From the NCBI RefSeq assembly GCF_014644415.1, contig NZ_BMKQ01000001.1:1726861-1790860 (forward strand): a stretch of DNA of 64,000 bases, written 5' to 3'. A program made the position numbers and the translations under genes. This document shows positions 1 to 64,000 of the stretch, in pieces (within the stretch, counting starts at the first letter, position 1; the number at the start of each line of letters is the position of its first letter). The notes under the pieces were generated by a model. The model was not told the DNA's origin. It searched no databases and was given only the letters and a program-made list of their open reading frames with translations. Origin of the DNA: Marmoricola endophyticus. Lineage in GTDB: Bacteria; Actinomycetota; Actinomycetes; Propionibacteriales; Nocardioidaceae.

Positions 1-2
1 TC

Positions 3-371
3 CGCACGGACCCGGCCCGAACCGCACGCACGGCGGCGGAGTTCCTCGGCGTCGCGACGCCCGACACGTGGCAGCCGACGACCACGGGCGAGACGAACGC
101 CTCGGTCGCGCCGCGCTTCCCCCGGGCGTACGCCGCCGCCAAGGCGGTGAGTCGCCGGCTGACCGCCACCGGTCACGCAGGGGTCGTCGACCGGGTCAAG
201 AGCTCGGCACCGGCCCGCGCCCTGAAGCGGGGACGGCAGGGCGTCACGGCCGCCCCGGTCCCGGACGCGATCCTCGCCGACCTCGGCGCGGCGCTCGCCG
301 ACGAGGCCGACCGGCTCACGGAGCTGCTGGATCGGCCGGTCGGGACCTCGTGGCGCGCCCCCACGGCGTGA
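3..371 (+). CDS. Sulfotransferase family protein, C-terminal part only
   Basis: The reading frame is open from the window edge and ends at 371, so only the last 122 residues are visible. The segment begins in the region where the second half of a PAPS-dependent sulfotransferase places its acceptor-loop residues (LGV, then W-x-P and TGETN), and it ends in a helix-rich tail with the phrase LTELLDRPVG-x3-W, common at the ends of actinobacterial sulfotransferases. The P-loop that binds the 5'-phosphosulfate would lie upstream of the window. Its neighbour at 2063 is a second sulfotransferase, which supports sulfation of the glycan made by this locus. The family call rests on the tail only and is moderate. 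Confidence 0.6.
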   Translation, partial: RTDPARTARTAAEFLGVATPDTWQPTTTGETNASVAPRFPRAYAAAKAVSRRLTATGHAGVVDRVKSSAPARALKRGRQGVTAAPVPDAILADLGAALADEADRLTELLDRPVGTSWRAPTA

Positions 372-578
372 GCCCGCGTCCGCCGCGGGGCCCGACGGGC
401 CGAATTATCTATATTATTGATTGTCTTTAGCGCTGAAGATTGTCTGAATTACCCGATAATTCTGCGCACTTTCGTGGTGTCGCCTAGACGTCTGGACCAG
501 ATATCTTCGGAATTCATCCGCTGGACACATTCCGACGATCTACTCCAGGGGCCAGACGAACAATCACGGGGGAGTCCG
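372..578 (+). promoter_or_regulatory. AT-rich regulatory region ahead of the glycan operon
   Basis: This intergenic stretch contains about 70 bases (401-470) that are mostly A/T in otherwise GC-rich DNA. It holds two direct copies of GATTGTCT (419-426 and 438-445, 19 bp apart, close to two helical turns) and an inverted pair GAATTATC (402-409) / GATAATTC (455-462). A GGGGGAG ribosome-binding site (568-574) sits just before the ATG at 579. I infer a regulated promoter for the operon that starts at 579; no regulator is identified and -35/-10 boxes are not assigned. Confidence 0.45.
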
Positions 579-2063
579 ATGACACTGAGCGCCCTGCCGC
601 ACCGCCGGCGGGCGGTGCTCGTCGGCACCACCTCACCCGACGCCGGTGCTGTTCTCCCTCCGCTCGCCCGGGCCGTCCGACGCGCGACCGTCCTGATCGC
701 GCTCGGCGACGCCGTGGTCATCGGGCTCGCCCTCGCCCTGGCCTGGCAGGCGCGCCTCCTGGTCGACCTGGGCCGGCCGGCCGACCCGCAGCTCTCCTTG
801 CTGACCAGTGCCGGCCCCCAGATCCTGGTCGGCTGGCTGCTGGTGCTCGCGCTGCTCGGCGGCTACTCGCGCCGCTTCTTCGGCGCCGGGGTCGAGGAGT
901 ACCGCGTCATCCTCACCTCATCCTTCGCGACCGCGGGCCTCACCGGCCTGATCTGCTACCTCCTGCGCATCGAGCTGAGCCGGGGGTTCGTGCTGATGGC
1001 GTTCGCGATCGGGACGCCCGCACTGGTCCTCCACCGGTACGGCGTCCGCCTGCTCGTCCACCGCGTGCGCCGCGCCGGTGGGCTGGTCAACCGGGTGATC
1101 GCGGTCGGTGGCGCCGGTGACATCGAGGAGATCTGCCGGGTCCTCGACCGCGAGCGGCACCTCGGCTACGCCGTCGTCGGCGCCTGCACCCCCGATCCCG
1201 AGGCCGAGTGCCCCGTCGAGCGGGTCGGCGACGTCTCCACCATCCGCTCGAGCTGCGCCCGGGCCGGCGCCGACACGGTTCTCGTCGCCCGTGGCGGCTA
1301 CGAGAGCTCCGAGGACCTGCGACGCATCGCCTGGGCCCTGGAGGGCGACGACATCGACCTGATGGTGGTCCCCAGCCTCACCGAGGTCGCCGGCCCCCGG
1401 ATCCAGATGCGGCCCGTCGCCGGGCTCCCGCTCATCCACCTGCGCAAGCCGCAGGTCGACCAGGCGGGTGGGGTCAGCAAGCGGCTCTTCGACGTGGTCG
1501 GGTCGCTGGCCGCCCTCGTCGTCCTCTCGCCGGTGATGGTGCTGGTCGCGCTCGCGGTCCGGCTCGAGGACCGTGGCCCGGTGCTGTTCCGGCAGAGCCG
1601 GGTGGGGTGGAAGGGCACCGTGTTCCGCTGCCTCAAGTTCCGCTCGATGGTCCGCGACGCCGACCGGCTCGAGCAGCAGCTGCGCGAGGCCGACGGGCAC
1701 GACGGGGCGCTGTGGAAGAACCGGTCCGACCCCCGGGTCACCCGGGTCGGCGCCTTCATCCGCCGCTACTCCCTCGACGAGCTGCCACAGCTGTTCAACG
1801 TGCTCGGCGGCCAGATGAGCCTGGTGGGCCCGCGACCGCAGCAGGCGTGGGAGGTCGAGACGTACACCGGCCACACGCACCGCCGCCTGATGGTGCGCCC
1901 GGGGATGACCGGGCTGTGGCAGGTCTCCGGCCGCTCGCGGCTGCCGCTGGACGAGGCCGTGCGCCTGGACCTGTACTACGTCGACAACTGGTCGCTCACC
2001 GCCGACCTCGTGATCATGGCCAAGACGATCAAGGCCGTCATCGGCAAGGACGGGGCCTACTGA
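579..2063 (+). CDS. Polyprenyl-phosphate sugar-1-phosphate transferase (WbaP/CpsE type)
   Basis: A 494-residue membrane enzyme that starts glycan assembly by moving a sugar phosphate from a nucleotide sugar to undecaprenyl phosphate. Four hydrophobic segments lie within about residues 35-165, followed by a Rossmann-like domain (AVGGAGD near 175) and the catalytic bacterial-sugar-transferase domain from about 300. That domain shows KRLFDVVGS, LFRQSRVG, KFRSMV, the DELPQLFNVL segment with the Asp-Glu dyad, SLVGPRP and RPGMTGLWQVSGRS. The frame is open back to 417, but the ATG at 579 is preferred for its GGGGGAG site and because the family begins near there. It is the first gene of an operon joined by stop-start overlaps. 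The sugar is not predictable. Confidence 0.9.
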   Translation: MTLSALPHRRRAVLVGTTSPDAGAVLPPLARAVRRATVLIALGDAVVIGLALALAWQARLLVDLGRPADPQLSLLTSAGPQILVGWLLVLALLGGYSRRFFGAGVEEYRVILTSSFATAGLTGLICYLLRIELSRGFVLMAFAIGTPALVLHRYGVRLLVHRVRRAGGLVNRVIAVGGAGDIEEICRVLDRERHLGYAVVGACTPDPEAECPVERVGDVSTIRSSCARAGADTVLVARGGYESSEDLRRIAWALEGDDIDLMVVPSLTEVAGPRIQMRPVAGLPLIHLRKPQVDQAGGVSKRLFDVVGSLAALVVLSPVMVLVALAVRLEDRGPVLFRQSRVGWKGTVFRCLKFRSMVRDADRLEQQLREADGHDGALWKNRSDPRVTRVGAFIRRYSLDELPQLFNVLGGQMSLVGPRPQQAWEVETYTGHTHRRLMVRPGMTGLWQVSGRSRLPLDEAVRLDLYYVDNWSLTADLVIMAKTIKAVIGKDGAY

Positions 2064-3037
2064 TGACCGCGGCCACGGACCGCCCGGTCCTGCGCGAGCA
2101 GAGCCCGACCGATGCTCGTCCGACGGTGCTCTACGTCGCCGGCTCCGGGCGCAGCGGCAGCACGGCGCTCGCCCAGGTGCTCGAGCGCGAGCTCGCCGCC
2201 GGCCACGCGGGCGAGGTCCGCTACCTCTGGGACCGTGGCATCGGCGAGGACCAGCTGTGCCAGTGCGGACAGCCCTTCTCCCGCTGCCCGTGGTGGAGCG
2301 GCGTGCTGTCCCGCGCTCACGGCGAGGCCCTCGACGGGGCTGCCGGCACGCTGGCCCGGGTGCGCCCCGCCGTCGACCGGATCCGGCGCGTCCCCTCCCT
2401 GCTCCGCCAGGCCCGGGCCGGCCAGCCCACTGCGGCGGTGGCGGCTTACGCCGACGTGGTCGTCCCCGTCTACGCCGCGCTGGCGGCGCACGGTGCCCGT
2501 GACGAGGCGGTCATCGACTCCTCGAAGGACCCCTCGTACCTCTTCGCGCTCGCCGCCACCGGCCGCATCGACCTGCGGGTCCTCCACCTGGTGCGCGACA
2601 GTCGTGCCGTCGCGCACTCCTGGACCCGGCGCAAGCGCCGCCCGGAGATCCACTGGGAGGAGCAGTACATGCGCACCCTCCCGCCGTGGCGCTCCGCCGT
2701 GCTGTGGACCGAGTACAACACCGTGCTGGAGACCGCCCGAGGTCTCGGGGTCCCCGTGCTCCGCGTGCGGTACGAGGACTTCGCCACCGATCCCGACGCC
2801 ACGGTCGGCCGGGTCGCCACCAGCCTCGGACTCGCGCGGCGGCAGCTGGGCACCGCACCGGCCGGCCACAGCTTCTCCGGCAACCCGATCCGCTTCGACG
2901 CCGAGCCCGTCCGCGTACGCCTCGACGAGGCGTGGCGCACCGCCCTGGCCGCCGACCAGCGGCGCCGGGTCACCGCACTGACCGCTCCGCTGCTGGCCTC
3001 GTACGGCTACCTGGGCCGTACGCGTGGTGGACGATGA
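2063..3037 (+). CDS. PAPS-dependent sulfotransferase family protein
   Basis: A 324-residue cytoplasmic enzyme expected to transfer sulfate from PAPS to a hydroxyl or amine, probably on a glycan or its precursor. The 5'-phosphosulfate P-loop is GSGRSGST at residues 27-34, and the 3'-phosphate motif LVRDSRAVAHSW with its Arg and Ser lies near residue 180. A cysteine cluster (CQCGQPFSRCPWW) follows the P-loop, as in many actinobacterial members. The ATG shares its A with the TGA of the upstream sugar transferase (TGATG), so the two are probably translationally coupled. Length is normal for the family; the acceptor is unknown. Confidence 0.85.
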   Translation: MTAATDRPVLREQSPTDARPTVLYVAGSGRSGSTALAQVLERELAAGHAGEVRYLWDRGIGEDQLCQCGQPFSRCPWWSGVLSRAHGEALDGAAGTLARVRPAVDRIRRVPSLLRQARAGQPTAAVAAYADVVVPVYAALAAHGARDEAVIDSSKDPSYLFALAATGRIDLRVLHLVRDSRAVAHSWTRRKRRPEIHWEEQYMRTLPPWRSAVLWTEYNTVLETARGLGVPVLRVRYEDFATDPDATVGRVATSLGLARRQLGTAPAGHSFSGNPIRFDAEPVRVRLDEAWRTALAADQRRRVTALTAPLLASYGYLGRTRGGR

Positions 3038-4158
3038 GCGCCGCGCGCCGGACGCCGGTGGTCCTCCACGTGGTCCACGGGCTCGGCTCGGGGGTCGAGC
3101 GGGTCGTCGGCGACTACGTGGCGGCCACGCCGGAGGCCGAGCACCACGTGCTGCACAGCACCGACCCCAGCTGCCACGGTGCGTCGTGGGCCGGATCCGC
3201 CGGCTTCTCCTCCGTGCGCGAGGTGCCTGGCTCGCCCTGGCGGTTCGCCCGGGAGGTGCGACGCGCACGTCGCGACCTCTCCCCCGACATCGTCCACGCG
3301 CACTCCTCGGTGGCGGGCGCGCTCGTGCGTACGCTGCTGCCGCGCGCGCACGTCGTCTACACCCCGCACTGCTTCGCCTTCGTGCGTCGCGACGTCCGCA
3401 CCACCACGCGGGCCGCGTTCTGGCTGGTGGAGGCGCTGCTCGGTCGGCGCACGGCGGCCCTGGCCGCGTGCAGCGCCCACGAGGCCGCGCTCGGCCGCCG
3501 CCTGATCCGCCCCCACCGGGTCCACTACGTGCCCAACATCGCCTCGCTCGCGCCGGCGCCGGCCCGGGTCGTCGACGAGGACCCCCGGCCCTCGGTGGTC
3601 GCCATGGGCCGGATCGCGCCGCAGAAGGCGCCCGAGAGCTTCGCGGCCCTGGCCGAGGACCTGCGGGGGCGGGCCGACGTCCGGCTGACCTGGATCGGTG
3701 CGGGCTCCGCCGAGCAGACCGCCGCCCTGCGCGCCGCGGGCGTCGAGGTCACCGGGTGGCTGGACCACGACGCGGCCACGGCTCGTCTCGCCGCCGCCGA
3801 CCTCTACGTCCACACGGCGCGGTGGGAGGCGACCCCGCTGACCGTGCTCGAAGCCGCCCGGCTCGAGGTCCCCGTGCTGGCCCGCGACACGGCGCCGATG
3901 CGGGCGCTCGACCTGCGCGGCACCTGGTCCGGCCGCGCACAGCTCGCCGACGCCGTCGTGGCCGCCCTGCCCGACGGCGACGTCGCGACCGCTGCCGGGC
4001 TGCGCGCCGACGGGCGGCGCCTGAGCGACGCCCACTCGCCACAGCGTCAGCGCGAGGCGCTGCGCGCCTGCTACGCCAGCGTGCTCCCGGCCTGGGGGGA
4101 CGTACGCACCACCGAGCCGCCGCACGTCAACTCCGAGACCCAGAAGGTGAGCGCGTGA
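3034..4158 (+). CDS. GT4-type glycosyltransferase
   Basis: A 374-residue cytoplasmic glycosyltransferase with the two-Rossmann GT-B layout. The N-terminal half carries the acceptor-side glycine loop (GLGSGVERV) and an HAHSS segment. The C-terminal donor domain has MGRIAPQK, WIGAGS and the E-x7-E element in WEATPLTVLEAA, which binds the nucleotide sugar in retaining GT4 enzymes. The start overlaps the sulfotransferase stop (ATGA), so it belongs to the same operon. It probably adds one sugar to the repeat unit; donor and acceptor cannot be read from sequence. Confidence 0.85.
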   Translation: MSAARRTPVVLHVVHGLGSGVERVVGDYVAATPEAEHHVLHSTDPSCHGASWAGSAGFSSVREVPGSPWRFAREVRRARRDLSPDIVHAHSSVAGALVRTLLPRAHVVYTPHCFAFVRRDVRTTTRAAFWLVEALLGRRTAALAACSAHEAALGRRLIRPHRVHYVPNIASLAPAPARVVDEDPRPSVVAMGRIAPQKAPESFAALAEDLRGRADVRLTWIGAGSAEQTAALRAAGVEVTGWLDHDAATARLAAADLYVHTARWEATPLTVLEAARLEVPVLARDTAPMRALDLRGTWSGRAQLADAVVAALPDGDVATAAGLRADGRRLSDAHSPQRQREALRACYASVLPAWGDVRTTEPPHVNSETQKVSA

Positions 4159-5144
4159 GCACACAGATGATCGGTCAGCGACGGGCTCCACGGACGGCCA
4201 TGGTGACCGGCGCCGCCGGGTTCATCGGCAGCCATCTCACCGAGGCGCTGCTCTCGCGCGGCGACGAGGTGGTCGGGGTCGACAGCCTCACCGACTACTA
4301 CGACCCGGAGCAGAAGCGCCGCAACCTCGCGCCGCTCCTCTCGCACCCCCGGTTCACGCTGCTCGAGCAGTCGTTGACCGATCCCGAGCCACTGGCCGTG
4401 GCCGCCGGCGTCGACACCGTGTTCCACCAGGCCGGGCAACCCGGGGTACGACTGTCCTGGAGCGAGTACTTCGGCACGTACGTCGAGCGCAACGTGGTCA
4501 CCACCCAGCGGCTGCTGGAGGCGGTCCAGGGTGGTCGCGCACGGAAGGTCGTCTTCGCCTCGAGCTCGTCGGTCTACGGCAACCAGCCGGCGTACCCGTG
4601 CACGGAGGCGGCGCTGCCGACCCCGTACAGCCCCTACGGCGTCACCAAGCTCGCCGCCGAGCACCTGTGCGGGCTCTACGCGCGCAACTTCGGCATACCG
4701 ACGGTCTCGCTGCGCTACTTCACGGTCTACGGACCGCGACAGCGGCCGGACATGGCCTTCTCGATCTTCCTGCGCAACGCGCTCGAGGGACGACCGGTCA
4801 CGGTGACCGGGGACGGCGAGCAGGTCCGCGACTTCACCTACGTCGGCGACATCGTCCGGGCCAACCTCGCCGCCGCCGACGCCGACGTCGTCCCCGGGAG
4901 CGTGTTCAACGTCTGCGGTCGCGAGTCGGTGACCGTCAACCGGGTGCTGGACCTGATGGGCGAGTGCCTGGGCACTCCCGTGCAGCGGGAGCGGATCCCC
5001 GTCGTGGCCGGCGACGTCGAGCGCACCGGAGGCAGCTCGCGGATGGCCGAGGAGCACCTCGGCTGGCAGGCGCAGACGTCGCTGGCCGACGGGATCGCCG
5101 CGCAGGTCGCGTGGGAGAGCGCCCGTGTCACCGCACCGGTCTGA
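4155..5144 (+). CDS. NAD-dependent nucleotide-sugar epimerase (extended SDR)
   Basis: A 329-residue extended short-chain dehydrogenase. It has the NAD-binding motif GAAGFIGSH near residue 20, an SSSVYG strand, the catalytic YGVTK (Tyr-x3-Lys) and RYFTVYGPRQRPDM, which resembles UDP-glucuronate or UDP-glucose 4-epimerases. The GTG start gives a GTGA overlap with the preceding glycosyltransferase, and no in-frame alternative extends the usual N-terminus. It likely makes a sugar donor for the glycan encoded here. Substrate is not determined: a UDP-hexuronate 4-epimerase or a UDP-glucose/galactose 4-epimerase are the main options. Confidence 0.85.
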   Translation: MSTQMIGQRRAPRTAMVTGAAGFIGSHLTEALLSRGDEVVGVDSLTDYYDPEQKRRNLAPLLSHPRFTLLEQSLTDPEPLAVAAGVDTVFHQAGQPGVRLSWSEYFGTYVERNVVTTQRLLEAVQGGRARKVVFASSSSVYGNQPAYPCTEAALPTPYSPYGVTKLAAEHLCGLYARNFGIPTVSLRYFTVYGPRQRPDMAFSIFLRNALEGRPVTVTGDGEQVRDFTYVGDIVRANLAAADADVVPGSVFNVCGRESVTVNRVLDLMGECLGTPVQRERIPVVAGDVERTGGSSRMAEEHLGWQAQTSLADGIAAQVAWESARVTAPV

Positions 5145-6246
5145 GCACGGCGAGGAGCGGCGCCGCGTCCTGCTGGTGATCAACAGCCTCGTCCGCGGCG
5201 GCGCGGAGACCCAGCTGCTCGGAGTCGCCCGGGCACTGCGCCAGGCCGGGGACGAGGTGGTCGTCGCGACCCTGCGCGGCGGCAACGACTTCGCCGAGCA
5301 GATCGAGGGCGACGGGTTGCAGACCTGGCTGCCGGCCTCGCCCGACGCGGGGTGGGACGTACGCCACGCGGGCCGGATCGTGTGGCGCGCCTGGCGCTGG
5401 CGACCGGAGGTCACCGTCAGCTTCCTGTTGCAGGCAACCCTGCTCACCCGGTTGCTGAACGTCCTCGTTCGGCCGCGACGCTCGATCGCCTCGATGCGCA
5501 ACGAGAAGCTGGAGACGCGGCTGCGGACGTGGCTCTACCGGGTGACCTGCGGGCTCGACGACGTCGTCGTGACGAACTCGCGGTCCGCCGCTCGCACGCT
5601 GCGCCACAACGGCACCGTGCCCGACGACCCTCGTCGCATCGTCGTGATCCCCAACGGGATCGACGCAGACGCCGTACGCGCTCGCGCCACGGCCGACCCG
5701 GCGCGGACCCGAGCCGCGCTCGGAGTGGCCGCCGAGTCCGTCCTGCTCCTCGGGATCGGCCGGCTCAGTGACCAGAAGGACTGGCCGACCCTCCTCGATG
5801 CCCTCGCCCGGACGGACGACAGCGTCTCGTGCGTCATCGCCGGCGAGGGGCCGCAGCGCGAGGCGCTGGAGGCGCTGGCCGCGCGACTCGGGGTGAGTGA
5901 ACGGCTGACCTTTCTCGGCCTGCGCCACGACGTACCGGACCTGATGGCCGCGGCCGACGCCCTCGTCCTCAGCAGCCGGTACGAGGGCACCCCCAACGTC
6001 GTCCTGGAGGCGCTGGCGATGGGGCTTCCGGTCATCGCCTCGGACGTGGGCGCCTGCCGCGAGCTCCTGGAGGGCACCGAAGGAGAGGTCGTGCCACCTG
6101 GCGACGCGGCGGCACTCGCGGCCGCGATCGGGAGGCGCCCCCGTCGAGCTGGCGACTCGAGTGCGCCGGCCTCGACGGAACGCTTCGCGTGGGGAGCGGT
6201 CCAGCGACAGTGGGTCGCTCTCGTCCACGACCGACGCGCCGGCTGA
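5125..6246 (+). CDS. GT4-type glycosyltransferase
   Basis: A 373-residue GT-B glycosyltransferase. The N-terminus shows RGGAETQLLGVARAL, the typical acceptor-domain loop. The donor domain shows VIPNGID, GIGRLSDQKD, AGEGPQRE and EGTPNVVLEALAMGLPV with the E-x7-E element. The GTG at 5125 lies 20 bases inside the preceding epimerase gene, consistent with tight operon packing. It is the last gene of the run begun at 579; about 200 bases without a gene follow. Role: addition of a sugar to the lipid-linked repeat unit, identity unknown. Confidence 0.85.
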   Translation: MSPHRSEHGEERRRVLLVINSLVRGGAETQLLGVARALRQAGDEVVVATLRGGNDFAEQIEGDGLQTWLPASPDAGWDVRHAGRIVWRAWRWRPEVTVSFLLQATLLTRLLNVLVRPRRSIASMRNEKLETRLRTWLYRVTCGLDDVVVTNSRSAARTLRHNGTVPDDPRRIVVIPNGIDADAVRARATADPARTRAALGVAAESVLLLGIGRLSDQKDWPTLLDALARTDDSVSCVIAGEGPQREALEALAARLGVSERLTFLGLRHDVPDLMAAADALVLSSRYEGTPNVVLEALAMGLPVIASDVGACRELLEGTEGEVVPPGDAAALAAAIGRRPRRAGDSSAPASTERFAWGAVQRQWVALVHDRRAG

Positions 6247-6450
6247 GACCTCGGTGAGCGATCGCGGGCGAGCCGGCGCCCGCACCTGGTGTCGGGCTGT
6301 TCGCCCCGGCCACGGACACATCGCGGGACGGACCGCCCGGGCCGCGATCCAGCATCAGCGCTACGCTCGGCGCCGGCACGGGAAGCGAGGTCGACCTAGC
6401 GGCTGGTGCCCGACACTGTGACCGACCCTGCGCGGAGGCGTTGAACCACC
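6247..6450 (+). other. Intergenic spacer before nucleotide-sugar dehydrogenase
   Basis: About 200 GC-rich bases with no convincing coding frame. The only recognisable signal is GCGGAGGCG at about 6433-6441, a ribosome-binding site for the ATG at 6451. A promoter for the dehydrogenase is expected here, but no clear -10/-35 pair stands out. Confidence 0.4.
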
Positions 6451-7710
6451 ATGGCTCACGAGAAGCTCGTCGTCGTCGGACAGGGGTACGTCGGGCTCCC
6501 CATCGCCATGCGGGCGGTACAGGTCGGCTTCGACGTGGTGGGACTCGACGTCGACACGATCCGGGTGGAGGCGCTCCAGCAGGGGCGATCGTTCGTCGAG
6601 GACGTCAGCGACGACGACGTGGCATCGGCGATCGCCACCGGACGCTTCCGCGCCTCGACTCGGTCCGACGCCCTCGAAGGCTTCGACCACGTGATCATCA
6701 CCGTCCCCACGCCGCTGAAGGAGTCGATCCCCGACCTCTCCTTCATGCAGCAGGCGGCCGACACCATCGGGCCGTTCGTGACACCAGGAAGCACTGTGGT
6801 GCTGGAGTCGACCACCTACCCCGGCACGACAGAGGAGCTGCTCGTGCCGGCCCTGGAGAACGCGTCGGGGCTGAAAGCCGGGCCGGACTTCTTCGTCGGC
6901 TACTCGCCCGAACGCATCGACCCCGGCAACCAGACGTACACCTTCGTGACCACGCCGAAGGTGGTGGCGGGCATCGACGCCGCGTCCACGGCGCAGCTGG
7001 AGTCGCTCTACGGCCGCCTCGTCGACACCGTCGTCCCGGTGGCCACCCCCAAGGAGGCCGAGCTCACCAAGCTGCTCGAGAACACGTTCCGGCACGTCAA
7101 CATCGCCCTCGTCAACGAGCTCGCCGTCTACGCGCACTCGCTCGACATCGACGTCTGGGAGGCCATCGAGGCGGCGGCGACGAAACCGTTCGGCTTCATG
7201 AAGTTCACTCCCGGGCCAGGGGTCGGCGGCCACTGCCTCCCGGTCGACCCGTCGTACCTCTCCTGGCAGGTGCGCAGGACTCTCGGACAGAACTTCCGGT
7301 TCGTCGAGCTGGCCAACGACGTCAACGACCACATGCCCGACTACGTCGTCCAGCGTGTGATGAGTGGGCTGAACAAGGAGCGGAAGGCGCTCAACGGCAG
7401 TCGCGTGCTGGCAATCGGCCTGTCGTACAAGAAGAACACCGGCGACCCTCGGGAGTCTCCCGCGATGCGCGTCGTCGAGCTCCTCCACCAAGCCGGCGCC
7501 GAGGTGCACGCCGTCGACCCGTACGTCGAGGACCACCTGACGCCGGGCTACATTCACGTGGTCGACTTCAGCGAGGACGAGCTCCGTGCAGCGGACGCGG
7601 TCGTCGTGCTGACCGACCACGACAACCTCGACTACGACCTGATCGCCTCCGCGCCGGGATTCGTGCTCGACACCCGGCACCGCCTCGGCGGTCGCCGCGA
7701 GAGCATCTAA
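6451..7710 (+). CDS. Nucleotide-sugar 6-dehydrogenase (UDP-GlcNAc/UDP-ManNAc type)
   Basis: A 419-residue NAD-dependent enzyme of the UDP-glucose/GDP-mannose dehydrogenase family, oxidising C6 of a UDP-sugar to a uronate. It has the NAD loop GQGYVGLP near the N-terminus, STTYPGTTEE, YSPERIDPG, the Lys-containing KLLENTFRHVNIALVNE helix, the catalytic-cysteine motif GPGVGGHCLPVDP, and YKKNTGDPRESPA in the C-terminal domain. The YSPERIDPGN and GGHCLPVDP phrasing resembles the WbpA/WecC subgroup (N-acetylated substrates) more than UDP-glucose dehydrogenase. Paired with the epimerase at 8885 it could supply UDP-GalNAcA or similar. It ends in TAA, overlapping by four bases the stop of the convergent glycosyltransferase. 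Confidence 0.85.
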   Translation: MAHEKLVVVGQGYVGLPIAMRAVQVGFDVVGLDVDTIRVEALQQGRSFVEDVSDDDVASAIATGRFRASTRSDALEGFDHVIITVPTPLKESIPDLSFMQQAADTIGPFVTPGSTVVLESTTYPGTTEELLVPALENASGLKAGPDFFVGYSPERIDPGNQTYTFVTTPKVVAGIDAASTAQLESLYGRLVDTVVPVATPKEAELTKLLENTFRHVNIALVNELAVYAHSLDIDVWEAIEAAATKPFGFMKFTPGPGVGGHCLPVDPSYLSWQVRRTLGQNFRFVELANDVNDHMPDYVVQRVMSGLNKERKALNGSRVLAIGLSYKKNTGDPRESPAMRVVELLHQAGAEVHAVDPYVEDHLTPGYIHVVDFSEDELRAADAVVVLTDHDNLDYDLIASAPGFVLDTRHRLGGRRESI

Positions 7711-8888
7711 GGTCTCGACGACCTGCGTCGGTTGCTCCGTGTGGATGCGCTTTGGATCTCGAGGTAGAAGTCGCCTTCTAGCTGCCACAGCCGGCGGCGG
7801 TCGAACTCCTCCGCCACGCGTTGGCGTGCCGCTGTTCCCATCCGCCTGCGCAGCGTCCCGTCAGCGCAAAGAGTCGCGAGGGCTCGCACAAGTGCAGAAG
7901 TGTCACCGACCGGCACCAGCACACCGGTAACGCCGTCGATGACCGAGTCGACAGCCCCAGTGGCGCGGGTCGTCACCGCCGGTACGGCCGCGGCGGCCGC
8001 TTCGAGAACGACATTCGGAAAACCTTCACGATGGGTCGGCAGGCACAAAACGTCGACCCGGCCATAGAGCTCACGGACATCGTCGACGAAACCCACCACG
8101 TCCACGGGCAGCCCCTGGCGGCTCAACCTGCTCACCGCCTCGCGAGAGACCTCGTCCTCGAAATCACCGACCAGGAGCAGCTTGCTAGCAATACCGCTGC
8201 TTTGCAGAGCCTCGAAGGCATTGCACAGCTCAGGCACGCCCTTGCTCCGGCTCATCCGGCCGACAAACGCAATGACCACTTCGTCTCGGTCGGCAGGAGG
8301 CTGGGTGTGAGCGCTCGCTGATCGACGTGTAGCAAAGCGTTCGAGGTCAACGCCGTTGGAGCTTCCGGAGCCCAGCACTCGAAGCTTTCGTGGGGGCGCA
8401 AGGCGAAAACCCTCGAGACGGTTGCGAAGACTCGGACTCACCACGAGGGCGGCGTGTGCAGCGCCGCAGGTGATCCACTCGGTAGACCAGAGAAGAAGTC
8501 GTCCCGCGCCGCGCGCACCTTCCAAACGCAGTCCTCGCACCTTGTACACCCTGGCGCTCACGCCTGCGAACTGGGCGGCCAGCAGCCCCAGGAGAGCTGC
8601 CTTCGGTGTACCGATCGAGACGACGTCTGGGCGGACGTGGCGGAGCAAGCGATACCACCGCCACAAAGCCCGGGCGTCGCGCAGCGGCCTCGGTGCGCGC
8701 TCCATCGCTATGTGGTGGAACTGCACGGGACCTCTGTTCGAGCCAATCTGCGCATTGGAGACCACGTGCACTCTCCAACCTCGATCGTCTAAATATTCAG
8801 GAAACCCCGTCAAGAGTCTTAATGAGACGGCGTCCGTCACTCCGAGAACAATGGTTCCCGGAGTGTGGCTCTGGGTATCCTGACTCAC
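7707..8888 (-). CDS. GT4-type glycosyltransferase
   Basis: A 393-residue glycosyltransferase with an N-terminal domain holding TPKAALLG and a C-terminal donor domain with FVGRMSRSKGVPEL, VVGFVDDV and EGFPNVVLEAAAAAVPAV, where the E-x7-E pair is intact. I chose the GTG at 8888 because it forms a GTGA overlap with the upstream epimerase stop and has a GGAG about 12 bases upstream; a GTG at 8900 is possible. Base composition is lower in GC than the flanking operon, which fits a transferred cassette. It probably acts on the same glycan as the epimerase; similarity in style is to galactosyl/N-acetylhexosaminyl-type enzymes, but the substrate is not known. Confidence 0.83.
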   Translation of the reverse strand: MSQDTQSHTPGTIVLGVTDAVSLRLLTGFPEYLDDRGWRVHVVSNAQIGSNRGPVQFHHIAMERAPRPLRDARALWRWYRLLRHVRPDVVSIGTPKAALLGLLAAQFAGVSARVYKVRGLRLEGARGAGRLLLWSTEWITCGAAHAALVVSPSLRNRLEGFRLAPPRKLRVLGSGSSNGVDLERFATRRSASAHTQPPADRDEVVIAFVGRMSRSKGVPELCNAFEALQSSGIASKLLLVGDFEDEVSREAVSRLSRQGLPVDVVGFVDDVRELYGRVDVLCLPTHREGFPNVVLEAAAAAVPAVTTRATGAVDSVIDGVTGVLVPVGDTSALVRALATLCADGTLRRRMGTAARQRVAEEFDRRRLWQLEGDFYLEIQSASTRSNRRRSSRP

Positions 8889-9826
8889 CGACGAAACCAC
8901 TCCAGCGTTGCTTGCAGACCTTCGTCAAGGCCGATCGGACTAATGTCTGGGAAGAGCTGTCGAAGCAGGACCCCGTCCGAAGCCGATGCGCGCACGTCTC
9001 CGGCCCTAGGGGGCAGGAACTCGCGCTCGACCTCACGCCCAAGGAGCCCTTCCAACACTTCGATGACATCGAGCAAGGTCGTGCTCGTTCCGAATGCGAG
9101 ATTGACCGGTGTCGAATGAATCACCTGCCTCGAGATTGCATCGATCAGCGTGTCGACGATCGTGTCGACGTAGGTGAAATCTCGGGACTGCAGTCCATCG
9201 CCGTGCACGGAAAGAGGCTCTCTGTCGAGCGCGGCCTGGAGAAAGCGCGGAATGACGGCTGCGTAGGGGTGGTTGGCGGCCTGAAATGGCCCAAACACAT
9301 TGAAGAAACGGAAAGGAAGAACCCGCATCCCATAGCAGTGCCCGTACGCGAGTGTGAGGCCTTCACCCGCCAGCTTGCTGGCAGCGTAGGGGCTCATCGG
9401 TGCGGTCCAGTCGAGCTCGGTTCTCGGGAGATTGGGGTTGGAACCGTAGACGGAACTCGAGGAGACGGTGATCACGTGAGGCGTCTCATGGCGACGGCAT
9501 GCTTCGAGCAAGTTCATCGTTCCGACCGCGTTCACCGTGAACGATCGACGCGGATCCTCGATCGAACGCGGCACGCTGCCCAGGGCCGCCAGGTGCACGA
9601 CGGCGTCGACACCGTCCATTGCGTCGGACAGGGCATCGTCATCCAGGATCGATCGCTCGATGACCCTCACCTCGACGTCCGCAAGGTTCTGGCGGTAACC
9701 CGTGCTGAAGTCGTCGATCACGCGGACCTCCTCTGCACCGCTGCGCTGCAGAGCACGGACGAGATTCGATCCGATGAACCCTCCGCCTCCTGTGACGAGG
9801 ACGCGCTTACCTGACAGGTCGATCAT
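8885..9826 (-). CDS. NAD-dependent UDP-sugar 4-epimerase (WbpP-like)
   Basis: A 313-residue extended SDR. It shows GGGGFIGSN at the N-terminus, SSSSVYGSN, the catalytic YAASK and RFFNVFGPFQ, and resembles UDP-GlcNAc/UDP-Glc 4-epimerases. The frame is open further upstream, but the ATG at 9826 is preferred: GGAGG lies 10 bases before it and the NAD-binding strand starts five residues later. The gene is overlapped by the downstream glycosyltransferase, and the pair probably forms its own operon. With the dehydrogenase at 6451 it could form a UDP-N-acetylgalactosaminuronate route, as WbpP and WbpA/O do in Pseudomonas; that link is an inference. Confidence 0.83.
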   Translation of the reverse strand: MIDLSGKRVLVTGGGGFIGSNLVRALQRSGAEEVRVIDDFSTGYRQNLADVEVRVIERSILDDDALSDAMDGVDAVVHLAALGSVPRSIEDPRRSFTVNAVGTMNLLEACRRHETPHVITVSSSSVYGSNPNLPRTELDWTAPMSPYAASKLAGEGLTLAYGHCYGMRVLPFRFFNVFGPFQAANHPYAAVIPRFLQAALDREPLSVHGDGLQSRDFTYVDTIVDTLIDAISRQVIHSTPVNLAFGTSTTLLDVIEVLEGLLGREVEREFLPPRAGDVRASASDGVLLRQLFPDISPIGLDEGLQATLEWFRR

Positions 9827-9928
9827 GAAGACGGAGCCTCCGCGGGAATGAAAAGTCTGTATGTTCGAAGATCGAGTGGACGACCGAGACAACGACAAGA
9901 AGCCGAGCCCTCAGAGAGGTGAGACACA

Positions 9929-10513
9929 TTGACCGCCGCTGGAGACCTTCGGGGCCGGGACGTGGTCGCACGGTACCGCACCCCCCTCACGCTACTGAGC
10001 GCGATAGTGGCGAGGATCCCCCCCGCGTGGCAGGTGAAGCTGTTCCGCAGCAGCACCAATTCTGACTCTCTTGCGGCACGTGCGCTCCGATTCGCGGTTC
10101 TTCGGTCGGTCGCTCGACAGTGCGGTGAGCTCGTCGACGTGCGGTCGCACGCTCTTCTGCTACGCCCAGACCAGATGATTATCGGCTCGAGGGTGAGCAT
10201 CCACCCGTTCTGCTATCTCGACGGGACCGGCGGCCTACGAATCGGCGACGACGTATCGATCGCCCACGCGGTGTCCATCATGACCACGAACCACACATGG
10301 GATTCCAGCGACGTTCCCATTCGCGACCAAGCGGTCAGCGAGGCTCCAACCCGCATCGGATCCGATGTGTGGATCGGCGCAGGAGCTCGCGTGATGGCCG
10401 GAATCACCATCGGAGATCACGCAGTCGTAGCAGCAGGCGCCATCGTGACGAGAGATGTAGCGCCGTCAGACGTCGTTGCTGGCATACCCGCCGTCGTGAT
10501 TAAACGGCGCTAG
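9929..10513 (+). CDS. Left-handed beta-helix acyltransferase (CAT/maltose acetyltransferase type)
   Basis: A 194-residue hexapeptide-repeat acyltransferase, expected to work as a trimer and to O-acetylate a sugar. The C-terminal half is built of isoleucine/valine-led hexapeptide turns (IGSDVWIGAGARV, ITIGDHAVVAAGAIV) and contains the catalytic-type His in TTNHTWD; it ends in the usual AGIPAVVIKRR. The start is a TTG at 9929 preceded by GAGAGGTGAG, and no better ATG or GTG lies near. It is divergent from the epimerase and overlaps the 3' end of the convergent flippase gene by 14 bases. It probably decorates the glycan made by the surrounding cassette. Confidence 0.8.
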   Translation: MTAAGDLRGRDVVARYRTPLTLLSAIVARIPPAWQVKLFRSSTNSDSLAARALRFAVLRSVARQCGELVDVRSHALLLRPDQMIIGSRVSIHPFCYLDGTGGLRIGDDVSIAHAVSIMTTNHTWDSSDVPIRDQAVSEAPTRIGSDVWIGAGARVMAGITIGDHAVVAAGAIVTRDVAPSDVVAGIPAVVIKRR

Positions 10514-11675
10514 CAACGTGCCGGGCGAGCAACACGCACCACATGATCCCAGAGCAGAGGGTGGCGCTTGCGTAGGCGACCATCGCGCCGCTCAAACCGA
10601 CCGTGGTGGCGAAAGTGAGTGGGAGGCCCATGCAAAGCACGAGTTGGAGAATCCTCCCCACCAGCAGCCCTCGACCCGTCAGATTCGTCCTGGCGAACAT
10701 CGAGAAGATGTGAAGCAGGAAGGTGCCGCTCACGAAGAGGCCGACTGTCGCCGAGTGAGCGCTGAGGGACGTCAAGGTGCCGATGTCGGCGACCTGCCGG
10801 ACCAGGTCGAGCAGAACCCAGCAGCCGATTCCTGGTAGCGCCGCGGTCAGCATGATCAGCAGGGCGGGCCGGGGCGACACGACCTTGGCCAACGAGACGC
10901 CGGCGAGCGCCGGTCGCAGCGGTGTGACGAGGAGTCTCACAGGAGCGGCAGCGTTGGACATCGCGCGGTAGACGCCGAGGCCTTGAACTCCGAGCACAGG
11001 GCTCAGCATGAGTGGGGTGCCGATCCCGCTCAGATCAGTGATGACCGAGTCCCGAGCGAGAACCTTGATTGACGCGGCGTGGCTCCGTACCCATGAGCGG
11101 GCTGACATCGCACTGACGCCGACCGGCCAGCCGCCTAGAAGAAGTGGCCCGACCCCCGCTGCGATCCACGCCCACGTCAGCGTCTGCAACCCGACCTTCT
11201 GGCCAGCGGCCACCGATCCGATGGCGACGGTCAGGGCGAGACCCGCTCCCGCGACATCACCGGCTACCACGTGCAGGTAGCGGGCCTTGCGTACATCGTA
11301 GAAACGCGTCGCGACGCGGTACGTCGCCAACCCGACCGCCACGCTTCCCGAGACTGCGATCACGCGAAGATCACTGAAGACCAAAGACACTGCCATCGTG
11401 ACCGCCACCCCACCCAGCGACACCCACGTCGCAGCGTTCGCGTACGTCTTCCACGACCAGTTCACGCCTGTCCGAATCTCCTCTCGCATCCATGCCTCAG
11501 CGACGACTGAGAGGCAGACCGAGCCTGCCAGCGCGCCCAGCAGATACTGGATGGAGAAAAGACCGAAATTGTCGGGTTTAAGGAAAATAAGACCCAGGGC
11601 TTGCACCGTGAGGACGTAGATCACGTTGCTTGCGGACCCCAGCGCCAGCTGAGTCCGCGGACGGTGCACCAACAT
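10500..11675 (-). CDS. Polysaccharide flippase-like membrane protein (Wzx/MATE-like)
   Basis: A 391-residue integral membrane protein with about twelve hydrophobic segments spread over its length, starting with a short basic N-terminus and SASNVIYVLTVQALGL. The pattern matches the O-antigen/teichoic-acid flippase group of the MOP superfamily, which moves lipid-linked repeat units across the cytoplasmic membrane. There are no catalytic motifs; the call rests on topology and context. Its ATG overlaps the stop of the upstream membrane gene (TGATG), and it ends in TAA, unusual in this window. GC is lower than in the flanks. Confidence 0.7.
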   Translation of the reverse strand: MLVHRPRTQLALGSASNVIYVLTVQALGLIFLKPDNFGLFSIQYLLGALAGSVCLSVVAEAWMREEIRTGVNWSWKTYANAATWVSLGGVAVTMAVSLVFSDLRVIAVSGSVAVGLATYRVATRFYDVRKARYLHVVAGDVAGAGLALTVAIGSVAAGQKVGLQTLTWAWIAAGVGPLLLGGWPVGVSAMSARSWVRSHAASIKVLARDSVITDLSGIGTPLMLSPVLGVQGLGVYRAMSNAAAPVRLLVTPLRPALAGVSLAKVVSPRPALLIMLTAALPGIGCWVLLDLVRQVADIGTLTSLSAHSATVGLFVSGTFLLHIFSMFARTNLTGRGLLVGRILQLVLCMGLPLTFATTVGLSGAMVAYASATLCSGIMWCVLLARHVASAV

Positions 11676-12967
11676 CAGCGAACGCGCTGCGGGTATCGCG
11701 ATCGCTGTCCCGATGCTCCATCGGACGACCTCGAAGGCCTGAGCGACCCGATGACAGCTCCCAGTGAGGACAGGGGAAGCAGCAAGACGAAGGCGATCGA
11801 CCGCATCCTCGAGAGGATTCCATAGTTCCCGGTCGACAAAGCAATCATGGCGAGCGTCGCCCCGACCGCGACCACAATGACGAAGGCCGCCCGGCCGAAA
11901 TCATCTCTTTTACCTTGCCGCATCAGCAAGCGAAGTGCCAGCAACACCGCTACCAGCCAGATGGCGCCCTCGACACCAGCCAGCACCATCACTCCGGACG
12001 GTCGGTACTCGGTGGGAAACGGCCCGGCCAAGACCCGCGGCAGTCGGACCAGAACCAAGTCGGAGTACCCTCCGCTCGAGCTGCCACTGAAGCCGCTGTT
12101 CGCGCCATCCGACAGACTGACACCTTGCTGGCTAATGGATTCCGCGGAGAGGTCGAATCTTGAGCTGAGCCAGCTCCACACCAGGGGTAGCAGCCCCAGC
12201 GCCGGCACGATCAACAGGATCCGCCACTTCATCCTGCCGCTGCGGGTCCGTGGCACCGACGCGACCGCTGCGAGCACGAGGGCGACGCCTAGCCCCGTCG
12301 CAACGGTGTCCCTCACGGAAAAGAGTGCAGCGAGAGCGCCGAGGATCATGACCCCGTATCGGAGTCTGCCGGTACGGATCAGCAGCAACGTCCCGTAGAG
12401 CGCGCTGCTGGTCAGCAACCAGGTGAGTGACTCTCGAAGCAAGCCGGGAATCCAGATGAGCAGACTTGGACAGCAGCTAGCGATCCATGCGCTCAGACGC
12501 ACGGCTCGGTCGACCTGAGCCTCCGGCCACTCAAGCAGTCCGCCAAGGTTTTCAGTCGTCCTGGCTACCACCGTTGCCGTCAAGACCAAGAAGATGATGT
12601 TGAACAGGATTGGTACCAGAGGCACGGCTCCCACGAAGTGATAGACCCAGCCGATCAGCCAGGGATAGCCCTCCTTGCCGTCAAGTGCGCCTGCCACGCC
12701 CCTCGTCCGTCCGGAGGGATCCAGACTGAACGCGACCGCCCGCTCGTGCCAGACAAGACTGTCCTTTGTCAGCTGGGTGCCCGAGAGAAGCTGCCACAGC
12801 GTCACGCACCCGGTGGCAACGACACCGGCAGTCAAAGGCACGAGGATCCGTGCCCGTACGGAACTCCGCCCGCACCAGAGGAGAACTTGCCCGAGAAGAA
12901 GGATGCACGCGAGAGACGCCAACGCACCGGGCAACGTGGCGAGACCGTCGCTCACTCTCGATTCCAC
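11675..12967 (-). CDS. Multi-spanning membrane protein, candidate glycan polymerase (Wzy-like)
   Basis: A 430-residue protein with about ten to twelve hydrophobic segments and a large loop between about residues 270 and 320 (rich in Ser/Gly) facing one side. Wzy polymerases and EpsG-like proteins share this layout, with little sequence conservation. It sits directly upstream of a flippase in a low-GC glycan cassette that otherwise lacks a polymerase, so Wzy is the most economical role; a glycosyltransferase of the membrane GT-C class is the main alternative. The GTG start at 12967 has GGAAGG five bases upstream. No family signature is certain. Confidence 0.55.
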   Translation of the reverse strand: MESRVSDGLATLPGALASLACILLLGQVLLWCGRSSVRARILVPLTAGVVATGCVTLWQLLSGTQLTKDSLVWHERAVAFSLDPSGRTRGVAGALDGKEGYPWLIGWVYHFVGAVPLVPILFNIIFLVLTATVVARTTENLGGLLEWPEAQVDRAVRLSAWIASCCPSLLIWIPGLLRESLTWLLTSSALYGTLLLIRTGRLRYGVMILGALAALFSVRDTVATGLGVALVLAAVASVPRTRSGRMKWRILLIVPALGLLPLVWSWLSSRFDLSAESISQQGVSLSDGANSGFSGSSSGGYSDLVLVRLPRVLAGPFPTEYRPSGVMVLAGVEGAIWLVAVLLALRLLMRQGKRDDFGRAAFVIVVAVGATLAMIALSTGNYGILSRMRSIAFVLLLPLSSLGAVIGSLRPSRSSDGASGQRSRYPQRVR

Positions 12968-13018
12968 GGATGCCTTCCAACAGCTCGTTTCCAGATGATC
13001 TTCGGGTCTGACGTGACT

Positions 13019-13660
13019 TCACCGTGCGGGCACGCCGCGAACGGTCACCCCGGGCTCGACGTCACGGGTGACACATGCCCCCGCGCCGACGAACCCGCCG
13101 TCACCGATTCTCACACCCGGAAGAATGGTCGCATTGGTGCCGACACGGGAGGCATACCCCAACGTGCAGTCGCCAGACACGACGGCCGACGGGTGCAACG
13201 TCGCAAGACGCTTGAGATTACAGTCGTGCCCTACTTGCACCGCACGATCGACGACTACATGGTCTCCCACATCGATGTTGCACGCGAGCTGGGCGTAGGC
13301 GGCCACGATGACCCCTCGGCCGAGGGTGACCGCCCTTCCCAATGCTGCCGTGGGATGCACCAAAGTAGCAGCGCGAGCGTCGTCGTTCAGCCTCTCCGCC
13401 ACACCCGCCCGTGCGGTCGGGGATCCGATGGCGATAACGAACATGCAATCTCGGCGGCTCAAATGTCGACCTTCAATACTGCCGAGAATTGGCACCTGCA
13501 TAGCGTCTGAACGCCGAATATTGTCTTCTGACGGGTTGTCGTCCAGGAAACCGATGAGGTTCCAGCGTCGCGCTGGGAGCGAGGAGTTGATCGCGTCGAC
13601 TATCCCGACGGCTTCTCGCCCCAAGCCACCGCACCCGATGATCGCTAAGTCGCGGCTCAT
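13019..13660 (-). CDS. NeuD/PglD-type sugar-nucleotide N-acetyltransferase
   Basis: A 213-residue acyltransferase of the sialic-acid O-acetyltransferase NeuD family, which includes PglD, the enzyme that acetylates UDP-4-amino sugars. The N-terminal Rossmann-like part has IIGCGGLGREAV. The C-terminal left-handed beta-helix has HPTAALGRAV, VGHDC with the histidine expected to act as base, and ends in VTRDVEPGVTVRGVPA. The frame is open upstream to 13819, but the ATG at 13660 overlaps the stop of the preceding gene (ATGA) and fits the family start. It is the last gene of the PglF/E/C/D-like run, so acetylation of a UDP-4-amino-4,6-dideoxyhexose is the likely reaction. Confidence 0.82.
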   Translation of the reverse strand: MSRDLAIIGCGGLGREAVGIVDAINSSLPARRWNLIGFLDDNPSEDNIRRSDAMQVPILGSIEGRHLSRRDCMFVIAIGSPTARAGVAERLNDDARAATLVHPTAALGRAVTLGRGVIVAAYAQLACNIDVGDHVVVDRAVQVGHDCNLKRLATLHPSAVVSGDCTLGYASRVGTNATILPGVRIGDGGFVGAGACVTRDVEPGVTVRGVPAR

Positions 13661-14250
13661 TGGGCTCTCCCTCTGAACTCTGGCATGGTCGCGCTGCCTT
13701 CGGCCACCACGCCGTCGCGTCGCAAGACCCGCGACACGGTCGCTCCCAAGATCATTGCGTCCAACAGGAGGGTATGCGTGTCGACGTACCGCACGTCGAG
13801 CTTGAGACGGTCGTCCCAACTGACCGCGTTTCTCCCAGACACCTGAGCCAGCCCAGTCACCCCGGGTCTGACCTCGTGCCGCCGAGCCTGTTCACTGGTA
13901 TACCGGCCGAGGTACTCGGGAAGCAGAGGCCGCGGACCGACCAAGGACATGTCGCCCCGCAGCACGTTGACCAGGGTCGGCAGCTCGTCGAGGCTGCTGC
14001 TGCGCAGAACCCTGCCCAGAGAAGTCATCCGGTCGGCATCCGAGGCAAGCCCTTCACCTGGCTCGGCGAGCCGCATGGTCCGGAACTTGACCAACGTGAA
14101 CAGCTCGCCGTGTAATCCCGGCCTCACCTGTCGGAAGAGAACGGGCGAGCCCAGTCTCCTGCGCACCAGGAGGGCGACGACCACCTGGATGGGAGCCGTC
14201 GCGACCAGGAGCACTGCAGCAGCGATGACGTCCACTGCCCGCTTGATCAT
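13657..14250 (-). CDS. Small phosphoglycosyl transferase (PglC-like)
   Basis: A 197-residue monotopic phosphoglycosyl transferase that attaches a sugar phosphate to undecaprenyl phosphate. One N-terminal re-entrant hydrophobic helix (VDVIAAAVLLVATAPIQ) precedes PVLFRQVRPG, KFRTM, SSLDELPTLVNVL with the catalytic Asp-Glu pair, SLVGPRPLL and RPGVTGLAQVSGRN. It is the minimal version of the family, the size of Campylobacter PglC. It is overlapped at both ends (ATGA) by the aminotransferase and acetyltransferase genes, which would make its donor. Together with the gene at 579 the locus has two initiating transferases, so two glycans, or one replaced system, may be present. Confidence 0.87.
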   Translation of the reverse strand: MIKRAVDVIAAAVLLVATAPIQVVVALLVRRRLGSPVLFRQVRPGLHGELFTLVKFRTMRLAEPGEGLASDADRMTSLGRVLRSSSLDELPTLVNVLRGDMSLVGPRPLLPEYLGRYTSEQARRHEVRPGVTGLAQVSGRNAVSWDDRLKLDVRYVDTHTLLLDAMILGATVSRVLRRDGVVAEGSATMPEFRGRAQ

Positions 14251-15380
14251 GCCCGGTCACCGAGGAAAGCACGGATGGCGGCGCAGACACGCTGACGGTC
14301 GTCGGCGGACATGGCCGACCCGCTGGGCAGGTTCAGGCCCTCTGTGAAGAGCCGGTCAGAGACCCCGCTGAGATAGGCAGGCTTGTCCTTGTAGACGGGC
14401 TGCAGGTGCATCGGCTTCCACAACGGCCTCGTCTCGATGTCCTCGGCGGCCAGCGACTCCAGGAGGTCGCCCGCGCTCCACCCCGTCGTGGCGCTGTCGA
14501 CGAGGATGCTCGTCAACCAGCAGTTGTCGTCTGTGTCCGCCGGGTGGCCGAGCACGCGCACACCCGCGGTGTCGGCGAAGAGGTCGACATAGGTGCTGCG
14601 GTGGTCACGACGGCGCGCGATCATCGCATCGAGACGGGTGAGCTGCGCGCGACCGACCGCAGCGAGCAGGTTCGACAAGCGGTAGTTGTACCCCACCTCG
14701 CGGTGCTCGTAGTGGATCGCGGGCTCTCGCGCCTGCGTCGACAGGAACCGCACGTGTTCGGCCAGCGCCTCGTCGTTCGAGAGCAGCATGCCGCCGCCGG
14801 ACGTCGTCATCACCTTGTTGCCGTTGAACGAGAGCGCAGCGGCGTCGCCCCAGGCACCTGCGGGCACGCCGGAGTGATGCGCACCGAAGGACTCGGCAGC
14901 GTCGGAGAGCACGCGCAGCTCGTGTCGGGCGGCGACCTCGCCGACCGCTGCGTAGTCGACGCACTTGCCCAGGAGGTCCACCGGCACCACGGCGGGCACG
15001 CGGTGGCCCGAGCGGCGCAGATCGGTGATGGCCTCGTCCAGCAGCGCTGCGTCGATGTTCCCCGTCTCGGGGTCGCTGTCGACGAAGACCGGCGTCGCGC
15101 CCGTGTAGACGATCGCGTTCGCGGTGGCGGCGAACGTCAAGGTCGAGGTCGGCACCATGTCTCCCGTTCCCACCCCCCACGACACCAGCGCCAGGTGCAG
15201 CGCCGCCGTGCCGGAGGAGAGGGCGACGGCGTGAGCGACACCCACACGGGCGGCCACCTCACGCTCGAAGGCGTCCACGTGAGGTCCGAGCGGGGCGATC
15301 CACCCGGATCGGACCGCATCGACGACGTACTCCTCCTCGAGCTCACCGACGTCCGGCGCAGACAGCAGGACGCGGCTCAT
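14247..15380 (-). CDS. PLP-dependent sugar-nucleotide aminotransferase (PglE-like, DegT/DnrJ/EryC1)
   Basis: A 377-residue aminotransferase of the DegT/DnrJ/EryC1/StrS family. It has SSGTAALHLAL near residue 60, the Asp of DAAESFGA that contacts the PLP ring, and the PLP-binding lysine in SFNGNKVMTTSGGGM. The frame is open upstream to 15527, but the ATG at 15380 begins the family-typical MSRVLLSAPDVG. In the bacillosamine pathway PglE transfers an amino group from glutamate to the 4-keto sugar made by the dehydratase, here encoded 52 bases upstream. The stop overlaps the next start, so the run is one transcription unit. Confidence 0.88.
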   Translation of the reverse strand: MSRVLLSAPDVGELEEEYVVDAVRSGWIAPLGPHVDAFEREVAARVGVAHAVALSSGTAALHLALVSWGVGTGDMVPTSTLTFAATANAIVYTGATPVFVDSDPETGNIDAALLDEAITDLRRSGHRVPAVVPVDLLGKCVDYAAVGEVAARHELRVLSDAAESFGAHHSGVPAGAWGDAAALSFNGNKVMTTSGGGMLLSNDEALAEHVRFLSTQAREPAIHYEHREVGYNYRLSNLLAAVGRAQLTRLDAMIARRRDHRSTYVDLFADTAGVRVLGHPADTDDNCWLTSILVDSATTGWSAGDLLESLAAEDIETRPLWKPMHLQPVYKDKPAYLSGVSDRLFTEGLNLPSGSAMSADDRQRVCAAIRAFLGDRA

Positions 15381-15432
15381 CGTGCTCCGTACGGGAATGG
15401 CGCGGACGAGCAGCGGGCGCGGCAGCTCTGTG

Positions 15433-17286
15433 TCATGGGCGGGTCCCGACGGTGGGCCCGGTCTGCTGAGGGAGGTGGGCAAGGTCGAGACAGGCCCTCG
15501 AGAGCACGGCAGCCAGCTCGCCGGCACTGCCCCAGGAGGGGAGCTCCCGCGCCAGCAGGGGGGCGTAGGCCGGCACCGCCGTGTGGGAGATGAGGGGATG
15601 AGCGCCGCGCTGGTCCGACTCGCCGACCGCGAAGAGCTCCTCGTGCATCTTCTCCCCTGGACGCAGCCCGGTGTAGACGATCTCGATCGGTCGGTCAGCC
15701 AGCTCGATCAGCTGCCTGGCGACGGCGTCGATGCTGACCGGCTGACCCATGTCCAGCACGAGCGCCTCGCCGTCGCGTCCGACCGCGCCGGCCTGGATCA
15801 CCAGCTGAACAGCCTCGGCGATGGTCATGAAGTAGCGAGTGACCTCCGGATCGGTCACGGTCACCGGGCCGCCGGCTTCGATCTGCGCAGAGAACGCAGT
15901 CAGGACGGAGCCGCGGCTGCCCAGCACGTTGCCGAAGCGCACGCTGAGGAACGTCCCGGCGGTCTCGGCGGCGACGGCGGCGGTCAGTCCCTCGGCCAGG
16001 CGCTTGGAGTAGCCCAGCACCGAGCACGGGTTCGCGGCCTTGTCGGTCGAGATGTTGACGAACCGCTCGACACCGACCTCCTGAGCGGCACGGAGCACGT
16101 TGAGAGTGCCCCACACGTTCGTCTTGATCGCCTCGGCGGGTGCCTTCTCCAGCAGGGGCAGGTGCTTCAGCGCGGCGGCGTGGAAGACGACCTCGGGCTC
16201 CCGACGGGCGAACATCTCCCGCACGAAGGCGTCGTCCCGAATGTCACCGAGGACGAGGTCGTCGCCTTCGAGCAGCGCCCGCCCGGTGATGCTCAGCTGC
16301 ACGGCGTGCAGCGCGGACTCGTCGCGGTCCAGCATGATCAGCTCGGCCGGCGCGAACTCGTGCAGCTGTCGGCACAGCTCGGAGCCGATCGACCCGCCGG
16401 CGCCCGTCACCAGGACCCGCTTGCCGCGGACGTAGCCGGCGATCGAGGAGACGTCGGTGTCGATCACGCGACGCCCCAGCAGGTCCGCCACGTCGAGGTC
16501 GCGGATGTCGCCGACCCCGGCGTGGCTGCCGTGCAGCAGGTCGTCGACGCTGGGCAGGATCTTCGTCTCCAGGCCGGCCGCCGTCGTGGAGGCGGCGAGC
16601 CTGCGCACCACCTCGGCGGAGGCGCTGGGGATGGCGATCACCGCGGTGGTCGCGTCGACGCGATCGAGCACCCTGTCCAGCTGCTCGCTGCTGCCCAGCA
16701 CGGCGACGCCGCGGTATCGGCGGTGCCGCTTGGCCGGGTCGTCGTCGACGAACCCCACCGGCTTCCACGGGCTGTGCGCGTCGGTGATCATCGACAGCAC
16801 CAGCTGCCGGCCGGCCTCGCCTGCGCCGATCACCAGCGTGGGCACGTCACCGGAGCGACTGACTCGTCGCTGGTCACGCATGATCCGGCGGATGCCACGG
16901 CCCCACAGCATGAAGGTGAGCGCCAGGAGCGGCCCGGCAAGCAGCAGCACCCCGTTGCCCGACGGCCGCGCGATCAGCACGACGATGAGGCAGGCGATGC
17001 CCGTGAACGCGGCGGTCGTGGTCACCAGAACCACGTCCTCGAAGCTGCCGATGCTGGTACGTCCCTGATGCAACCGGAGCGTGGCTCCCGCAAGCAGGAA
17101 GAGCACCGCGCAACCGATGCCCATCGCCAGTGCCATGGGGATCGTCGTGCCACGGGAGTCGCCGATCAGACGCTGCAGCGCGACCAGTCCAACGTAGCCC
17201 GACAACCAGCTGAGGGCGTCGAAGGCCATGAGAAGTGCCGTCTTGGAGGACGGGGAGAGCGGCTGGCCGTTCCAGTTACGTCTCAC
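15433..17286 (-). CDS. Membrane-bound UDP-GlcNAc 4,6-dehydratase (PglF/WbpM/CapD type)
   Basis: A 617-residue protein with about four membrane helices in the first 150 residues, a Rossmann CoA-binding-like domain (VIGAGEAGRQLV) and a C-terminal SDR domain (TGAGGSIGSELCRQL). This is the layout of PglF/WbpM dehydratases that open bacillosamine and related pathways. In the active site, NISTDKA is intact, but the residue four before the catalytic Lys (VLGYSKR) is Leu where characterised large dehydratases carry Met and small ones Tyr. The GTG at 17286 is chosen for its GGGGAG site six bases upstream; the frame is open to 17493. It is the first gene of the F-E-C-D run. Confidence 0.87.
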   Translation of the reverse strand: MRRNWNGQPLSPSSKTALLMAFDALSWLSGYVGLVALQRLIGDSRGTTIPMALAMGIGCAVLFLLAGATLRLHQGRTSIGSFEDVVLVTTTAAFTGIACLIVVLIARPSGNGVLLLAGPLLALTFMLWGRGIRRIMRDQRRVSRSGDVPTLVIGAGEAGRQLVLSMITDAHSPWKPVGFVDDDPAKRHRRYRGVAVLGSSEQLDRVLDRVDATTAVIAIPSASAEVVRRLAASTTAAGLETKILPSVDDLLHGSHAGVGDIRDLDVADLLGRRVIDTDVSSIAGYVRGKRVLVTGAGGSIGSELCRQLHEFAPAELIMLDRDESALHAVQLSITGRALLEGDDLVLGDIRDDAFVREMFARREPEVVFHAAALKHLPLLEKAPAEAIKTNVWGTLNVLRAAQEVGVERFVNISTDKAANPCSVLGYSKRLAEGLTAAVAAETAGTFLSVRFGNVLGSRGSVLTAFSAQIEAGGPVTVTDPEVTRYFMTIAEAVQLVIQAGAVGRDGEALVLDMGQPVSIDAVARQLIELADRPIEIVYTGLRPGEKMHEELFAVGESDQRGAHPLISHTAVPAYAPLLARELPSWGSAGELAAVLSRACLDLAHLPQQTGPTVGTRP

Positions 17287-17359
17287 ACCAGACTCCCCAC
17301 GTCGCGGTCCGCGCGTCACCGTACACGTTGAACCTGGCAACAACAGCGCGAAACCAGTG

Positions 17360-17911
17360 TTACTGGTGTGGCGGCGGTTCGCGGTTTTCGATGGGAATGC
17401 CACCTTTCCGGGCTGTGCGCCGGCTCCCGACCTCGCGGGACCTTCTCGGTCCTCGCGCGACCAGGGCGCCCACGAGAGCACCGAGGAACGCACCCGCGGT
17501 GTTGGTCACCACGTCGACGGCCTGGGCCGAGCGCGCCGGCAGCCAGATCGCCTGCACCACCTCGACGCCGAGCGAGACCACGAAGCCCGCCGCCGTCCAG
17601 TCCCGCCACCCCGGACGCGGCCACACGACGGAGGCCAGCAGCGTCGCCGGCACCACCATGGCGGTGTTGAGCACCGCCTCGACACGACCAGGGACGACCA
17701 GGTCGGCAGGCACGCCGACCGCGGTGAGCACGTCGGCGACCCTCGCGACCACGTCCGAGGCCATGGAGGGCTGAGGTGAGAGGGTCGCCACGGCGAGCAG
17801 GCCGAGGTAGGCCACGAGCAGCAGCGCCGCCAGCGCCCTCAGGGGTCGAGAGACGCTCAGGCGGACGTCGGCGGGGGCATCGTCGGTGGACGACCCGGAG
17901 ACGCTGCGCAC
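17360..17911 (-). CDS. VanZ-like family membrane protein
   Basis: A 183-residue protein with about four hydrophobic segments and the VanZ-like pattern: LNTAMVVPATLLASVVWP, then GVEVVQAIWLPARSAQAVDVVTNTAGAFLGAL, where ARSxQxxDVxxNTxGAxxG is the family hallmark. The basic C-terminal tail is probably cytoplasmic. The biochemical function of most VanZ-like proteins is unknown; VanZ itself gives low-level teicoplanin resistance. It lies 73 bases upstream of the dehydratase start on the same strand and is divergent from the tyrosine autokinase gene, a placement common in actinobacterial glycan loci. Confidence 0.8.
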   Translation of the reverse strand: MRSVSGSSTDDAPADVRLSVSRPLRALAALLLVAYLGLLAVATLSPQPSMASDVVARVADVLTAVGVPADLVVPGRVEAVLNTAMVVPATLLASVVWPRPGWRDWTAAGFVVSLGVEVVQAIWLPARSAQAVDVVTNTAGAFLGALVGALVARGPRRSREVGSRRTARKGGIPIENREPPPHQ

Positions 17912-18032
17912 CGTCGAATTCTAGGTCGCCGACCCCGACGGCGCCGCGGGGTGAGCCGTGCGCACGGGTCGATCGCCTAGGCTCTGCTCCCGAGTGCGCG
18001 ACCTCGGGCCGCGTGGTGCCGATCACAGACGG

Positions 18033-19742
18033 ATGGCGAACGTGGAGCTTCGGGATTACCTGCGCATCGTGCGACGCCGCTGGCGGGTGATCCTCGCCTG
18101 CCTCGTGCTCGTCGTCGCGGTCGCCGGCGTGCTCACCGCGAGAGCCACTCCGCAGTACCAGTCCTCGACGCAGCTCTTCGTCTCCTCGGCGCAGAGCTCG
18201 GGCGACGACGACTCCTCGGGCAGCGCCTACCAGGGTGGTCTGGCAGCGACCCAGCGCGTCACGTCGTACGCCCAGCTCGTCACTCAGGGCGAGCTGACGA
18301 GCCAGGTGATCGACGACCTCGACCTCGACCTCACCCCGAGCCAGCTGGCGGAGAAGATCACCGCCACGGCACAGCCCGACACCGTGCTGCTGAAGATCCA
18401 GGTCACCGACCCCGACCCGAAGCTGGCGCAGCGGATCTGCGGGGCGCTGGCCACGGACCTGCAGGCCACGATCAAGGACATCGAGACGCCGCCGGGGATG
18501 AAGCGGCCGCTGCTCAAGGGCACCATCACCGACCCGGCCTCGCTGCCCACCTCACCGGTCTCCCCGCAGGTCGAGCGCAACATCGGCCTCGCCGTCGTGC
18601 TCGGGCTGCTGCTCGGTCTGGGGCTCGCCGTGGTCCGCGAGCTGCTCGACACCTCCGTCAAGACCGCCGAGCAGGTCTCCGACACCCTCGAGGCACCCGT
18701 CGTCGGAGGGGTGTCCTTCGACTCCGCGATCGCCAAGCACCCGCTGGTGACCGACCTCAGCAGCCACGCGCCCCGCGTCGAGGCCTTCCGTGTGCTCCGC
18801 ACCAACCTGCAGTTCGTCGACATCGACTCGGGCTCCAAGGTCATCGTCTTCACCAGCTCGGTGCCCGGTGAGGGCAAGTCGACGACCTCCGTCAACGTCG
18901 CGCTCAGCATGGCCCAGGCCGGACAACGAGTCCTGCTGGTCGACGGCGACCTCCGTCGCCCGCAGGTCGCTAACCTGCTCGAGCTCGAGCCGGCCGTCGG
19001 GGTCACGACCGTCCTGCTGGGCCGGGTCGACCTGGCCGAGGCGGTGCAGCGGCACAGCAGCGGCCTGGAGGTGCTCACCAGCGGGTCGACGCCCCCCAAC
19101 CCCGCAGAGCTCCTCCAGTCCCGGGCCATGGCCGAGCTCCTGACCCGGCTCCGTGACGAGTACGACGTCGTCATCGTCGACTCGCCCCCGCTGCTCCCGG
19201 TCACCGACGCCGCCCTGATGGCCAACCAGACCGACGGAGCGATCCTCGTCGTACGACACGGGTCGACCACGCGCGACCAGCTCTCCGGTGCGGCCGAGCG
19301 TCTGCGCGCGGTCGGTGCGAGACCGCTGGGCGCGGTCCTCAACCGGGTCCCGGCCAAGGGCGGCCGGTACGGCTACGGCTACGGGTACGGCTACGGCTAC
19401 GCGCCGGACCTCACGGGCCACGCCAAGAGTCGCCGCGCGCGGCGGCGCGACCGGCGGCGCAACGAGCCCTCGACCCCGCCGCCGGAGATCTTCACCGACC
19501 CGCAGCCCGAGCCTGCCCCGGAGTCCGCGTCCTGGAGCGCCCCGGAGCCGCAGACGGCTCAGGAGCCCTCGCCCCAGTACGCCGAACCGCAGCAGCTCGC
19601 GCCTCGCATGCCTCCGCCCCCCTCGCCGCGGCCCGACGATGAGCGGCGGCGTCAGGACTGGGACGCACGCTGGCCCCCCGACGAGACCGAGTGGGACGCT
19701 CCCGCTCAGCCCGAGGAGGAGTACTGGGGCCCGCGGAGCTGA
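18033..19742 (+). CDS. Polysaccharide co-polymerase / bacterial tyrosine autokinase (Wzz-Wzc type)
   Basis: A 569-residue inner-membrane protein that controls polymer length and export. The N-terminus is a Wzz-type chain-length domain between two membrane helices (about 18-38 and 190-210). The cytoplasmic kinase domain has Walker A in SSVPGEGKSTT (about 275), Walker A' LLVDGDLRRP (about 302) and Walker B VVIVDSPPLL. Just after it is an alternating Tyr-Gly tract (six Tyr, encoded at about 19369-19402) that fits the autophosphorylated tyrosine cluster of BY-kinases. A Pro/Glu-rich tail of about 110 residues follows. The ATG at 18033 starts the typical MANVELRDYL. The likely cognate phosphatase is the LMW-PTP at 23775. 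Confidence 0.9.
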   Translation: MANVELRDYLRIVRRRWRVILACLVLVVAVAGVLTARATPQYQSSTQLFVSSAQSSGDDDSSGSAYQGGLAATQRVTSYAQLVTQGELTSQVIDDLDLDLTPSQLAEKITATAQPDTVLLKIQVTDPDPKLAQRICGALATDLQATIKDIETPPGMKRPLLKGTITDPASLPTSPVSPQVERNIGLAVVLGLLLGLGLAVVRELLDTSVKTAEQVSDTLEAPVVGGVSFDSAIAKHPLVTDLSSHAPRVEAFRVLRTNLQFVDIDSGSKVIVFTSSVPGEGKSTTSVNVALSMAQAGQRVLLVDGDLRRPQVANLLELEPAVGVTTVLLGRVDLAEAVQRHSSGLEVLTSGSTPPNPAELLQSRAMAELLTRLRDEYDVVIVDSPPLLPVTDAALMANQTDGAILVVRHGSTTRDQLSGAAERLRAVGARPLGAVLNRVPAKGGRYGYGYGYGYGYAPDLTGHAKSRRARRRDRRRNEPSTPPPEIFTDPQPEPAPESASWSAPEPQTAQEPSPQYAEPQQLAPRMPPPPSPRPDDERRRQDWDARWPPDETEWDAPAQPEEEYWGPRS

Positions 19743-19769
19743 CCGGAGGATCCGGGCGTCCCCACCGGG

Positions 19770-20726
19770 CTACGAGCGGCCCAGGTTCGGCCTCACGTGC
19801 ATGCCCACCTCGGGGTCGACGAGCATCTCCTGCGCGACGGGCATCCCCTCGGCGTCCAGAGCGGCATCGAGGGGCACGTTGCGCTTGACCAGTCCGAGGG
19901 CGATCGGCCCCAGCTCGTGGTGCCGGGCCGCACTGCCGACGAAGCCGGACGCACGACCGTCGTAGGTCAGCGGCGTGCCGGGCTCCGGCAACCGGTTCTC
20001 CGACCCGTCCAGGTGCAGCAGCGTCAGCCTGCGCGGCGGGCGGCCCAGCGTGTGCACCCGGGCCACCGTCTCCTGACCCCGGTAGCAGCCCTTGTCGAGA
20101 TGGACCGCCGAGTGCGCGGTGTCGCCCACCCAGCCCAGCTCGTTGGGGATGCTCCGCGCGTCGGTGTCCACGCCGAGGCGCGGCTCACCCCGCTCGATGC
20201 GCAGCGCCTCGTGGGCCCAGAGACCGCACGCCGAGCCCGCCGCCTGCGCGTACGTCGTCAGCTCGGTGCGCGGCAGCAGGGAGTACTCCCCACGCCGCCA
20301 GACGGTCGCCACCTCGTCGGTGACGTCGGCGACCTCCACCCGCATCATGAAGCGCATCCGGTTCAGGAAGTCCACCAGCGCCGGCGCCGAACCGGGCTCG
20401 ACGTGAGCGGTGAACACCTCCCCGTCGTCGCTGCCCTGCATCGCGTGCTCGACGTGACCCTGGGGCGACAGCACGAGTGCCCACACCGAGCGTCCCGGCT
20501 CGAGGCCCTCGAACTGCTGCGTCGTCAGCGAGTGCAGGTACGCCAGCCGGTCCGGGCCACCGACCCGGACGACACCACGGTGCGAGAGGTCGACGTACCC
20601 CTCCCCCGCGACCAGTGCCCGTTGCTCGGTGTGGAAGGACCCGTAGTGCGCCGCGACGCCGGCGTCGCGGCCGTCTGCGGCGACGGCCCCCTCCAGGGAC
20701 AGCAGCGGGCTCGCGTCGGTGCTCAT
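19770..20726 (-). CDS. ygfZ: YgfZ/GcvT-type folate-binding protein
   Basis: A 318-residue protein of the YgfZ family, a folate-dependent helper in assembly or repair of Fe-S proteins. The family signature K-G-C-Y-x-G-Q-E is present as DKGCYRGQETVAR, including the essential Cys. The rest matches the GcvT-like fold (HRGVVRVGGPDRLAYLHSLTTQ near residue 55). The ATG at 20726 is preferred over an ATG six codons upstream. It is the last gene of a minus-strand group with a cupin, a Fur-type regulator and a nitrobindin-like protein, an arrangement seen in many actinobacteria. Confidence 0.88.
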   Translation of the reverse strand: MSTDASPLLSLEGAVAADGRDAGVAAHYGSFHTEQRALVAGEGYVDLSHRGVVRVGGPDRLAYLHSLTTQQFEGLEPGRSVWALVLSPQGHVEHAMQGSDDGEVFTAHVEPGSAPALVDFLNRMRFMMRVEVADVTDEVATVWRRGEYSLLPRTELTTYAQAAGSACGLWAHEALRIERGEPRLGVDTDARSIPNELGWVGDTAHSAVHLDKGCYRGQETVARVHTLGRPPRRLTLLHLDGSENRLPEPGTPLTYDGRASGFVGSAARHHELGPIALGLVKRNVPLDAALDAEGMPVAQEMLVDPEVGMHVRPNLGRS

Positions 20727-20778
20727 GACGGGTCCAACGAGCACCGACCGGTGAGGATTCCGGCCGACGACGTGCCGA

Positions 20779-21141
20779 TCAGGAGACGGCGGTCCCGCGA
20801 CGGCCGTAGTCGTCCTCGTACCGGACGATGTCGTCCTCGCCGGTGTAGGAGCCCATCTGCACCTCGACGATCACCAGGTCGACGTCGCCCTCGTTGGCGA
20901 TCCGGTGCTTGGCGCCCTTCGGGACGTCGATCGACTCCTCGGTACGGACGACGACCGTGTCGTCCCCGACGGTGCACGTCGCGGTGCCGGCGATGACCAC
21001 CCAGTGCTCCGAGCGGTGCTCGTGCGTCTGGAGCGAGAGCCGCGAGTGCGGGTTCACGTGGATCCGCTTGATCTTGTAGCCGTCCTCCACGTCGATGACG
21101 TGCCACTCGCCCCACGGGCGGACCTCCGAGTCCAGTGACAT
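20779..21141 (-). CDS. Cupin protein like the C-terminal domain of type II phosphomannose isomerase
   Basis: A 120-residue single-domain cupin. It begins EVRPWGEWHVID, then HVNPHSRLSLQTHEHRSEHWVVIAGTA, with the His-x-His and Glu metal ligands, and VPKGAKHRI as second cupin motif. This is the pattern of the isomerase domain of bifunctional mannose-1-phosphate guanylyltransferase/mannose-6-phosphate isomerase, here without the nucleotidyltransferase half. It could supply mannose-6-phosphate for glycan donors, or serve another sugar-phosphate role. It sits between the Fur gene and ygfZ on the same strand. Confidence 0.75.
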   Translation of the reverse strand: MSLDSEVRPWGEWHVIDVEDGYKIKRIHVNPHSRLSLQTHEHRSEHWVVIAGTATCTVGDDTVVVRTEESIDVPKGAKHRIANEGDVDLVIVEVQMGSYTGEDDIVRYEDDYGRRGTAVS

Positions 21142-21194
21142 CGCGCTCGAGCCTCTCGTTGCCGGGTTCCTACTTCGCGAACGGGCTCATGGTC

Positions 21195-21659
21195 TCAGAT
21201 GTCGGCGCAGTCCGGGCAGGTTCCGAACACGGTGAGGTGACCCACATCGAGGGCGAACCCGTCGTACCTCTCGGCCAGTAGCGCCGCGAAGGCAGTGACG
21301 TCGTCCGCGCTCGCGGTCAGCACCCGGCCGCACCGGTGGCAGACCAGGTGGAAGTGCTCGTGCCCGCTGGTCGAGTGGTAGGTCGGGGTGCGGCTCTCGA
21401 TGTGAGCGTGCCGGATGACGCCGAGCTCGTCGAGCAGCTCGAGCGTGCGGTAGACGGTGGAGAGGTTGACCGCCTCCGACTGCCTGCGCACCTCGGCGTA
21501 GACCTGCTCGGGCGTCGCGTGGCCCAGCGCCTCCACGGCCGCCAGGACCAGCTCGCGCTGCGGGGTGAGTCGGTACCCCCGGGCACGGAGATCCGCCTTC
21601 CAGCCCGCGGCTCCGTGCGCGGCCGGGGCCGGCACGGGCACGTCCCCGGCGTCCGCCAC
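21195..21659 (-). CDS. Fur-family metal-responsive repressor (Zur-like)
   Basis: A 154-residue DNA-binding regulator. The winged helix lies at about 20-85 (GYRLTPQRELVLAAVEAL, STVYRTLELLDELGVI), followed by the metal/dimer domain with HEHFHLVCHRCG and a second Cys pair near the end (CPDC), which together make the structural zinc site. Both Cys pairs are intact. Actinobacterial members in this neighbourhood are usually Zur (FurB), though no Zur-type operator is visible in the short spacers here. It starts with GTG two bases after the stop of the upstream nitrobindin-like gene, so they are co-transcribed. Confidence 0.82.
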   Translation of the reverse strand: MADAGDVPVPAPAAHGAAGWKADLRARGYRLTPQRELVLAAVEALGHATPEQVYAEVRRQSEAVNLSTVYRTLELLDELGVIRHAHIESRTPTYHSTSGHEHFHLVCHRCGRVLTASADDVTAFAALLAERYDGFALDVGHLTVFGTCPDCADI

Positions 21660-21661
21660 GG

Positions 21662-22162
21662 CTACTGCCTGACCAGCTGCGCGTGCATGAAGGGCTGCAG
21701 CTCGTGACCGCCGGCGGTCTTGTCGTGGGCGTAGAGCAGGTCGCCGTTGACGTAGCCGTAGAGGCGCTTGCCGCCGGCGTACTCCTCTGCGGTGGCCGTG
21801 CGCGCGACCGCGTCGGTGACGATCTCGAAGCGGGGTTGCTCGGGGTGCAGCTCGCCGTACCAGACGTCGACCACCCCGGTGCTGTGGCTCAGCACGACCT
21901 CGAGCTTCCCGTCGGGCTGCGGACGCAGGAAGCCGGTCTCCTGCTCGAACTCCCGGACCAGCTCCCCCTGCTCGTCGACCACCCAGGTGCGGCTCATGTA
22001 GTGGATGAAGGGTCGCCCGTCCTGCTGGAAGATCAGCTCCTGACCGAACTGGAAGGGCTCGATGTCGGCGTACTCGCCGTGACCGTTGCCGGCCCAGCGG
22101 CCGAGGATCCAGGCGAGCCGAGCGACGTCGGGATGCAGGTTCTCAGGGATCTCGAACGGCAT
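21662..22162 (-). CDS. Nitrobindin-like heme-binding beta-barrel protein (FABP family)
   Basis: A 166-residue all-beta protein of the THAP4/nitrobindin group. It has the GxWxGxG signature (LGRWAGNGHGEY near residue 20) and ends with PFMHAQLVRQ, where the His is the predicted heme-iron ligand. Nitrobindins bind ferric heme and scavenge or isomerise peroxynitrite. The ATG at 22162 fits the family start; the longer frame upstream is a shadow. It heads the nitrobindin-Fur-cupin-ygfZ group and is divergent from the DsrE-like gene. Confidence 0.85.
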   Translation of the reverse strand: MPFEIPENLHPDVARLAWILGRWAGNGHGEYADIEPFQFGQELIFQQDGRPFIHYMSRTWVVDEQGELVREFEQETGFLRPQPDGKLEVVLSHSTGVVDVWYGELHPEQPRFEIVTDAVARTATAEEYAGGKRLYGYVNGDLLYAHDKTAGGHELQPFMHAQLVRQ

Positions 22163-22223
22163 CGGGCCATCGTAGGACGTCGGACGCGGTGGCTCGGTCG
22201 AGCCCGCTGGGTAGGTTGCGGGC

Positions 22224-22580
22224 ATGACACGTCCACTGGTGGTGAAGCTGACCGCCGGGCTCGAGGCACCCGAGCGCGCGAACCAGGCGTTCACCGTCGC
22301 CGCGGCCGCCGTGGCCGCCGGCGCGCCGGTCTCGATGTGGCTGACCGGCGAGGCGGTCTGGTTCGCCGTCCCGGGTCGGGCCGAGGAGCTCCGGCTGGAG
22401 CTGGCGACGCCGCTCCCGGACCTGCTCGGCGTGCTCGGGGGGAGTCTCACCGTCTGCACCCAGTGCGCGCAGCGCCGTGACCTGGTCGGCGCCGACCTGC
22501 TCCCCGAGGTCCGGGTTGCGGGCGCGGCCACCTTCGTGGAGGAGGCGCTGGCCGACGACGCGCAGGCGATCGTCTACTGA
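22224..22580 (+). CDS. DsrE/DsrF-like family protein
   Basis: A 118-residue small alpha/beta protein starting MTRPLVVKLTAG, with a second strand AGAPVSMWLTGEAVWF and the cysteine-bearing LTVCTQCAQRRDL. DsrE-like proteins carry or sense persulfide sulfur; the CTQCAQR pair may be the functional site. It is read divergently from the nitrobindin-like gene, with 61 bases between them, a pairing often seen in actinobacteria. The exact role is not known. Confidence 0.75.
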   Translation: MTRPLVVKLTAGLEAPERANQAFTVAAAAVAAGAPVSMWLTGEAVWFAVPGRAEELRLELATPLPDLLGVLGGSLTVCTQCAQRRDLVGADLLPEVRVAGAATFVEEALADDAQAIVY

Positions 22581-22602
22581 GACGGCTCCGACGGCCAGGG
22601 GC

Positions 22603-23709
22603 TCAGCGGACCCCGGTCTTGGAGTTGAGGGTCTGCGCGCCGTCGCCGTACTTCGCCACGTAGGTGTCGAGCTCGTCGGCAGTGACCGCGCCGAAGAGCT
22701 CCTTGGTGCGGTCCACGTCCGGGATGATGACCGAACCGGCGTCGTTGGAGGCGAACCGCTTCTTCGGAGCGGTGATGAAGGTGATGTCGTCGGAGCGAAG
22801 GCCTCGCAGCGACCAGGCGAGCCCTCTGATCTGCGAGTTGGTGAACTGGCTGTCCACCGTGAGATTCGTGGTCACGGCGCGCAGCAGGTCACGGAACCGC
22901 AGCGGCTTGGTCAGGTTCCCCTTGGCCCCCGCCTGGTCCAGCGCGGCCCGCAGGAAGTTCTGCTGGCGCTGGATCCGGTCGTAGTCGCCGTTCTTGAGGC
23001 CGTACCGGGTGCGGACGTACTTGAGCGCGCGATCACCCTCCAGCGTGGTGTAGCCCTTCTGCCACACCGTGCCCTTCGAGGTCCGCGTCGTCTCCGGGAC
23101 GTAGACCCGGACACCGCCCAGCGCGGTGGAGAGGTCGCGGAAGCCGTTCCAGTCGATGAGGGCCACGTGCTCCATCCGCAGGCCGGTGAACTGCTCGACG
23201 GTCTGGACGGCGAGCGACGGACCGCCGTAAGAGAAGGCGGCGTTGATCTTCTGCTTGCCGTAGCCCTGGACCGGCACGTAGCTGTCGCGCGGGATCGACA
23301 CGAGATAGGCGTGCTTCCGGTCCGCCGTCAGGTGCAGCACGATCAGCGTGTCGGACCGGTGCGAGCCGGGCTTCCACTTGCCGCTGGCGACCTCCTCGGC
23401 GATCGAGTCGCCGTTGTCGCCGTTGTCCACGCCCGCGAGCAGGATGTTCATCGAGTCGTTGCTGGGAGCGGCGGGACGCCCCGCGGCCGGCGGGTCGATC
23501 GTGATGCGCGGGATCGAGCCGAGCTGGTGGTTGAGGTACAGCGCGGCGCCGCCGACGACCACGAGCAGCAGCACGAGCAGACCGGCGAACGCGCTCAGCG
23601 CCTTGTGACGTCGAGGCCAGCTCCTACGTCGGCGGACGGCGCGACCCTCGGCGGGAGCGTCGTGGTCGGTGCTCGAGAACAGGGGTCCGTCGTTGTCCAG
23701 GCGGGTCAT
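22603..23709 (-). CDS. LytR-CpsA-Psr (LCP) family glycopolymer ligase
   Basis: A 368-residue membrane-anchored enzyme that attaches lipid-linked glycopolymers to peptidoglycan outside the cell. It has a cytoplasmic, charged N-terminus, one membrane helix at about 45-68, then the LCP domain with NILLAGVDNGD, SDTLIVLHL and IPRDSYVPV, which holds the conserved Arg residues that bind the pyrophosphate, and RYGLKNGDYDRIQRQQ later in the domain. The ATG at 23709 has GGAAGGAG at the right distance. The nearby glycan locus makes attachment of that glycan to the wall the natural proposal. Confidence 0.88.
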   Translation of the reverse strand: MTRLDNDGPLFSSTDHDAPAEGRAVRRRRSWPRRHKALSAFAGLLVLLLVVVGGAALYLNHQLGSIPRITIDPPAAGRPAAPSNDSMNILLAGVDNGDNGDSIAEEVASGKWKPGSHRSDTLIVLHLTADRKHAYLVSIPRDSYVPVQGYGKQKINAAFSYGGPSLAVQTVEQFTGLRMEHVALIDWNGFRDLSTALGGVRVYVPETTRTSKGTVWQKGYTTLEGDRALKYVRTRYGLKNGDYDRIQRQQNFLRAALDQAGAKGNLTKPLRFRDLLRAVTTNLTVDSQFTNSQIRGLAWSLRGLRSDDITFITAPKKRFASNDAGSVIIPDVDRTKELFGAVTADELDTYVAKYGDGAQTLNSKTGVR

Positions 23710-23774
23710 CGAGCGCTCCTTCCGGCGAGCCGCGAACATCGTAGGCGACATGCCCCAGCCGGGCGCCGAACCTC

Positions 23775-24329
23775 GTGAATAGGATGTCCTGCGTGGCTTT
23801 CGTCGTGCTCACCGTCTGCGTGGGCAACGTCTGCCGCTCGCCCATGGCCGAGCGGATGCTCGCCCTGCACCTGACGTCGGCGGCCGGTGACTTCGAGGTG
23901 CACAGCGCCGGAACGCGCGCCCTGCAAGGCACCGGGATGCACCCCCAGAGCCGTGCCGATCTGGAGGCGGCCGGGGGCACGGGCGACGGGTTCGTCGCTC
24001 GCCAGCTGAACGACCCGATGATCCGCGACGCCGACCTCGTCCTCACCGCGACGACCGACGTTCGCGCGCGCGTGCTCGAGGACGTCCCCGGCGCGCTGAG
24101 ACGCACGTTCACCATCCTCGACTTCGCGGCGCTGGTCGACTCTGCGCCGCGGCTGCTGCCCGCGTCGGACCTGGTGCGGGACGCGTCGGACCGGCGCTCG
24201 ACGCTGCGGGACGTCGAGCACGACGTGCCGGACCCGATCAACCAGGGGCCCGAGATCTTCGCGATGGTCAGCGACCAGCTGCTCCGAGCCACCAGGACGA
24301 TCGCAGCGGGGCTGACGGCGTCCCGCTGA
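23775..24329 (+). CDS. Low-molecular-weight protein tyrosine phosphatase
   Basis: Up to 184 residues. The active-site loop CVGNVCRS (Cys-x5-Arg-Ser) lies near the N-terminus, and the general-acid Asp is in DVPDPINQ near residue 155. The start is uncertain: GTG at 23775, ATG at 23784 and GTG at 23793 are all in frame, and the last gives the most typical family N-terminus. In glycan loci such enzymes dephosphorylate the Wzc-type tyrosine kinase; here the kinase is encoded 4 kb upstream. It is divergent from the LCP gene, with 65 bases between. Confidence 0.85.
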   Translation: MNRMSCVAFVVLTVCVGNVCRSPMAERMLALHLTSAAGDFEVHSAGTRALQGTGMHPQSRADLEAAGGTGDGFVARQLNDPMIRDADLVLTATTDVRARVLEDVPGALRRTFTILDFAALVDSAPRLLPASDLVRDASDRRSTLRDVEHDVPDPINQGPEIFAMVSDQLLRATRTIAAGLTASR

Positions 24330-24334
24330 GCGGG

Positions 24335-25075
24335 TCAGCCGCGGCGAGGTCCCCACAGGTAGACCGAGGCGACGGCGGTCAGGTCCGCCGGACCTGGCGT
24401 GACCGCGGACAGCCGCAGTCGTACGGCCCTGCCGCTCGCCGGCGGCACGTCGATGATCTGCGCCACCGACTGCGTGTCACCGGTCAGGTCCTGGTGGACC
24501 GTGGCTCCGTCGGCGAAGATCCAGTCGACCGCGTCGATCCGGTTGAGGGTGACCCCGGATACCGACCCGGTCGGCATCAGTCCGACCCGCGTGACGATGC
24601 TGCCCTCGGGGAGGGTCAGGTCCAGCTCCTCGCCCGTGGCCGTACCGCTGCACGCCCAGCTGGTCGAGGTGTCGCGGTCCAGGGCGTTGCCGGGGACGAA
24701 CGAGACGGTCTTGCCGCCGGCGTCGGAGACGGTCGGCGGCCGGCAGGTGCTGGTGGCGAGCTGGGGGGTCAGCGGCGAGATGCCCGATCCCGTCGCCGGC
24801 GCCGACGTCGTCGTCCGAGCGGGGGTGGACGACGGGCGCCGGTGCCCGTCGGCGCGGCCGAGCGCATAGGCGCCGACCGCGATCACGAGCACGAGCAGCA
24901 GCGCCGCCGCGAGGCTCCACGCGTGACGGCGCCACCACGGGCCGCCGGGGGCCCCGCCTCCGCCCGCCCCCTCGTCGCCGTCGTCCCGGTCGCCGTGGGA
25001 CGCGCTACGGAAGGCCTTCTCGTAGACGTCGGCGTACTCGGGCGGAACCTCGAAGCGCGGGCCCGGCTCAGACAT
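24335..25075 (-). CDS. Single-pass membrane protein with discoidin-like extracellular domain
   Basis: A 246-residue protein. The first 45 residues are acidic and glycine-rich, a membrane helix lies at about 50-73 (WSLAAALLLVLVIAVGAYALG), a Ser/Thr/Pro linker follows, and the C-terminal 130 residues look like a galactose-binding/discoidin beta-sandwich (GNALDRDTSTSWACSG, VTRVGLMPTG, SGRAVRLRLSAV). The fold suggests carbohydrate or surface binding outside the cell. The pattern DxxxxTSWxC is typical of actinobacterial proteins annotated with an NADase-type glycan-binding or F5/8-type domain. It ends five bases from the convergent phosphatase gene. Confidence 0.65.
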   Translation of the reverse strand: MSEPGPRFEVPPEYADVYEKAFRSASHGDRDDGDEGAGGGGAPGGPWWRRHAWSLAAALLLVLVIAVGAYALGRADGHRRPSSTPARTTTSAPATGSGISPLTPQLATSTCRPPTVSDAGGKTVSFVPGNALDRDTSTSWACSGTATGEELDLTLPEGSIVTRVGLMPTGSVSGVTLNRIDAVDWIFADGATVHQDLTGDTQSVAQIIDVPPASGRAVRLRLSAVTPGPADLTAVASVYLWGPRRG

Positions 25076-25169
25076 GACTCCAGGACGTGAGGCGGCAGGA
25101 CCGCCCAGTATTCCAGAGCCGCCCGAACCGGGCCCGCGATCGCTCGAGCACGATCGGTGCGAGGCGTTC

Positions 25170-25466
25170 TTAGATCTCGACCTCGAGCTCCGCGACGACG
25201 CCGGTCTGCGCCGTCACAGTGCGGTCGACGGCGTCGGACTGCGGCGCGAGCACGCGGACGGTCCACTCCCCCGGGCCCGCGAAGAACCGGAACTGCCCGG
25301 TCGCCGAGGTCGGGACCTCGGCGGTGAACTCGCCGGTGCGGTCCAGCAGCCGGACGTACGCCGGGGAGGCCGGCTCACCGCTCTTGGTCACGACGCCCTG
25401 GATGATGGCCTCCTTGGCGACGTCGATGCCGTCCAGCGAGAGCCCACCGGCGGTGGCGCCGCACAT
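25170..25466 (-). CDS. DUF1416 family protein
   Basis: A 98-residue protein beginning MCGATAGG and continuing as an Ig-like/transthyretin-like beta domain (GVVTKSGEPASPAYVRLLD, GQFRFFAGPGEWTVRVL). DUF1416 proteins are encoded next to a thiosulfate sulfurtransferase across actinobacteria; the conserved N-terminal Cys suggests a sulfur-carrying or sensing role, but this is unproven. The ATG overlaps the stop of the sulfurtransferase gene (TGATG), so both proteins are made from one message. Confidence 0.88.
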   Translation of the reverse strand: MCGATAGGLSLDGIDVAKEAIIQGVVTKSGEPASPAYVRLLDRTGEFTAEVPTSATGQFRFFAGPGEWTVRVLAPQSDAVDRTVTAQTGVVAELEVEI

Positions 25467-26314
25467 CAGGCGTCACCGGCCTCGTCGCCGAGCGTCACGG
25501 GGACGCCGACCAGCGAGCCGTACTCGGTCCAGGACCCGTCGTAGTTCTTGACGTTCTGCTGGCCGAGCAGCTCCTTGAGCACGAACCAGGTGTGCGAGGA
25601 GCGCTCACCGATGCGGCAGTAGGCGATCGTGTCCTTGTCCCAGTCGACGCCGGCCTCGGTGTAGATCTCCTTCAGCTCCTCGTCGGAGCGGAAGGTGCCG
25701 TCGTCGTTGGCCGCCTTGCTCCACGGCACGTTGGCCGCGGTGGGGATGTGGCCGGCGCGCTGGGCCTGCTCCTGCGGGAGGTGGGCGGGAGCCAGCAGCC
25801 GGCCGGCGTACTCGTCGGGGCTGCGCACGTCGACGAGGTTCTTGGTGCCGATCGCCTCGACCGTCTCGTCGCGGAACGCGCGGATCGAGGCGTCCTGCTC
25901 CTGGGCGGTGTACGACGTCGCGTCGCGCTGGGGGACCTCGTCGACCAGCTCGCGGCTGTCGAGCTCCCACTTCTTGCGGCCGCCGTCGAGCAGCTTGACG
26001 TCGGAGTGGCCGTAGAGCGTGAAGTACCAGTACGCGTAGGCGGCGAACCAGTTGTTGTTGCCGCCGTAGAGCACGACGGTGTCGTCGTTCGCGACGCCCC
26101 GGCTCGACAGGAGCTCCTCGAACTGCTGCTTGTTGACGAAGTCACGCCGGACCTGGTCCTGCAGGTCGGTGGTCCAGTCGAGCTTGATGGCGCCCTTGAT
26201 GTGGCCCTTGTCGTAGGCGGAGGTGTCCTCGTCGACCTCGACGAGGACGATCTTCGGGTCGTCGAGGTGCTCCTCGACCCACTGGGCGGTGACGAGAGAG
26301 TTCTCGCGGCTCAT
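25466..26314 (-). CDS. Thiosulfate/3-mercaptopyruvate sulfurtransferase (two rhodanese domains)
   Basis: A 282-residue enzyme with tandem rhodanese domains. The first (about 10-130) is inactive-like, with [13 protein letters not shown]. The second (about 150-275) has DVRSPDEY and the active-site loop CRIGERS, whose Cys carries the persulfide. It moves sulfane sulfur from thiosulfate or mercaptopyruvate to a thiophilic acceptor. The ATG at 26314 has GGAAGGA at correct spacing; the long upstream extension is a shadow. Operon: DUF4395, this gene, DUF1416, all behind a Cys-rich leader peptide. Confidence 0.9.
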
Positions 26315-26367
26315 GGTGTTCCTTCCTTCGGTGGCTTCTCGGTGGGGTGGTGCGGGACGTACGGACG

Positions 26368-26841
26368 TCAGGCGGTGGCCCGACGCAGGAGCAGGTAGAC
26401 CTCGCAGCCCAGGCACAGGCCCGCGACGGCGTTCAGCAGGGCGGCCACGAGGGCGAGCCCGGTCGCGACGGCACCGATCGGCCCCAGCCCGGCCAGGTAG
26501 CCGACCAGGCCGACCCCGGCGAAGACCAGGCCCACGGCCTGGGCGAAGCGGAGCGGCTGCGGGTCCTCGAGCTCGGCCGGCGGTGCGAGCCGTGGCCGGA
26601 CCAGACGGCGGAACACGATCGCCCACGGGCCGTGCTGCACGCCCGCCGCGGCGCCGAGCGCGAAGAGCAGCACCTGCAGCGCGAGCAGCACGACGCCGAC
26701 GGGACCGGGCGCCGTCAGCAGGACCACGACGAGCACCACAGAGGTGAGCGCGGCAGCGAAGCGCGGACCGCGCGGGTCGACGGAGCTCGACGTACGAGTC
26801 GGGGCGTCGTCGAGCGCGGGTCCGAAGTACGGAGAGGTCAT
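26368..26841 (-). CDS. DUF4395 membrane protein
   Basis: A 157-residue protein with about four membrane helices ([72 protein letters not shown]). The DUF4395 hallmarks are [12 protein letters not shown], the [16 protein letters not shown] loop and the terminal CLGCE cysteine pair. The family accompanies thioredoxin and sulfurtransferase genes in actinobacteria. The CxxC in the last helix suggests a redox or sulfur-transfer role at the membrane; function unproven. The ATG at 26841 follows GAGGAA. First full-length gene of the operon after the leader peptide. Confidence 0.85.
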
Positions 26842-26883
26842 GACTGGTTCCTCGAGGATCGCCAAGGGCTGGACAGGGCTGAG

Positions 26884-26901
26884 GCCCGCCACGAGGCGGA
26901 C
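26884..26901 (-). promoter_or_regulatory. Hairpin between Cys leader peptide and DUF4395 gene
   Basis: On the minus strand GTCCGCC, a four-base loop TCGT, then GGCGGGC form a seven-pair stem (one G-U). It lies between the leader-peptide stop (26941) and the DUF4395 start (26841). No U-run follows, so an intrinsic terminator is not clear. It may be part of an attenuator responding to translation of the leader. Confidence 0.35.
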
Positions 26902-26940
26902 CGACCGTGCCGCGGCGTGCTCAGGCTCGACGGCGCACGG

Positions 26941-27015
26941 TCAGGCGCATCGACACAGCGACGAGCGCACCCGGCACTGGTCCACCACACGGCGGCGCGT
27001 CAGCAGGACAGTCAC
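26941..27015 (-). CDS. Cysteine-rich leader peptide (leaderless, 24 residues)
   Basis: A 24-codon frame read GTG ACT GTC CTG ... to TGA. Its peptide has the actinobacterial sulfur-gene leader pattern: LLTRRR, VDxCRVRSSL, then CRCA at the end, with three Cys, two of them as Cys-Arg-Cys just before the stop. No ribosome-binding site precedes it, but a TAGTTT -10 box ends seven bases before the GTG, the spacing expected for a leaderless transcript. Comparable Cys-rich leaderless peptides in mycobacteria attenuate sulfur genes according to cysteinyl-tRNA supply. Here it precedes DUF4395-sulfurtransferase-DUF1416, so cysteine-responsive control is the likely role. Confidence 0.72.
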   Translation of the reverse strand: MTVLLTRRRVVDQCRVRSSLCRCA

Positions 27016-27022
27016 GGTCGAG

Positions 27023-27028
27023 AAACTA
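27023..27028 (-). promoter_or_regulatory. -10 box (TAGTTT) of leaderless sulfur-operon transcript
   Basis: TAGTTT on the minus strand matches the actinobacterial TANNNT -10 element and leaves seven bases before the leader-peptide GTG, so transcription would begin at or next to the start codon. No good -35 is seen about 17 bases upstream, which is common for this promoter class. Confidence 0.5.
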
Positions 27029-27095
27029 CTCAGCGGCTGCCGCACGGACACCGCGCGTCTCGACTGATGGACAGCCGTCTCGCTGTTCGAGACCT

Positions 27096-27530
27096 TCACG
27101 CGAGGGGCTCCAGGCTCGCGACCACGGCCTGGCGGCTCGGCGCGCCCTGCGCCCGGGACACCTCGCGACCGGACGGGTCGAGGACGAGGGTGGTCGGTGT
27201 CCGCAGGACGCCGACGCGTCGGACCAGGTCGAGGTGCTGCTCCGCGTCGACCTCCACGTGCGCGACGCCCGGCACGATCCGGGCCACCTCCGCCAGCGTC
27301 CGGCGGGTCGCCCGGCAAGGGGCGCAGAACGCCGAGGAGAACTGCAGCAGCGTGGCGCGCTCCCCCAGCGCATGGGCCCACGGCGTGCCCTCGAGCAGCC
27401 CCGGTCCCGGGACGGCCGCGGCCGTCCCCGACCGGCGCGTCCGGAAGCGACCGTCGCGCACCGCGCGCAGCGCCCAGACGCCCAGCACGGCGACCACGGC
27501 CACGACGAGGACGACGACACCTGTGCTCAC
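27096..27530 (-). CDS. Membrane-anchored thioredoxin-like protein (CAPC)
   Basis: A 144-residue protein with an N-terminal membrane helix (VVVLVVAVVAVLGVWAL) and a thioredoxin fold. The active site is FSSAFCAPCRATRR, with the CxxC as CAPC, and the cis-proline loop is in VLRTPTTLVLD. It is probably held at the membrane, with the active site facing either side; topology cannot be settled here. A GTG at 27530 is the start. It is encoded 80 bases upstream of the Cys leader peptide of the sulfur operon on the same strand, so a functional link through DUF4395 and the sulfurtransferase is plausible. Confidence 0.82.
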   Translation of the reverse strand: MSTGVVVLVVAVVAVLGVWALRAVRDGRFRTRRSGTAAAVPGPGLLEGTPWAHALGERATLLQFSSAFCAPCRATRRTLAEVARIVPGVAHVEVDAEQHLDLVRRVGVLRTPTTLVLDPSGREVSRAQGAPSRQAVVASLEPLA

Positions 27531-27584
27531 GACGGGCTCAACGCGCTCGGCCCGGTGGTGTTCCCGCGCCTCGCCGGCACCTGC

Positions 27585-27881
27585 TCAGCCGCCGGCGAAG
27601 GGCGGCAGCAGCTGCACGGTCTGCCCCGGCTCGACCGGCACCAGCGTGAGGTCGCCCTTCCCGGCCGGGCGGTCCTCGACCAGGACCGAGCACACGCCCA
27701 CCACGCGCGTGAACGCCTCGTCGTCGTGGAGCGCGACGACCCGACGCACGACCTCGGCCAGCGTGGTCGCCCCGTCGACCTCCACCACGTCGGCCTCGGT
27801 GCCGGCCGCAGCGCGGGCCGAGGCCCAGTAGCGCACCGTGACAGCGCCTTCTGCCTGGTTCGGTCCCTCGTTCACGTGCAC
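27585..27881 (-). CDS. MoaD/ThiS-family sulfur carrier protein
   Basis: A small ubiquitin-fold protein of up to 98 residues. It ends PPFAGG; the C-terminal Gly-Gly is the residue pair that is adenylated and then thiocarboxylated in MoaD and ThiS proteins. The beginning VTVRYWASARAAAGTEAD is the usual MoaD first strand, so the true start may be the GTG about 13 codons inside the longest frame. It could serve molybdopterin synthesis or another sulfur-transfer path; no MoaE is in the window. It is divergent from glnR. Confidence 0.8.
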   Translation of the reverse strand: MHVNEGPNQAEGAVTVRYWASARAAAGTEADVVEVDGATTLAEVVRRVVALHDDEAFTRVVGVCSVLVEDRPAGKGDLTLVPVEPGQTVQLLPPFAGG

Positions 27882-27986
27882 GTTCGCTATTCTTCACCCA
27901 GCTGCCCCGTACGGGCAGGGTCGTCCGACAAGGAGGTCGGGCACATCTCGGCAGCGTGACCCCAACGAGTCGAAACGGCATCCCAC

Positions 27987-28706
27987 GTGAGCACCGTTCT
28001 CCTCCTGACCACCTCCACCCAGCCGTCCGCAGACGTGCTGCCCTCGCTCGGCCTGCTGAACCACCAGGTCCGCGTGCTCCCCGCCGAGGGCGCGGCCCTG
28101 CTGGAGGCGCCGGACCACGACGTGGTCCTCGTCGACGGCCGCCGCGACCTGGCGCACGCCCGTGACCTGACCCGGCTGATCCGTACGACCGGCTCGGTGC
28201 AACCGGTGCTGCTCCTGGTGACCGAGGGCGGCCTGGCCGTCGTCGCCGCCGACTGGGGCATGGACGACGTGCTGCTCCCGACCGCGGGCCCGGCCGAGGT
28301 CGAGGCACGGATCCGGATGGCCACGGGCCGCCTGGCCGCGCAGGGCGAGGACGACCCCGAGGCACGGATCATCCGCTCCGGCGAGGTCGTCGTCGACGAG
28401 GCGACCTACACCGCGAAGCTGGGCAAGCGCACGCTCGACCTGACCTTCAAGGAGTTCGAGCTGCTGAAGTACCTCGCCCAGCACCCGGGCCGGGTCTTCA
28501 CCCGCGAGCAGCTGCTGCAGGAGGTGTGGGGCTACGACTACTTCGGCGGCACCCGCACCGTGGACGTCCACGTGCGCCGTCTGCGAGCGAAGCTCGGCAA
28601 CGACCACGAGACGCTGATCGGGACGGTGCGCAACGTCGGCTACCGCTTCGTGCTGCCTCCGAAGGACCAGAGCCGCGACACCACGCGCGACCCCGCGCGG
28701 ACCTGA
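27987..28706 (+). CDS. glnR: GlnR-type orphan OmpR-family regulator
   Basis: A 239-residue regulator with an N-terminal receiver-like domain and a C-terminal OmpR/PhoB winged helix (about 130-225: [28 protein letters not shown], then [14 protein letters not shown] and GYRF). The N-terminal half reads like actinobacterial Gln[38 protein letters not shown] and [11 protein letters not shown]. In GlnR this domain lacks a full phosphorylation pocket and acts as a constitutive dimer, controlling nitrogen assimilation genes. No histidine kinase gene is adjacent, consistent with an orphan. The GTG at 27987 is the family start. It is followed by mshD after 31 bases. Confidence 0.78.
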
Positions 28707-28737
28707 GCCCTCTCGGGCATCGTGAGACCCTGACCGG

Positions 28738-29640
28738 GTGACCGAGAGCTTCGACTGGAACGCCCCCACGGGCACCGCGGCCGACGTACGTCGCATCGCC
28801 GCGGCCGCGGACGCCGCCGACGGCGTCACCAACCTCAACGAGGCCGCGTGCCTGCACCTCAAGCACCGCGGGCTGTCCGGCGCGCAGCTCGAGCTGGCCG
28901 CCGACCCCCGCGACGGCGCCGGGGGCGGTCCCGCCGGCTTCGCGCTCCGTGTGGGCGCCGACCTCGACGTGATCGTCCACCCCGACGCCAGGGGCACGGG
29001 TGTCGGCACGACGCTGGCGCGGGCGGCGCTGGAGGGGGTCTCCACCGCGGTCGAGGCCTGGTCCCACTCCGACCACCCGGCGGCGGGACGGATCGCCGAC
29101 CGCGTCGGGCTCGCGCGGGAGCGAGAGCTGTGGGTGATGCAGCGCCCGCTCGACGCGACCCTGCCCGCCGTCGACCCGCCGGCGTCGTACGTCGTCCGCG
29201 CCTTCCGCGACGGTGACGAGGAGGGCGTGCTGGAGGTCAACTCGCTGGCCTTCGCCCAGCACCCCGAGCAGGGGCACCTCACGCTCGACGACTTCCGGGA
29301 GCGTCAGGCCGAGGACTGGTTCGACCCCGCGGGCCTGCTGCTGGCGGTCGCCGCCGACGACGAGTCCCGCGTTCTCGGCTTCCACTGGACCAAGGTCCAC
29401 GACGAGGGCGGCGACCGCTTCGGCGAGGTCTACGTCGTCGCGGTCGACCCGCGCTCGGCCGGGAGCGGCATCGGCACCGTGCTCACCAACGCCGGGCTCG
29501 CCCACCTGCGCGAGCGCGGACTGGACCGGGTGATCCTCTACGTCGAGGGCGACAACACCCCGGCGATCACGGTCTACGACCGTGCGGGCTTCACCCAGGC
29601 ACGCGTCGAGGCGCAGTACGCCGGCGTTCCCCGGCTCTGA
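28738..29640 (+). CDS. mshD: Mycothiol synthase
   Basis: A 300-residue enzyme with two GNAT domains in tandem, about 1-140 and 155-300. The active C-terminal domain has the acetyl-CoA loop [19 protein letters not shown] and the typical AFAQHPEQG and [12 protein letters not shown] segments of MshD. It acetylates Cys-GlcN-Ins to give mycothiol, the main low-molecular-weight thiol of actinobacteria. The GTG at 28738 is chosen as it lies 31 bases after glnR and begins at the family-typical position. Its presence is one of the best indicators of the phylum. Confidence 0.92.
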
Positions 29641-29647
29641 GGGACGC

Positions 29648-30715
29648 TCAGCCGAGCGCCGCGCGCACCTGCTCGGCGATCTGCAGGTTCGCTGCCCGCG
29701 ACGCCTGGCCGCAGCCGACCACGTTGAAGAACCCGTGGATCAGGCCCTCGTGGCGCACGTGCGTCACCGGGGTGCCGTGCGCGGCGAGGAGGGCGGCGTA
29801 CTCCTCGCCCTCGTCGCGCAGCGGGTCGAACCCCGCGGTGACCACGAACGCCGGGGCGGTCAGCGCAGGGACGTCGCGGCGCAGCACCATCGAGAGCCGC
29901 GGGTCCTCCCGCTGCGCCGGGTCGGTGAGCAGCGCCTCCTCGGCGTTGTCCATGAACCGCGCGGAGAGGTAGAAGCCCTCGGCGTACGTCCGGCGGCTGG
30001 GGGCCTGGGCCCGCGCGTCGGTCATCGGGTAGACGAGCAACTGCAGCGCGCAGCGCACCCCCGCCTCGGCCACGGTCAGCGCGACCGACGCTGCGAGGTT
30101 GCCGCCGGCGGAGTCGCCTCCCACACCGATCCGCGCCGGGTCCACGCCGAGCTCCTCGGCGTGCTGGACCGCCCAGAGGTACGACGTCACCGCGTCGTCG
30201 TGCGGGGCCGGGTACGGGTGCTCGGGCGAGAGCCGGTAGTCCACCGACAGGACCCGGACGCCGGCCTGCTCGGCGAGGAACCGGCAGGGGGCGTCGTGGG
30301 AGTCGAGGTCGCCGTACAGGAAGCCGCCCCCGTGGAAGAAGACCAGCAGGCCGGAGGGCCGGCGGTCGCCGAGCAGCGCCCGCGGGACGTAGAGCCGTGC
30401 GTCGAGGTCGCCCGCGCCCCCGCCGACCCGCAGCGCGTCGACCCGGCCCACCGGCTGGTGGCCGCCGACGGCGCGTGCCTGCCGGACCAGCAGCGGTCGA
30501 GCCTCCTCCAGCGGCTGCTCCTCGACCTTCGGCTCACCGGACACGCGCTGCAGCGTGAGCATCATCTGGGTCTCGGGCTGCAGCCGCTGGCCCTCGCGCA
30601 CGACGGGTGGCCCGACCAGCCGTCGCTGCAGGGCGGGCGGCAGGTTCATCGCCAGACGCAGCACCGCCGCCTGCACGCGCTCACCGGTCGACGGACTGCT
30701 CACGGTCTGCGGCAC
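29648..30715 (-). CDS. Alpha/beta-hydrolase esterase (hormone-sensitive lipase family)
   Basis: A 355-residue esterase/lipase. It has the oxyanion motif [10 protein letters not shown] (about residue 120), the nucleophile elbow GGDSAGGN with the catalytic Ser (about 190), the acid in GFDPLRDEG and the histidine in GLIHGFFN near the end. The set is complete. The GTG at 30715 follows AGGAGG; the longer open frame antisense to ppk is a shadow. It is divergent from ppk with only 57 bases between. Substrate is unknown; short-chain esters are typical for the family. Confidence 0.88.
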
Positions 30716-30772
30716 CGTTCCTCCTGGGCTTGTGGACACCTGGCATTCACCTGCCGGTGGGATGATCCCACC

Positions 30773-32974
30773 ATGACGAACGAGCCCTACCCCGGCCAGG
30801 TGACGACCACCGCCGACGACGGCCCGCAGGAGGGCCCGTACGACGGTGGGCTGCGGGTGGTCGCCTCGGAGACCTTCGAGGTGGAGCCGCCGTACGTCCC
30901 CGAGTCGGACCTCGACACCGGCGAGCACGACGACCGGTTCCTGGACCGCGAGCTGTCCTGGCTGCGCTTCAACCAGCGGGTGCTGGAGCTGGCCGAGGAC
31001 CCGACGCTCCCCCTCCTGGAGCGGGCCCGGTTCCTGGCGATCTTCACCTCCAACCTCGACGAGTTCTTCATGGTCCGCGTGGCCGGGCTCAAGCGGCGGA
31101 TCGCCGCCGGCGTGGCGGTGCGCGCCGCGTCCGGGATGATGCCTCGCGAGGTGCTCGAGCAGATCTACGCCACCGCCTCGGAGCTGATGCTGCGCCAGGC
31201 GCGGGTCTTCGACGACCAGCTCGTGCCGGCCCTGGCCGAGGAGGACATCGCGCTGGTCCGCTGGGGCGACCTGGACCCGGACGAGCAGCGCCACTGCAAG
31301 AAGCTGTTCAAGCAGCGGATCTTCCCGGTCCTGACGCCCCTGGCCGTCGACCCGGCGCACCCGTTCCCGTACATCTCCGGGCTCTCGCTCAACCTCGCCG
31401 TCATCGTCCGCAACCCCAAGACCGGCAAGGAGCACTTCGCCCGGGTCAAGGTGCCGCAGAGCTTCGCGCGGTTCGTCGAGCTGCCCGGGCACCGCTTCGT
31501 GCCGCTCGAGGACGTCATCGCCGAGCACCTCAAGCGGCTGTTCCCCGGCATGGAGGTCGTCTCCGCGCACACCTTCCGGGTCACCCGCAACGAGGACCTC
31601 GAGGTCGAGGAGGACGACGCCGAGAACCTCCTCAAGGCGCTGGAGAAGGAGCTGCTGCGCCGCAAGTTCGGTCCGGCCGTGCGCCTCGAGGTCGAGGACA
31701 CCATCGACGCCCAGATCCTCGAGCTGCTGGTCTCCGAGCTCGGTGTGAGCGACGACGAGGTCTTCCGGCTCCCGGGGCCGCTGGACCTGCGCGGGCTGCA
31801 CGGCGTGGCCGACCTGGACCGCGACGACCTGAAGTTCCCGGCCTTCGTGCCGTCGACGCACACCTCGCTCGCCCCGGTCGAGTCGGCGTCGCCGGTCGAC
31901 GTGTTCAAGGCGGTCTCGCGCGGCGACGTGCTGCTGCAGCACCCGTACGACTCCTTCGCGACCAGCGTGCAGCGCTTCATCGAGCAGGCCGCGGCCGACC
32001 CGCACGTGCTCGCGATCAAGCAGACCCTGTACCGCACGTCCGGCGACTCCCCGATCATCGACGCCCTCGTCGACGCCGCCGAGAGCGGCAAGCAGGTGCT
32101 GGTGATCGTCGAGATCAAGGCCCGCTTCGACGAGCAGAACAACATCCGTTGGGCCCGCAAGCTCGAGCACTCCGGCTGTCACGTCGTCTACGGCCAGGTC
32201 GGGCTGAAGACGCACTGCAAGCTGTCGATGGTGGTGCGGGAGGAGCCGGACGGGATCCGGCGCTACACCCACATCGGGACCGGGAACTACAACCCCAAGA
32301 CCGCCCGGATGTACGAGGACCTCGGCCTGCTCACCACCGACGAGCGGATCGGTGAGGACGTCGCCAACCTGTTCAACAACCTCTCCGGATTCAGCCGCAA
32401 GCCGTCGTACGACGCGCTGCTCGTGGCCCCGGACTCGGTCCGTACCGGGCTGGTCGAGCAGATCCGCGGCGAGGTCGAGCACCACCGGGCCGGTCGCCCC
32501 GCGCGGATCAGGCTGAAGGCCAACTCCGTGGTGGACGAGGCCGTGATCGACGAGCTGTACCGCGCCTCGCGCGCCGGCGTACCGGTCGAGCTGCTGGTCC
32601 GCGGGATCTGCAGCCTGCGACCCGGCGTCCCGGGGCTCTCGGAGAACATCCGGGTGCGGTCGGTGCTGGGCCGGTTCCTCGAGCACAGCCGGATCTTCTG
32701 GTTCGAGCAGGGCGGCGAGCCGCGGGCCTGGATCGGGTCGGCGGACATGATGCACCGCAACCTCGACCGCCGGGTCGAGGTGCTCACCGCGCTGCCCGGC
32801 GCCGACGAGGTGCGCCAGGTCGGGGAGATCCTCGACCTCGCCTTCGACCCCGGCACCTCCGCCTGGGACCTCGACGCCGACGGCAGCTGGACCCGCGCCG
32901 TCGCCGCCCCCGGCGAGCCGCCCCTGCGCGACCTCCAGGAGACCCTCATCGCCCGGCACAACCGCCGCCGCTGA
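30773..32974 (+). CDS. ppk: Polyphosphate kinase 1
   Basis: A 733-residue enzyme that reversibly makes inorganic polyphosphate from ATP. It shows all PPK1 parts: N-terminal helical domain ([21 protein letters not shown]), the [15 protein letters not shown] segment, [32 protein letters not shown], and the two phospholipase-D-like halves with the catalytic-type His in [11 protein letters not shown] and THIGTGNYN. The ATG at 30773 fits. Known actinobacterial neighbours are present: mutT1 next, then pst genes. The 3' side is marked by an unusual array of inverted repeats. Confidence 0.93.
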
Positions 32975-32988
32975 CGCACCTGCCCGTC

Positions 32989-33122
32989 GAGTTGCGGGTT
33001 CTGCAGGCCCGAGTTGCGGGTTCTGCAGGCCCGGGCCACCTGTGGGATCGGTCAGGCGCAAACTCGATCCTGCAGGGGACGCAACTCAAACCTGCAGAGG
33101 GCGCAACTCAACCCTGCAGGGG
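32989..33122. repeat. Bidirectional array of five ~22-bp repeats
   Basis: Two direct copies of GAGTTGCGGGTTCTGCAGG (32989-33007 and 33011-33029, 22-base period) are followed, after a spacer of about 27 bases, by three copies in the opposite direction (about 33056-33077, 33080-33100 and 33102-33122; cores CGCAAACTC, CGCAACTCA and CGCAACTCA, each followed by CCTGCAG). Read in one orientation the unit is CTGCAGG-N3-GAGTTGCG-N4. Because the forward and reverse copies are complementary, a transcript could fold into a long hairpin. The array fills the gap between the convergent ppk and the gene at 33136. It may act as a bidirectional terminator or be a mobile repeat. Confidence 0.75.
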
Positions 33123-33135
33123 CGAAGCTCGGCGT

Positions 33136-34230
33136 TCAGCAGGTGGCGAAGAGCACCGGCCCGGAGGTGATACCGGAGAGCCCCGCCCCGACATCAGGGC
33201 GGGGTCGCAGGTCCAGCAGCACGGCGTCCCCGTCGGTACGGCTGCGCGTCAGCCGGTACGTCTCCCCGACGGGCTGCGGGCGGCTCGGGTCCTCGCCGAC
33301 CACGAGCTCGGCGCGCGGTCGGAGGTTCTCCTCCGCCTGGTCACCGCTCTCGAAGGCCATCGCGACCCGTACGTCGCCGTCGGCGCGCTCGCCGATCACG
33401 AGGCTGTCGAGCGGTGCCACTCCTCCCACGTCGGAGACCCGGTCCTCCGCCGACCGCTCGTCCTCGGGCGCGGCCTGCGACATCGACAGGTCGCTGCAGG
33501 CGTAGTCGCCGGGCCACACCACGGCCGAGGCCAGTCCCTCGACCCGACCGGCCAGCGCACGCGCCGTGGACCCGGCGTCGGAGGAGGCCAGTGAGTCCGC
33601 GTCACCGGTCGCCGAGCGCAGCGCCTTCGCGGCGTACGACGCCGTGTCGCTCGAGACGACCAGGTGCCGGCCGGCGTCGAGCGCGACGTACTGCAGCTCC
33701 GGGGTGATCGTCGGGTCGATGCTCGAGACGAGGTCGGCACCGCCGTCCCAGACCCCGTCGTCGCCGGGCGCGTCGTACCCGGCCGAGCGGAGCTTGTCCT
33801 CGAGCCCGTCGAAGTCCACCGAGTCGTCCATCCTCAGCACCATCGCGGCACCCTCCGGCGCGATGCCGTACGCCTCCCAGTCGGCGTTCCCCGGACCGAA
33901 CCCGAGGTTCGTGGCCAGGGCGCTGCCGGAGTCCGCGATGCTCGAGGACGAGGTGAGGTCCCGGTCGTAGCCGCGCTCGAGAAGCGTGTCCACCCGGCTC
34001 GCGGCGATCGGCGCGCGACTGCGGGCCACCCGCTCGCGCACCGCGGCCCAGTCGGTGAACGCGACCCGCTTGGTGCCGGCCGGCGCGGTTGCGAGCGCCT
34101 GCTGCAGGTCCGACCCACCACGCAGCTCGCGGACCACGAGGAGACCGGCGACGACGACCACCACCACCAGGACCGCCGCCAGCACGACCCGGCGGCGGGA
34201 CGCGCTGCGGGGCACGGAAGGCAGTCGCAT
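33136..34230 (-). CDS. Membrane-anchored protein of unknown function
   Basis: A 364-residue protein with a basic N-terminus and one membrane helix (about 15-35: VVLAAVLVVVVVVAGLLVV), so most of it probably faces outside. The extracytoplasmic part is acidic and has no recognised catalytic motif; it includes VAFTDWAAVRERVA, ELQYVALDAGRHLVVSS and a final ...GPVLFATC with a terminal Cys. I do not recognise a family. The ATG at 34230 is the first good start. It is divergent from mutT1 with 45 bases between, and convergent with ppk across the repeat array. Confidence 0.7.
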   Translation of the reverse strand: MRLPSVPRSASRRRVVLAAVLVVVVVVAGLLVVRELRGGSDLQQALATAPAGTKRVAFTDWAAVRERVARSRAPIAASRVDTLLERGYDRDLTSSSSIADSGSALATNLGFGPGNADWEAYGIAPEGAAMVLRMDDSVDFDGLEDKLRSAGYDAPGDDGVWDGGADLVSSIDPTITPELQYVALDAGRHLVVSSDTASYAAKALRSATGDADSLASSDAGSTARALAGRVEGLASAVVWPGDYACSDLSMSQAAPEDERSAEDRVSDVGGVAPLDSLVIGERADGDVRVAMAFESGDQAEENLRPRAELVVGEDPSRPQPVGETYRLTRSRTDGDAVLLDLRPRPDVGAGLSGITSGPVLFATC

Positions 34231-34275
34231 CGGGTGGCCGTCCTCTCCTCGCTGCGGCGGTGTGAGACTAGACCC

Positions 34276-35184
34276 ATGGTGGTCACCCGCCCGGGTCAGG
34301 CGACGTTCGGCGAGCCCGCGACGCGAGCGGCGGACGTCATCGCCGCCGGCGCCGTGGTCGTGCGCAAGGGACGGGTGCTGCTGGTGCACCGGCCGAAGTA
34401 CGACGACTGGTCCTTCCCCAAGGGCAAGCAGGACCCCGGCGAGCACCCGGTGACGACGGCGGTGCGCGAGGTGATCGAGGAGACCGGCGTCGAGATCCGG
34501 CTGGGCCGTCCGGTGCGGCCTCAGGCGTACCTCCAGCGCGACGGCCGGACCAAGCTGGTCCACTACTGGCTCGGGTACGTCGTCGGCGACCCCGACGTCG
34601 GCCGCTACGAGCCCAACCGCGAGATCGACCGCGTCGAGTGGGTCCCGGTGGAGCAGGCCGAGAGCCGGTTGACGTACCCGCGTGACGCCACCGTCCTGGA
34701 GGACGCCCTCTCGCAGTCCAAGCGCACCGGCGTGCTGGCGGTGCTGCGGCACACCAAGGCGCGCCCACGCAAGAGCTGGCGCGGGGAGGACCCGAAGCGA
34801 CCGCTGGCCGAGCAGGGTGTCGAGCAGGCGCGCGCCGTGGTCCCGCTGCTGTCGGCGTACGCCGTCACCCGCGTGGTCTCCTCGGACTCCGTGCGCTGCC
34901 TGCAGACCGTCGCCCCGTACGCCGCCGAGCACGTGCTGGCCGTGCACGGCACCCCCGTGCTGGCCGAGGAGCACGAGCCGGCCGAGGACGTGCCGGCGCT
35001 GGTCGAGGACCTGCTCACCTCGAAGGAGCCGACGGTGCTGTGCACCCACCGCCCGGTGCTCCCGGCGGTGCTGGACCGCCTGGGCCTCACCCTCGACGAG
35101 CCGCTCTCCCCGGGCGATCTGGTCGTCGTCCACCACCGCAAGGGCGAGGTCGTCGCGGCCGAGCTGCACCCCCGCGACGCCTGA
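34276..35184 (+). CDS. mutT1: Nudix hydrolase fused to phosphohistidine-phosphatase-like domain (MutT1)
   Basis: A 302-residue two-domain protein. The N-terminal Nudix domain has WSFPKGKQDPGEHPVTTAVREVIEETGVEI, a full Nudix box (G-x5-E-x7-REVxEETGV). The C-terminal histidine-phosphatase-like domain begins with VLRHTKA (Arg-His pair) and has SSDSVRCLQT. This is the MutT1 architecture of mycobacteria, which hydrolyses 8-oxo-dGTP and diadenosine polyphosphates. The start ATG at 34276 leaves a normal N-terminus. It lies between ppk and pstS, an arrangement recurring in actinobacteria. Confidence 0.88.
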   Translation: MVVTRPGQATFGEPATRAADVIAAGAVVVRKGRVLLVHRPKYDDWSFPKGKQDPGEHPVTTAVREVIEETGVEIRLGRPVRPQAYLQRDGRTKLVHYWLGYVVGDPDVGRYEPNREIDRVEWVPVEQAESRLTYPRDATVLEDALSQSKRTGVLAVLRHTKARPRKSWRGEDPKRPLAEQGVEQARAVVPLLSAYAVTRVVSSDSVRCLQTVAPYAAEHVLAVHGTPVLAEEHEPAEDVPALVEDLLTSKEPTVLCTHRPVLPAVLDRLGLTLDEPLSPGDLVVVHHRKGEVVAAELHPRDA

Positions 35185-35250
35185 CCTCCCCACCGCTCGA
35201 CCCGATCTGGTTGACGCGACCCACCGCTCGTCGCCGAGTCGGCTCGCACC

Positions 35251-35272
35251 GTTCACCTCCCGTTCACTGTCC
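35251..35272 (+). promoter_or_regulatory. PHO-box-like direct repeat upstream of pstS
   Basis: Two adjacent 11-base units, GTTCACCTCCC and GTTCACTGTCC, match the pattern of actinobacterial PHO boxes, which are direct 11-base repeats led by GTTCA and bound by PhoP. A TAGGTT sequence at 35300-35305 is a plausible -10 element with no good -35, as expected of an activator-dependent promoter. The box lies 82 bases before the pstS start codon. Confidence 0.72.
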
Positions 35273-35353
35273 GCGCCGGGTCGATACACCTGCACTGCCT
35301 AGGTTCTCCGCGACCGAGCCGCGCACGGCTCATATTCGACACAGGAGAACGAC

Positions 35354-36457
35354 GTGATCCGATCCCCCAAGCGCCTCGCCCTTCCGGGTATCGCTGCCCT
35401 CGCCCTGGGCCTCGTCCTGACCGGCTGCGGAGCCGGCAACGAGTCCGGTGGCAGCGGCAGCGGGAGCAGCGACCTCTCCGGCACGCTGCAGGGCTCCGGC
35501 TCGAGCGCGCAGGAGGCCGCCATGGACACCTGGCGCTCGTCCTTCCAGGGCGACAACTCCGACGTGACCGTGAACTACGACCCCGCCGGCTCCGGCGCGG
35601 GCGTGGAGAAGTTCAACGGAGGCGGCACCGACTTCGCCGGCTCCGACTCCGCGCTGAGCGAGGAGAAGGGCGAGATCGCCGGCGCCAAGAAGCGTTGCGG
35701 CGCCGACGCCATCGAGGTGCCCGACTACATCTCCCCGATCGCGCTGGTCTACAACCTCGACGGGGTCGACGACCTGCAGCTCTCGGCCAAGACCGCCGCG
35801 AACATCTTCGCCGGCAAGATCACCACCTGGAACGACCCGGCCATCAAGGCCGACAACCCCGACGCCGACCTCCCGTCGACGCGGATCGACCCGGTGCACC
35901 GCTCGGACGAGTCGGGTACGACGCAGAACTTCACCGACTACCTGTCCAAGGCCTCCGAGGGTGCCTGGACCTCCGAGCCCGACAAGGTGTGGCCGATCAA
36001 GTCCGGCGAGGGTGCGACCGGCACCTCCGGTGTGGTCGCGGCCGTGAAGAACGCCTCCGGCTCGATCGGGTACGCCGACTTCAGCCAGGCCGGTGACCTG
36101 TCGACGGCCAAGATCAAGGTCGGCGACGACTACGTCGAGCCGTCCGCCGAGGGTGCCGCCAAGGCGCTCGAGGCCTCTCCGCTGGCCGACGGCCGCCCGG
36201 AGAACGACCTCGCCGTCGAGGTGGACCGCACCACGACCGAGTCGGGCGCGTACCCGCTGTTCCTGAGCTCGTACCTCATCGCCTGCCCGACGTACGACGA
36301 CCAGGCGAAGGCCGACCTCGTCAAGGGCTTCCTCGGCTACATCGTCTCCGAGGAGGGCCAGAAGGCCGCCGCGGAGAACGCGGGCTCGGCGCCGCTGCCG
36401 TCCTCGCTGCAGGAGAAGGCCGCGGCGGCGATCGACACGATCTCCGCGAAGGGCTGA
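35354..36457 (+). CDS. pstS: Phosphate ABC transporter substrate-binding lipoprotein
   Basis: A 367-residue lipoprotein. The signal peptide (about 1-26) ends in a lipobox with the lipidated Cys in LVLTGCGAG. The mature protein has the PstS features SGSSAQEAAMDTW, GSGAGVEKFNGG, DFAGSDSAL, DEIEVPDYISPIALVYN-type strands and SDESGTTQNFTDYL, the last being the phosphate-binding loop. It captures phosphate outside the membrane for PstCAB. The GTG at 35354 follows an AGGAGAA site. PHO-box-like repeats upstream suggest induction at low phosphate. Confidence 0.94.
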   Translation: MIRSPKRLALPGIAALALGLVLTGCGAGNESGGSGSGSSDLSGTLQGSGSSAQEAAMDTWRSSFQGDNSDVTVNYDPAGSGAGVEKFNGGGTDFAGSDSALSEEKGEIAGAKKRCGADAIEVPDYISPIALVYNLDGVDDLQLSAKTAANIFAGKITTWNDPAIKADNPDADLPSTRIDPVHRSDESGTTQNFTDYLSKASEGAWTSEPDKVWPIKSGEGATGTSGVVAAVKNASGSIGYADFSQAGDLSTAKIKVGDDYVEPSAEGAAKALEASPLADGRPENDLAVEVDRTTTESGAYPLFLSSYLIACPTYDDQAKADLVKGFLGYIVSEEGQKAAAENAGSAPLPSSLQEKAAAAIDTISAKG

Positions 36458-36468
36458 GTCGGAGCCTC

Positions 36469-37413
36469 GTGTCCACCACCGAGCAGCACACCGAGTCACC
36501 CAGGTCCGGCACGCGCCGCCTGGGTGACTCGGTGTTCGCCGGCACCGCCTTCGGTGCCGCCTTCCTGATCCTCGTCGCCCTCGCCGGGGTCGCGATCTTC
36601 CTGATCGTCCAGGGCGCACCCGCCCTGGGCGCCGGGGCCGACGACCTCAACGGCAAGGGCTCGTTCGTCTCCTACGTGTGGCCCTTCGTGTTCGGCACGC
36701 TGTGGGCCGCGGTGATCGCGCTGGTGATCGCCACCCCGCTGGCCATCGGTGTCGCGCTGGCCGTCTCCCACTACGCACCGCGCCGGCTGGCCGCGCCGCT
36801 GGGCTACCTGATCGACCTCCTCGCCGCCGTGCCCAGCGTGGTGTACGGGCTGTGGGGCATCGGCTTCCTCGGTCCCCGCCTGGTGCCGGCGTACGGCTGG
36901 CTGGCCGAGCACGTGTCGTGGCTCCCGCTCTTCGCCGGACCCGCCTCCGGCACCGGTCGTACGATCCTGACCGCCGGCATCGTGCTGGCGATCATGGTGC
37001 TGCCGATCATCACCGCCATCTCCCGCGAGATCTTCGCCCAGGCCCCGCGCCTTAACCAGGAGGCCGCCCTCGCGCTCGGCGCGACGCGCTGGGAGATGAT
37101 CCGGCTCTCGGTGCTGCCGTACGGCCGCTCCGGTGTCGTCTCCGCGACGATGCTCGGGCTGGGCCGGGCGATGGGCGAGACGATGGCGGTCGCGATGGTG
37201 CTCAGCGCCAGCGGCGTCATCACCTTCAACCTGATCTCCTCGACCAACCCGTCCACGATCGCGGCCAACATCGCGCTGTCCTTCCCCGACGCGACCGGCC
37301 TGAAGGTCAACGCACTGGTCGCGACCGGCCTGGTGCTCTTCGTGATCACGTTCCTCGTCAACTTCGCCGCCCGCGGGATCGTCTCCCGCGCCGACGCCAA
37401 GGTGGGCCGATGA
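36469..37413 (+). CDS. pstC: Phosphate ABC transporter permease PstC
   Basis: A 314-residue membrane protein with six main hydrophobic segments. The inner-membrane permease loop EAALALGATRWEMIRLSVLP (the EAA motif that docks on PstB) is present, along with AAVPSVVYGLWG and GRAMGETMAVAMV. The GTG at 36469 has GGAG seven bases upstream and follows pstS after 11 bases. It forms the channel with PstA. Confidence 0.93.
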   Translation: MSTTEQHTESPRSGTRRLGDSVFAGTAFGAAFLILVALAGVAIFLIVQGAPALGAGADDLNGKGSFVSYVWPFVFGTLWAAVIALVIATPLAIGVALAVSHYAPRRLAAPLGYLIDLLAAVPSVVYGLWGIGFLGPRLVPAYGWLAEHVSWLPLFAGPASGTGRTILTAGIVLAIMVLPIITAISREIFAQAPRLNQEAALALGATRWEMIRLSVLPYGRSGVVSATMLGLGRAMGETMAVAMVLSASGVITFNLISSTNPSTIAANIALSFPDATGLKVNALVATGLVLFVITFLVNFAARGIVSRADAKVGR

Positions 37414-38492
37414 CCACGACAGCGCCGCCGCCGACCACGCCCCCGGCCACGCCGCACCTGCCGCTGCGCAGCGCGCGCCTGCCCCGCTCCGCACCGGCGC
37501 TCGTCGCCGTCGCCTCGCTGGCCGCTGCCGGCGTCCTCGCGCTGCTCCTCGGCTGGGGGATCATCGCCTGGGCGGTCGTCGCCGGGCTGCTCCACCTGGT
37601 CGCGATCACCGTGTGGTCGCGCGCCGTCGAGAACCCTCGCGCGGCGACCGACCGGTTCGTGACCAGCCTGATCTGGATGGCGCTGATCATCGCGTTCGTC
37701 CCGCTGGTCTCGCTGCTCTACATCGTGGTCGAGAACGGCGCGGGGCAGATCGACGGCCAGTTCCTCACGTACTCCATGCGCAACGTCGTCGGTGAGGGAG
37801 GCGGGATCTACCACTCCCTGGTCGGCACCCTGCTGATCACCCTCGGTGCGACCGTCATCTCAGTCCCGATCGGACTGATGACCTCGATCTACCTCGTCGA
37901 GTACGGCGCCCGCTCGAAGGTCGCCGGCTGGATCCGGTTCCTCGTGGACGTGATGACGGGCATCCCCTCGATCGTCGCCGGACTGTTCGCCTTCGCCCTC
38001 TTCGCGCTGATCTTCAACGACCCGGGCATCCACTTCGGCATCGGCGGCTCGGTCGCCCTGTCGCTGCTGATGATCCCGATCGTGGTGCGCTCGGCCGAGG
38101 AGATGCTCAAGCTGGTGCCCGGCGACCTGCGGGAGGCCTCGTACGCCCTGGGCGTGCCGAAGTGGCGCACGATCGTGAAGGTCGTGATCCCCACCGCGCT
38201 GCCGGGCATCATCACCGGGGTGACGCTCGCCGTGTCCCGCGTGATCGGCGAGACCGCGCCGCTGCTGATCATCGCCGGGTCGACCGACTCCTCGAACTTC
38301 AACCTGTTCGGCGGTCAGATGTCGACCCTGCCGGTGTTCATCTACTACAGCTACACCCAGCCCGGGCTGAACCCCGAGTTCGCCCAGGGCCGGGCCTGGG
38401 GCGCGGCTCTCGTGCTGATCGTCATCGTCATGCTGCTCAACCTCCTCGCCCGCGTGCTGGGCAAGGCCTTCGCCCCCAAGACCGGCCGATGA
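37410..38492 (+). CDS. pstA: Phosphate ABC transporter permease PstA
   Basis: A 360-residue permease, longer than most PstA proteins because of an N-terminal extension with two extra hydrophobic segments (about 25-75) rich in Pro/Thr/Ala before them. The core has [33 protein letters not shown], the EAA loop [20 protein letters not shown] and [15 protein letters not shown]. The ATG overlaps the pstC stop (ATGA). It pairs with PstC in the membrane. Confidence 0.93.
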
Positions 38493-38539
38493 GCGCCGGG
38501 ACCGACGACCGCGCGTCGTTCGAAAGGAACACCGACCTG

Positions 38540-39319
38540 ATGGCCAAGAGCATCGACGTCTCCGACCTGAACATCTTCTACGGCAGCTTCCTCGCCGTGG
38601 AGGGGGTCAACATGACGATCCCCGCCCGCTCGGTCACCGCGTTGATCGGCCCCTCGGGCTGCGGCAAGTCGACCTTCCTGCGGACCCTCAACCGGATGCA
38701 CGAGGTGATCCCGGGCGCGCGGGTGGAGGGCAAGGTGGTCGTGGACGGCAACTCGCTCTACGACCCCACGATCGACCCGGTCGAGGTGCGCCGCCAGGTG
38801 GGCATGGTCTTCCAGCGGCCGAACCCGTTCCCGACGATGTCGATCGCCGACAACGTCCTGGCGGGCCTGCGGCTGAACAACAAGAAGCTGAAGAAGTCCG
38901 AGGCCGAGGACGTCGTCGAGCGGTCGTTGAAGGGCGCGAACCTCTGGAACGAGGTCAAGGACCGGCTGGGCAAGCCCGGGATGGGCCTCTCCGGCGGCCA
39001 GCAGCAGCGGCTGTGCATCGCGCGGGCCATCGCCGTACGCCCCCAGGTGCTGCTGATGGACGAGCCGTGCTCGGCGCTCGACCCGATCTCCACCTCGGCC
39101 ATCGAGGACCTGATCCACGAGTTGCGGACCGACTACACGATCGTCATCGTCACCCACAACATGCAGCAGGCCGCCCGCGTCTCCGAGGACACCGCGTTCT
39201 TCAACCTCGCCGGCGCCGGGAAGCCGGGACGCCTGATCGAGATGAGCCCCACGAAGAAGATCTTCTCGAACCCGGACGAAGAGGCCACCGAGGCCTACAT
39301 CTCCGGCCGCTTCGGGTAG
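38540..39319 (+). CDS. pstB: Phosphate ABC transporter ATPase PstB
   Basis: A 259-residue ATPase from this start. Walker A is GPSGCGKST, the signature LSGGQQQR, Walker [12 protein letters not shown], and the switch His is in [11 protein letters not shown]. It ends YISGRFG as PstB proteins do. An in-frame ATG at 38489 overlapping the pstA stop would add 17 residues; I prefer 38540 because AAAGGA precedes it and the length matches the family. The stop codon lies inside the left inverted repeat of the DUF559 element. Confidence 0.92.
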
Positions 39320-39374
39320 TCCCTGACGTTGTGGTGGTCAGAACGCCGCTTCGACCACCACAACGTCCTGCAGC
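39312..39374. repeat. Left inverted repeat of the DUF559 element, with internal hairpin
   Basis: The outer 19 bases (39312-39330, TCGGGTAGTCCCTGACGTT) are repeated exactly, inverted, at 40488-40506. An inner block CCACCACAACGTCC (39355-39368) is repeated inverted at 40450-40463. The arm is itself a hairpin: GACGTTGTGGTGGTC (39325-39339), a 13-base loop, then its exact complement (39353-39367). It includes the TAG stop of pstB. It may also serve as the pstB terminator. Confidence 0.85.
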
Positions 39375-39430
39375 GCTGACCCTGTGGACAACCACCGCGC
39401 CGCTGACGGCGCCGGCGCCATGCTTCTCGG

Positions 39431-40438
39431 GTGGAGCGCGTCGTCGGCCCCTTCAGCGAGTCGGTCGTGGCGCCGGTCCGGGTGGGCTCCCGTCACCGGG
39501 CCGGCCCGATGGCGAGTGAGGTCCGCGGGCCGAGCTGGCGTCGTTCGAGCCGTGGGTGGTACGTCCCCACCTCGGCGCCACTGACGGCCGAGCAACGCAT
39601 CGTCGAGGCGGCGGCCGTGCTGCGACCGGGTACTGCGGTGACCGGCTGGGCGGCCCTGCGCTGGATGGGTGGGCGCTGGTTCTCCGGCGCCTCGCAGGGC
39701 GGACGCGTCCTCGACGACGTCGACCTCGTCGCGATGTGCCGCGAGATCCGCACGCCCCCGGGGGCAAGGGTCAGCCAGGAGCGGCTCACGCCGGCCGACG
39801 TCGTCGGTCACGACGGCCTGCCGGTGACCGTCGCCGCGCGGTCCGCCTGCTTCCTGATGCGGTACGCCCCCTCGCTCACCGCGGCGGTGGTGGCCGCGGA
39901 GATGGCTGCGTTCTCCGATCTCGTCAGCGCCGACGAGCTCGCCGCGTACGTCCTCGACCACCCGGGCTGGACCGGGATCGAGCGTGCTCGCCGCGCCACC
40001 CGGCTGATGTCGGAGAACAGCTGGTCCCCGATGGAGAGCCGGCTGCGGATGCTGTGGCTCAAGCACGGGCTGCCCGCCGTACTGGTGAACCCACCGGTCT
40101 TCGACCTCGCCGGACGCCACGTCGCGACTCCGGACCTCCTCGAGCCCGAGTCCGGTCTCGCGGTCGAGTACGACGGCGTCGAGCACCTCGACGTCTCGCA
40201 ACGCCGGCACGACGTGGGCCGTGAGGAGCAGATGCGTGACGTCGGCCTCGAGTACGTCACCGTGCTGGGCCCAGACCTGGCCGCACCGGAACGGCTTGCC
40301 GCGCGCATGGAGCGCGCCGTGCGACGGGCCGCGAGCACGAGACGGGTGCGGTCGTGGACGACGACCCCTCCACCAGGCTGGCTCGGGGCCGACACCGTCG
40401 CCGAACGGCGTGCGTTGCGAGCGCGGCACGCCGCATAG
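39431..40438 (+). CDS. DUF559/Vsr-fold endonuclease-domain protein
   Basis: Up to 335 residues. The N-terminal part resembles the winged-helix, AbiEi-like N-termini of many actinobacterial proteins (SSRGWYVPTSAPLTAEQRIVEAAAVL, TAVTGWAALRWMG). The C-terminal 130 residues carry a nuclease-like pattern: SPMESRLRMLWLKHGLP, ATPDLLEPESGLAVEYDGVEHL, then RxxDxxREEQMRDVGLEYV. This fits the DUF559/very-short-patch-repair fold, with Asp, Glu and Asp-Gly in place. The GTG at 39431 is the first start; an in-frame ATG at 39509 is possible. It is bracketed by inverted repeats and sits between two convergent phosphate genes. Activity and target are unknown. Confidence 0.72.
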   Translation: MERVVGPFSESVVAPVRVGSRHRAGPMASEVRGPSWRRSSRGWYVPTSAPLTAEQRIVEAAAVLRPGTAVTGWAALRWMGGRWFSGASQGGRVLDDVDLVAMCREIRTPPGARVSQERLTPADVVGHDGLPVTVAARSACFLMRYAPSLTAAVVAAEMAAFSDLVSADELAAYVLDHPGWTGIERARRATRLMSENSWSPMESRLRMLWLKHGLPAVLVNPPVFDLAGRHVATPDLLEPESGLAVEYDGVEHLDVSQRRHDVGREEQMRDVGLEYVTVLGPDLAAPERLAARMERAVRRAASTRRVRSWTTTPPPGWLGADTVAERRALRARHAA

Positions 40439-40442
40439 GCCG

Positions 40443-40506
40443 AGCTGAAGGACGTTGTGGTGGCGTGTCGACCCGTTCGACCGCAAGAACGTCAGGGACT
40501 ACCCGA
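40443..40506. repeat. Right inverted repeat of the DUF559 element
   Basis: This is the mirror of the left arm: CTGAAGGACGTTGTGGTGG at the inner side and AACGTCAGGGACTACCCGA at the outer side (40488-40506). It forms a less perfect hairpin than the left arm. The complement of its outer end contains the TAG stop of the PiT gene (40499-40501). The two arms make an element of 1195 bp. Confidence 0.85.
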
Positions 40507-41506
40507 GCCGGGCGACGTAGTGCAGCAGCAGGTACGCCACCGCAGCCGCCGCGCCCGCAGCGGGGAAGGTGAGGATCCACCCGGCCACGATGGTGCGGGC
40601 CATCCCCCAGCGCACGGCGGAGAACCGCTTGGTCGCGCCCGCGCCCATGATCGCCGAGGTGATGGTGTGGGTCGTGGAGACCGGGGCGTGGGCCAGGATC
40701 GCCATGCCGTAGAGCACGGCCGCGCCCGTCGCCTCGGCCGAGAAGCCGCGTGCCGGGTCGAGCGCGATGATCTTGCGACCGAGGGTGCGCATGATCCGCC
40801 AGCCGCCGGAGTACGTCCCCAGCGAGATCGCGCTGGCGGAGATGATCACCACCCAGAGCGGCAGGTCGTCACCGGACTGCGCCCGGCCGGTGACCAGCAG
40901 CGCCAGGAAGATCACGCCCATGGTCTTCTGCGCGTCCTGCAGGCCGTGGCCCAGCGCCAGCGCGGAGGCGGAGACGGTCTGCATCAGCCGGAAGCCTCGC
41001 TGCACCTTGTGCGGGTTGCGGCGCCGGAAGATCCACATCACCGCGAGCATCACCGCGAAGGCGACCGCGAAGCCGATCAGCGGCGAGAGCACCATGGGGA
41101 TGACGACCTTGTCGACGATCGTCGCCCAGTGGACCGTTGCGCTGGCCACGAGCGCCGAGCCGACGAGCCCGCCGATGAGGGCGTGGGAGGACGACGACGG
41201 CAGCCCGAAGTACCACGTCACGAGGTTCCAGGTGATCGCCCCCAGCAGTCCGGCCAGCACGATCACCAACCCGTGGACGACGCCGACGCCCGAGGTGCTG
41301 ATCACCTCGCTCACCGTCTGTGCGACCTCCTGACCCAGCAGCGCGCCGACGAAGTTCATCACCGCGGCGAGCAGCAGAGCGATGCGCGGGGTCAGCGCCC
41401 GGGTCGAGACCGACGTGGCGATCGCGTTGGCCGCGTCGTGAAATCCGTTGGTGTAGTCGAACGCGAGGGCGACGACGACCACCGCGATGACGATGGCGAG
41501 TTCCAC
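40499..41506 (-). CDS. pit: PiT-family inorganic phosphate transporter
   Basis: A 335-residue membrane carrier with about ten hydrophobic segments. Both family repeats are seen: FDYTNGFHDAANAIATSVSTRALTP near the N-terminus and APVSTTHTITSAIMGAGATKRF in the C-terminal half, with GxxDxxN-type motifs. It imports phosphate with a proton or cation at higher phosphate levels than Pst. The GTG at 41506 is chosen because AAGGAG precedes it and it follows the PhoU-like gene after seven bases. Its stop codon lies in the right inverted repeat of the DUF559 element. Confidence 0.9.
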   Translation of the reverse strand: MELAIVIAVVVVALAFDYTNGFHDAANAIATSVSTRALTPRIALLLAAVMNFVGALLGQEVAQTVSEVISTSGVGVVHGLVIVLAGLLGAITWNLVTWYFGLPSSSSHALIGGLVGSALVASATVHWATIVDKVVIPMVLSPLIGFAVAFAVMLAVMWIFRRRNPHKVQRGFRLMQTVSASALALGHGLQDAQKTMGVIFLALLVTGRAQSGDDLPLWVVIISASAISLGTYSGGWRIMRTLGRKIIALDPARGFSAEATGAAVLYGMAILAHAPVSTTHTITSAIMGAGATKRFSAVRWGMARTIVAGWILTFPAAGAAAAVAYLLLHYVARLG

Positions 41507-41513
41507 GACCGGC

Positions 41514-42131
41514 TCAGGTCTCCTTGACGTGGATCTGCTCGACGATGTTCGCGACCTTCTCGAAGGCGTCGATCGCCTTCTCCAACGAGTCGACGACATC
41601 CTTCAGCTTGAGCACCTCGAGGGCGTCGTACTTGCCCGAGAAGAGCTTGGCCAGGATCCGGCGGTACGTCTTGTCCCCGGTGTTCTCGAGCCGGTTGACC
41701 TCGATCCAGTACTCGTCGAGATCCTTCATCGCCTGCAGCCGCGGCATCGCCTCGGCGGTCAGCTCGGCGCACCGCTGGAGCACCTCGACCTGCTGGGCGA
41801 GCTGCTTGGGCAGCCGCTCGACCTCGTAGAGGTTGACCAGGTCGACGGCCTCCTCCATGTAGTCCATGACGTCGTCGAGACCGGAGGCCAGCGAGTAGAT
41901 GTCCTCACGGTCGAACGGGGTGACGAACGTCGAGTTCACCCGCCGCACGATGTCGTGGGTGATCTCGTCGCACTCGTGCTCGGCGACACGCATCCGCTCG
42001 GCGACCGTTGCACGGTCGGCGCCGTCGGCGAGGACCTCGGCGAGGAGGTCGGCGCCGCGCACCAGGCCTCGTGCCGAGTCGGTGAAGAGCTCGTAGAACG
42101 TGCCGTCGACCGGACGGAACCGCAGGGCCAC
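41514..42131 (-). CDS. DUF47/PhoU-like phosphate transport regulator
   Basis: A 205-residue all-helical protein of the DUF47 family, a PhoU relative encoded with PiT transporters. It begins LRFRPVDGTFYELFTDSA and has HECDEITHDIVRRVNSTFVTPFDREDIYSLASGLDDVMDYMEEAV, which includes the E/D-rich metal-binding helices of the PhoU fold. The GTG at 42131 has AGGAG seven bases upstream. It probably controls or assists the adjacent PiT carrier; co-transcription is clear from spacing. Confidence 0.9.
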   Translation of the reverse strand: MALRFRPVDGTFYELFTDSARGLVRGADLLAEVLADGADRATVAERMRVAEHECDEITHDIVRRVNSTFVTPFDREDIYSLASGLDDVMDYMEEAVDLVNLYEVERLPKQLAQQVEVLQRCAELTAEAMPRLQAMKDLDEYWIEVNRLENTGDKTYRRILAKLFSGKYDALEVLKLKDVVDSLEKAIDAFEKVANIVEQIHVKET

Positions 42132-42194
42132 GGGTGCACTCCTGTTAGCAGGGTCAGGACACGCCCGCTGACGGGCCGTGGCGAGGGTACGACG

Positions 42195-42205
42195 CCCGGG
42201 TGAAC
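42195..42205 (-). promoter_or_regulatory. Possible single PHO-box unit upstream of the PiT operon
   Basis: On the minus strand GTTCACCCGGG is one well-matched 11-base PHO unit, but the adjacent unit (CGTCGTACCCT) is poor. It lies 64 bases before the DUF47 start. It could be a weak PhoP site or chance. Confidence 0.3.
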
Positions 42206-42268
42206 TGCGCCCGCGCCGGGGTGGGTCCCGCCCCGCACGCGAACCGGACGGCTCACGCTGCCGAGGCG

Positions 42269-42451
42269 TCAGGCGCTCTCGGCCCGGGGGAGCACGAAGG
42301 ATCGGTCGCCGAGCCCGAGCAGCTCGTCGATCTCCCCGTCGGAGAGGTCGCCCTCGCACTCGTTGGCCGCCACCATGAGCGCGGCGGTGAGCTGGACCTC
42401 GTCCAAGAGGTCATGGTCCTGCAGGTCCACCTGCAGCGGGTCCTCGGTCAC
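42269..42451 (-). CDS. Small acidic protein of unknown function
   Basis: A 60-residue protein. It starts with GTG at 42451 after a strong GAGGGAGG site, which argues that it is expressed. It is rich in Asp, Glu and Leu (DLQDHDLLDEVQLTAALMVAANE, LSDGEIDELLGL) and likely helical. I recognise no family; the LSDGEIDELLGL phrase recalls helix-turn-helix C-termini such as ANTAR domains, but this is weak. It may be a regulator or a fragment of one. It is encoded between the PiT operon and cspA on the same strand. Confidence 0.6.
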   Translation of the reverse strand: MTEDPLQVDLQDHDLLDEVQLTAALMVAANECEGDLSDGEIDELLGLGDRSFVLPRAESA

Positions 42452-42644
42452 CGCGCGCCTCCCTCTCGTGTGCGGTGGCGGATCGCGGGACGCGTTCCGC
42501 CGAGGACTCATGTCTAAGCCATGGGCGGGCTCGGCGTCCGGCGAACATCCGGTTATCCGCCCGTGTCTAATCCACAGGTATGTGCACTGCGGAGATGTGA
42601 AGACCCCGCCCCCGCGGCACGAAGCCACGAGGACGGGGTCGAAG

Positions 42645-42673
42645 GTCCGGACCCGGTCACCCGGGCCCGGGAC
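42645..42673 (-). terminator. Hairpin terminator after the cold-shock gene
   Basis: Three bases past the cspA stop the minus strand folds GTCCCGGGCCCGG against CCGGGTCCGGAC with a GTGA loop, one bulge and one G-U pair. The stem is GC-rich and there is no clear U-run, as is common in high-GC actinobacteria. Confidence 0.5.
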
Positions 42674-42676
42674 GCC

Positions 42677-42880
42677 TCACAGAGGGCGGACGTTCTCCGC
42701 CTGCGGGCCCTTGGGGCCCTGGGTGACGTCGAACTCGACCTTCTGGTTCTCGTCGAGGGTCTTGTAACCCTGCGTCTGGATCGCGGAGTAGTGGACGAAG
42801 ACGTCGTCGCCGCCATCCTCCTGAGCGATGAAGCCGAAGCCCTTCTCGGCGTTGAACCACTTGACGGTGCCCTGAGCCAT
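42677..42880 (-). CDS. cspA: Cold-shock protein (CspA family)
   Basis: A 67-residue single-stranded nucleic-acid-binding beta-barrel. RNP1 is KGFGFI and RNP2 VFVHY, and it begins [14 protein letters not shown]. These proteins act as RNA chaperones. The ATG follows AAGGAG. A long untranslated region before it (370 bases to the divergent gene) is in line with the post-transcriptional regulation of Csp genes. Length and residues are entirely typical. Confidence 0.95.
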
Positions 42881-43251
42881 GCTGGTGTTTCTCCTTGTTT
42901 CACAGGCGAGGGACGAACCACGTCGGCCGCCCCGACAGCGACTGCGGTGTCACGTACGTCCCGCCCCGCCTTCGCAAAGAGAAACGCCGTTGGCCCTACT
43001 CACCCCAACGTGCGTTGTGTTGAAGTGCAGCCGCTGCGCGGTCGAGCGTACCAATATCAGCGGCCCTGACCTACCGGTGTCAGGTGACGAGCGGGTGAAA
43101 TTGTTCGACCGCCCCGGGCGCCGTTCGTGGCCGACGCCTCCCTCTCGCCTACCGTGGGGCCCTGAACCGGACTGCCGGACCGGTCGCCACGCCCTTCGCA
43201 GGCGCCCCTTCCGGCTGTCGTGCGACGACTCAAGAGAGAGGGTGGCCCGTC
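42881..43251. other. Intergenic region between cspA and divergent acidic-protein gene
   Basis: About 370 bases hold no convincing gene on either strand. The part next to cspA (42881-43050) is somewhat less GC-rich and probably forms its 5' untranslated region; cold-shock leaders often fold and respond to temperature. The right end has GAGAGAGGG before the ATG at 43252. A promoter for each divergent gene must lie here, but I could not place -10/-35 boxes with confidence. Confidence 0.5.
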
Positions 43252-45447
43252 ATGAGCGACGGTCGCTCCGAGGACCAGGGCTCCCCCGAGAGCCGCCCCG
43301 GCGCCGAGCCGGAGCGCGAGCGCACCACGGCCGCCTCCGACCTGCTCGCCATGTGGGTGACCGGGCGGTCCGCCCCCGAGTCGCCGGAGCCCGCCGTGCC
43401 ACCGGCCGCGGCGGACGAACCCGCGTCCCGAGAGTCCGCCGAGTCCACTGAGCCCGCCGGGTCCACCGGACCCGCCCAGGACGAGGAGGAGTACGTCGAG
43501 TCGTTGTGGCCCAGCGACGAACCCAGCGGCGAGTCGTTCGCCGGTGGTTCGGCGACCGAGCCCGACGGCGGCGAGCAGTGGTGGCCGTACGCCGCCGACC
43601 CGGCCACGCCGAGCGCTTCCGAGGACGGTGCGACCGAGGAGCCCTCCGCACCTCCGGCGCCGACGTCGATGGACCCCCGCAGCCTGGACATGACGACGAC
43701 GGCCAGCTGGACCCTCGCCGACTTCGAGCGCTACGTGCGCAACCAGGAGGACAACGAGCTCGCCGAGTGGATCGGCGACCGGTCCGACCGGTCCGAGCCC
43801 ACGCCGACCGCCACGGTCGAGGGCACGGAGCCGGTGCAGGACGAGGTCGACGATGCCTTCTCCGCCGCACCGGGGACCACGGCGCCACCCGCCGAGGAGG
43901 ACGACGAGCAGCTCACGGTCCCCGAGGTCGACACGGTCGACGCGGTCGCACCTGCGCCGACACCCGTCCTCGACACCGCTGCGGCTGCCGCACCGGCCGA
44001 CGGGATCGGGTCCACCGACGACTCCGAGGACGACGAGTCCGAGGACGACGAGCCCGCAGAGGACGAGGCCGACGTCGAGTGGAACCCACCGGAGGGCGAG
44101 GCCCCGGTCGTCGAACGCGCTGCCGAGCCGGCTGACGAGACGCCAGCGCCCGACGAGTGGTCGAGCTGGGACCGGGACGCCCTCCGGGAGCCGACGGTCG
44201 AGCCCGACCTCGCCACCCCCGAGACCGCTCCTGAGCCGACCGCCCCCGACCCCGGACAGGCCGAGCTCTTCTCCGACGACGCGCGAGTCGCCGACGAGCT
44301 CCCCGAGCCCGCCGACGACGTCTGGCCCGAGGCGCCGGTCGTCGAGCCCGCCGCTGCGCCGGCCGAGGACCCCGAGCCTGCGTCCTCCCTCGCCGCCGTG
44401 CCCGAGTCCACGCCGGAGCCCGTCTCCGCGTCGCCCACCTGGGACCTCCGCGAGTGGTACGACGACTACGGCCTGCGGTGGGTCTCCGGCGACGGCGGCT
44501 ACACGTGGTACTCCGACGACGGCCAGGGCTGGGACGCCGAGCACAGCGCGGTGATCCCGGTCGAGCCCGGGTACGTCCCCTTCCCGGGCGACCCGCGGTC
44601 ACCGGGCGTGGGCGCGACCTCGACCACGGGGTCCGCCGCGACGGCCCCGGAGCCCGATCCGGCGCCGGAACCGGCCGCGGAGACCGTCGAGCCCTCGTCC
44701 CGGGCGGACGCGTGGTCCGCGACCGACGCGGAGCCGACAGCCCCCGCCGGCGCCGCGGCCCCAGCGGACGTCTCGGACCCGGCGGACGCCGACGAGCCCG
44801 ACGCGCCGCTGCCGACGGGTCTCGCGAACGAGGGCGGGACCGACTCTGCGGACGACGACGTCGACTGGTCCCGCTCGACCCAGGACACCTCGTCGTTCTA
44901 CGCCGCGCTCGCGACCGACGACGAGTCCACCCCGGAGCCCGCCTCGGCGCGCCTGCGAAGGGGCCGTGCGGAGCCCGAGCCGCTCACCCCTCCTCGCGAC
45001 GACTCCAAGGGTTTCCCCGAGCACGTGGAGTACAAGCCTCGCGGTGCCCACCGCCCGCTGCTGATCCTGCTGTTCATCGTCGCCGCGGTGATCGCGGTCG
45101 GCGCGATCTTCTGGGCCGTGTCCCGCGGCAACCAGGTGGTCTGGGGCATCGCCGCCGGCATCACCGGGCTCACGCTGTGCTTCTGGTGGGGGCTGCTGAG
45201 CTGGACGCCGACACTGGTCTCGGTGGACGGGCCGATGCTGGAGGTCTCGCGCGGCTCCGACGGCGAGCGGTTCGACCTGCGCAGCTCGAAGCTGGACATC
45301 CGAGTCGACGACGACGTCTACTCCCGCGCCTGGCGGACGACGATCGTGCGTCCCAACGGCACCGAGCTCGTGATCCCGTCCTCCGCGGTCGACGCCGAGG
45401 AGTTCTCCCGGATCGTGGCGCACCACCGTGCCGAGGTGGCCCGGTAG
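43252..45447 (+). CDS. Large acidic disordered protein with C-terminal two-helix membrane and PH-like domain
   Basis: A 731-residue protein. Residues 1 to about 390 and 450-590 are low-complexity, rich in Pro, Ala, Glu, Asp and Ser, with no fold expected. Between them lies a conserved-looking tryptophan/tyrosine motif (TWDLREWYDDYGLRWVS, TWYSDDGQGW). The C-terminal 130 residues have two membrane helices (about 605-627 and 632-652) and a PH-like beta domain (VSVDGPMLEVSRGSDGERFDL, IVRPNGTELVIPSSAVDAEEF). The N-terminus is thus probably cytoplasmic. No function can be assigned; the composition suggests binding to a basic partner or a phase-separating scaffold. The ATG at 43252 has a GAGAGGG site. 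Confidence 0.75.
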   Translation: MSDGRSEDQGSPESRPGAEPERERTTAASDLLAMWVTGRSAPESPEPAVPPAAADEPASRESAESTEPAGSTGPAQDEEEYVESLWPSDEPSGESFAGGSATEPDGGEQWWPYAADPATPSASEDGATEEPSAPPAPTSMDPRSLDMTTTASWTLADFERYVRNQEDNELAEWIGDRSDRSEPTPTATVEGTEPVQDEVDDAFSAAPGTTAPPAEEDDEQLTVPEVDTVDAVAPAPTPVLDTAAAAAPADGIGSTDDSEDDESEDDEPAEDEADVEWNPPEGEAPVVERAAEPADETPAPDEWSSWDRDALREPTVEPDLATPETAPEPTAPDPGQAELFSDDARVADELPEPADDVWPEAPVVEPAAAPAEDPEPASSLAAVPESTPEPVSASPTWDLREWYDDYGLRWVSGDGGYTWYSDDGQGWDAEHSAVIPVEPGYVPFPGDPRSPGVGATSTTGSAATAPEPDPAPEPAAETVEPSSRADAWSATDAEPTAPAGAAAPADVSDPADADEPDAPLPTGLANEGGTDSADDDVDWSRSTQDTSSFYAALATDDESTPEPASARLRRGRAEPEPLTPPRDDSKGFPEHVEYKPRGAHRPLLILLFIVAAVIAVGAIFWAVSRGNQVVWGIAAGITGLTLCFWWGLLSWTPTLVSVDGPMLEVSRGSDGERFDLRSSKLDIRVDDDVYSRAWRTTIVRPNGTELVIPSSAVDAEEFSRIVAHHRAEVAR

Positions 45448-45459
45448 TTTGCGGGCCAC

Positions 45460-45532
45460 GGGCCTCTAGCTCAATCGGCAGAGCAGCGGACTTTTAATCC
45501 GCGGGTTGTGGGTTCGATCCCCACGGGGCCCA
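45460..45532 (+). tRNA. tRNA-Lys (TTT)
   Basis: A 73-base cloverleaf. The acceptor stem GGGCCTC pairs with GGGGCCC, the anticodon loop reads CTTTTAA with anticodon TTT, the T-loop is TTCGATC, and the discriminator is A. CCA is not encoded. It lies 12 bases after the acidic-protein gene and 19 bases before the convergent permease stop. Confidence 0.95.
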
Positions 45533-45551
45533 CCCGTACGCCTGAGGACGG

Positions 45552-46775
45552 TCAGCCCTCGGGCGGCCGAGCCTCGTCGTCCGGGGCCGAGGACGCCTCG
45601 TCCGGCGCCTCGTCAGACGGCTCGTCAGACGGCTCGGCGGCAGGCGGTCCTCCCCCGGCGGCGACGAGCTGCTCGTCGACGTAGCGGTAGATCACGGCGC
45701 CGACCGCGGTGAACGGGACGGAGAGGAACGCCCCGACGACGCCGAAGAGCGTCGATCCCAGCGTCACGGCGAGCAGGACGACGCCGGCGTGCAGGTTCAT
45801 CGTCCGGCCTTGCAGGATCGGCGAGAGGATGTTGCCCTCGACCTGCTGCACGACGATGATCAGGACCAGGATGATGATCGCGGCGGAAAGGCCGTTGCTG
45901 ACGAGGGCCACGAGGACCGCGAGAGCGCCGACGGTGAACGCGCCCACGATCGGGACGAAGCCGCCGAAGAACGTGAGCACCGCGAGCGGCAGTGCCAAGG
46001 GGATGCCGACGATGACCAGGCCTGCTCCGATGAAGACGGCGTCGATCAGTCCGACGAGTGCCTGGGTACGGATGAAGGCGGCCAGCACCTTCCACGCCCG
46101 CCGGCCGACCTCGTGCAGGTGGGCACCGGCCCTCGGGCCGGCCTGACGCTCGAGCCACGGCAGGAACGTGTGCCCGTCCTTGAGGAAGAAGAAGACGAGG
46201 AACAGGCAGATCACCAGCGTGATCACCCCGGAGGTGACCGCGTTGACACCGACGAGAAGACCTGCCGCGATCGACGCTGCAGAGTCCTGCAGACGCTTCT
46301 GGACCTCGTCGACGAGGTCCTCGAACTGGCTCTGGGTGATGTCCAGCGGCGTCGAGGCCAGCCAGTCCTCGACCTTCTCCAGGCCGTCCGAGGCCTGGTT
46401 GGCGACCGCACCGACCTGGTCGACGACCGACGGGGCGAGCAGCGAAAAGACGAGGACGAGCAGCGCCAGCGCGCCCAGGAGAGTGGTGATCGCGCTCAGC
46501 GCCCGCGGGAAGCGCAGGTAGCGCTCGAGCACCCGTGCCACCGGTGAGAGGATCGTGGTCACGATCAGCGCCAGCACGACCGGCAGGACGATGCTCCACA
46601 ACCTGCCGATCCCGAGGCCGAGCACCACCAGACCCGCGGCGACGACCAGCAGGCGCAGCGTCCAGCGCGAGGCCACCGTGAGGCCGTTCTCGATCAGCCG
46701 CTCACGAGTCGGAACAGCACGCTCGGCGCCGGAAGAAGTGCTGGGGTCGCTCACCGACGTCACGCTACCGGGCAT
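45552..46775 (-). CDS. AI-2E family transporter (TqsA/YdiK-like permease)
   Basis: A 407-residue membrane protein with about eight hydrophobic segments and the PF01594 pattern: LSPVARVLERYLRFPRALS near the N-terminus, a helical extracytoplasmic region with an amphipathic stretch (ASDGLEKVEDWLASTPLDIT), and the C-terminal GFVPIVGAFTVGALAVLVAL and VEGNILSPILQGRTMNLH segments. Members export varied small molecules or ions; few have known substrates. The C-terminal 30 residues are an acidic Pro/Ser/Asp tail. The start is uncertain between 46775 (ATG) and GTGs a few codons in. Confidence 0.82.
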   Translation of the reverse strand: MPGSVTSVSDPSTSSGAERAVPTRERLIENGLTVASRWTLRLLVVAAGLVVLGLGIGRLWSIVLPVVLALIVTTILSPVARVLERYLRFPRALSAITTLLGALALLVLVFSLLAPSVVDQVGAVANQASDGLEKVEDWLASTPLDITQSQFEDLVDEVQKRLQDSAASIAAGLLVGVNAVTSGVITLVICLFLVFFFLKDGHTFLPWLERQAGPRAGAHLHEVGRRAWKVLAAFIRTQALVGLIDAVFIGAGLVIVGIPLALPLAVLTFFGGFVPIVGAFTVGALAVLVALVSNGLSAAIIILVLIIVVQQVEGNILSPILQGRTMNLHAGVVLLAVTLGSTLFGVVGAFLSVPFTAVGAVIYRYVDEQLVAAGGGPPAAEPSDEPSDEAPDEASSAPDDEARPPEG

Positions 46776-46815
46776 CTCGGCTGGAGATCCGCCTCGGACC
46801 TGCGACGATGTCGCG

Positions 46816-48399
46816 GTGGCGACCACGACCGAGGAGTCCGCGGAGGAGGGCGGGACCGCCAGGACCCCCTTCGGCTCGCTGCTGCTCGGCGGGTCCGAGC
46901 AGAGCCCGATGCAGCTGCGCGTACGCCTGCAGACGCTCCTCACCGTGCTGCTGTCCACCACCAACGCGATCGGTGCCGGCATCGTCTTCGTCATGGCGAC
47001 CCTCGTCGTGCCCGCTCCGCGCGCCTCGGACGCGACCACGCTGGCGCTGGCGATCGCCGTGCCCGTGTACGTGGTGCTCGCCGTCGGCGCGGGCGCCGTG
47101 TGGGGCACCCGCGCCGGGCTGAGATCGCTGCGCTGGGTGATCGACCAGCGTCGTCCCGACGAGGCCGAGCGCCGAACCGCGCTGCGGCTGCCGTGGCGGC
47201 TGACCCGGATCCAGGCGGCGTTCTGGACCGCGGCCGTCGTGCTCTTCACCGCCCTCAACCTGCTCATCCAGCCCGCGCGCGCCCTCAGCTCGGGCGTCTC
47301 GATCGCCATCGCGGGTCTGATGGTGTCCGCAACGGCGTACCTGCTCTCGGAGTTCGCCTTCCGCCCGATCGCCGCGCTCGCGCTGGCCGACCACTCGCCC
47401 TCCGCGACGACCGGCTTCGGCATCCGTCAGCGGATGATCCTGTTCTGGGGCCTCGGCACGGCCGCACCCGTCGTCGGCCTGCTCGCCACCGCGGTGCTGG
47501 CGCTGGGCGGCCAGGACGTGACCGTGCGCCGGCTCTCGGTGACGATCCTGTCCCTCGGCGGCGTGGTGCTGGTCTTCGGCCTGCTGATCACCTACCTGAA
47601 CAGCCGCGCCGTGGTCGAGCCGATCCTCTCGGTGCGCGACGCGCTGCTCAAGGTCGACGACGGTGACCTCGACGCACAGGTCGCGGTGTACGACGGCACC
47701 GAGCTCGGCATGCTCCAGTCCGGGTTCAACCAGACGGTCGCCGGGCTGCGCGAGCGCGAGCGGCTGCGCGACCTGTTCGGGCGCCACGTCGGGCGCGACG
47801 TCGCCGCGCAGGCCGCGCAGCTCGCCGATGTCGAGCTGGGCGGCGAGGCGCGCACCGTGTCGGTCCTGTTCGTCGACCTCGTCGGCTCGACCGGCTTCGC
47901 CGCCGAGCGCGACCCGGGCGAGGTCGTCGAGATGCTGAACCGGTTCTTCGGCGTCGTCGTGCAGGAGGTCGACCGGCACGAGGGCCTGGTCAACAAGTTC
48001 ATCGGCGACGCCGTGCTCGCCGTCTTCGGCGCCCCGGTCGAGCTCGACGACCACGCGAGCGCCGCTCTCGCGGCGGCTCGCGCGATGGCTCGCCGGCTGC
48101 GCGAGGAGGTCACCGAGATCGGGTGCGGCATCGGGGTGGCCACCGGCGAGGCGGTGGCGGGCAACGTCGGCGACGAGTCGCGCTTCGAGTACACCGTCAT
48201 CGGTGACGCCGTGAACTCCGCCTCCCGGCTGACCGACCTCGCCAAGGACGTGCCCGGCGGGGTGCTGGCCGCACGGGTCAGCGTGGACGCGGCCACGCAG
48301 GACGAGGCGTCGCACTGGAGCGACCACGAGCCGGTCACGCTGCGCGGGCGCAACGAGCCCACCGAGACCTCGGTGCTGGCCGATCCCGAGGAGGACTGA
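46816..48399 (+). CDS. Membrane-bound class III adenylate/guanylate cyclase
   Basis: A 527-residue protein with six hydrophobic segments (about 40-260), a HAMP-like linker (about 270-325: RAVVEPILSVRDALLKVDDGDLDAQV) and a class III cyclase domain. The domain holds both metal-binding Asp residues (LFVDLVGST, KFIGDAVLAVFG), the substrate Lys in NKFIGD, and the Asn and Arg of GDAVNSASRL, so it should be active. It makes cAMP or cGMP from ATP or GTP. The GTG at 46816 is divergent from the AI-2E gene with 40 bases between. The following gene overlaps by one base. Confidence 0.87.
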   Translation: MATTTEESAEEGGTARTPFGSLLLGGSEQSPMQLRVRLQTLLTVLLSTTNAIGAGIVFVMATLVVPAPRASDATTLALAIAVPVYVVLAVGAGAVWGTRAGLRSLRWVIDQRRPDEAERRTALRLPWRLTRIQAAFWTAAVVLFTALNLLIQPARALSSGVSIAIAGLMVSATAYLLSEFAFRPIAALALADHSPSATTGFGIRQRMILFWGLGTAAPVVGLLATAVLALGGQDVTVRRLSVTILSLGGVVLVFGLLITYLNSRAVVEPILSVRDALLKVDDGDLDAQVAVYDGTELGMLQSGFNQTVAGLRERERLRDLFGRHVGRDVAAQAAQLADVELGGEARTVSVLFVDLVGSTGFAAERDPGEVVEMLNRFFGVVVQEVDRHEGLVNKFIGDAVLAVFGAPVELDDHASAALAAARAMARRLREEVTEIGCGIGVATGEAVAGNVGDESRFEYTVIGDAVNSASRLTDLAKDVPGGVLAARVSVDAATQDEASHWSDHEPVTLRGRNEPTETSVLADPEED

Positions 48400-48713
48400 T
48401 GGACCCCGCCGAGGCGAGCAGCCGCGGGAAGGGCCTGCTGCTGGGCTCGTTCCTGCTGATCGTCGGCGGCCTGCTCGCGCTGTACGGCGTGATGTACGAC
48501 CCGGTCGACGCCGTCGACCCCAGCGGGCTCACGGGGACCCTCGAGGTCACCGACGGCCGGCGCGACCTGTTCGCCCTGATCGCCCTGGTCGGCGTTGTGC
48601 TTGGGGCGTGGGCGTCGTACCTCTACCGCGGCAGCGTCGCGATGCAGGTGATGTGCGGAGTGGTCGTGGTGGCCAGCGCCTTCAACCTGGTGGGGATCCT
48701 GCCGTACTTCTGA
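48399..48713 (+). CDS. Small membrane protein of unknown function
   Basis: A 104-residue protein with three hydrophobic helices (about 12-30, 58-75 and 80-98) and a short loop between the first two. It has no known motif. Its ATG overlaps the stop of the cyclase gene (TGATG), so it is co-translated with the cyclase and may be a partner of it. It is convergent with ndh, ending 12 bases from it. Confidence 0.7.
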   Translation: MDPAEASSRGKGLLLGSFLLIVGGLLALYGVMYDPVDAVDPSGLTGTLEVTDGRRDLFALIALVGVVLGAWASYLYRGSVAMQVMCGVVVVASAFNLVGILPYF

Positions 48714-48725
48714 GTGCCGAGGGGC

Positions 48726-50192
48726 TCAGACGGTCTGCTTGCCGCGCTCCCCGGAGTCGGTCAGCCGGGTCTCCTCCGCCGCGCGCGACTCCAGGTCCTC
48801 GCGGGTCACCCGGAGCAGGTCCTCGGCCGCCTCGTGCGCCCCGGGCGCGCTGACCAGGTCGTTGGCGCCTCCCTTGAGCCGCTTGATCGCCGCCCGCGCG
48901 AAGATCTGCTGCTCGGTGGAGGTGCGCTCGGCGCGGCCCCGGCCGAGGAAGCTGATCAGCCAGTGGCCGAGCGCGGTGAGCCGGTTCTTGAAGCCGGTCA
49001 TGTAGACCAGGTGCACGGCCAGCCACATCACCCAGGCGATGAAGCCCGTGAGCTTGAACTTCCCGATGCTCGCCACCGCGCGGAACCGGCTGATGGTGGC
49101 CATCGAGCCCTTGTCGAAGTACTTGAACGGCTGCCCGGCCTCCTTGCCGTCCAGGCCGTGCTTGATCTGCTTCGCGGCGTGCTTGGCGCCCTGGATCGCC
49201 ACCTGGGCGACACCCGGCAGGTGGTCCAGCGCGATCATGTCGCCGACGACGAAGACCTCGGGGTGCCCGGGCAGGGTCAGGTCGGGGTTGACCCCGATCC
49301 GGCCGGCGCGGTCCAGAGAGGCGCCGGACTGCTCCGCGAGCGTCCTGCCCAGCGGGCTGGCCTGCACGCCGGCGGCCCAGATCTTGGTGACCGCGGCGAT
49401 CGAGCGCTCGCTGCCGTCCTTGTCCTTGACGGTCAGACCGCGCTCGGAGACGTCGGTGACCATCGCACCGAGCTGGACCTCGACCCCGAGCTTCTCGAGC
49501 TCCTTCTTGCTCTTCTCCCCCAGCTTCTCCCCGAACGGCGGGAGCACCTGCGGGGCCGCGTCCATCAGGATCACCCGCGCCTCGCGACTGTTGATGGAGT
49601 GGAAGTCGCGCTTGAGCGTGCGGTGGGCGAGCTCGGCGATCTGGCCGGCCATCTCCACACCCGTCGGGCCGGCGCCCACGACGACGAAGGTCAGCAGGTG
49701 GTCGACGTTCTCGCCCTTGGAGGCCAGCACCTCGGCCATCTCGAAGGCGCCGAAGATCCGCCCGCGCAGCTCCAGCGCGTCGTCGATGCTCTTCATGCCG
49801 GGGGCGAACTCGGCGAACTGGTCGTTGCCGAAGTACGACTGCCCCGCACCCGCCGCGACCAGCAGCGAGTCGTACGAGGTCACGCTGCGGCGGCCGAGCA
49901 GCTGGTGGGTGACGGTCTTGGCGTCGAGGTCGATGTCGGTGACCTCGCCCAGCAGCACCTGCACGTTCTTCTGACGGGAGAGGACCTCGCGCGTCGGCGG
50001 GGCGATCTCGCCCTCGGAGAGGATGCCGGTCGCCACCTGGTAGAGCAGCGGCTGGAAGAGGTGGTGGCTGGTGGCTGCGATCATCGTGACCTCGATGTCG
50101 CTGCGGTCCAGGGCCTGGGTGCCGAACAGGCCACCGAACCCGGAGCCGATGACGACCACCTTGTGCTTGTGCTGCGACCCGGCCTCGTTCAC
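48726..50192 (-). CDS. ndh: Type II NADH dehydrogenase
   Basis: A 488-residue flavoprotein that oxidises NADH and reduces menaquinone without pumping protons. The N-terminal FAD loop is VIGSGFGGLFG, the NAD-binding loop VVVGAGPTGVEMAG, and FVVGDMIALD near residue 310 is the second FAD motif. Hydrophobic/amphipathic segments near 385-405 (FIAWVMWLAVHLVYM) anchor it. The start is a GTG at 50192. A typical length for mycobacterial Ndh; C-terminal helices extend it by about 50 residues. Confidence 0.92.
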   Translation of the reverse strand: MNEAGSQHKHKVVVIGSGFGGLFGTQALDRSDIEVTMIAATSHHLFQPLLYQVATGILSEGEIAPPTREVLSRQKNVQVLLGEVTDIDLDAKTVTHQLLGRRSVTSYDSLLVAAGAGQSYFGNDQFAEFAPGMKSIDDALELRGRIFGAFEMAEVLASKGENVDHLLTFVVVGAGPTGVEMAGQIAELAHRTLKRDFHSINSREARVILMDAAPQVLPPFGEKLGEKSKKELEKLGVEVQLGAMVTDVSERGLTVKDKDGSERSIAAVTKIWAAGVQASPLGRTLAEQSGASLDRAGRIGVNPDLTLPGHPEVFVVGDMIALDHLPGVAQVAIQGAKHAAKQIKHGLDGKEAGQPFKYFDKGSMATISRFRAVASIGKFKLTGFIAWVMWLAVHLVYMTGFKNRLTALGHWLISFLGRGRAERTSTEQQIFARAAIKRLKGGANDLVSAPGAHEAAEDLLRVTREDLESRAAEETRLTDSGERGKQTV

Positions 50193-50335
50193 GACCGATC
50201 CCGACCTCTCTGGTGTGACATGAGGGCAACCCTCTTCGATCGCTCCAAGACTCCCACCGCAGGGCCGGTTCGGACCAGCCGGGCCCCGAGCTTGTGCACG
50301 GAATCACAAGATGAGAACAGGTCCGGACGGACGAG

Positions 50336-50363
50336 CACCCCGGACCCATGAGGATCCGGGGTG
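50336..50363 (-). terminator. Terminator hairpin after tRNA-Asp
   Basis: CACCCCGGA (50336-50344) and TCCGGGGTG (50355-50363) form a perfect nine-pair stem with a ten-base loop, eight bases past the 3' end of tRNA-Asp on its strand. No long U-run is seen. Confidence 0.6.
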
Positions 50364-50371
50364 TCGGCTGG

Positions 50372-50445
50372 CGACCCCGACGGGACTCGAACCCGCGGCC
50401 TCCGCCGTGACAGGGCGGCGCGCTAACCAACTGCGCTACGGGGCC
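50372..50445 (-). tRNA. tRNA-Asp (GTC)
   Basis: On the minus strand the acceptor GGCCCCG pairs with CGGGGTC, the anticodon loop is CTGTCAC with anticodon GTC, and the T-arm is CGCGGGTTCGAGTCCCG. Length 74 bases, discriminator G, no encoded CCA. Confidence 0.95.
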
Positions 50446-50557
50446 TTGGATGGTGCAGCCCCAGAAGGCTAACCCACGGCGGCGGCGGAGCACGAATCGG
50501 CGCCGGCGCTCGCAGCACCGCCGCTGCCCGGCCCCGTGCGCCGACCCGGCGCGGGCC

Positions 50558-50905
50558 TCATCCCCAGCCCCAGGCGTGCAGTGACGCGTCGTCGATCCCG
50601 AAGTGGTGGGCGACCTCGTGGACCACGGTGATCCCGATCTCCTCGACCAGCTCGTCGGCGTCCGTGCACATCGCCAGCAGCGGCCCGCGGAACAGCAGGA
50701 TCCGGTCCGGCACCGCGAACGTGTACGTCGAGTCGCGCTCGGTCAGGGGCACGCCGTCGTACAGGCCGAGCAGGTCGGGCTCGTCGGCGGGCGCGTTCTC
50801 CTCGACGAGCACGACGACGTTGTCCATCAGCCGGGCGAGCTCGGACGGGATGGTGTCCAGCGCGTCCACCACCAGAGCCTCGAACTCCTCCGCGGTGGCC
50901 TCCAC
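50558..50905 (-). CDS. Minimal zinc metalloprotease (MtfA/DUF1025-like, HExxH)
   Basis: A 115-residue protein. The zinc-binding HEVAHHFGID motif (HExxH, with a further Asp seven residues on) sits at about residue 96. The earlier part, with MEATAEEFEALVVDALDTIPSELARLMDNVVVLVEE and LLGLYDGVPLTERDS, is characteristic of the minimal metalloprotease family found widely in actinobacteria and proteobacteria. Its substrates are unknown. It starts with GTG at 50905, and a tRNA gene follows on the opposite strand upstream. Confidence 0.85.
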   Translation of the reverse strand: MEATAEEFEALVVDALDTIPSELARLMDNVVVLVEENAPADEPDLLGLYDGVPLTERDSTYTFAVPDRILLFRGPLLAMCTDADELVEEIGITVVHEVAHHFGIDDASLHAWGWG

Positions 50906-50972
50906 GCTCCCGATCCAACCAGCCGCCCGGTCACCTATGCTGGCTCAGGCCGCGGACCCGATCCCCGGCCGG

Positions 50973-51045
50973 GCCCCCATCGTCTAGCGGCCCAGGACCC
51001 CGCCCTTTCACGGCGGTAGCACGGGTTCGAATCCCGTTGGGGGTA
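50973..51045 (+). tRNA. tRNA-Glu (TTC)
   Basis: A 73-base cloverleaf. The acceptor GCCCCCA pairs with TGGGGGT (first pair G-U), the anticodon loop is CTTTCAC with anticodon TTC, the T-arm is ACGGGTTCGAATCCCGT, and the discriminator is A. It stops five bases before the convergent IclR gene. Confidence 0.95.
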
Positions 51046-51049
51046 CCGC

Positions 51050-51850
51050 TCAGCGCCAGGACAGGCTGCGCGCCGCGTCCTGCGTCAGCGCGCCCAGTGC
51101 CTCGAAGCGCGCGGGACTGACCCGGCCGACGGGCCCCCAGACGCTCAGCACCGCGACAGGGCGCCCCGCGTTGTCCAGCAGCGGCGAGGCGACGCCCCAG
51201 ACCGCCGCGTCGTACTCCCCTCGGCACTCGGCGAAGCCGCGCTCGCGGACCCGGCCGAGCTCGTCGCGCAGCGCCGACAGGTCGGTGACGGTCGCGTCGT
51301 TGAAGCGCACCGGGTCCGACCCCACCAGCGCCGGCACCTCCTCGTCGGGGAGCATCGCGAGGTACGCCTTGCCGGTCGAGGTCGCGTGCAGCGGGGCGGG
51401 GTGCCCCAGCCAGGACGCGATGGTGCTGTCGGGCGGGACGACCTCGCCGAGGTAGGTGAGGGTCGAGCCCTGGAGCGCGGCGAACCCTGCGGTCTCACCG
51501 GTCTGCAGGCTCAACCGGCTCAGCACCTGGCGGGCGGACCGGGCGAGCGCGTCCAGACCGGCGGCACGAGCGACCCGGACGGCGCCGGCACCGATCGACC
51601 ACTGGCCGCTGCGAGCATCGCGGGTCACCATGTCGTGGGCCTCGAGCGTGGTCAGGATCCGCCACACCGTCGCCCGGTTGATCCCGGTGCGTTCGCCGAG
51701 GATCTGCGCCGTCGCGTCGGTGGCCGAGGACTCCGCGACGGCGGCGAGCAGGACCATCGCACGGTCCACCGACTGCACGTACGAGGTGCGCACCGCGGAC
51801 GTCGCGACGCCCGAGGCGACCTCCGGCCCTCCCGACAAGGCCTGCGACAT
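51050..51850 (-). CDS. IclR-family transcriptional regulator of the carnitine operon
   Basis: A 266-residue regulator. The winged helix lies at about 20-85 (SVDRAMVLLAAVAE, LGERTGINRATVWRILTTLEAHDMV) and the effector domain follows (GETAGFAALQGSTLTYLGEV, LHATSTGKAYLAMLPDEE, RERGFAECRGEYDAAVWGVASPL). The ATG at 51850 has GGGGGT before it; a GTG at 51862 is possible. It is divergent from the carnitine operon; repeats in the shared promoter region are its likely operator, and a carnitine-related molecule its likely effector. Confidence 0.85.
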   Translation of the reverse strand: MSQALSGGPEVASGVATSAVRTSYVQSVDRAMVLLAAVAESSATDATAQILGERTGINRATVWRILTTLEAHDMVTRDARSGQWSIGAGAVRVARAAGLDALARSARQVLSRLSLQTGETAGFAALQGSTLTYLGEVVPPDSTIASWLGHPAPLHATSTGKAYLAMLPDEEVPALVGSDPVRFNDATVTDLSALRDELGRVRERGFAECRGEYDAAVWGVASPLLDNAGRPVAVLSVWGPVGRVSPARFEALGALTQDAARSLSWR

Positions 51851-51876
51851 CGTTACCCCCACTTGACCCGATCCGC

Positions 51877-51905
51877 TTGACCGACCCGAGACCTCATCCT
51901 AAGTT
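51877..51905 (+). promoter_or_regulatory. Promoter of the carnitine operon
   Basis: TTGACC (51877-51882), 17 bases, then TAAGTT (51900-51905) is a good sigma-70-type promoter for the operon beginning at 51953. The -10 box overlaps the first repeat of the proposed operator. Confidence 0.6.
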
Positions 51906-51938
51906 CGCATGTCAACCGCATCTGTTCGCATGACGAAC
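51903..51938 (+). promoter_or_regulatory. Putative IclR operator repeats
   Basis: GTTCGCATG occurs twice (51903-51911 and 51924-51932), 21 bases apart, two helical turns. The second copy is part of the palindrome GTTCG-CATGA-CGAAC (51924-51938). The repeats cover the -10 box and the transcription start, the position of a repressor site. Confidence 0.55.
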
Positions 51939-51952
51939 GCCGAAGGGGCACC

Positions 51953-53497
51953 ATGACCGACCGAGCCAGTTTCAGCCGCCGCCAGCTCTTCCAGCTCGGA
52001 GGTCTGACCGCGTCAGCCATCGGAGCCAGCCAGCTGCTCGCCGCCTGTGGAGGCAGCGACGGAGGCAGCGGCTCCGCGGGCGGCGTGCTCATCCACGGCG
52101 CCACCGGCGGCAGCACCAAGGACACCCTCGACCCGCACAGCCCGGTCACGGCGCCGGACATCGCCCGCTGCTGCAACCTCTACGAGCCGCTGCTGTTCTG
52201 GGACGAGAACTACCAGATCGCCCCCGCTCTCGCGGAGTCGATCGAGCCGTCCGCGGACGCCAAGACCTGGACGGTCAAGCTGCGCCAGGGCGTGACCTTC
52301 CACAACGGCAAGTCCGTGACCCCCGAGGACGTGCTGTTCAGCATCAAGCGGGTGGCCGACCCCAAGGCCCCGACCTCCGCCGGCGTCGCGCTCGCGCCGA
52401 TCATCGACTTCGACGGCACCAAGAAGGTCGACGCCTCCACGCTCACCATCGCGCTGAAGACGCCGTACGCGGTGCTGGACTACCTGCTCGCCGAGTACAC
52501 GTTCGGCATCATCCCCACCGACTTCGACATCAAGAAGCCGGTCGGCACCGGGCCGTTCTCCTACCAGTCCTTCACGCCCGGGAAGTCCAGCACCTTCGCG
52601 AAGTACGCCGACTACTGGGGCGACGTCGCCAAGATCGACCAGCTGCAGATCCAGGACTTCTCCGACGCCAACGCCCAGATCAACGCTCTCCAGGCCGGCC
52701 AGGTGCAGACCGTCGACAACCTGCCGTACAACCTGATCGACTCGGTCAAGGGTCAGGGCGGGCAGGTCCTCGAGACCCAGAGCGGCGCCTGGGTGCCGTT
52801 CACCATGCGGGTCGACCAGAAGCCGTTCTCCGACAACCGGGTCCGCCAGGCGATGCGCCTGATCGTGGACCGCCAGCAGATGATCGACCAGGCGCTGTCC
52901 GGCAAGGGCACGCTCGGCAACGACCTCTACGCCCCCTTCGACGACGCCTACGCCAAGGAGCTGCCGCAGCGCGAGCAGGACGTCGAGCAGGCCCGTTCGC
53001 TGCTGAAGTCCGCCGGCGCCGAGGGCCTGCAGGTGCAGCTGTTCACCGGTGACGACATCGGCTCGGTCGCCCCCTCGGCCGCGGCGCTGTTCAAGCAGCA
53101 GGCCAAGCAGGCCGGGGTCGACGTCCGGGTGGTCAAGAAGAACCCGTTCTACGGCGACGACTACCTCAAGTACACCTTCGCGCAGGACTTCTGGAACACC
53201 CGCAACTACATCCCGCAGGCCGCGGTGTGCGCGCTGAAGAGCGGGACCTACAACGAGACCCACTTCGACAACGCGAAGTTCGCGGGCCTGATCTCCTCGG
53301 CCCAGGCGCAGACCGACGACGCCAAGCGCAACTCGCTGCTGCAGGACGCGCAGAAGATCGAGTACGACGAGGGCGGCTACATCATCTGGGGCTTCCGCCG
53401 CCAGGTCGACGCGGTCGCCGCCAACGTCAAGGGCGTCAGCACCAGCAAGTACCTCCCGCTGGGGTCCTACCGGTTCAACAAGGCGACGGTTTCTTGA
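51953..53497 (+). CDS. Peptide/opine-type ABC transporter substrate-binding lipoprotein (family 5)
   Basis: A 514-residue extracellular solute-binding protein. The N-terminus has a twin-arginine motif (SRRQLF) and a lipobox ending in LLAACGG, so it is probably exported folded by Tat and lipidated. The mature protein shows family 5 features: LDPHSPVTAPDIARC, EPLLFWDENYQIAPALAES, VTFHNGKSVTPEDVLFSIKR, and FSDNRVRQAMRLIVDRQQ. Family 5 binds peptides, nickel, opines or other solutes. In this operon the solute is more likely carnitine, an acyl-carnitine or a related derivative. ATG at 51953 after GAAGGGG. Confidence 0.88.
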   Translation: MTDRASFSRRQLFQLGGLTASAIGASQLLAACGGSDGGSGSAGGVLIHGATGGSTKDTLDPHSPVTAPDIARCCNLYEPLLFWDENYQIAPALAESIEPSADAKTWTVKLRQGVTFHNGKSVTPEDVLFSIKRVADPKAPTSAGVALAPIIDFDGTKKVDASTLTIALKTPYAVLDYLLAEYTFGIIPTDFDIKKPVGTGPFSYQSFTPGKSSTFAKYADYWGDVAKIDQLQIQDFSDANAQINALQAGQVQTVDNLPYNLIDSVKGQGGQVLETQSGAWVPFTMRVDQKPFSDNRVRQAMRLIVDRQQMIDQALSGKGTLGNDLYAPFDDAYAKELPQREQDVEQARSLLKSAGAEGLQVQLFTGDDIGSVAPSAAALFKQQAKQAGVDVRVVKKNPFYGDDYLKYTFAQDFWNTRNYIPQAAVCALKSGTYNETHFDNAKFAGLISSAQAQTDDAKRNSLLQDAQKIEYDEGGYIIWGFRRQVDAVAANVKGVSTSKYLPLGSYRFNKATVS

Positions 53498-54561
53498 CCT
53501 CGGCCCAGGGGCTCGGGGGCGCCGAGCAGATCGAGCTCCCCGAGCGCGCCGACGCGCCCGGGGCGGTCGCTCCCCCGCGCGGGCGCTTCGGCGCCCTCGC
53601 CTGGGCGCTGTGGCTGGCCCGCCGGCTCGGCCTGGCCGTCCTCACCCTGTGGCTGGTCTCGATCCTCGTCTTCGTGGCGACCGCCGCGCTGGGCGACCCG
53701 GTCCGGGCGATCCTCGGTCGGGACTACGCCGCCAACCAGGCCCGGGTGGACCAGCTGAACGGCCTGCTCAACGCCGACCAGCCCCTGGTGCAGCGGTACC
53801 TCAACTGGCTCGGCGGGCTGCTCACCGGTGACCTCGGCACGTCGCTGACCGGGCTGCGACCGGTCAGCGAGCTGATCGGCAGCAGCGTGGTCAACACCCT
53901 CGGCCTGGTGCTGGTCTCCGCGGTGGTGATGATCCCGGTCTCCTTCGGCGTGGCGATGCTCTCCGCCAACTACCGCCGCCGGCGGCCCGACACGGTGATC
54001 CAGACGATCCTCCTCGGCCTGGCCGGCCTCCCGGAGTTCGTCGTCGGCATCCTGCTCGTCGCCCTGCTGTCGACCAGCGTGTTCCACCTGCTCCCCGCGG
54101 TGACGATCTCCTCCCCCACCGGCCACCCGTGGGACCAGCCCCGGGCGATGGTGCTCCCGGTGCTGACGCTGGTGCTGGCGGTCTCGCCGTACGTCGCGCG
54201 CATCGTGCGCGCCACCCTGCTCGAGGTCCTCGACTCCGACTACGTCGAGCTCGCCCGTCTCAAGGGGATCCCCGAGGGCGTGGTGATGCGCAAGCACGCG
54301 CTCCTCAACGCGATCGTCCCGGGCATCCAGGTGATCGCACTGCAGCTGGCGTACCTCGCCGGAGGGATCGTGGTCGTGGAGTCGGTGTTCAACTACCCGG
54401 GGATCGGCAAGCAGCTGGTCGACGCCGTCAACGCCCACGACGTGCCGCTCGTGCAGGCGCTGAGCATGATCATCGCCGCGGTGTACGTCGTGGTGAACCT
54501 CGTGGCCGACCTGCTCTCGATCCTGTTCACCCCCCGCGCGAGGACGGCGATCTCCTCGTGA
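53494..54561 (+). CDS. ABC transporter permease (DppB type)
   Basis: A 355-residue permease with a polar N-terminal extension of about 45 residues and six membrane segments. The DppB features are ARRLGLAVLTLWLVSILVFVA, GDPVRAILGRDY, YLNWLGGLLTGDLGTSL, and the cytoplasmic EAA-type loop YVELARLKGIPEGVVMRKHALLNAIVP. A TTG start at 53494 gives a TTGA overlap with the binding-protein stop; an internal start would remove the extension. It works with the next permease. Confidence 0.87.
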   Translation: MTSAQGLGGAEQIELPERADAPGAVAPPRGRFGALAWALWLARRLGLAVLTLWLVSILVFVATAALGDPVRAILGRDYAANQARVDQLNGLLNADQPLVQRYLNWLGGLLTGDLGTSLTGLRPVSELIGSSVVNTLGLVLVSAVVMIPVSFGVAMLSANYRRRRPDTVIQTILLGLAGLPEFVVGILLVALLSTSVFHLLPAVTISSPTGHPWDQPRAMVLPVLTLVLAVSPYVARIVRATLLEVLDSDYVELARLKGIPEGVVMRKHALLNAIVPGIQVIALQLAYLAGGIVVVESVFNYPGIGKQLVDAVNAHDVPLVQALSMIIAAVYVVVNLVADLLSILFTPRARTAISS

Positions 54562-55400
54562 GCGCCACCGAGCAGTCCGCCACCACCTCGGCCTGGTCGC
54601 GGTTCGTGCACCAGCGCCGCCTGGTCGTCGGCGCCACGATCACCGTGCTCGTGATCCTGCTGGCCCTCGTCGGCCCGCTCCTCGCCCCCCACGGGGAGAA
54701 CGAGGTGACCGGCCCGCCGTTCAGCGGCACCGGCGTCTTCGGCACCGACTACCTCGGCCAGGACATCTTGTCCCGGCTCCTCTACGGCGGCGGGATCATC
54801 CTGCTCATCGCGGTGCTGGGCACCGTGCTGGGCATGGTGCTCGGCGTCCTGATCGGGGTCGTCGCGGCGTACGCCGGCGGCTGGTGGGACGAGGTGATCA
54901 TGCGGCTCAACGACGTCACGCTGGCCTTCCCGCAGATCCTGCTCGCCCTGGTCATCCTCACCGCCGTCGACCAGCCGAAGACCTGGATGATCGTGGTCCT
55001 CATCGGGGTCTCGCACGCCCCCCGGGTCGCCCGGGTGGCCCGGGGCGTCGCGCTCGGCCTGGTCTCGCGCGACTTCGTGCACGCCGCCGAGGCGCTCGGC
55101 GAGCGGCGCAGCCGGGTGATCCTCGCCGAGGTGCTGCCCAACATGAACGCACCGCTGCTCGCCGAGGCCGGGCTGCGGCTGACGTACTCGATCGGGCTGG
55201 TCGCCGCCCTCGGCTTCCTCGGGTTCTCCACCGACCCCGACAAGGCCAACTGGGGCCAGATGATCAACGAGAACCGGCTGGCGATCTCCACCCAGCCCTG
55301 GGCGGTCCTCGCGCCGGTCCTGATCATCGCGATCTTCACGATCGGCACGAACCTGATGGCCGACGGGATCGCCCAGCTCTCCGACCGCGGACGGGACTGA
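54558..55400 (+). CDS. ABC transporter permease (DppC type)
   Basis: A 280-residue permease. Typical DppC elements are the N-terminal helix, GTDYLGQDILSRLLYGG, and the cytoplasmic loop DFVHAAEALGERRSRVILAEVLPN (EAA motif) followed by FLGFSTDPDKANWGQMI. A GTG start overlaps the upstream permease stop (GTGA). It forms the heterodimeric channel of the transporter. Confidence 0.87.
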   Translation: MSATEQSATTSAWSRFVHQRRLVVGATITVLVILLALVGPLLAPHGENEVTGPPFSGTGVFGTDYLGQDILSRLLYGGGIILLIAVLGTVLGMVLGVLIGVVAAYAGGWWDEVIMRLNDVTLAFPQILLALVILTAVDQPKTWMIVVLIGVSHAPRVARVARGVALGLVSRDFVHAAEALGERRSRVILAEVLPNMNAPLLAEAGLRLTYSIGLVAALGFLGFSTDPDKANWGQMINENRLAISTQPWAVLAPVLIIAIFTIGTNLMADGIAQLSDRGRD

Positions 55401-55401
55401 C

Positions 55402-57207
55402 ATGACGACCCTGGACACGACACCGCCCCCCGAGGCCGCCGGCGGCGGGATCACCGTCGCCGACCTGCGGATCGGGCTCACCGCGCGACCGGACGTCGAC
55501 GTCGTCGACGACATCGACCTGGTGCTGCGGCCGGGCGAGGTGGTCGGCCTGGTCGGTGAGTCCGGCTCGGGCAAGACCACGGTGGGGACCTCGCTGCTCG
55601 GCTACACCCGGGCCGGAGCGATGATCGAGCGCGGCAAGGTGCTGTTCGAGGACAGCGACGTGCTGGCTCTCCCCTGGCAGCAGGTACGCCGGCTGCGCGG
55701 CGAGGAGATCGCGTACGTCCCGCAGGACCCGGCGTCCGCGCTCAACCCGAGCATCCGGATCGGCAGGCAGATCGTCGAGCTGATGGAGCTGCGCGGCCTC
55801 GGCACCGCCGAGAGCCGGCTGCAGGGGGCTCGCGACGGTCTGGCCGAGGTGGGTCTCCCGAACGACGACGAGTTCCTGCGGCGCTACGCCCACCAGCTCT
55901 CCGGCGGACAGGTGCAGCGCGTCGCCCTGGCGATGGCGTTCCTGCCCAAGCCGAAGGTGCTGGTCCTCGACGAGCCGACCACCGGACTGGACGTCACGAC
56001 CCAGGGCATGGTGCTGCAGACGATGGGCGAGCTGTGCCGCAGCCACGGGGTCGCGGCGCTCTACGTCACCCACGACCTCGCGGTCGTGGCCAACATCGCC
56101 GACCGCGTCGCGGTGATGTACGCCGGCCAGGTCGCGGAGATCGGTGACCGGGACACCATCTTCGCCCACCCCTCGCACCCGTACACCCGGGCTCTGCTGG
56201 ACTCGATCCCGCACCTGCGGCAGGCACGGGCGCTGAGCGGCATCCCCGGTCGTACCCCCGCGCCGGGCTCCCGCCCGGGCGGCTGCCGCTTCCACGACCG
56301 GTGCGCGTTCGCCGTCGAGGCCTGCGCCGAGCAGGAGCCCGAGCTCAGGGAGCGCGGCCCTGGCCACGAGGTGCGCTGCCTGCGGGCCGGCGAGATCGGT
56401 GACTGGGACATCTCGCTGGGCACCGTCCCGGACGCCGACCCCCAGCGCGCCCGCGAGGTGATCCTCGACATCGCCGACCTCGGCGTCTCGTACGGCCGCA
56501 CGCAGGTCGTCTTCGACGTCGGCTTCGACGTGGCGAGGGCCGAGGTGGTCGCGCTGGTCGGCGAGTCCGGCTCGGGCAAGACGACCATCTCGCGCTGCGT
56601 CGGCGGCCTGCACAAGGAGTGGACCGGCACCATCGGCTTCGAGGGCCGGCCGCTGGGCCACGGCTCGCGCAAGCGCAGCGCCGCCGACCGCAAGCGGATC
56701 CAGTACATCTTCCAGAACCCGTACCTCTCGCTGAACCCGCGCCTCACGGTCGAGCAGATCGTCAAGCGGCCGATGGAGCTGTTCGGCATCGCCTCGGGCA
56801 CCGAGGCCACGGACCGGGTCGCCGAGCTGCTCGAGCAGGTCGCGCTCGGGCCCGCCGTGATGCGCTACCAGACCAACCGGCTCTCCGGCGGCGAGAGGCA
56901 GCGCGTCGCCATCGCCCGTGCGCTGGCCGCCGAGCCCGACCTGCTGGTCTGCGACGAGATCACCTCGGCGCTCGACGTGTCGGTGCAGGGCTCGATCGTC
57001 GCGCTGCTCGACGAGCTGCGGCGCACGCGGGGAATCAGCATGCTGTTCGTGACCCACAACCTCGCCCTGGTCCGCTCGATCGCGGCGCGCGTGCAGATCC
57101 TCAGCGCCGGCCGCGTCGTGGAGTCCGGCCCGGTCGCCGACGTGATGGACAACCCGCGCGAGGACTACACCCAGCGGCTGCTGGCCAACAGCCCGCGCAT
57201 TGACTGA
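55402..57207 (+). CDS. Fused double ABC ATPase (DppD-DppF type)
   Basis: A 601-residue protein with two complete ATPase domains in one chain, where the peptide family usually has two genes. Domain 1 has GESGSGKTT, LSGGQVQR and VLVLDEPTTGLD, then the oligopeptide-transporter C-terminal segment (PGSRPGGCRFHDRCAFA). Domain 2 (about residue 355 onward) has GESGSGKTT, LSGGERQR and LLVCDEITSALD. All Walker and signature residues are intact in both. It powers the two permeases upstream. Start one base after the permease stop. Confidence 0.9.
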   Translation: MTTLDTTPPPEAAGGGITVADLRIGLTARPDVDVVDDIDLVLRPGEVVGLVGESGSGKTTVGTSLLGYTRAGAMIERGKVLFEDSDVLALPWQQVRRLRGEEIAYVPQDPASALNPSIRIGRQIVELMELRGLGTAESRLQGARDGLAEVGLPNDDEFLRRYAHQLSGGQVQRVALAMAFLPKPKVLVLDEPTTGLDVTTQGMVLQTMGELCRSHGVAALYVTHDLAVVANIADRVAVMYAGQVAEIGDRDTIFAHPSHPYTRALLDSIPHLRQARALSGIPGRTPAPGSRPGGCRFHDRCAFAVEACAEQEPELRERGPGHEVRCLRAGEIGDWDISLGTVPDADPQRAREVILDIADLGVSYGRTQVVFDVGFDVARAEVVALVGESGSGKTTISRCVGGLHKEWTGTIGFEGRPLGHGSRKRSAADRKRIQYIFQNPYLSLNPRLTVEQIVKRPMELFGIASGTEATDRVAELLEQVALGPAVMRYQTNRLSGGERQRVAIARALAAEPDLLVCDEITSALDVSVQGSIVALLDELRRTRGISMLFVTHNLALVRSIAARVQILSAGRVVESGPVADVMDNPREDYTQRLLANSPRID

Positions 57208-58345
57208 GCCGTCCGGTCCGGAGTCCCGCCTCGCGGGGTTGCAGATGGTCAACCCGCACCTCGCCGAGGGGTCGGGCTCGCTGGGGCGGACGTACGTCGA
57301 CGTGCCCGGGTCGGGCGAGCCGCTGCCGAGCGACCCCGGTCCGCTCGGCGTCGCGATCGACGGCGCCGGGCGGCGGCACGACCTGGCCGGCTGGCTCGCC
57401 GCGACGTACGCGACGTCCCTGGTGGTCGTTCGCGGCGGCACCGTCGTGCACGAGTGGTACGCCGACGGCCTCGGCCCCGGCGACCTGTTCCTCGGCGCGT
57501 CGATGACCAAGTCGGCGCTGGCGCACCTGGTCGGCGACGCGGTGGCCGCCGGTGACCTCTCGCTCGATGACCCGGTCGTCGACCTGGTCCCGGAGCTGGC
57601 CGGCTCCGGCTGGGCGACCTGCACGGTGGCGGACGTCGCCTCGATGACCAGCGGCGTCGACTGGGTGGAGGACCACCGCGACCCCGACGGCCCGGCGAGC
57701 CGGCTGGTGGGGGCGTTCGCGGGGTCCGGTGGCTCGTCGCGCGCACTGCTCACCCGCGTCGGGCCCGCGGAGCCGCCCGGCACCCGCTTCGAGTACTGCA
57801 CCGCCGACTCCCAGGTGCTCGACTGGGTACGGGAGCGGGCCACGGGGCGGACGTACGTCGAGGCGACCGCCGCGATGTGGCGGACCCTGGGCTGCGAGCA
57901 CGGCGCGGTGGTCGGCACCGACGACGAGGGCGTGGCCATGGCCGGCGGCGCGCTGGCGGCCACCGCCCGGGACTGGGCCAGGGTGGGACTGCACCAGCTC
58001 GCCGGCGGGGAGTGGGTCGAGCTGAGCAGCCGCCCTGCGTACCCCTGGCTCCGCCCGGGACGGCTGCCGTCCTCGATCAGTGCGCTGCTCGGCTTCGGCA
58101 TGCACTGGTGGCCGCTGGACGACGCGGGCCGCCAGGTGACCGCGGACGGCAGCAGGGGCCAGTTCTGCTTCGTCGACCGCGACCGGGAGGTCGTGGTCGT
58201 CAAGACCTCGCAGTGGCCGTACGCCGACCCGTGGGCGGACCGCCAGTACCGCGACCTCAGCATCCTCGGGCTCGCCGCGATCGCGGACGCCGACACCGGC
58301 ACGACCACCAGCAGCACCACCATCGACAGGGAGGAGCCATCGTGA
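57200..58345 (+). CDS. Serine hydrolase of the beta-lactamase class C / 6-aminohexanoate-dimer hydrolase fold
   Basis: A 381-residue hydrolase without a signal peptide, so probably cytoplasmic. The catalytic S-x-x-K is in [11 protein letters not shown] (about residue 98), the Tyr of the Y-x-N-like motif in EYCTADSQ (about residue 200), and the third element near the C-terminus is not clear. The layout resembles NylB-type hydrolases, which cleave amides or esters. In this operon its likely job is removing an acyl or other group from the imported carnitine compound before oxidation. The TTG start at 57200 overlaps the ATPase gene by eight bases. Confidence 0.78.
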
Positions 58346-59241
58346 AGAGGACGATCAACCGGAAGGTGATGATCACCTGCGCGCTGACCGGGGCGGGCGA
58401 CACCGCCGGCCGGTCCGAGCACGTGCCGGTGACGCCGGAGGAGATCGCCGAGTCCGGCATCGCCGCCGCGCGCGCCGGTGCCACGATCATCCACATCCAC
58501 GTGCGCGACCCGCAGACCAGGCAGGGCTCGCGCGAGGTCGCGCTCTACCGCGAGGTCGTCGAGCGGGTCCGCGCGAGCGGCGTGGACGTCATCGTCAACA
58601 CCACCGCCGGGATGGGTGGCGACCTGGTGCTCGACCCGGCCGAGCCGACCCGCTTCGTCGAGGGCACCGACCTGGTGCGTGGCTCGGAGCGCCTGGCGCA
58701 CGTGGAGGAGCTGCTGCCGGAGATCTGCACCCTGGACTGCGGCAGCCTCAACTTCGGCGAGGGCAGCCTGGTCTACGTCTCCACGCCCGACATGCTCCGG
58801 GAGGGCGCGAAGAAGATCCAGGAGCTCGGCGTCCGGGTCGAGATGGAGATCTTCGACACCGGGCACCTGTGGTTCGCCCGGCAGCTGGTCGAGGAGGGGC
58901 TGATCGACGCGCCACCGATGTTCCAGCTGTGCATGGACATCCCGTACGGCGCACCGGCCGATCCCGCGCTGCTCTCCACGATGGTCGACCAGCTGCCCGA
59001 GGGGTCGGTGTGGGCGTCGTTCGCGCTGGGCCGCATGCAGATGCCGTGGGTGGCGCAGTCGGTGCTGCTCGGTGGGCACGTCCGGGTCGGGCTGGAGGAC
59101 AACCTCTACCTCTCCCGCGGGGTCAAGGCGACCAACGCCCAGCTGGTCGAGCGGGCGCGCACGATCGTCGAGGCGATGGGCTCGCAGGTGGCCACGCCCG
59201 AGGAGGGACGCGAGATCCTGGGCCTGGAGTCCCGCGCATGA
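58342..59241 (+). CDS. Beta-keto acid cleavage enzyme (BKACE), 3-dehydrocarnitine cleavage
   Basis: A 299-residue TIM-barrel enzyme of the BKACE family. The zinc ligands are in IIHIHVRD (His-x-His) near residue 48, with NTTAGMG and [20 protein letters not shown] as further active-site strands and LNFG following. BKACEs react a beta-keto acid with acetyl-CoA. In carnitine degradation the enzyme (CdhC) converts 3-dehydrocarnitine plus acetyl-CoA to acetoacetate and betainyl-CoA. Substrate is inferred from the next two genes, not from the sequence alone. A GTGA overlap links it to the hydrolase gene. Confidence 0.83.
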
Positions 59242-60176
59242 GGCCCTCGCCGGAGGACGCCCGTACGGTCACCTGCGTCGGCGCCGGCGTCATCGGCGGC
59301 GGCTGGGCGGCGTACTTCCTCGCCCACGGGTACGACGTCGTCGCCTGGGATCCCGCACCGGACGCCGAGGCACGGTTGCGCCACCTGGTCGACGCGGCCT
59401 GGCCGGCACTCACCGAGCTGGGCCTGGCGGAGGACGCCTCGCGCGACCGGCTGCGCTACGAGCCGGAGCTCGCCGCCGCCGTCGCCGGCGCCGACTTCGT
59501 CCAGGAGAGCGCGCCGGAGGACCTCGACCTCAAGGTCCGGCTGCTCGCCGACCTCGACGAGGCGATCCCCGAGGACGTGGTGATCGCCTCCTCGACCTCG
59601 GGCTACCCGATGAGCGACATGCAGGTCTCGTGCGAGCGACCCGGCCGCACCGTGGTCGGGCACCCGTTCAACCCGCCGTACCTGATCCCGCTGGTCGAGG
59701 TGGTCGGCGGCAAGGCGACCACGGCCGACACCGTGGCCTGGGCGAGCGAGTTCTACCGCCTCGCCGGGAAGTCGGTGATCACGATGGAGGCCGAGGTGCC
59801 GGGCTTCATCGCCAACCGCCTGCAGGAGGCGCTGTGGCGCGAGGCGCTGCACATGGTCGCGGCGGGCGAGGCGACGGTCGAGCAGATCGACCAGTCCATC
59901 GTCGACGGCCCCGGCCTGCGCTGGCCGGTGATGGGGCCGATGCTCACCTTCCACCTGGCCGGCGGCCAGGGTGGGATGGCGCACATGCTGGACCACTTCG
60001 GTCCCTCGTTGCTCGCCCCGTGGACCCGCCTCGTGGCGGCCGAGCTCACGCCCGCGCTGCGTGACGCGGTGGTCGAGGGCTGCGACCGCGAGGCCGACGG
60101 ACGCAGCGTCGACGACCTCGTGGCCGAGCGGGACGCCGGGGTGATCGCGGTGCTGCGGGCCCTGGGCCGGGTCTGA
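59238..60176 (+). CDS. L-carnitine 3-dehydrogenase (3-hydroxyacyl-CoA dehydrogenase fold)
   Basis: A 312-residue NAD-dependent dehydrogenase. It has [20 protein letters not shown] near residue 15, [12 protein letters not shown] and [12 protein letters not shown], and the catalytic-His segment [19 protein letters not shown]. This is the phrasing of L-carnitine dehydrogenases rather than fatty-acid enzymes, which have a different segment around the His. It oxidises carnitine to 3-dehydrocarnitine. The gene overlaps the BKACE gene by four bases (ATGA) and is followed by a thioesterase, matching cdhC-A-B operons of pseudomonads. Confidence 0.88.
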
Positions 60177-60179
60177 GCC

Positions 60180-60638
60180 GTGAGCGCCGACGACCCGCTC
60201 TGCACGTGGCGGGAGGACGTACGTCCCGAGTGGATCGACTACAACGGCCACCTCTCCGAGGCGTACTACGTCCTCGTGCTGGGCCACGCGACCGACGCGG
60301 CGATGGAGGTGCTCGGCCTCGGGACGGACTACCGCGAGCGGTCCGGCGCCTCGTTGTTCACCCTCGAGGCGCACGTGCGATACCTCGACCAGATCGGTCC
60401 GGGAGAGCAGCTCGAGGCGCGGACCACGGTCATCGGTCACACGTCCAAGCTGCTCCGGCTGTGGCACGAGCTGTGGGCCGACGGCAGGCTGCGTGCCACC
60501 GAGGAGGTGCTGGGTCTGCACGTGCAGACCACCGGCGACGACGCACGCAGCGCACCGTTCCCGGAGGACGTCGCCGCCCGGATCGCGGCGGCGCTCACCG
60601 ACGCCGACCCGGACGCGGGTCGCGCGATCACCCTGTGA
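60180..60638 (+). CDS. Thioesterase (betainyl-CoA type, hot-dog fold)
   Basis: A 152-residue 4-hydroxybenzoyl-CoA-thioesterase-like protein. The signature WIDYNGHLSEAYYVLVLGHATD, with the catalytic Asp, lies near residue 18, and SGASLFTLEAHVRYLDQIGPGE follows as the second part of the active site. In the carnitine pathway betainyl-CoA thioesterase (CdhB) releases glycine betaine. Position right after the dehydrogenase gene (three-base gap) supports that role. GTG start; last gene of the operon. Confidence 0.85.
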   Translation: MSADDPLCTWREDVRPEWIDYNGHLSEAYYVLVLGHATDAAMEVLGLGTDYRERSGASLFTLEAHVRYLDQIGPGEQLEARTTVIGHTSKLLRLWHELWADGRLRATEEVLGLHVQTTGDDARSAPFPEDVAARIAAALTDADPDAGRAITL

Positions 60639-60646
60639 GGCTGTGC

Positions 60647-61084
60647 TCAGAAGCCGCCCGCGGCGATGTTCTGCAGGCGCACCTGGCCCTGCGCGACGCG
60701 CTTGCCGTCGGCCTCGGTGACGGTCTCGATCCGCCACAGCTGCTGCAGCCGGCCCTGGTGGACCGGCACCGCGGTCGAGGTCAGCGTGCCCTCGCGGACC
60801 GCGCGGAGGAAGTCGGTGGAGTTGTTGACCCCGACGACCTGGCCGCGGTCGCCGTACCAGGTGGCTGCGCCGACGGACGCCAGCGTCTCGAAGACGCTGC
60901 AGTGCACCCCGCCGTGGACGATCCCGTACGGCTGGTGCAGCTTCGGCAGCGCCTCCCAGGTCGCGACCACCCGGTCGCCCGTCACCTCCGTGAAGACCAG
61001 TCCGAGGTGCCGGACGAACTCTCCGGAGATGTCGCCGGCGATGTCCCCGGTCACCGTGCCGTTCTCACCCGTGCCGTCAGTCAT
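60647..61084 (-). CDS. PaaI-family hot-dog thioesterase
   Basis: A 145-residue thioesterase. The PaaI signature is HGGVHCSVFETLASVGA, with the His-Gly-Gly active-site turn near residue 58, and NNSTDFLRAVREGTL as the second conserved strand. It would hydrolyse an acyl-CoA, with substrate unknown. It is convergent with the carnitine operon, ending eight bases from it, and is probably independent of that pathway. Confidence 0.85.
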   Translation of the reverse strand: MTDGTGENGTVTGDIAGDISGEFVRHLGLVFTEVTGDRVVATWEALPKLHQPYGIVHGGVHCSVFETLASVGAATWYGDRGQVVGVNNSTDFLRAVREGTLTSTAVPVHQGRLQQLWRIETVTEADGKRVAQGQVRLQNIAAGGF

Positions 61085-61163
61085 GGCAGCCAGTATCGCG
61101 GGGCCGCGCGTTTCGTGGACACCGGCCCGATCGGCTAGAGTCTCGCCCGGTCCCGCACCATGC

Positions 61164-61237
61164 GGCCAGGTAGCTCAGCTGGTACGAGCGTCCGCCTGAA
61201 AAGCGGAAGGTCGGCGGTTCGATCCCGCCCCTGGCCA
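61164..61237 (+). tRNA. tRNA-Phe (GAA)
   Basis: A 74-base cloverleaf. The acceptor GGCCAGG pairs with CCTGGCC, the anticodon loop is CTGAAAA with anticodon GAA, the T-arm is GGCGGTTCGATCCCGCC, and the discriminator is A. CCA is not encoded; a run of C follows. Confidence 0.95.
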
Positions 61238-61261
61238 CCCCCCCCCCCGTGTCGATCAGAC

Positions 61262-61284
61262 CCACCGGCAATCGTTGCCGGTGG
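61262..61284 (+). terminator. Hairpin after tRNA-Phe
   Basis: CCACCGGCAA, a TCG loop, and TTGCCGGTGG give a perfect ten-pair stem, 24 bases after the tRNA. It lacks a T-run but is well placed as a terminator of the tRNA transcript. Confidence 0.6.
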
Positions 61285-61363
61285 CCTCGGACGTGGCCCA
61301 GCACCTGCGGCCGCTCGCTGGATGTCCCCTCGGCGAGGAGCAGGCCGTGGTAGGTGTACAGAC

Positions 61364-61684
61364 GTGAGCGAATCGGGCGCGCGCGAACCGGTGGCCGCAG
61401 AACGGCAGAAGTCGTTCCTCGAACGCTTCTTCTGGCCGATCTTCGTGGTGGTCCTCGTGGTGGTCATCGCTGCGTTCGTCGTCGGGTTCAAGCTCGTCGG
61501 TGACAGCTATTCCTCCGAGAGGAAGGAGCTGAACGACAACTACGTCGAGAAGATCGACGTGAGGCCGGGGACCAAGTACTCCAGCGACACCATCATCATC
61601 GACGGCGTCTCCCGCTACGACTGCTCGGAGAAGGACGGTCGGCTCGAGTGCGACGACGAGCCCAAGCCGACGCCCGAGCGCTAG
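61364..61684 (+). CDS. Small single-pass membrane protein of unknown function
   Basis: A 106-residue protein with a membrane helix at about 24-48 (FFWPIFVVVLVVVIAAFVVGF) after a charged N-terminus, and an outer part with two Cys (RYDCSEKDGRLECDDE) that may form a disulfide. I do not recognise a family. The GTG at 61364 is the best start. The following acetyltransferase gene begins nine bases later, so the two are likely co-transcribed. Confidence 0.6.
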   Translation: MSESGAREPVAAERQKSFLERFFWPIFVVVLVVVIAAFVVGFKLVGDSYSSERKELNDNYVEKIDVRPGTKYSSDTIIIDGVSRYDCSEKDGRLECDDEPKPTPER

Positions 61685-61693
61685 GAGGGCCAG

Positions 61694-62149
61694 ATGAGCC
61701 GGGTGCGACCCGCGCTGCCCGACGAGGCGCCGACGCTCTCGGCGCTCGCGTTCGAGAGCAAGGCCCACTGGGGCTACTCCGCGTCGTTCATGGAGTCGTG
61801 CCGCGCCGAGCTCACCGTCGACCCGGCCGCCTGCGACGGCACGCGGGTCGTCCTCGCCGAGGACGACGAGGGGGTCACCGGGTTCTACCGGATCGGCGGT
61901 ACGCCCGAGGAGGGCACGCTGGACGACCTCTTCGTCGCACCGGGCCGGATGGGTCGGGGGCTCGGACGGCTGCTCCTCGCGCACGCCGTCCGGACCGCCC
62001 GGTCGCTCGGCATGACCTCGCTGTTCATCGACGCCGACCCGCACGCGGTCGGCTTCTACGAGCGCGCCGGCGCGGTCCACGTCGGCGAGGTCGCGAGCGG
62101 CTCGATCAGCGGGCGGGTGCTGCCCCAGCTGCGTCTGACCACCGGCTGA
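61694..62149 (+). CDS. GNAT-family N-acetyltransferase
   Basis: A 151-residue acetyltransferase. It begins VRPALPDEAPTLSALAFESKAHWGYS and has the acetyl-CoA loop APGRMGRGLGRLLLAHAV with the Q/R-x-x-G-x-G/A-like pattern, followed by DPHAVGFYERAGAVHVGE. Substrate is unknown. The ATG at 61694 has GGAGGG just before it. Confidence 0.85.
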   Translation: MSRVRPALPDEAPTLSALAFESKAHWGYSASFMESCRAELTVDPAACDGTRVVLAEDDEGVTGFYRIGGTPEEGTLDDLFVAPGRMGRGLGRLLLAHAVRTARSLGMTSLFIDADPHAVGFYERAGAVHVGEVASGSISGRVLPQLRLTTG

Positions 62150-62150
62150 G

Positions 62151-62441
62151 TCAGTCGACGCCGGGCACGATCCGCAGGTCGCGGACCGCGCCGTCGCCGA
62201 GCGCGGCGAGCGCCTCGGCGTACGCCTCGCTCGCGTACGCCGCCGTCGCCGCCTCCACGTCGTCGAACTCCACGATCACGGACCGCTGCTCGACACCGTC
62301 CTCGAAGACGGCCGCCGGCATCCCCCGAGCGATGAAGCGACCGCCCGCGGCGGCGATCGCGGGACCGGCGAGCTCGGCGTATGCCGCCACCTTCGCCGGG
62401 TCGCTGATCTCGCGGTAGGCGCTGATCCAGTACGCAGTCAT
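62151..62441 (-). CDS. DUF1330 family protein
   Basis: A 96-residue dimeric ferredoxin-like fold protein. It begins MTAYWISAYREISDPAKVAAYAELA and has GGRFIARGMPAAVFE and VEQRSVIVEFDD, the pattern of DUF1330 proteins. Function is unknown in the family. Its ATG overlaps the stop of the upstream membrane protein gene (ATGA), and it ends next to the convergent acetyltransferase gene. Confidence 0.85.
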   Translation of the reverse strand: MTAYWISAYREISDPAKVAAYAELAGPAIAAAGGRFIARGMPAAVFEDGVEQRSVIVEFDDVEAATAAYASEAYAEALAALGDGAVRDLRIVPGVD

Positions 62442-62923
62442 GCGTCGAGTCTGGCAGCCCGCGCGACACCGGCCACCACCGCGACGTAGACCGCGTGCTG
62501 GGCCAGCGAGCTGACCACGACGTCGCGACGCCAGCGCCACGGCGGCGGGGCGCCGCCGACCGTCGGGAACAGCGTCCACGCCATGGCCTGGCAGCCGGCG
62601 TAGAACGTCGGCACCGCCGCCGTCGCCGGCAGGCGGGTGCGCAGGAGGTCGTACCCGACGGCGACGGCGGAGCCGTAGCCCCAGTGCGCGAGCAGGAAGT
62701 ACCCCCGACGCTGCGCCTCGCCGCGCGCCGGTCGGCGCAGGACCGCGCCGACGGCGGTGGCCACGTGCGTGCTCGCGTCGTAGTCGACCGGGTGGTCCAG
62801 CCGCGGTCTCAGACGCCGCTCGAGGGTGGTCGTGGCGGTCATCGCGGCGGTCCCCGCCAGCCCGGACAAGAGCGCACGAGTCAGCACGACGCCGATGCTG
62901 CCAGGCTGCGAGACCTGCGACAC
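62438..62923 (-). CDS. Membrane protein of unknown function
   Basis: A 161-residue protein with an N-terminal helix near residue 20 (LLSGLAGTAAMTATTTLE) and other weakly hydrophobic segments (GYFLLAHWGYGSAVAVGYDLL, VPTFYAGCQAMAWTLFP, LAQHAVYVAVVAGVARA). It resembles actinobacterial conserved membrane proteins of about 160-200 residues without known roles. The start is uncertain between GTG at 62923 and GTG at 62887, and neither has a good ribosome-binding site. Confidence 0.6.
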   Translation of the reverse strand: MSQVSQPGSIGVVLTRALLSGLAGTAAMTATTTLERRLRPRLDHPVDYDASTHVATAVGAVLRRPARGEAQRRGYFLLAHWGYGSAVAVGYDLLRTRLPATAAVPTFYAGCQAMAWTLFPTVGGAPPPWRWRRDVVVSSLAQHAVYVAVVAGVARAARLDA

Positions 62924-62993
62924 AGGGGGAATCAGAGCCGACCGGTGACGGCTGCGCTGCGTGAACGATCAACCAACCTGCCAGGAGCGACTC

Positions 62994-64000
62994 GTGACGA
63001 CAGCCTTCGACCCCATCCGCATCGGCCGCTGGGACCTGCCCCAGCGCTTCGTGATGGCCCCGCTGACCCGCAACCGTGCGCCCGAGGGCGTGCCGGGCGA
63101 GCTCAACGCGACGTACTACGGCCAGCGCGCCGGCGCCGGCCTGATCGTCACCGAGGGCTCGCAGCCCAGCGCGGTCGGGCAGGGCTACCTCGACACCCCC
63201 GGCTTCCACTCCCCCGAGCAGCTCGCCGGGTGGCGGCTGGCGGCGGACGCCGTCCACGAGGGCAACGGCTACCTCGTCGCGCAGCTGATGCACGCCGGGC
63301 GGATCGCGCACCCCGACAACAAGAACGGGCTCGAGTCGGTGGCGCCGAGCGCGCTGCAGGCGCCGGGCGAGATGGTGACCGCGAACGGCCGCACCGAGAA
63401 CACCGTCCCCCGCGCGCTGGAGACCGACGAGATCCCGGGCATCGTCGAGGAGTTCGTCACCGCCGCGAGGAACGCCGTCGAGGCGGGCCTGGACGGGGTC
63501 GAGGTGCACTCCGCCAACGGCTACCTGCTGCACCAGTTCCTCGGGCAGTCCTCGAACGAGCGGACCGACGAGTACGGCGGCTCGCCCGAGAACCGCGCAC
63601 GGCTGAGCATCGAGGTCACCCGCGCCGTGGCCGAGGCCATCGGCGCCGACCGGGTCGGCATCCGCATCTCCCCCGCGCACAACATCCAGGGCGTGCTCGA
63701 GGAGGACCAGGCGGAGACGATCGCGGCGTACCGGACGCTCGTCGACGGCATCGCCGACCTCGGGCTGGCGTACCTCTCGATCCTCGCGGACCCGACCACC
63801 GACCTGGTCGCGGACCTGAAGGAGCGCTTCGGCGGCCCGGTGATGCTGAACTCCGGGTTCAGCTCGGTGACCACGCTCGCCGACGTGGAGAAGATCCTCG
63901 ACGAGGGTCTCGGCGACCTGGTCGCCGTGGGTCGCGAGTTCCTCGCCAACCCCGACCTCGCCGAGCGCTGGCGCACCGGCGCGGACCTCAACGAGCCGAA
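62994..64000 (+). CDS. Alkene reductase of the old yellow enzyme family (3' end beyond window)
   Basis: The first 335 residues of an FMN-dependent NAD(P)H:flavin oxidoreductase; the window ends before the stop. It has FVMAPLTRNRAPEGVPGELNATYYGQRA, the flavin/substrate segment EVHSANGYLLHQFL with the catalytic Asn pair region, NERTDEYGGSPENRARL, and GDLVAVGREFLANPDL. The usual family length is about 360 residues, so only some 20-30 are missing. It reduces activated C=C bonds, typically of electrophilic stress compounds. The GTG at 62994 has CCAGGAG upstream. Confidence 0.9.
   Translation, partial: MTTAFDPIRIGRWDLPQRFVMAPLTRNRAPEGVPGELNATYYGQRAGAGLIVTEGSQPSAVGQGYLDTPGFHSPEQLAGWRLAADAVHEGNGYLVAQLMHAGRIAHPDNKNGLESVAPSALQAPGEMVTANGRTENTVPRALETDEIPGIVEEFVTAARNAVEAGLDGVEVHSANGYLLHQFLGQSSNERTDEYGGSPENRARLSIEVTRAVAEAIGADRVGIRISPAHNIQGVLEEDQAETIAAYRTLVDGIADLGLAYLSILADPTTDLVADLKERFGGPVMLNSGFSSVTTLADVEKILDEGLGDLVAVGREFLANPDLAERWRTGADLNEP

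Follow-up and report, generated by a model that had tools for sequence, protein, structure and literature searches.

In mycobacteria, a short upstream ORF (uORF) with a C-terminal Cys cluster precedes cysA2 / Msmeg_5788, and 70S ribosomes were found on this uORF in M. smegmatis (Shell et al. 2015, PMC4633059). Cysteine-dependent attenuation by the mycobacterial leaders is credited to Canestrari et al. 2020 in PMC9031893 and PMC13236596. The window analyzed here, a 64,000-nucleotide stretch of the Marmoricola endophyticus genome, carries on its minus strand a short frame that is very probably orthologous to the Ms5788A leader of mycobacteria. In Nocardioidaceae, this leaderless uORF would tie expression of the DUF4395, rhodanese, and DUF1416 genes to Cys-tRNA. 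By analogy with the family, the operon would be controlled by the cysteine supply. This kind of leader is already known, and what our comparison appears to add is a rule for the use of UGU at one Cys codon.

The leader ORF runs from GTG at 27015 to TGA at 26941 (26941‒27015, minus strand), and its 24 codons translate to VTVLLTRRRVVDQCRVRSSLCRCA. On the same strand, a TAGTTT box at 27028‒27023 is followed by CTCGACC (7 nt) and then directly by the GTG, and no Shine-Dalgarno sequence precedes this GTG. The spacing is conserved among the relatives: of 96 orthologous leaders, 95 have a TANNNT box 6 or 7 nt upstream of their ATG or GTG start codon. The starts of these leaders were picked partly by this box, and the agreement in spacing is still far above what such a choice would give by chance. 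The arrangement is that of the leaderless NF042933 type, with the 5' end of the transcript predicted at the leader start, and the coordinates confirm an earlier reading of the DNA as a 24-residue leaderless frame seven bases past a -10 box and without a ribosome-binding site. In Streptomyces lividans, where leaderless transcripts make up 17%, the -10 motif was likewise mapped as TAnnnT (PMC8079986). No -35 element is recognizable in the window or conserved in the aligned relatives, and a search of the region for a sigma-70 consensus promoter gave none. The leader contains three Cys codons, Cys14 (TGC, 26974‒26976), Cys21 (TGT, 26953‒26955), and Cys23 (TGC, 26947‒26949). These codons are not adjacent to one another, and the absence of contiguous Cys codons places the leader outside the polycysteine sORFs as defined by Canestrari 2020.

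On the minus strand, the leader is followed by the DUF4395 gene (PF14340, 26368‒26841, ATG at 26841) with its Shine-Dalgarno sequence GAGGA at 26849‒26853, a CysA2-like sulfurtransferase with rhodanese domains (25466‒26314), and an SseC-like DUF1416 gene (25170‒25466). The leader promoter lies between the leader and a thioredoxin-like, ThiX-like gene on the same strand (27096‒27530), and a ThiS/MoaD-like gene of the same orientation is also located upstream. A position between a thioredoxin-like gene and a rhodanese/DUF1416 operon is typical of NF042933-type leaders. In Actinomycetes outside Nocardioidaceae, the same thioredoxin-like neighbor recurs and the genes are ordered thiX, leader, often DUF4395, rhodanese, and DUF1416, and this order is also found with leaders carrying a mycobacterial-type poly-Cys ending (VSARLEPMLTKRRAVDLCRVAGCCCCCCSC). 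The locus and the synteny in relatives thus bear out the first-pass annotation in placing a leader ahead of the DUF4395, sulfurtransferase, and DUF1416 genes. Beside the operon, a GlnR-type regulator and the mycothiol synthase MshD are encoded divergently at 27987‒29640, a neighborhood that we take to be that of Rv0814c-Rv0819 in M. tuberculosis.

In a profile search, the window leader matched NCBIfam NF042933, "Ms5788A family Cys-rich leader peptide", with an E-value of 1.5e-5 and 24.6 bits, below the curated cut-off of 45 bits. The cut-off likewise exceeds the scores of close relatives whose motif is intact, the best Nocardioidaceae matches listed reaching about 37 bits. The window leader is the sole NF042933 match in the 3.66-Mb genome, even at E<=10. 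Against the sister family NF042934 (cis_reg_atten), the peptide scores 14.9 bits (cut-off 27 bits), and a search with this profile revealed no further leaders in the same genome. We base the homology to the Ms5788A family on synteny and alignment, not on the curated cut-off. Of 150 Nocardioidaceae genomes, 122 yielded a DUF4395 gene, and the upstream DNA was read for 110 loci. A homologous leader is present in 103 of these 110 syntenic loci, 96 by a strict pattern and 7 more with LTRRLAVD, and across the class an NF042933 match at E 0.05 or better was obtained in 309 of 395 genomes. The window leader shares the core LT[KR]RRAVDxCR...C in the form LTRRRVVDQCRVRSSLC, departing from the family consensus by V for A within RRAVD and by Q after D. 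The mycobacterial precedent of attenuating leaderless Cys peptides, which had been invoked for this locus from the sequence alone, therefore holds as homology, with the same orthologous operon behind the leader (PMC4633059, profile match, and synteny).

Both in Nocardioidaceae and class-wide, the residues LT[K/R]RRAVD, R, and S of the core are fixed while their synonymous third bases vary. Since the amino acids are conserved with free third bases, the peptide itself is under selection, beyond its Cys codons. Conservation spans the whole LTxRRAVDxC motif, which is more than a simple cysteine-count attenuator would need. The leaders of relatives typically end in CRMS or similar and have Cys at just two places, core positions 9 and 16. 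The terminal Cys-Arg-Cys emphasized in the first-pass annotation is present in the window, but none of the other Nocardioidaceae leaders read has it; the invariant Cys is Cys21, the first of its two, and Cys23 is an extra Cys two residues further on. Two other Nocardioidaceae leaders (L090 and L110) have 4‒5 Cys codons (NCCMCSSLCR and NCCTCSALCC) and in this resemble the poly-Cys leaders of mycobacteria.

The two core Cys residues differ sharply in their codons. In 83 of 83 unique Nocardioidaceae cores, TGT encodes the Cys of core position 16 (Cys21 in the window), while that of core position 9 (Cys14) is TGC in 82 of 83. Outside Nocardioidaceae, the class contributed 84 unique cores; 82 of them have a Cys at position 16, encoded by TGT in every case, and TGC encodes Cys9 in 78 of 82. 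In the sister family NF042934 (R-x-H-V-D-L-x-R-x-x-S-x-x-C), whose members often occur in several copies per genome, the equivalent Cys is TGT in 44 of 44 correctly framed unique leaders (three misframed loci were left out), Cys9 is UGC in 13 of 13, and many leaders carry the UGU Cys alone; the leaders compared are related, and the UGU counts are not independent events. TGT accounts for just 6.4% (Nocardioidaceae) and 18.9% (class) of the Cys codons in neighboring genes, and other codons in the same frames are free at the third base, as for Arg at core position 3 (CGG 27, CGC 25, CGA 15, and CGT 12). The codon before the invariant TGT varies (CTC, CTG, TGC, TTG, or ATG), as does the codon after it (CGN, TGT, TGC, CCN, CAN, or CTN). 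Since the flanking codons vary, the constraint is on the TGT codon itself and not on a longer RNA motif. The identity of the UGU codon thus seems to be selected inside the conserved peptide motif, and the pattern points to one sensor codon, at 26955‒26953 in the window, and not to the terminal Cys-Arg-Cys as such. We found no description of this UGU rule in the literature searched, and priority is uncertain because Canestrari 2020 itself was outside that search.

Taken as an Ms5788A-type attenuator, the leader may work as follows. Transcription would start at or beside G27015, and 70S ribosomes would initiate on the terminal GUG. Under Cys-tRNA shortage, the ribosome would halt at the Cys codons, chiefly at the invariant UGU of Cys21, four codons before the stop, while holding the conserved RRxVDxCR chain in its tunnel. 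If the ribosome paused with UGU in its A site, the upper exit tunnel would hold the conserved residues, a placement like that in arrest peptides. The halted ribosome would raise operon expression, and with plentiful cysteine the ribosome would complete the leader and depart, so that expression falls. Several observations count against an attenuator ortholog: the bit scores under both NCBIfam cut-offs, the lack of consecutive Cys codons, the lack of a conserved fold or terminator, and the small effect of modeled leader masking on the downstream Shine-Dalgarno sequence.

A refinement of the attenuator reading, rather than a competitor to it, is that the leader is an arrest peptide with a sensor codon, in which the nascent R-R-[AH]-V-D-x-x-R-x-x-S primes the ribosome, a single UGU read by wobble is the sole true sensor, and the number of other Cys codons acts as a modifier. 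The fixed UGU in all three leader sets against an almost fixed UGC at Cys9, the rarity of UGU in the neighboring genes, the variable codons around it, the nearly invariant non-Cys residues, and the sister family, in which the only Cys is often this UGU, all favor such a sensor; however, one tRNA-Cys normally reads both codons, which leaves the choice of UGU unexplained, and the mycobacterial poly-Cys leaders suggest that the number of Cys codons also matters. We hold this reading tentatively, at somewhat less than an even chance, and give about the same weight to its extension, by which the NF042933 and NF042934 superfamily would consist of sensor-codon arrest peptides whose ribosome is hypersensitive at a single Cys codon, necessarily UGU. 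The conservation might instead reflect a constraint on the RNA or DNA, the coding RNA of the leader being a structured element and the peptide a by-product. Nocardioidaceae leader RNAs are indeed more stable than synonymous recodings (mean z -1.39), with a mean of -30.0 kcal/mol against -27.8 kcal/mol for column-permuted synonyms, and a near-palindrome, GCAGTGGACCACTGC, lies within Ala-Val-Asp-His-Cys, where Ala is mostly the rare GCA. However, at -7.6 kcal/mol the consensus fold is weak, the few pairs it contains hardly vary, and a single conserved RNA fold of the leader was rejected on this energy. The Arg, Val, Asp, and Ala codons are free to vary class-wide, the window copy has little excess stability (z -0.58), and the region has no Rfam match, which together make a structured RNA improbable. 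The palindrome itself, 15 bp long and completed by the rare GCA, recurs in Nocardioidaceae leader cores such as that of L023, with a degenerate counterpart at 26988‒26974 in the window. A chance or antisense frame without function would fit the scores under the curated cut-offs and the divergent window copy (RRVVDQC), but it is contradicted by the comparison, the peptide, the -10 spacing, and the synteny being conserved in 103 of 110 loci and class-wide, and we regard it as hardly credible.

How a stalled ribosome would be read out by the operon was considered for the spacer between the leader stop and DUF4395 (26842‒26940, minus strand). This spacer contains a GC-rich hairpin with an 8-bp stem at 26902‒26883, and the small hairpin noticed earlier before the DUF4395 gene is therefore present; it has no T-tract, and it is neither significant, since dinucleotide shuffles of the spacer fold just as well (z +0.33), nor conserved. 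For these two reasons we do not take it as evidence for a terminator. For the spacers of relatives, the mean z against dinucleotide shuffles is -0.80, a mild excess of structure, but a conserved spacer hairpin was rejected, as their lengths range from 38 to 187 nt with no common sequence or structure. No intrinsic terminator (GC hairpin with a U-tract) was found in the window spacer, and TTTT occurs in only 5% of the relatives' spacers. When ribosome masking of the leader was modeled, the unpaired probability of the downstream Shine-Dalgarno sequence rose from 0.30 to 0.36 on average (85 loci) and was unchanged in the window. Alternatively, a ribosome stalled near the leader stop might block Rho-dependent termination in the spacer. 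Such a readout agrees with the missing intrinsic terminator, with an excess of C over G in the spacers of 99% of loci (C/G 1.51), and with the position of Cys21 only four codons from the stop. On the other hand, this bias is not specific to the spacers, because the ratio is just as high (1.50) over the first 100 nt of the gene. In the window, the spacer has only a mild excess of C (0.40 to 0.33), and it is highly structured. We consider the Rho-dependent block rather unlikely, and Rho-dependent and translational readouts of the stall are both possible. In some relatives (L019, L023, L035, L037, L040, L044, L046, L050, and others), the spacer carries a second palindrome, of the type AAGTCNACT...AGTNGACT, after the leader stop and directly before a TANNNT-like box. 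There may thus be a second promoter under its own regulation in these relatives; this palindrome is absent from the window.

Upstream of the leader promoter, an operator-like element, GAGAC-N4-GTCCATCA-N3-GAGAC, occupies 27057‒27081 (minus strand), approximately -67 to -43 from the leader start. In the alignment of about 95 Nocardioidaceae loci, information peaks at the GGAC/GAGAC, GTCC, AT, and GAGAC half-sites, and the consensus array of the relatives is GNGAC-N4-GTCCNCAT-N3-GNGAC, built of GNGAC / GTCNC half-sites. Since this operator-like array is conserved and no -35 element is, the comparison suggests a putative activator site, and the operon is probably under dual control by a transcription factor and the leader. 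A regulon could not be derived from the element, as the degenerate pattern overmatched the genome, and the two good-looking matches precede methyltransferase-like and GAPDH-like genes (by-eye calls), not sulfur genes.

With the window leader, the cysteine-attenuation device known from mycobacteria would extend to Nocardioidaceae, where it precedes the same operon. Within the conserved peptide stands an absolutely conserved synonymous UGU, in high-GC genomes that otherwise avoid this codon. The UGU rule reduces the question of sensing to a one-base test and offers a simple annotation rule for such leaders. If the sensor-codon reading is true, a synonymous change of this UGU to UGC would leave a leader unable to sense, and the window leader would sense via Cys21, with Cys23 as an accessory.

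Among the described systems, the Ms5788A family (NF042933; Msmeg_5788 / cysA2 uORF) shares with the window leader a leaderless start, the LTxRRxVDxCR core, a Cys near the C terminus, and the same neighbor genes in the same order. The window leader differs in having no consecutive Cys run, in its lower score, in the Q at core position 8, where the class mostly has L or F, and in the change of A to V in RRAVD. The cis_reg_atten family (NF042934) has in common with it the R-x-x-V-D-x-x-R-x-x-S-x-x-C core and the invariant UGU, but usually contains HVDL instead of AVDx, is often multicopy, and is matched by the window peptide at 14.9 of the 27 bits set for it. The uORFC-8-2 motif upstream of cysS in Rhodobacterales is likewise a uORF with cysteine codons, for which attenuation by the Cys-tRNA supply has been predicted (PMC8632094). 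However, it has tandem Cys codons, mainly UGC, and a two-stem RNA with an intrinsic terminator, and it is unrelated in sequence and phylum (PMC8632094). The leuL, trpL, and ilvL leaders of Streptomyces lividans resemble the window leader as leaderless short ORFs that contain codons for the regulated amino acid and precede amino-acid genes, and some of them also have no typical terminator (PMC8079986). They serve other amino acids, however, and do not have a conserved peptide motif of the type found in the window leader (PMC8079986).
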